From: Chloroflexota bacterium
Lineage (GTDB): Bacteria > Chloroflexota > Dehalococcoidia > Tepidiformales > Tepidiformaceae
Length of the DNA stretch: 12,576 bases
Direction of reading: 5' to 3'
Assembly: GCA_025350285.1 (NCBI GenBank)
Contig: JANXYE010000607.1
Location: 1-12,576, forward strand
Position numbers and translations under genes: made by a program. The notes beneath the pieces were generated by a model. That model searched no databases, was not told where the DNA came from, and worked only from the letters and a program-made list of their open reading frames with translations. Each line of letters opens with the position of its first letter. Position 1 is the stretch's first letter. This document shows, piece after piece, positions 1 to 12,576 of this stretch.

Positions 1-690
1 AACCCGGCCGCCGCGCGCCGGTTCGCGGCGCTTATTCCGGGCGCGAAGATGGCGTTCGCCAGCGGCCGGCCGGTCGAAGGCGCGACCCCGGAGATCCTCA
101 CGCAGGCGGGAGAGTTCCTCGGTGAAGACTGGTCGGCGCCCGCCGCGGCTCCCCGTCCGCGCCTGCGCGAGCAGTCCGGGTTGCGCATCATCCTCTTCAC
201 GGACCTCGAAGGGCACACGGAGATGATGTCACGCCTGGGTGACGCGGCCGGGCGCGGCGTCTTGCGTGAGCACGAGCGCATCACCCGCGAGGCGCTCCTG
301 GAGCACGGGGGGAGCGAGGTGAAGACGCTCGGCGACGGCTTCCTCGCGAGCTTTGGTTCGGCCCAGCACGCGCTCGAGTCCGCCGCGCAGATGCAGCGGG
401 CGTTCGCGGCCTGGCGCCCGGAGGGCTCCCCCGAAAGCGGCCAGCAACCCCTCCGCGTGCGCATCGGGATCAACGCCGGAGAGCCGATCCTGGAGGACGA
501 TGACCTCTTCGGCCACAGCGTGATCGCCGCCGCGCGGGTGGCGGCACAGGCCGAGGGCGGCGAAATCCTCGTCACGAACGTCGTCCGGGAGCTGGTCGCG
601 GGCAAGGGCTTCCTCTTGAGCGACCGCGGGCCCCTGGCCCTGAAGGGCCTGGACGAACCCGTGCGGGTCTGGCAACTGAAGTGGGACTGA
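1..690 (+). CDS. Class III adenylate/guanylate cyclase domain protein with alpha/beta-hydrolase tail, 5' partial
   Basis: The frame is open from base 1, so the gene starts outside the window; the ATG at 49 is probably internal. Residues 1-40 (numbered from the first visible codon) read like the end of an alpha/beta hydrolase (an ALIPGAK stretch, then an amphipathic helix ending EFLGED). A short Pro/Ala/Arg-rich linker leads to a class III cyclase domain from about residue 62 to the end. The first metal-binding Asp lies in FTDLE (D68). The substrate Lys (K108) and second metal Asp (D112) lie in VKTLGDGF, and RIGINAGEPI and GGEILV strands follow. The transition-state Arg is present (R179), but the Asn normally four residues before it is Ile (I175), so cAMP synthesis may be weak or absent. 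Hydrolase-cyclase fusions are familiar in Chloroflexota and Actinobacteria. The cyclase assignment is firm; the hydrolase part is inferred from a short tail. Confidence 0.85.
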   Translation, partial: NPAAARRFAALIPGAKMAFASGRPVEGATPEILTQAGEFLGEDWSAPAAAPRPRLREQSGLRIILFTDLEGHTEMMSRLGDAAGRGVLREHERITREALLEHGGSEVKTLGDGFLASFGSAQHALESAAQMQRAFAAWRPEGSPESGQQPLRVRIGINAGEPILEDDDLFGHSVIAAARVAAQAEGGEILVTNVVRELVAGKGFLLSDRGPLALKGLDEPVRVWQLKWD

Positions 691-720
691 AGGCGGGCTG
701 GCGTGAAGGAGCGGGCGGTC

Positions 721-729
721 TGCTATGAT
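721..729 (+). promoter_or_regulatory. Extended -10 promoter (TGcTATGAT) of the antitoxin gene
   Basis: TG at 721-722, one base, then TATGAT at 724-729 make a good extended -10 element. The ATG at 736 lies six bases further on, where transcription should begin, so the transcript is probably leaderless. There is no Shine-Dalgarno sequence before that ATG and no clear -35. Confidence 0.6.
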
Positions 730-735
730 CGTGTC

Positions 736-942
736 ATGCCGATGGTGACTATCGAACTGAACCCCGTCGTGGCGGACGCTCTGCGCGGGCGCGCCGCCGC
801 CGCCCAGTTGAGCGTTGAAGCGCTTCTTGTCGCGCTGGCTGAGGAACATGTGCGGCCTTCGCGCGTTTCACCGGATGTGAAGGCGATGATTCAGAGCCAG
901 ATCGAGCAGTACCGGCCCGCATTCGATCGTCTTGCCGAGTAG
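736..942 (+). CDS. Small antitoxin-like protein upstream of Doc toxin
   Basis: This 68-residue protein would be the antitoxin of a Doc-type module. The N-terminal part (TIELNPVVADALRGRAAA then LSVEALLVALAEEHV) has the strand-helix-helix look of small ribbon-helix-helix DNA-binding antitoxins. The C-terminal part (about residues 44-68, charged and helical, VKAMIQSQIEQ) would be the toxin-neutralising segment. I chose ATG 736 rather than the in-frame GTG at 703 because a -10 box sits six bases before 736 and would lie inside the coding region if 703 were used. Its last 11 bases overlap the toxin reading frame, the usual arrangement for translational coupling. It does not clearly resemble the Phd antitoxin of phage P1. 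The antitoxin role is inferred from size, order and overlap. Confidence 0.7.
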   Translation: MPMVTIELNPVVADALRGRAAAAQLSVEALLVALAEEHVRPSRVSPDVKAMIQSQIEQYRPAFDRLAE

Positions 943-1332
943 CTACCGGGAAGTCACCATCGACGACATCCTCGAATATCATCGCGCACTCTTTCTCGAT
1001 CGAAACGAAACCCCCGCTCCGCTGATATTCCGAGATCGCCTCGAGAGCGCGATCGCGAGGCTCATACCACGGTGTTCGGCGAGGAAGCGTTCCCGACGCT
1101 CGCCCTGAAAGCCGCGGCGTTGCTCCACGGTATCGTGACGGGACATCCGTTTCTCGACGGCAATAAGCGAGCCGGACTTGGCGGTACCCTGCTCCTGCTC
1201 GGACAAAATGGCGTCACCACCTGGCCGACGGCGGACGAGGTGGTGGACCTCACGCTCGCCGTCGCTACCGGCGAGCTGCGCGAGGTCGAGGAGATCGCGG
1301 CCCGGATTCGGACCCTGTTCGCCCTGGATTAA
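932..1332 (+). pseudogene. doc: Doc-type Fic-fold toxin gene split by a single-base frameshift
   Basis: The N-terminal half is read from 932 (probable TTG start, overlapping the antitoxin stop): YREVTIDDILEYHRALF, ending LESAIAR at 1058-1060. As read, that frame stops at 1106-1108 after 58 codons. The C-terminal half is in the frame of 1063-1332: HTTVFGEEAFPTLALKAAALLHGIV and the catalytic HPFLDGNKRAG. Adding one base near 1061 (AGG-CT to AGG-CCT) gives LESAIARPHTT, matching the family's LESAxARP pattern, and a continuous protein of about 133 residues, normal for Doc. The motif has Lys after Asn (GNKR, not GNGR), as in P1 Doc, which phosphorylates elongation factor Tu instead of adding AMP. 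The gene is either truly inactivated or carries an assembly indel. The Doc family call is firm; inactivity is not. Confidence 0.85.
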
Positions 1333-1418
1333 TGACGCCGCGGCCCCCCGGCGCCCGTCCCCCCTCCCCCGTCCGCCCCTCCCCGGCCGGAACAGCGTGG
1401 CGTCTGGGGGCATGACCT

Positions 1419-2789
1419 TCACCCATCCCAACCGGAGCGGCCCCGAGCGACGCGCGGCGGGCTCAGCGATTCGGCCGCGCGCAGGCAGAGGGCGAGGCTC
1501 GCGACATAGTCGTCGTGCCTGCCCGGCGGCGCTTCCCAGCCCATCTGGCCGCCCCCGCTGAGGCGCATCCGGCAGACGGCCAGTTCCCGCCAGAAGGCCC
1601 TCGCTTCGGGTGTCTCGTCCCGCGCGTAAACGCTCAGACCGCGGCGGCGGACGGCGGCCTGGAGGGCGAAGCCCAGCTCCGACTTCGAGGCCGCCGTGAA
1701 GACCACCCGCTCGAGCACGCCGGGCGCCAGGATCGCCTCCAGGTGTCCGCAGATCGGCCCACCGAGCCCGGTCGCGTCGGCGCAGACCTTCTCTATCCGC
1801 CAGTGCGCCACCTCGCCCGCGATCTCCCGCTCGACCGCGGCATACGCCCGGCCCGTGTACACCCGGTGCCCCACGACCTCGCGGCATCCGCCGTCCACGC
1901 GAGCGATCGTGAGCACGGTCGCGTCGGCCTGGTCGCCATCGCCCCCGAAGTCGAGCCCGGCGACGTAGCGTCCGCCCGGCGATGGCCCACGCTGGGCGGG
2001 GTAACGGCCTTCCATGGCCGCCAGGTCCTCCGCCGCGAACAGCCGCCCGGCGGTTTCGGCCGTGACCAGTTCGTACTGCGTGAGGAAGAGCGGATGGCGG
2101 GCGCCGAGCCGCTCGCGCTCCGCCCGCACATACTCACCATAGACCGGACTCTCGGCCGCCACCGTGCGCCACCCCACTTCGTGATGGAGCGGGATGAAGG
2201 CGTACCCGGTGGCCTCGTGTTCAGCGTCGCGGCGGCGGTTGCGCGCGACCGCCCGGTCGAGCAGGGAAGACCCGTCCCAGGGCGTCCCGAAGAGCACCGT
2301 GCAGGCGCCCGTGGAAGCCGCCATCGGCCGGAACTGGCGCTCGAACCAGGCCTCATCGATCTCCTGGGCTTCGTCCGCGATGAGCGCCAGCGAGGCCGTG
2401 TGCCCGGCCACATGGGCCTCCGCTGAAGCGCTCAGGAAGGTGGCCCAGGCCTCTCCAACACGCACGACCGCCCCGTCGAAGCGCGGCCGCGCGCCCCCGG
2501 GCAGGGCCGGACCGAGCCATTCGAACGCCCGCCGCAGCCGTTCGATGCTGATCCCGGCCTGCGGCGAAAACGTCGGTGCGCAACAGACCAGGCCGCCACC
2601 CGTCAGCGCGTTCCCCGCGAGGACCGTCGCGACGAGGCTCGCGGCCACTTCGTTCTTGCCCGACTGGCGCGGGAAAAGCACCGTGAACGTTTCCCCCCGG
2701 AGCGCGCGCAGGCCGCGCACGAGCGAAAGGAAGACACGCCCCTGGTACTCCCTCGGGAAATGGGCCATGCGCGGGTGGTTCGCTGCCAT
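1419..2789 (-). CDS. Phage-type terminase large subunit, orphan
   Basis: This 456-residue protein has the two-domain layout of a DNA-packaging motor. The ATPase has Walker A in PRQSGKNE (residues 40-47; the GKN form is usual in some tailed-phage terminases). Walker B is in ALIADEAQ (D139, catalytic E140), and the coupling motif is in VLFGTPWDGSS (164-174). The C-terminal RNase H-like nuclease has acidic residues in AGLDFGGDG (D280), VCADAT (D338) and GRHDDY (D426/D427). Both active sites look intact and the length is normal, so this is not an obvious remnant. No small terminase, portal, protease or capsid gene lies nearby. It is divergent from the DUF192 gene, with a 127-bp gap. The start is uncertain: GAAGG touches the ATG at 2789, and an in-frame ATG lies seven codons later (2768). 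It may be a prophage remnant, part of a gene-transfer-agent-like system encoded in pieces, or a domesticated nuclease. Confidence 0.85.
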   Translation of the reverse strand: MAANHPRMAHFPREYQGRVFLSLVRGLRALRGETFTVLFPRQSGKNEVAASLVATVLAGNALTGGGLVCCAPTFSPQAGISIERLRRAFEWLGPALPGGARPRFDGAVVRVGEAWATFLSASAEAHVAGHTASLALIADEAQEIDEAWFERQFRPMAASTGACTVLFGTPWDGSSLLDRAVARNRRRDAEHEATGYAFIPLHHEVGWRTVAAESPVYGEYVRAERERLGARHPLFLTQYELVTAETAGRLFAAEDLAAMEGRYPAQRGPSPGGRYVAGLDFGGDGDQADATVLTIARVDGGCREVVGHRVYTGRAYAAVEREIAGEVAHWRIEKVCADATGLGGPICGHLEAILAPGVLERVVFTAASKSELGFALQAAVRRRGLSVYARDETPEARAFWRELAVCRMRLSGGGQMGWEAPPGRHDDYVASLALCLRAAESLSPPRVARGRSGWDG

Positions 2790-2903
2790 CCTTCGACCGT
2801 CGGGCGGGCGGGCCGCGAGGGCGAAGCGGAGGATGGCCGCACGACAGCCTCTGGCGCGGCTTCTTGCCTTAACCGCCCCTACCCGTCACTCCGCCCGCGC
2901 ACG

Positions 2904-2909
2904 TAGGCT
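2904..2909 (+). promoter_or_regulatory. Putative -10 box (TAGGCT) of the DUF192 gene
   Basis: TAGGCT lies seven bases before ATG 2917, the same geometry as other genes here, and suggests a leaderless transcript. An AAGG at 2911-2914 is only two bases from the ATG, too close for a standard ribosome-binding site. No -35 is recognisable. Confidence 0.4.
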
Positions 2910-2916
2910 GAAGGCG

Positions 2917-3393
2917 ATGCCGTTTCTACGCCTCTTCTTCGTCTTCTTCGCCTTTCTGGCCTTCTCCGTTTGTGGCGGGGACGAGCGCCCGCCCACGCTT
3001 CTCCAGACGCGCGACCTGCGGATCACGAGCATCGACGGCACACACGGCGAAACGCTCGTGCTCGAACTGGCCCTCACTCCCCGGCAGCGCCAGCAGGGTC
3101 TCATGCACCGTCAACTCATGCCCGAAGACGCCGGCATGCTCTTCCGCTTCGAGCGCCAGGAGGCCGGCGGCTTCTGGATGGAGGAGACCTTCATCCCCCT
3201 CACGATCGCCTACCTGGACGAAGACGGGACGGTCCTCGAACTGCGCGACGGGAAGCCGCTGGACCGCACGATCCTCACCCCGGCGCAGCCCTACCGGAAC
3301 ACGCTCGAAGTGAACCAGGGCTGGTTCGAACGCCACCAGCTGGGCGTCGGCGCGAAGCTGACGCTACCCCCGAACCTCCCCGCCGCGCGCTGA
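2917..3393 (+). CDS. Exported DUF192 family protein, possible lipoprotein
   Basis: This 158-residue protein begins with a hydrophobic export signal (residues 3-18, Phe/Leu/Val-rich) and then Cys19. FSVC is only a rough match to a lipobox, so it may be a lipoprotein or a cleaved Sec substrate. The DUF192 domain covers about 33-152, with family motifs RQRQQGLMHR, MPEDAGMLFRF, FWMEETFIPLTIAYLDEDG, the A-x-P-Y-R-N-T-L-E-V segment, and a final GVGAKLTL strand. DUF192 is a small beta fold of unknown biochemical role, common in Bacteria and Archaea and often exported. The ATG at 2917 is preferred because the signal peptide starts there. The frame remains open far upstream (to 2194) only because it runs opposite the terminase gene. 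It is transcribed alone, divergent from the terminase. Confidence 0.85.
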   Translation: MPFLRLFFVFFAFLAFSVCGGDERPPTLLQTRDLRITSIDGTHGETLVLELALTPRQRQQGLMHRQLMPEDAGMLFRFERQEAGGFWMEETFIPLTIAYLDEDGTVLELRDGKPLDRTILTPAQPYRNTLEVNQGWFERHQLGVGAKLTLPPNLPAAR

Positions 3394-3517
3394 CGCCGCC
3401 ACCCGGCTAACCGTGCCGGTGCCCCGCAGGCATCCTCTCCCGGCAGTCACGGCCCGCCGGTACTGGTACCTCATCGACAAGGTTCACGATAGACGTTCAG
3501 CACGGAAAAATGTTCCT

Positions 3518-3554
3518 CCCCCTCGCCCGCGAGGTACGAAGTCGGGAGAGGGGG
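3518..3554. repeat. GC-rich inverted repeat in a convergent gap (hairpin, possible bidirectional terminator or REP-like element)
   Basis: CCCCCTC-G-CCCG (3518-3529) pairs with CGGG-A-GAGGGGG (3543-3554), 11 of 12 positions, around a 13-base loop. It lies in the 234-bp gap between two convergent genes (DUF192 ending 3393, DUF2851 ending 3628) and is followed by further G-rich sequence. No T tract follows on either strand, so ordinary intrinsic termination is uncertain. It resembles the dispersed CCCTCNCCC-type palindromes of GC-rich bacteria. A small palindrome, GGTAC-TG-GTACC, lies at 3459-3470. Nothing else is recognisable in the gap. Confidence 0.55.
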
Positions 3555-3627
3555 CCGGGGGGTGAGGGCGGCGCACCGAACGCTGACTTTCGTCTTGAGT
3601 GCTGGGGCACTCCTGGCGGCGCGGCAC

Positions 3628-4755
3628 TCACTCGGACATGGGGCAGCGCCCGCAAGCGCCGCGCGCGCAGTACTCCGTGTGCAGGAGCAACCCGCCCTGG
3701 AGCCGCTGGGCTCCGCTAAACGGCTTCTGCCCGCCCTCGCTCAGCCATCCGCCGAGGGGCTTCAGCAGCCCGTACGCCCCCGGCGATGGCAGGCTGGCGA
3801 ACGCCGCCTCAACCGCCGCCTCGCTCCAGGCCGCGCTCGCCAGGGCACAGGGGAGGACGGCGTTGGCCGCCAGTTCGATGGCCAGCGACCGCCCCGCACC
3901 CGGGACTGTCAGCGCGCCAAGCAGGTCCGCGCCGGCCGCCAGGGCCAGCGGCCAGACGGGGGCCGAGCCCGCCGGCCAGAGCCTCGCGAGGAGAGCGGCG
4001 GCGGCCTCCAGGCGGCGCCGCGGGTCCGCCATCGGGCGCGATCCCGCGCGCCCCAAACTGAGCGCGGCGGCCGCCCCGCGCAGTTCGGCGGCGACCACCC
4101 GGCCGTGGTCCGGCGCGCCACCGCAGCGGTCGATCAGGGCCGTCAGCGGCAGGCGCGCGGCAAGCTGGGCGAACGCCGGACGGTTCGCCGGGCTCGCCAC
4201 GTACTCCAGCAGGACCGCATAGAGCGCCGGCCCCTCGCCGATCCGCTCGGCCAACGGCCGTAGGCGCGCCGCCTTCGTCCGCAGCCGCCGCAGGCCCAGG
4301 CGGCCGAGGATCGGCCCCGCGTCCAAACCCTGGGCCGTGCGCAGCGCGCAGGGCGGGATGAACGGCGGCGGGAAGGGCGCCTGGCCCGGCTCCGGCGGGA
4401 GCACGAGGAGGGCGATCGAACGGCCGCTTTCGTGGTTCGTGCTCAACCCGGCGCCGTCGTTCCGCTCGACAACGTGAAGGACGACGCCTGCGTAGGCCGG
4501 GTCACGCTGGTGGCCGTGCGCCCGCCAGCCGCTCGCCCGGAGATGCAATTCGATCTCGCCGCGCAGCAGGTCCCCGCCGATATCGACCATCGCGTCGCGG
4601 AAGTCCGGCCCGCTCCCACCTCCTGGCACGCCCGGGAAAACGACCTTCAAGCGGCGTCCGTCGGCCGTCCGCTGGAGCCCGCGCACGCCCGCCGCCCAGC
4701 GCCGGGCGAAGGCGGCCTCGTTCGCCGCGGGCAGGGCAAGTGGGGCGGCGCTCAT
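3628..4755 (-). CDS. DUF2851 family protein
   Basis: This 375-residue protein starts at ATG 4755, inside the stop of the upstream regulator (4-bp ATGA overlap). The frame stays open further upstream, but that part overlaps the regulator and reads as low-complexity Arg/Gly sequence. The diagnostic DUF2851 block is at about residues 37-98: VVFPGVPGGGSGPDFRDAMV, then a GEIELHLRASGWRAHGH segment and RDPAYAGVVLHVVERND. The conserved Asp, Glu and His residues (D51, E67, E69, H71, H82) look like a metal or catalytic centre, but no reaction is established for the family. The rest is Ala/Leu-rich and helical. The C-terminus carries a Cys cluster (C-x4-C-x2-C-P-M), common in the family and possibly metal-binding. 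Co-transcription with an XRE regulator is clear; the function is unknown. Confidence 0.85.
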   Translation of the reverse strand: MSAAPLALPAANEAAFARRWAAGVRGLQRTADGRRLKVVFPGVPGGGSGPDFRDAMVDIGGDLLRGEIELHLRASGWRAHGHQRDPAYAGVVLHVVERNDGAGLSTNHESGRSIALLVLPPEPGQAPFPPPFIPPCALRTAQGLDAGPILGRLGLRRLRTKAARLRPLAERIGEGPALYAVLLEYVASPANRPAFAQLAARLPLTALIDRCGGAPDHGRVVAAELRGAAAALSLGRAGSRPMADPRRRLEAAAALLARLWPAGSAPVWPLALAAGADLLGALTVPGAGRSLAIELAANAVLPCALASAAWSEAAVEAAFASLPSPGAYGLLKPLGGWLSEGGQKPFSGAQRLQGGLLLHTEYCARGACGRCPMSE

Positions 4756-5009
4756 CCCTCTCGCTCCCCGGCCTCGTAACGCGCCCGCGCTTCGGCCAGG
4801 ACGTGTAGCATGCGCCCGCTCGCCCCGCGCGGCTGATAGCGGCCCGTCTCCCATTCGCTCACCGTCTGTTGGCGCACGCCCAGTTCCGCGGCGAAGGCCG
4901 CCTGGCTCAAGCCGAGCTCCGTCCGCAGCGCGGCGACCCGCCCCGCGCTCCACGGCTCAGGGCGTGGGCGCCGCTTCGGCAAGCGGTAGCGAAACTCAGG
5001 CTCATCCAT
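4752..5009 (-). CDS. XRE-family helix-turn-helix transcriptional regulator
   Basis: This 85-residue DNA-binding protein has an N-terminal basic arm (RLPKRRPRPEP, about residues 9-19). A classic Cro/CI-type helix-turn-helix follows at about 22-60: VAALRTELGLSQAAFAAELG, then the recognition helix VRQQTVSEWETGRYQPRG. A final helix runs through the C-terminus. The ATG at 5009 is chosen because a longer open frame upstream is repeat-derived, and because a palindrome with promoter elements sits immediately before this ATG. It is the first gene of a two-gene operon and overlaps DUF2851 by 4 bp. Its probable operator (5009-5024) covers its own start, so autorepression that also controls DUF2851 is the simplest reading. 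The size and layout also resemble HigA-type antitoxins, but the partner is DUF2851, not a HigB toxin. Confidence 0.85.
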   Translation of the reverse strand: MDEPEFRYRLPKRRPRPEPWSAGRVAALRTELGLSQAAFAAELGVRQQTVSEWETGRYQPRGASGRMLHVLAEARARYEAGEREG

Positions 5010-5024
5010 ACACGTTACCGTGTA
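5009..5024. promoter_or_regulatory. Palindromic operator TACACGttacCGTGTA over the XRE gene start
   Basis: TACACG (5009-5014) and CGTGTA (5019-5024) are perfect six-base inverted arms around TTAC. This size and spacing suits a dimeric Cro/CI-type regulator. On the minus strand it touches the ATG at 5009 and overlaps the putative -10 box by one base, so bound protein would block transcription initiation. The identity of the binding protein is inferred from adjacency. Confidence 0.65.
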
Positions 5025-5029
5025 GGATA
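5024..5029 (-). promoter_or_regulatory. Putative -10 box (TATCCT) of the XRE-DUF2851 operon
   Basis: Read on the minus strand, TATCCT lies 14 bases before ATG 5009, so transcription would start within the palindrome. There is no convincing -35 or Shine-Dalgarno sequence. Confidence 0.4.
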
Positions 5030-5053
5030 CCTCACGCAGTGTCGATCCGCCAA

Positions 5054-5081
5054 CCGAGTTCCGAGTGCCGAGTACCGAGTT
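5054..5081 (+). repeat. Four tandem heptamers CCGAGTn
   Basis: Four exact-length seven-base units, CCGAGTT, CCGAGTG, CCGAGTA and CCGAGTT, differ only in the last base. They lie upstream of the XRE regulator and are inverted relative to the larger array at 5134-5182. Confidence 0.8.
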
Positions 5082-5101
5082 GAGCGCGGATCGCTCGCGC
5101 C

Positions 5102-5122
5102 CTAGTCCCAGGTCCCGGGTCC
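5102..5122 (+). repeat. Three tandem heptamers CnnGTCC
   Basis: CTAGTCC, CAGGTCC and CGGGTCC follow without gaps. The unit differs from the flanking arrays but keeps the seven-base period. It forms the loop part if the two flanking arrays pair. Confidence 0.55.
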
Positions 5123-5133
5123 GTCGTCTGTGC

Positions 5134-5182
5134 GGAACTCGGAACTCGGCCCTCGGCCCTCGGCCCTCGATACTCGGTACTC
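5134..5182 (+). repeat. Seven tandem heptamers GnnnCTC
   Basis: Seven contiguous units: GGAACTC twice, GGCCCTC three times, then GATACTC and GGTACTC. The reverse complement of the GGAACTC and GGTACTC units gives the GAGTTCC/GAGTACC unit seen at 5054-5081, so the two arrays can form an imperfect long stem. The array ends 11 bases before the -10 box of the downstream gene and so occupies its -35 region. Confidence 0.8.
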
Positions 5183-5193
5183 GCTTCCGGCGG

Positions 5194-5199
5194 TAGCAT
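5194..5199 (+). promoter_or_regulatory. Putative -10 box (TAGCAT) of the glycerophosphodiesterase-like gene
   Basis: TAGCAT lies six bases before the GTG start at 5206, with no Shine-Dalgarno sequence between them, which suggests a leaderless transcript. Confidence 0.5.
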
Positions 5200-5205
5200 C
5201 CACGG

Positions 5206-5952
5206 GTGACCGAACGCAGGCCCCCTGGTATCGCCCACGCCTTTGGCGACCGCCGCGCGCGCATCGAGGCGGCGCTTTCGGCCGGGGCGCGGATGATCGA
5301 GGCCGACCTGCGCTTCTGGCAGGGGCAGGTGTGGGTGCGGCATGAGCGGCGTACGCGGTTCCTACCCCTGCTTTACAACTACCGGCTGGGCGGCGTTCAC
5401 CGCGAGGGCCCCTTCGCCGCCTCGATTGGCAGCCTGTGGCTTCGGCTGGATGTTCGAAGAATGACGTTTCGAGAGCTTCTCAAACGGACCGCGGGCCAGG
5501 CCGGGCTCCTCCTAGACCTGAAGAAGGACCGATACACCCGCTCGACCGCCCGCGGGTTTGTCGCGACCGTCCTGGCCGAAATAGAGGACGCCCGTTTCCC
5601 CGGCGCCGTGGACTTCTGCGGCAGCTGGCCTCTGCTGGATATCGTTCGATCACTGAAGCCGGCCCAGGGCGTGCACTATGCGGTCGATGGGCCTCGCGAC
5701 TGGGAGCGGCTACTTCCACGCGTTGCGAACGGGCCGTGGAGCGGGGGCGTCAGCATCCGCTTCAACCTGATAACTCCGGAGCGGCTCCGCATCCTGCGCG
5801 GGGCCGGGCTCGAGTTCTACGTGTGGGATGTAGCGGACGCCGCCGAAACGGAGCGCGCGCTCGAACTGGGCGCAGCCGGTATCATCGGCGACGATCTCGA
5901 CATCCTGGGCTCGCTCGGCCGCCGCCCCGGACGTCATTCGGACGCTCCATGA
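5206..5952 (+). CDS. Divergent glycerophosphodiester phosphodiesterase-like TIM-barrel protein
   Basis: This 248-residue protein probably belongs to the GDPD superfamily, which hydrolyses glycerophosphodiesters to glycerol-3-phosphate and an alcohol. Expected landmarks appear in order: the first His in IAHAFGD (H11), the metal pair in GARMIEADL (E32, D34), the second His in VWVRHE (H46), LLLDLKK (D104, K106, where classical members have E-x-K), and the closing FYVWDVADAAETERALELGAAGIIGDD. The usual HRG and PENT motifs are not kept: Arg after H11 is Ala and PENT is absent. It is therefore a divergent subgroup whose substrate may differ. No signal peptide is visible, so it is probably cytoplasmic. 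GTG 5206 is the start because the -10 box lies six bases upstream. It overlaps the next gene by 4 bp (ATGA) and leads a three-gene unit. Confidence 0.75.
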   Translation: MTERRPPGIAHAFGDRRARIEAALSAGARMIEADLRFWQGQVWVRHERRTRFLPLLYNYRLGGVHREGPFAASIGSLWLRLDVRRMTFRELLKRTAGQAGLLLDLKKDRYTRSTARGFVATVLAEIEDARFPGAVDFCGSWPLLDIVRSLKPAQGVHYAVDGPRDWERLLPRVANGPWSGGVSIRFNLITPERLRILRGAGLEFYVWDVADAAETERALELGAAGIIGDDLDILGSLGRRPGRHSDAP

Positions 5953-6143
5953 AGCAGACATGCTGGCAAGTCTTCAAAGAGAAGATGCACGGGCTCTTCC
6001 CGTACCTCGTCGCGGCCGCGATCTACATCCCGATCGCCGTCTGGCAGCCGCGCTTTATGTTGAACTGGACGCCCGCCTACATCCTCCTGCTCGTCGTCAT
6101 CTGCATTGCGCCCGCCACCTGGCGGAAGTGGCGGCGCCGGTGA
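5949..6143 (+). CDS. Small two-helix membrane protein
   Basis: I do not recognise the family of this 64-residue protein. It has a short charged N-terminus (MKQTCWQVFKEKMHG), hydrophobic segments at about residues 17-33 and 41-56, and a basic end (KWRRR), as expected for a two-helix membrane protein with both ends in the cytoplasm. Its ATG lies in the stop of the upstream gene (ATGA) and its stop lies in the GTG start of the next gene (GTGA). This double four-base overlap is strong evidence that it is translated and coupled to both. It may assist the membrane hydrolase downstream; that is inference from position only. Confidence 0.75.
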   Translation: MKQTCWQVFKEKMHGLFPYLVAAAIYIPIAVWQPRFMLNWTPAYILLLVVICIAPATWRKWRRR

Positions 6144-6943
6144 GCTGGGCGACGCACGACGTCGAGCCGTACGTCATCAAACGGCATATCCACTGGTTAG
6201 AAGACAAGATCGGCTTCCGCATCAGCTTCATGGCCATCCTCCTCGGCTCGTGGGGCCCGGACCTGATGACCAAGTGGCTCGTTTACGGGATTAAGATCGG
6301 CCCGTGGGACATCCAGGCGGATAATCCCGCCAAGTTCCACCGCGGCTGGCCGGGCGTCGGTTTCACTCATTCGCTCATGTTCGGCGTAGTGGTGGCGCTC
6401 ATCTTGTACGCGCTCACGCGCAAGAGGGGCTGGAGCAAGTCCTGGGCCGTCGGGCTCATGATCGGCACCTGGGCCCACGTCCTGAGCGACACGCTCGATA
6501 CCAACGGCGTGATGCTCTTCTTCCCGTTCTCGCTCGACCGGGTCCACCTGGATGTCTGGGCGTACGCGGGCGAAAAGGGTCGCTTCCTCGATGGGAAAGC
6601 GTATTTCAGCAGCCTCGGATTCGTTTGGGATGGCTTCTGGATAGCGATGGTCCTGGTCAACTATAAAGTCCTCAAGGCCGACTACTTTCGCTCCAACGTC
6701 GTGGACGATCCGCTCTGGGGGTGGCTGGGGAAGTGGATCCCTGAACACGGGCTGCTCGCTATCTACCGGGGCGCCTTCTTTTTCGGGGTCTGCCGCTGGA
6801 CGGCCTGGCTCATTTGGGTCCACGTGCTCCACAGCGATTCGCCATTCGACCTTACGCTCGGCGGCCCGGACTGGGTCGGCCCCTTCATGTCCATTCTGAC
6901 GGTCGGCGGTAGCTGCCCCTGTTGCGGCGGGATCTTGCACTGA
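6140..6943 (+). CDS. DUF457/YdjM-type membrane-bound metal-dependent hydrolase
   Basis: This 267-residue polytopic membrane protein starts at GTG 6140, overlapping the previous stop by 4 bp. It resembles the YdjM/DUF457 inner-membrane hydrolases, which have conserved His and Asp residues. Here these are LLGSWGPDL (P40-D41), FHRGWPGVGFTHSL (H67, H77), and WAHVLSDTLDTNGV (H113, D117, D120). Hydrophobic segments occur at about 28-48, 78-92, 103-117, 160-176 and 211-230. A C-terminal extension ends in a CPCCGG cluster (C259, C261, C262), unusual for the family and possibly metal- or thiol-active. Its position behind a glycerophosphodiesterase-like gene hints at lipid or headgroup turnover, but no substrate can be named. 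A seven-base inverted repeat begins at its stop codon. Confidence 0.75.
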   Translation: MSWATHDVEPYVIKRHIHWLEDKIGFRISFMAILLGSWGPDLMTKWLVYGIKIGPWDIQADNPAKFHRGWPGVGFTHSLMFGVVVALILYALTRKRGWSKSWAVGLMIGTWAHVLSDTLDTNGVMLFFPFSLDRVHLDVWAYAGEKGRFLDGKAYFSSLGFVWDGFWIAMVLVNYKVLKADYFRSNVVDDPLWGWLGKWIPEHGLLAIYRGAFFFGVCRWTAWLIWVHVLHSDSPFDLTLGGPDWVGPFMSILTVGGSCPCCGGILH

Positions 6944-6971
6944 CGCCGCAACTACGGAACATCACGGCGTC
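6942..6971 (+). terminator. Weak hairpin after the membrane hydrolase gene
   Basis: GACGCCG (6942-6948) and CGGCGTC (6965-6971) form a perfect seven-base stem with a 16-base loop, starting inside the stop codon. No T run follows, so a terminator role is a weak guess. The rest of the gap to 7150 holds only a five-base hairpin at 6988-7004 and a promoter candidate. Confidence 0.3.
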
Positions 6972-7115
6972 GCGAATCAAGCAGACCCCAGGCTGCAATC
7001 CTGGCCGCGAGTGGCGAACGAGCGGTTCGGTCACGCCCGTGCTACGCCCGACCAGCGCAACAATCTGACGGCCACCCTTTAGTACGGAACCGCCGCCGCT
7101 ACGCGGCCCTTCCGC

Positions 7116-7121
7116 TACACT
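7116..7121 (+). promoter_or_regulatory. Putative -10 box (TACACT) of the MoaD/ThiS-like gene
   Basis: TACACT lies about 29 bases before ATG 7151. A GAGG at 7142-7145, five bases before the ATG, is a proper Shine-Dalgarno sequence, so this gene should have a short conventional leader, unlike several others here. Confidence 0.4.
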
Positions 7122-7150
7122 GGGCGACATCCCCGGGCAGTGAGGAACGC

Positions 7151-7389
7151 ATGGCCGTCCAGGTGAAATGGTTCGCTACGCTGGTGAAGCGCACAAAATC
7201 GAAGCAGGCGGTGACCACCGTCGAGTGGACGGCCGGCTTGACGCCACTCGCCGTGTTCAAGGCGGAAGGGTTCAACGACGCCGACGCCGAAGCCGTTCTG
7301 GTCCTCATCAACGATGCCCAGAGCGACCAGCAGGCAGCGCTCGCCGACGGCGACCGCCTCGAGTTCATGGTCAGCATCCAGGGGGGTGA
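7151..7389 (+). CDS. MoaD/ThiS family sulfur-carrier-like protein with a probable frame error at its Gly-Gly end
   Basis: MoaD and ThiS are small ubiquitin-fold sulfur carriers. Their C-terminal Gly-Gly is adenylated and thiocarboxylated, for molybdopterin, thiamine or related pathways. The first 79 residues fit: VKWFATLVKR at the N-terminus, then VLVLINDAQSDQQAALADGDRLEFMVSIQGG, the usual strand, turn and tail. As read, the frame does not stop after Gly78-Gly79 but continues to 7546, antisense to the next gene. The codons are CAG GGG GGT GAC. One more G in the six-G run at 7381-7386 would give CAG GGG GGG TGA, ending exactly at Gly-Gly at 7387-7389, one base before the stop of the convergent gene. 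I therefore give the corrected end. No MoaE, ThiF-like or molybdopterin gene is nearby, so the pathway is open. Confidence 0.75.
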
Positions 7390-7390
7390 C

Positions 7391-8374
7391 CTACGGCGCG
7401 GGCATGCTGAAGGTCATGCTCTCGCAGTACATCTCCGCCTTAACCCTGCGGATACTCTCGACCCCGGCTTCGGCTTTTTCCGGCGCGCACCGGAAGATCC
7501 CGACGTTGGAGAACGTCAGGGTGGCGAGGACAGTCTTCAGGTCTAAGGTAAGGAAGTCGATGGAGCCACTCTTCTCGTCCTTCTGACCGTGGATGCCCTT
7601 GATCACAAATGACTCCGCCCAGTCGAAGAACGGACCGGCCGCCGATTCGGGCAGGGTGACGACCAGGTTCGGGGTTTCGAGTTTGGCTGGCTCCTTGGTG
7701 CTCACACGGTCGGTCACGCCGGGACGGTCGATGAACGTCTGCTTCACGACCAGAGCCTCGATCTTGTTGACCTTCGTGCATGCGGCTTCGAGTCCGTCGA
7801 TCTTGAGCCGGAAGTTCGCGGGGAGCCACTTCTTCTGGGCTTTTACCGAAGCGGCAATCGCCGCGCCGCTGCCGACCTTGCGGTGGGTAGAATCGGGCGA
7901 AAACTCTAACGAGAGGCGTCCGGCCTCCTTCGATGCGGCGTCGAGTGCAGGAAAGCCGATCTCGCTGATGAGCGCGTCGGAGAAATCGAGCCGCGACAGT
8001 TCCTTGAAGTTGAAATCGGCGGAGATGAGTGCGCCGCTCTTGCGTAGCGGGGAGCCGTCCATGCAGGCCTTCATCCAATCGAACGTGGACGAAGCCATGC
8101 TGAAGTCGAACTCGACTGTGATGTCCTCGTACTGCGGCAGGCCAGGGTGCTTGAGCGCGCCAACCTCGATGACCTCCGCGAATGCTTCTCCACCCACTGT
8201 CGAGACGAGGAAGCCCTGGAACGCTCCGTCGAGTTCCAGACCGAACTTCCCGGCAGAGAAGGCGCGTCCGGCGGCGGACGCCACCTCGGGCATCGCCGCG
8301 CCGATAGGGGCCGCCGCGAGAGCCGCCGCCGTAAATCCGGCCGTCTTGAGAAATGTCCTTCTGTTGCCTGCCAT
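7391..8374 (-). CDS. Tat-exported protein with two tandem phage tail-tube-like (gp19-like) domains
   Basis: This 327-residue protein begins with a strong twin-arginine signal: NRRTFLK (residues 4-10), an Ala-rich hydrophobic stretch, and a likely cleavage after ASA (about residue 34). It should be exported folded. The mature part has two related halves. Three motifs recur in order: FGLELDG (44-50) and FRLKIDG (188-194); STFDW (96-100) and PFFDW (248-252); LDFSDA (129-134) and LTFSNV (286-291). The F-x-L-x-[IL]-D-G opening and strand-rich pattern resemble T4 gp19/Hcp-type tail-tube domains. That match is from pattern only and is moderate. Its codons look less GC-rich than those of flanking genes. 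A GGGGA Shine-Dalgarno sequence lies five bases before the ATG. It could instead be an unrelated secreted beta-sandwich protein. No sheath, baseplate or VgrG gene is nearby. Confidence 0.7.
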   Translation of the reverse strand: MAGNRRTFLKTAGFTAAALAAAPIGAAMPEVASAAGRAFSAGKFGLELDGAFQGFLVSTVGGEAFAEVIEVGALKHPGLPQYEDITVEFDFSMASSTFDWMKACMDGSPLRKSGALISADFNFKELSRLDFSDALISEIGFPALDAASKEAGRLSLEFSPDSTHRKVGSGAAIAASVKAQKKWLPANFRLKIDGLEAACTKVNKIEALVVKQTFIDRPGVTDRVSTKEPAKLETPNLVVTLPESAAGPFFDWAESFVIKGIHGQKDEKSGSIDFLTLDLKTVLATLTFSNVGIFRCAPEKAEAGVESIRRVKAEMYCESMTFSMPAP

Positions 8375-8406
8375 AGCTATCCCCGAATGTCATCTGGCTG
8401 GGCGAG

Positions 8407-8412
8407 AGTCTA
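8407..8412 (-). promoter_or_regulatory. Putative -10 box (TAGACT) of the Tat-exported protein gene
   Basis: On the minus strand TAGACT lies 32 bases before ATG 8374, leaving a leader of about 25 bases that contains GGGGA. It lies between mutS and this gene, so the gene probably has its own promoter, though read-through from mutS is possible. Confidence 0.4.
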
Positions 8413-8428
8413 CACCGGTCGGGACACG

Positions 8429-10975
8429 TTAGCCAGACACCGATGCCGGGAGCAGCGCGCGCAGCTCATACAGCTTCTGAATCGCTTCGATCGGCGTCAG
8501 GCCGTCCGGGTCGATGGCCGCCAGCGCCGCTTCGACCGGCGAGGGGCCGGCAAAAAACGATGGCTGGAGCAGCGGTGGAGGGTCGGCGGCTGGTTTCCCA
8601 GGGCCTGCCGGCCGTTGCGATTCGAGTTCGGCGAGCAGGTGCTCCGCGCGCGCCACGACCGGCGCGGGCAGCCCGGCGAGACGGGCGACGTGGATCCCGT
8701 ATGACCGGGCGCTCGGCCCCGGCACGATGCGGTGTTCGAACACCACCTCGGCGCCGTCCTCGCGCACGGCCACGTGCGCGTTCTCGACGCGCGGCAGCAC
8801 CGCCGCGAGCGTCGTCAGTTCGTGGTAATGGGTGGCGAACAGTGTGCGCGGACGCACTTCCTTGCGGTTGTGCAGAAACTCCACCACGGCCCGTGCGATT
8901 GCCATGCCATCGAAGGTGCTCGTCCCCCGCCCGACTTCGTCCAGCACGACCAGCGACCGAGGCGTCGCCTGGTGCAGGATCTGCGCGGTCTCAACCATCT
9001 CCACCATGAACGTCGATTGGCCGGCGGCCAGATCATCCTGTGCGCCGATGCGCGTAAAGATCCGGTCGAACAGCGGTAGGTCGGCGTCTGTCGCGGGGAC
9101 GAACGAACCCGCCTGCGCCATCAGCGCGATGAGGGCGACCTGCCGAAGGAAGGTGGATTTGCCGCTCATGTTGGGCCCCGTGAGGACAACGATCTGGCGA
9201 TCCTCGTCGAACACACAGTCGTTCGGCACGAAGCGCCCCGGCCCGAGCGAGTGCTCGACGACCGGATGGCGCCCACCGGAGATGTGCACGCGCTCGCCCT
9301 GGTTGAACCGTGGCCGGACGTAGTTTCGCGCCGCTGCAGCCTGGCCCAGGTCGAGCAGTACGTCGATTGTCGCCACCGCCTCGGCTACCGCCTGGAGTTG
9401 CGGCAGCACCGCACAGAGCGATTCCAGCAACTGCCCAAACGCTTGTTTCTCGAGTTCGACGAGGCGGTCGCGCGCCCCGACCAGGCGGGACTCGTGCTCC
9501 TTCAGCTCTTCGGTCACGTAACGTTCGGCGCCGACCAGCGTCTGGCGGCGCTGATAATGCGCGGGCGCCAGGTGGACGTTCGAACTCGAGATCTCGATGT
9601 AGTATCCGAAGACCCTGTTGTGCCCCACCTTCAGCGAACGTATCCCGCTTCGCTCCCGTTCCAGGCGCTCAATCCCGAGCAGGTACCCACGGGCATCACT
9701 GGTCTGTGCCCGCAGCGAATCGATTTCGGGGCTGAACCCGGCGCGGATGACGCCCCCTTCATCGAACGCTGGCGGCGGGTCGTCATCGAGCGCCTCGTCG
9801 AGCGTGGCCAGCGACTCCGCCGAGGCGGCGAGTCCAGCGAGCGTCCGCGCCAGGATCGCGGGCAGTTCGCCGCGGCTGAGGATCGCTCCGAGGTCGAGCG
9901 TCGCACGGAGACCGGTGCGCAAGCCGTGCAGGTCGCGCGGGGATGCCGCCCGCGCCCCCAGCCGTCCGGCCAGCCGTCCGATATCGGGTACCCCTCGTAT
10001 GACGGAGCGGCACTGTTCACGCTCGATTGGGTGCCCCGCCGCCCACTCCACGCCGTCGTGGCGCCGTCCCAACTCCAACTCGCTTCGCAACGGACGCGTC
10101 AGCCACGAGCGCAGCATCCGGGAGCCCATCGCGGAGCGGGTCTCATCGAGAACCTGGAGGAGGGACGAACTCCTGCCCGGTTGCGGCATCACATCGAGGT
10201 TGCGGAGCGTGCGCTGATCGAGCGTAAGGACGCCCTCATCCGCCACCCGCCTCACGCGCTGCAGCGCCCCGAGGCCGGCGGGGTACGTCTCCTTCAGATA
10301 GAGCAGCAGATGGGCGAGCGCGGCCGCCTCCGCCGCCGTCTGCACGAGGTTCGCCCGGGCGTTTTCTCCGAACTGGTTCGCGAGCGCCGCCTCAACGGCG
10401 AGTTCGCCGGCCTCTGGCCTGCGTCGGATGGTCCCGCCGAGACTCGGAGGCAGATCGAACTCGTCCTCGACCAGGAGTTCCGCCGGCACGGACCGGAGCA
10501 GCTCCGCCATCGCTTCCGCCCCGGCCGCCAACCGCACTTCGCCCGTTGTAATGTCCGCAATCGCGACCGCCGGCCCGTCCCGCCGAATCACAAATGCGGC
10601 CAGTTCGTTCGGTGCGGACGGATCAAGCGAGGCCTCCGAGGTGACCGTGCCGGATGTCACGACCCGGACAACGTCGCGTGGCACGATGCCCTTCACGTCC
10701 GCCGGGTCCGCCAGCTGTTCACAGACGGCCACGCGGTAGCCACGCGCGACGAGCTTCGCGATGTGGCCATCGATGCTGTGGTAGGGAACGCCCGCCAGGG
10801 GCACCCGCAGGTCCTTGCCCATCGGCTTCGAGGTCAGCGTGATCTGGAGTTCCTGGGCAACGAGTTTCGCGTCGTCATCGAACGTTTCGTAGAAGTCGCC
10901 AAGCCGGAAGAAGAGCACGGTATCCGGGTAGCGGCTCTTGAGTTCGAGGTACTGTAGGCGAACGGGGGTAGACAC
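8429..10975 (-). CDS. mutS: DNA mismatch repair ATPase MutS
   Basis: This 848-residue protein matches the full length of bacterial MutS1, which binds mismatches and small loops as a dimer and recruits MutL. The mismatch-reading F-x-E is in GDFYE (F28, E30). The connector and lever domains follow, with a clamp region in the middle. The ATPase has Walker A GPNMSGKST at about residues 600-608, Walker B and signature VVLDEVGRGTSTFDG at about 675-688, and the ATHYHEL switch. The C-terminus has a QPSFF segment, which resembles the beta-clamp binding motif, and the DGLTPIEAIQKLYEL helix region. The start is GTG 10975, since the residues just after it align with the usual MutS N-terminus, and a -10 box lies seven bases upstream. 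No mutL lies in the window. All key residues look intact. Confidence 0.97.
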   Translation of the reverse strand: MSTPVRLQYLELKSRYPDTVLFFRLGDFYETFDDDAKLVAQELQITLTSKPMGKDLRVPLAGVPYHSIDGHIAKLVARGYRVAVCEQLADPADVKGIVPRDVVRVVTSGTVTSEASLDPSAPNELAAFVIRRDGPAVAIADITTGEVRLAAGAEAMAELLRSVPAELLVEDEFDLPPSLGGTIRRRPEAGELAVEAALANQFGENARANLVQTAAEAAALAHLLLYLKETYPAGLGALQRVRRVADEGVLTLDQRTLRNLDVMPQPGRSSSLLQVLDETRSAMGSRMLRSWLTRPLRSELELGRRHDGVEWAAGHPIEREQCRSVIRGVPDIGRLAGRLGARAASPRDLHGLRTGLRATLDLGAILSRGELPAILARTLAGLAASAESLATLDEALDDDPPPAFDEGGVIRAGFSPEIDSLRAQTSDARGYLLGIERLERERSGIRSLKVGHNRVFGYYIEISSSNVHLAPAHYQRRQTLVGAERYVTEELKEHESRLVGARDRLVELEKQAFGQLLESLCAVLPQLQAVAEAVATIDVLLDLGQAAAARNYVRPRFNQGERVHISGGRHPVVEHSLGPGRFVPNDCVFDEDRQIVVLTGPNMSGKSTFLRQVALIALMAQAGSFVPATDADLPLFDRIFTRIGAQDDLAAGQSTFMVEMVETAQILHQATPRSLVVLDEVGRGTSTFDGMAIARAVVEFLHNRKEVRPRTLFATHYHELTTLAAVLPRVENAHVAVREDGAEVVFEHRIVPGPSARSYGIHVARLAGLPAPVVARAEHLLAELESQRPAGPGKPAADPPPLLQPSFFAGPSPVEAALAAIDPDGLTPIEAIQKLYELRALLPASVSG

Positions 10976-10982
10976 GGGCGGG

Positions 10983-10988
10983 ATTGTA
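10983..10988 (-). promoter_or_regulatory. -10 box (TACAAT) of mutS
   Basis: Read on the minus strand, TACAAT is one base from consensus and lies seven bases before the GTG start. The intervening CCCGCCC has no Shine-Dalgarno sequence, which predicts a leaderless mutS transcript. No clear -35 is visible. Confidence 0.6.
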
Positions 10989-11028
10989 CCCGGAACCGAA
11001 CGGATGTGCGTCAGGGGATGACGCTGTG

Positions 11029-11727
11029 CTACAAAGGGTGGGGATCGTCGGCCCGGGGTTCACCGAACGGCCTGGTCTTCGCACGGTCGATCGCTGCGCG
11101 GATGTCATCGACGATCGAGCGGAGTTCCCGGATATCCGTGGCCAGCAGGTGCGGTGTGAGCAGCCCCATGAGTTGCTCGACATCCATTGGGTGCGCCTCG
11201 ACCAGCATGCGGACATCGCTCTCGTAGAGGCCGATTTTGCCTGTCCGTCCCTGCCGGTAGAGCGAGGGCAACGCGAAGAGCTTCATCAGCACGAGCCCTT
11301 CGGGTGTGCCACACGGCACAGCGCGCGAACCGAAGTACCGCTGAGTCGTGAATCGCTGGCGGACGAGGTCGAACAGCTTGTTTCTCGTGAACAGCACATC
11401 GACGGTTACGCCGCGGAAATTTGAGCGAACAAAGTCGCGGTCGCTGTAGGTCACTTCGAGTTCCGGCATGAGCGTCAAATCCTTGACGGCCATGACGATG
11501 TCGATGTCCTGGGTGTTGCGCTGCTCCACGAACTGGGCGACCGCTAGCCCACCCACGAGGACGTAGTCAATCCTCCGGGCTGCCAAGAGGTCGATGAGCG
11601 CGTTGGCCCGCTCGGCGAGGGAGTCGTAGTCCGTACGCTCTTCGCGTAGCCAATGGAGACGCCCGAAAGCTCCGGCGGCAACTAGTTCGCCGACCTCCGG
11701 GAGCGCATCAGATCGCGTTTCGCTCAC
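11029..11727 (-). CDS. Orphan nucleotidyltransferase (AbiEii/MNT-like superfamily)
   Basis: This 232-residue protein has the DNA polymerase beta-type nucleotidyltransferase core. YVLVGGLAVAQF gives the helical turn with G59-G60. QRNTQDIDIVM gives the first two metal Asp residues (D74, D76), and GVTVDVLF the third (D110). A conserved Lys sits in LVLMKLFAL (K149), as in AbiEii-type and related enzymes. Catalytic residues look complete. The N-terminal 40 residues are a helical extension, and a C-terminal helical domain covers about 165-220. Relatives act as toxins or phage-defence proteins, or add nucleotides to RNA or proteins. The partner genes expected of those systems (AbiEi-type antitoxin, HEPN) are not next to it. 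Its GTG start at 11727 has a -10 box six bases upstream. It is transcribed toward mutS and ends 53 bases before the mutS start. Confidence 0.75.
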   Translation of the reverse strand: MSETRSDALPEVGELVAAGAFGRLHWLREERTDYDSLAERANALIDLLAARRIDYVLVGGLAVAQFVEQRNTQDIDIVMAVKDLTLMPELEVTYSDRDFVRSNFRGVTVDVLFTRNKLFDLVRQRFTTQRYFGSRAVPCGTPEGLVLMKLFALPSLYRQGRTGKIGLYESDVRMLVEAHPMDVEQLMGLLTPHLLATDIRELRSIVDDIRAAIDRAKTRPFGEPRADDPHPL

Positions 11728-11733
11728 ACGCCT

Positions 11734-11739
11734 ATCATA
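11734..11739 (-). promoter_or_regulatory. Extended -10 box (TATGAT) of the nucleotidyltransferase gene
   Basis: On the minus strand TGg precedes TATGAT, and the GTG start follows after six bases. The hexamer, extension and spacing match the promoter at 721-729, so a leaderless transcript is likely. Confidence 0.6.
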
Positions 11740-11817
11740 CCACGACTCGTGATGCTCGACGGGCGAAATCTGCTACGCGGCCGCCGCTCCGGCAATTCAC
11801 CCAAGCCGCCCCTGCGT

Positions 11818-11823
11818 TACGCT
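11818..11823 (+). promoter_or_regulatory. Possible -10 box (TACGCT) of the zinc-ribbon gene
   Basis: TACGCT lies eight bases before ATG 11832 with no Shine-Dalgarno sequence between. This is the weakest member of the leaderless pattern in the window. Confidence 0.35.
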
Positions 11824-11831
11824 CACCACAG

Positions 11832-12080
11832 ATGGAGACCCGCCCCCACCCCTCCCCCGTGCGCTGCGCCGCCTGCGAACTGCTCTACTACCCGAACAGC
11901 CTCCGCGAGTACCTTTGCGCGGTCTGCCAGGGAAGTCTCGAAGACTACGTCGCCAGCATCGGCGAAGAGGCGCCTGCGACGCTCGCCTGGTGGCGCCGCC
12001 AGAACGAGCTGCGCGAGGAGGTCAGGCGGTCGGCCCGTGCTTCTCAAGTGGCGGTTTCGGCTCGGGCGAACGCGCGGTAG
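11832..12080 (+). CDS. Small zinc-ribbon-like protein
   Basis: This 82-residue protein has four Cys in two knuckles, RCAACELLYY (C12, C15) and YLCAVCQG (C29, C32), a C-x2-C-x13-C-x2-C pattern that should bind one zinc ion. The remainder is helical and charged (TLAWWRRQNELREEVRRSAR), with no catalytic motif. I do not recognise a named family. It may be an RNA-, DNA- or protein-binding adaptor. It is divergent from the nucleotidyltransferase gene, with a 104-bp shared gap, and precedes the hydrolase gene by 36 bp, so co-transcription with the latter is possible. The regular Cys spacing supports a real gene. Confidence 0.65.
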   Translation: METRPHPSPVRCAACELLYYPNSLREYLCAVCQGSLEDYVASIGEEAPATLAWWRRQNELREEVRRSARASQVAVSARANAR

Positions 12081-12116
12081 AGTCGCGGGACAGAACTGCT
12101 CGAAAGGCTTCAGAAG

Positions 12117-12576
12117 ATGTACACGACCGACCAGTACGAAGGGATGGTGGCCGAGACCATCGTCCTCCCAGGCAACGCGGGCGAGCCGATCACGGCGTAC
12201 TACGCCCGGCCGCTCGGGTCAGGGCCGTTTCCCGGCGTCGTGCTCGCGCACCACTTCCCCGGCTGGGACGAATGGTACAAAGAGGCGACCCGCAAGATGG
12301 CCTATCACGGCTACCTCACACTCAGCCCGAACCTCTACCACCGCCTCGGGCACGGCACGCCGGAGGATATGGCGGCGCAGGTCCGCGCCCAGGGCGGAGT
12401 GCCCGACGACCAGGTCGTCGGCGACCTCGCGGCCGCCGGCGCGTTCCTTAAGAGCCAGGTCAACTCGAACGGCAAGGCCGGCGTGATGGGCACTTGCTCC
12501 GGCGGGCGTCACGCCTACCTCGGCGCTTGCCGTTCGGACCAGTTCGACGCTTGCATCGACCTCTGGGGCGGCGGCG
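12117..12576 (+). CDS. Dienelactone hydrolase family protein, 3' partial
   Basis: The first 153 residues of an alpha/beta-hydrolase-fold enzyme run off the right edge. Early strands read GEPITAYYARP and PFPGVVLAHHFPGWDEW, followed by MAYHGYLTLSPNLYHR. The nucleophile elbow is GVMGTCSGGRHAYL, with Cys127 as nucleophile, as in dienelactone hydrolases that use Cys-His-Asp to open lactone rings. The Asp and His of the triad should lie beyond the window. There is no signal peptide, so it is probably cytoplasmic. ATG 12117 is favoured because the sequence matches from there and an AAAGG lies about 10 bases upstream. A TAGAGT at 12078-12083 could be its own -10 box. The true substrate cannot be told; such proteins also hydrolyse other esters. 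Confidence 0.85.
   Translation, partial: MYTTDQYEGMVAETIVLPGNAGEPITAYYARPLGSGPFPGVVLAHHFPGWDEWYKEATRKMAYHGYLTLSPNLYHRLGHGTPEDMAAQVRAQGGVPDDQVVGDLAAAGAFLKSQVNSNGKAGVMGTCSGGRHAYLGACRSDQFDACIDLWGGG

Follow-up and report, generated by a model that had tools for sequence, protein, structure and literature searches.

In phage tails and injection machines, tube proteins are regarded as internal components whose assembly takes place beneath a sheath or along a tape measure. Those of the Streptomyces coelicolor CIS (PDB 8bl4), Pvc1, Afp1 and T4 gp19 are not known to carry a signal and are encoded beside sheath genes. The protein described here has the same fold, each of its halves matching these tubes, but unlike them (single-domain chains of about 140–165 residues) it is a signalled two-domain fusion encoded away from sheath genes. 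Passages of PMC11937823 describe gp19 beside sheath genes in Myxococcota MAGs, read as eCIS, and in Geobacter gp19 genes adjoin a sheath gene, according to a section of PMC10599522. Tube proteins can also be double. T5 pb6 is such a double tube protein, and the chain studied here likewise consists of two fused tube domains. An excerpt of PMC9022992 gives T5 pb6 an additional Ig-type domain. Parts of PMC5717097 state that pb6 is able to form tubes spontaneously without a tape-measure protein and may also remain unassembled at high concentration, and mention duplications of the T6SS spike and of the phage hub.

The window, i.e. the whole stretch of DNA analysed here (12,576 nucleotides), carries at 7391–8374 a gene for a predicted exported double tail-tube protein of gp19 type (327 aa), recognised from the ORF, PF06841, an AlphaFold model and structure matches. 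The first-pass annotation had placed a Tat-exported ORF at these positions, which are correct, and had left its strand, which is minus, unstated. The gene starts 54 bases past the end of mutS (8429–10975, minus strand), and a consensus promoter scan around it found none (0.2 expected). The twin-arginine signal read there earlier is present, with RRTFLK at residues 5–10 and ASA at residues 32–34, so that the protein combines the signal and the cleavage motif of a Tat substrate. The NCBIfam Tat signal model TIGR01409 matches residues 4–34 with 17.6 bits (cut-off 16.7). Together with the N-termini of orthologues and with low AlphaFold pLDDT (<50 at residues 1–4 and 10–35), this match delimits a predicted Tat signal peptide at residues 1–35 (8270–8374, minus strand). 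Of the Tat machinery, TatC is present twice in the window's own genome. All 11 genomes searched for TatC, the window's own included, have it, but so do 11 of the 14 controls; its presence shows no more than that the Tat route exists. A ThiS/MoaD-like ORF (7151–7546, plus strand; PF02597, 19.9 bits, below the cut-off of 22.5) lies at the other end of the gene; its frame continues for about 50 codons beyond its Gly-Gly at a G-run and overlaps the tube gene's 3' end in antisense.

The mature part of the protein divides into a first tube domain (residues 36–182; 7829–8269, minus strand), which matches a profile of single gp19 tubes as well as Hcp1 6bdc, and a second one (residues 183–327; 7394–7828, minus strand). 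Three ordered motifs recur in both halves, as had been claimed: F-x-L-x-[IL]-D-G at residues 44 and 188, FDW at residues 98 and 250, and L-x-F-S at residues 129 (also 156) and 286. When the letters of the mature protein were shuffled 200,000 times, this pattern never appeared in both halves, a test weakened by the fact that the motifs had been picked by eye from this same sequence. Profile-profile comparison of the N-terminal half (36–182) with the C-terminal half (183–327) gave Prob 95.4 and E 1.9e-8, against Prob of at most 1.3 for eight column-shuffled C-terminal halves used as controls. Against a single-domain gp19 profile of 18 rows, some of them copies of one gene, the N-terminal half reached Prob 98.7 and the C-terminal half Prob 85.2.

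The whole protein belongs to the gp19 family, as it matches Pfam PF06841 with 38 bits (cut-off 28.2) in two stretches; in a six-frame search of the genome the best single stretch scored 24.4 bits, below the cut-off of 28.2. Weaker matches were obtained to the PHROG 4542 tail tube (E 0.016) and to the phage tail region model TIGR02241 (19.2 bits, cut-off 62.4). Judged by sequence comparison, the second domain is the more diverged of the two. A second Pfam gp19 stretch is detected in two of 10 homologues and, in another set, in two of six double-tube proteins, and a distant member (L036) matches PF06841 with 26.0 bits, below the cut-off of 28.2. A single-sequence search of PDB sequences with the window protein gave no match; only the family profile gave matches, the nearest solved sequence being 8bl4 (46.9 bits), followed by Pvc1 (19.6) and Afp1 (19.5). 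No Hcp model or chain was found among the sequence matches, including those to Pfam, to NCBIfam and, by the family profile, to PDB sequences.

The AlphaFold model, which is of the monomer only, shows the gp19/Hcp fold when matched to known structures with Foldseek, which bears out the barrel proposed by the first-pass annotation. Separate structural rows cover each half of the model, as the proposal of a tube fold in each half had implied: Hcp1 6bdc aligns on residues 42–167 and the Streptomyces CIS tube 9gts on residues 177–323, and tail tube proteins span residues 38–327. Both halves therefore have the fold of a tube domain, and two such domains are fused in one chain, which in structure resembles tail tubes of the T5 type. 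Full-length TM-scores are modest (8xan 0.61; other tail tubes 0.45–0.55; T5 crystal entry 0.38), with rmsd values of 4.6–10.6 against tail tubes; thus, the two domains need not be placed relative to each other as in T5. The tail tubes of T5 (pb6), P74-26 and SH-Ab15497, all phage proteins, have only 5–10% sequence identity to the window protein. The likeness to Hcp of type VI secretion is one of fold only, the matched chains (116–145 residues) corresponding to about one half of the protein. Within the best 50 structural rows, none of the full-length matches named is to a T6SS spike or phage hub chain.

A protein search found at least 559 homologues at E ≤0.01, and a profile search with 35 signalled rows at least 1238 at E ≤1e-20, both totals being lower bounds (8000 candidates scored). 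Among the matches listed, 118 of 120 homologues are 300–370 residues long. The window protein is thus, on these matches, a member of a wide family of putative double-gp19 proteins of about 310 residues. Their N-termini are of three kinds, namely none, Tat-like and Sec/lipoprotein-like. The 170 full-length rows, near-copies included, comprise 45 Tat-like, 27 Sec-like and 98 unsignalled ones, as called by a simple rule (hydrophobic stretch plus RR motif, not a trained predictor). Beyond this rule, signals were called with one NCBIfam model and in part by eye, with the start codon picked within longer frames; the calls for L019 and L037 are weak. Two labels were switched manually, P0112 becoming Sec and L053 Tat, which left the class counts unaffected, and L033 was deemed signalled by eye from its long-ORF start, the rule, which reads only beside the matched domain, having given none. 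The expectation that homologues would share the signal peptide therefore holds in part: a Tat-type N-terminus is present in all four other orthologues of the window's family, but by the simple rule there is no signal in 98 of the 170 full-length homologues. The signal marks one class of the family of proteins rather than the whole.

Signalled and unsignalled proteins conserve their columns alike (65 versus 97 rows, correlation 0.86, means of 2.62 versus 2.75 bits). Cysteines per domain average 3.47 in unsignalled rows (97), 3.05 in Tat rows (38) and 1.44 in Sec rows (27), a trend confounded by the relatedness of the rows. Cys199 is retained in 90% of unsignalled, 84% of Tat and 26% of Sec rows, and Cys317 in 92%, 92% and 52%, respectively; Cys89 (88%, 55% and 22%) drops in both exported classes. 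Loss of cysteines in the Sec class, with two of three kept in the Tat class, is as predicted if Sec proteins fold outside and Tat proteins inside the cell.

The signalled or unsignalled state has changed more than once. A single clade of all exported rows was rejected on an 81-row tree (log-likelihood 99.7 lower, AU p 0.0047), which requires seven changes, three of them forced by starred branches. A 110-row tree requires at least six changes between exported and unsignalled states and 19 among three states. Both trees are quick and unrooted and have weak backbones, so that gains and losses of the signal are indistinguishable. The 110-row tree omitted P0002–P0007, L052 (identical to L029 in its N-terminal stretch), L005 (taken as P0057), L033 and about three in four of the 69 unsignalled P rows. 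The 81-row selection, made after the 110-row tree had been seen, also dropped long or ambiguous rows (L038, L037, L053, the second copy of L015, L036, L030, L031, L035, P0029, P0106, L021 and L047), together with eight near-copies and one in two of the unsignalled P rows still left.

Double-gp19 genes were found at 37 loci in named genomes and at one in viral contigs. With L039–L041 (fragments or remote) excluded, 35 full-length loci were counted. A signal (Tat-, Sec- or lipoprotein-like) is present at none of the 15 loci with sheath-cluster neighbours and at 15 of the 20 loci without (Fisher p 4.9e-6, relatedness ignored), the absence of neighbours being partial at several loci cut by contig ends (e.g. 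L005, L013, L018, L020). The sheath-cluster loci correspond to 14 records filed under Myxococcota and one viral contig. Records with signalled loci are labelled Chloroflexi, Dehalococcoidia, SAR202, Acidimicrobiia, Actinomycetes, Nitrospirae, Symbiobacteriaceae, Myxococcales, Deltaproteobacteria, Bdellovibrionales and Bacteroidota. Of the 20 unsignalled loci, 15 lie within contractile-injection clusters; the other five are L015, L027, L031, L035 and L038, and four of these five genomes have a sheath gene.

In the Myxococcota clusters, loci L032, L014, L024 and L026 show, in this order, a first sheath gene (403–414 aa), one or two copies of the double-gp19 gene, a conserved gene of 129–151 aa, a second sheath gene (592–599 aa) and then a single gp19 gene. 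The double-gp19 proteins of such clusters (e.g. L032, L014, L026) have 41–51% identity to the window protein over nearly the whole mature length; unlike it, they lack a signal and are encoded between the first sheath gene and the 129–151 aa gene. In the window's own genome, a contractile cluster lies on a different contig, C126 (L004), and comprises a sheath gene (506 aa), a single gp19 gene (152 aa), a homologue of the conserved small gene (134 aa) and another single gp19 gene (147 aa). The shared gene order indicates that the Myxococcota double gene occupies the place of the single-tube gene, and its product presumably serves as the main tube of the Myxococcota machines. In each of the 11 such cluster genomes searched, one or more gp19 matches also fall in frames as long as a single domain. 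The signal-less relatives point to a double-domain, perhaps trimeric, tube in many injection machines of the Myxococcota. In addition, two tandem double-gp19 genes occur within the Myxococcota contractile clusters of L014, L017 and L022–L026, which suggests double-domain tubes of perhaps two kinds per machine.

Among the named loci, no conserved partner gene was found except a recurring methyltransferase. It adjoins the Tat-signalled double-gp19 gene in four Actinomycetota/Chloroflexota loci that are distant relatives: L018 (8273–9811; Pfam DUF7059, MTS and DUF7782), L030 (8420–9922; Pfam DUF7059 and MTS, with DUF7782 below cut-off), L029 (6849–9935; BLAST) and L021 (10873–12624, on the opposite strand; BLAST).

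We think it fairly probable that the window gene encodes an injection-type tube protein with two fused domains, Tat-signalled and used outside the cytoplasm without a sheath of its own. The earlier reading, of a tail-tube fold that was duplicated, given an export signal and reused, is thereby supported: the fold, found in each half, withstood examination, conservation of the signal is mixed and export is predicted. Such a chain would fold in the cytoplasm and then cross the membrane via Tat, as its signal implies, and the signal would be removed after crossing. Given the fold and the T5 precedent, the mature protein may form trimers that build pseudo-hexameric rings, and these rings would probably, if with some uncertainty, pile up as short, hollow tubes, either at the cell surface or within the wall or matrix. 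Candidate roles outside are those of a scaffold, a conduit or an adhesive fibre, a structural scaffold or tube being favoured over an enzyme or effector. To go by the genomes compared, exported reuse would usually occur without a sheath.

A broader proposal, which we hold tentatively and regard as doubtful in its full extent, is that a tube protein, duplicated and exported, is the material from which bacteria of several phyla make extracellular nanotubes or stacks of rings that have no sheath, that the signal state (Tat or Sec) changed repeatedly, and that Bacteroidota strung the same domains into giant secreted proteins. Giant proteins of 1377–2056 aa with Sec-like N-termini are encoded at L033 (6485–12316, plus strand) and represented by P0122–P0126. 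They combine CIS_tube (PF19266) with one or more gp19 domains, and carry Ig-like domains in four of five cases and DUF4214 in two; no sheath match was found in the L033 genome (Bacteroidota). Another large protein, P0127 (2041 aa), has RHS repeats, a C-terminal gp19 domain and a hydrophobic N-terminus. Exported tube proteins of gp19 type were not described in the literature searched, most subscription papers and all bioRxiv preprints being outside it. The fold and the family were already known, and export and separation from the sheath are new as far as that literature goes. If true, a duplicated and exported family of this kind would be a viral structural fold put to use repeatedly as a bacterial structure outside the cytoplasm, often without a detected sheath in the genome. 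Some predicted secreted bacterial proteins carry, in their database source names, the labels of phage tail proteins.

The alternative that fares best, which we nevertheless consider unlikely, is that the protein serves the cell's own contractile injection machine in trans, as a structure on the cell surface (docking ring, cap or adaptor) with which released particles would engage. Within the window, the first-pass annotation had seen no other contractile-system gene, and this holds after Pfam searches of 10 ORFs and comparison with the genome's own sheath, gp19 and neighbour proteins. The gene thus does not lie beside sheath and baseplate genes, as that of a working CIS tube should, and its product, with a Tat signal above cut-off, departs from the cytoplasmic, signal-free state of such tubes. 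The homologues are tube genes of injection clusters, which suits a role in trans, as does the distribution within the window's family: the double-tube gene is present in 5 of 38 genomes, and all five have a sheath gene, versus 15 of 38 family-wide (Fisher p 0.006, relatedness ignored). Within this family, a connection with an injection machine is possible. But no exported gene adjoins sheath genes in the stretches examined, and among 15 further genomes with an exported copy only three have a sheath gene (3 of 16 if G133, probably the same genome as G409, is counted), which is close to the 74 of 350 genomes of the window's phylum, a rough yardstick. Fourteen of these genomes carry the 15 signalled loci, and the fifteenth is G217; they belong to several phyla, and one could be of the window's family. 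With a sheath in 3 of 15, the exported gene generally needs no detectable sheath, a statement to be read with the incompleteness of MAGs, in which "no sheath" can reflect a gap.

We give slightly less credence to a monomeric secreted binding or carrier domain, with an Hcp-like chaperone role, that has lost assembly. No general partner gene was found, and the giant secreted proteins string tube domains together with Ig domains, both as such a role would predict. The conservation of the same positions as in injection-cluster copies argues against it and is compatible with the preferred reading of an exported structural tube protein.

The close relatives of the 7391–8374 protein (P0001–P0009) look mosaic. 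P0002 equals P0001 except inside residues 38–57, P0003 changes partner after about residue 150 and P0008 after about 115; the four-gamete test failed for 218 of 903 informative column pairs (eight rows), and the signal is nearly invariant. This pattern may reflect either intragenic recombination or chimeric metagenome contigs. In the window's family, L045 and L046 (one genus) have flanking genes in common, and by tblastn the window, L044 and L047 share no flanking gene with one another or with L045/L046 (stretches of 2.9–4.0 kb plus the window), so the five family loci represent four neighbourhoods. For L045 versus L046, dN is 0.119 and dS 0.448, and the dN/dS of 0.27 for this one orthologue pair indicates that the gene is kept by purifying selection. 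Their predicted exported proteins are 79% identical and their flanking proteins about 88–95%; the tube protein thus changes faster than its neighbours.

These data bear on another possibility, improbable in our view and a little more so than a monomeric carrier: a decoy or shield, i.e. a secreted ring that caps or blocks incoming tubes, whether those of phages or those of the injection machines of neighbours. Patchy occurrence in the family (5 of 38 genomes), a mosaic pattern of the kind associated with surface proteins in conflict, and the faster change between L045 and L046 would all suit such a function. Conservation like that of injection-cluster copies and a dN/dS of 0.27 speak against it, and chimeric assembly could also give the mosaic pattern.

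An ordinary prophage or injection-cluster remnant with a signal-like N-terminus by chance is very improbable: a terminase-like ORF lies 4.6 kb away, but the signal is kept in four orthologues that, with the window, occupy four different neighbourhoods, and the gene is under purifying selection. A prophage origin was also considered in an exact-peptide-pattern scan (not exhaustive) of 2.9 million viral contigs, which returned a single relative, L042, and this is a fragment of a sheath cluster. Besides the tube protein and the terminase-like ORF, no further phage genes were recognised among the 10 ORFs scanned in the window. The terminase-like protein is encoded at 1419–2789 (minus strand) and matches PF17289 with 18.6 bits, below the cut-off of 22.6. 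Finally, a short ORF at 1072–1332 (plus strand), located behind a small ORF at 703–942, contains the stretch HPFLDGNKRAG, which we take to resemble Fic/Doc proteins.
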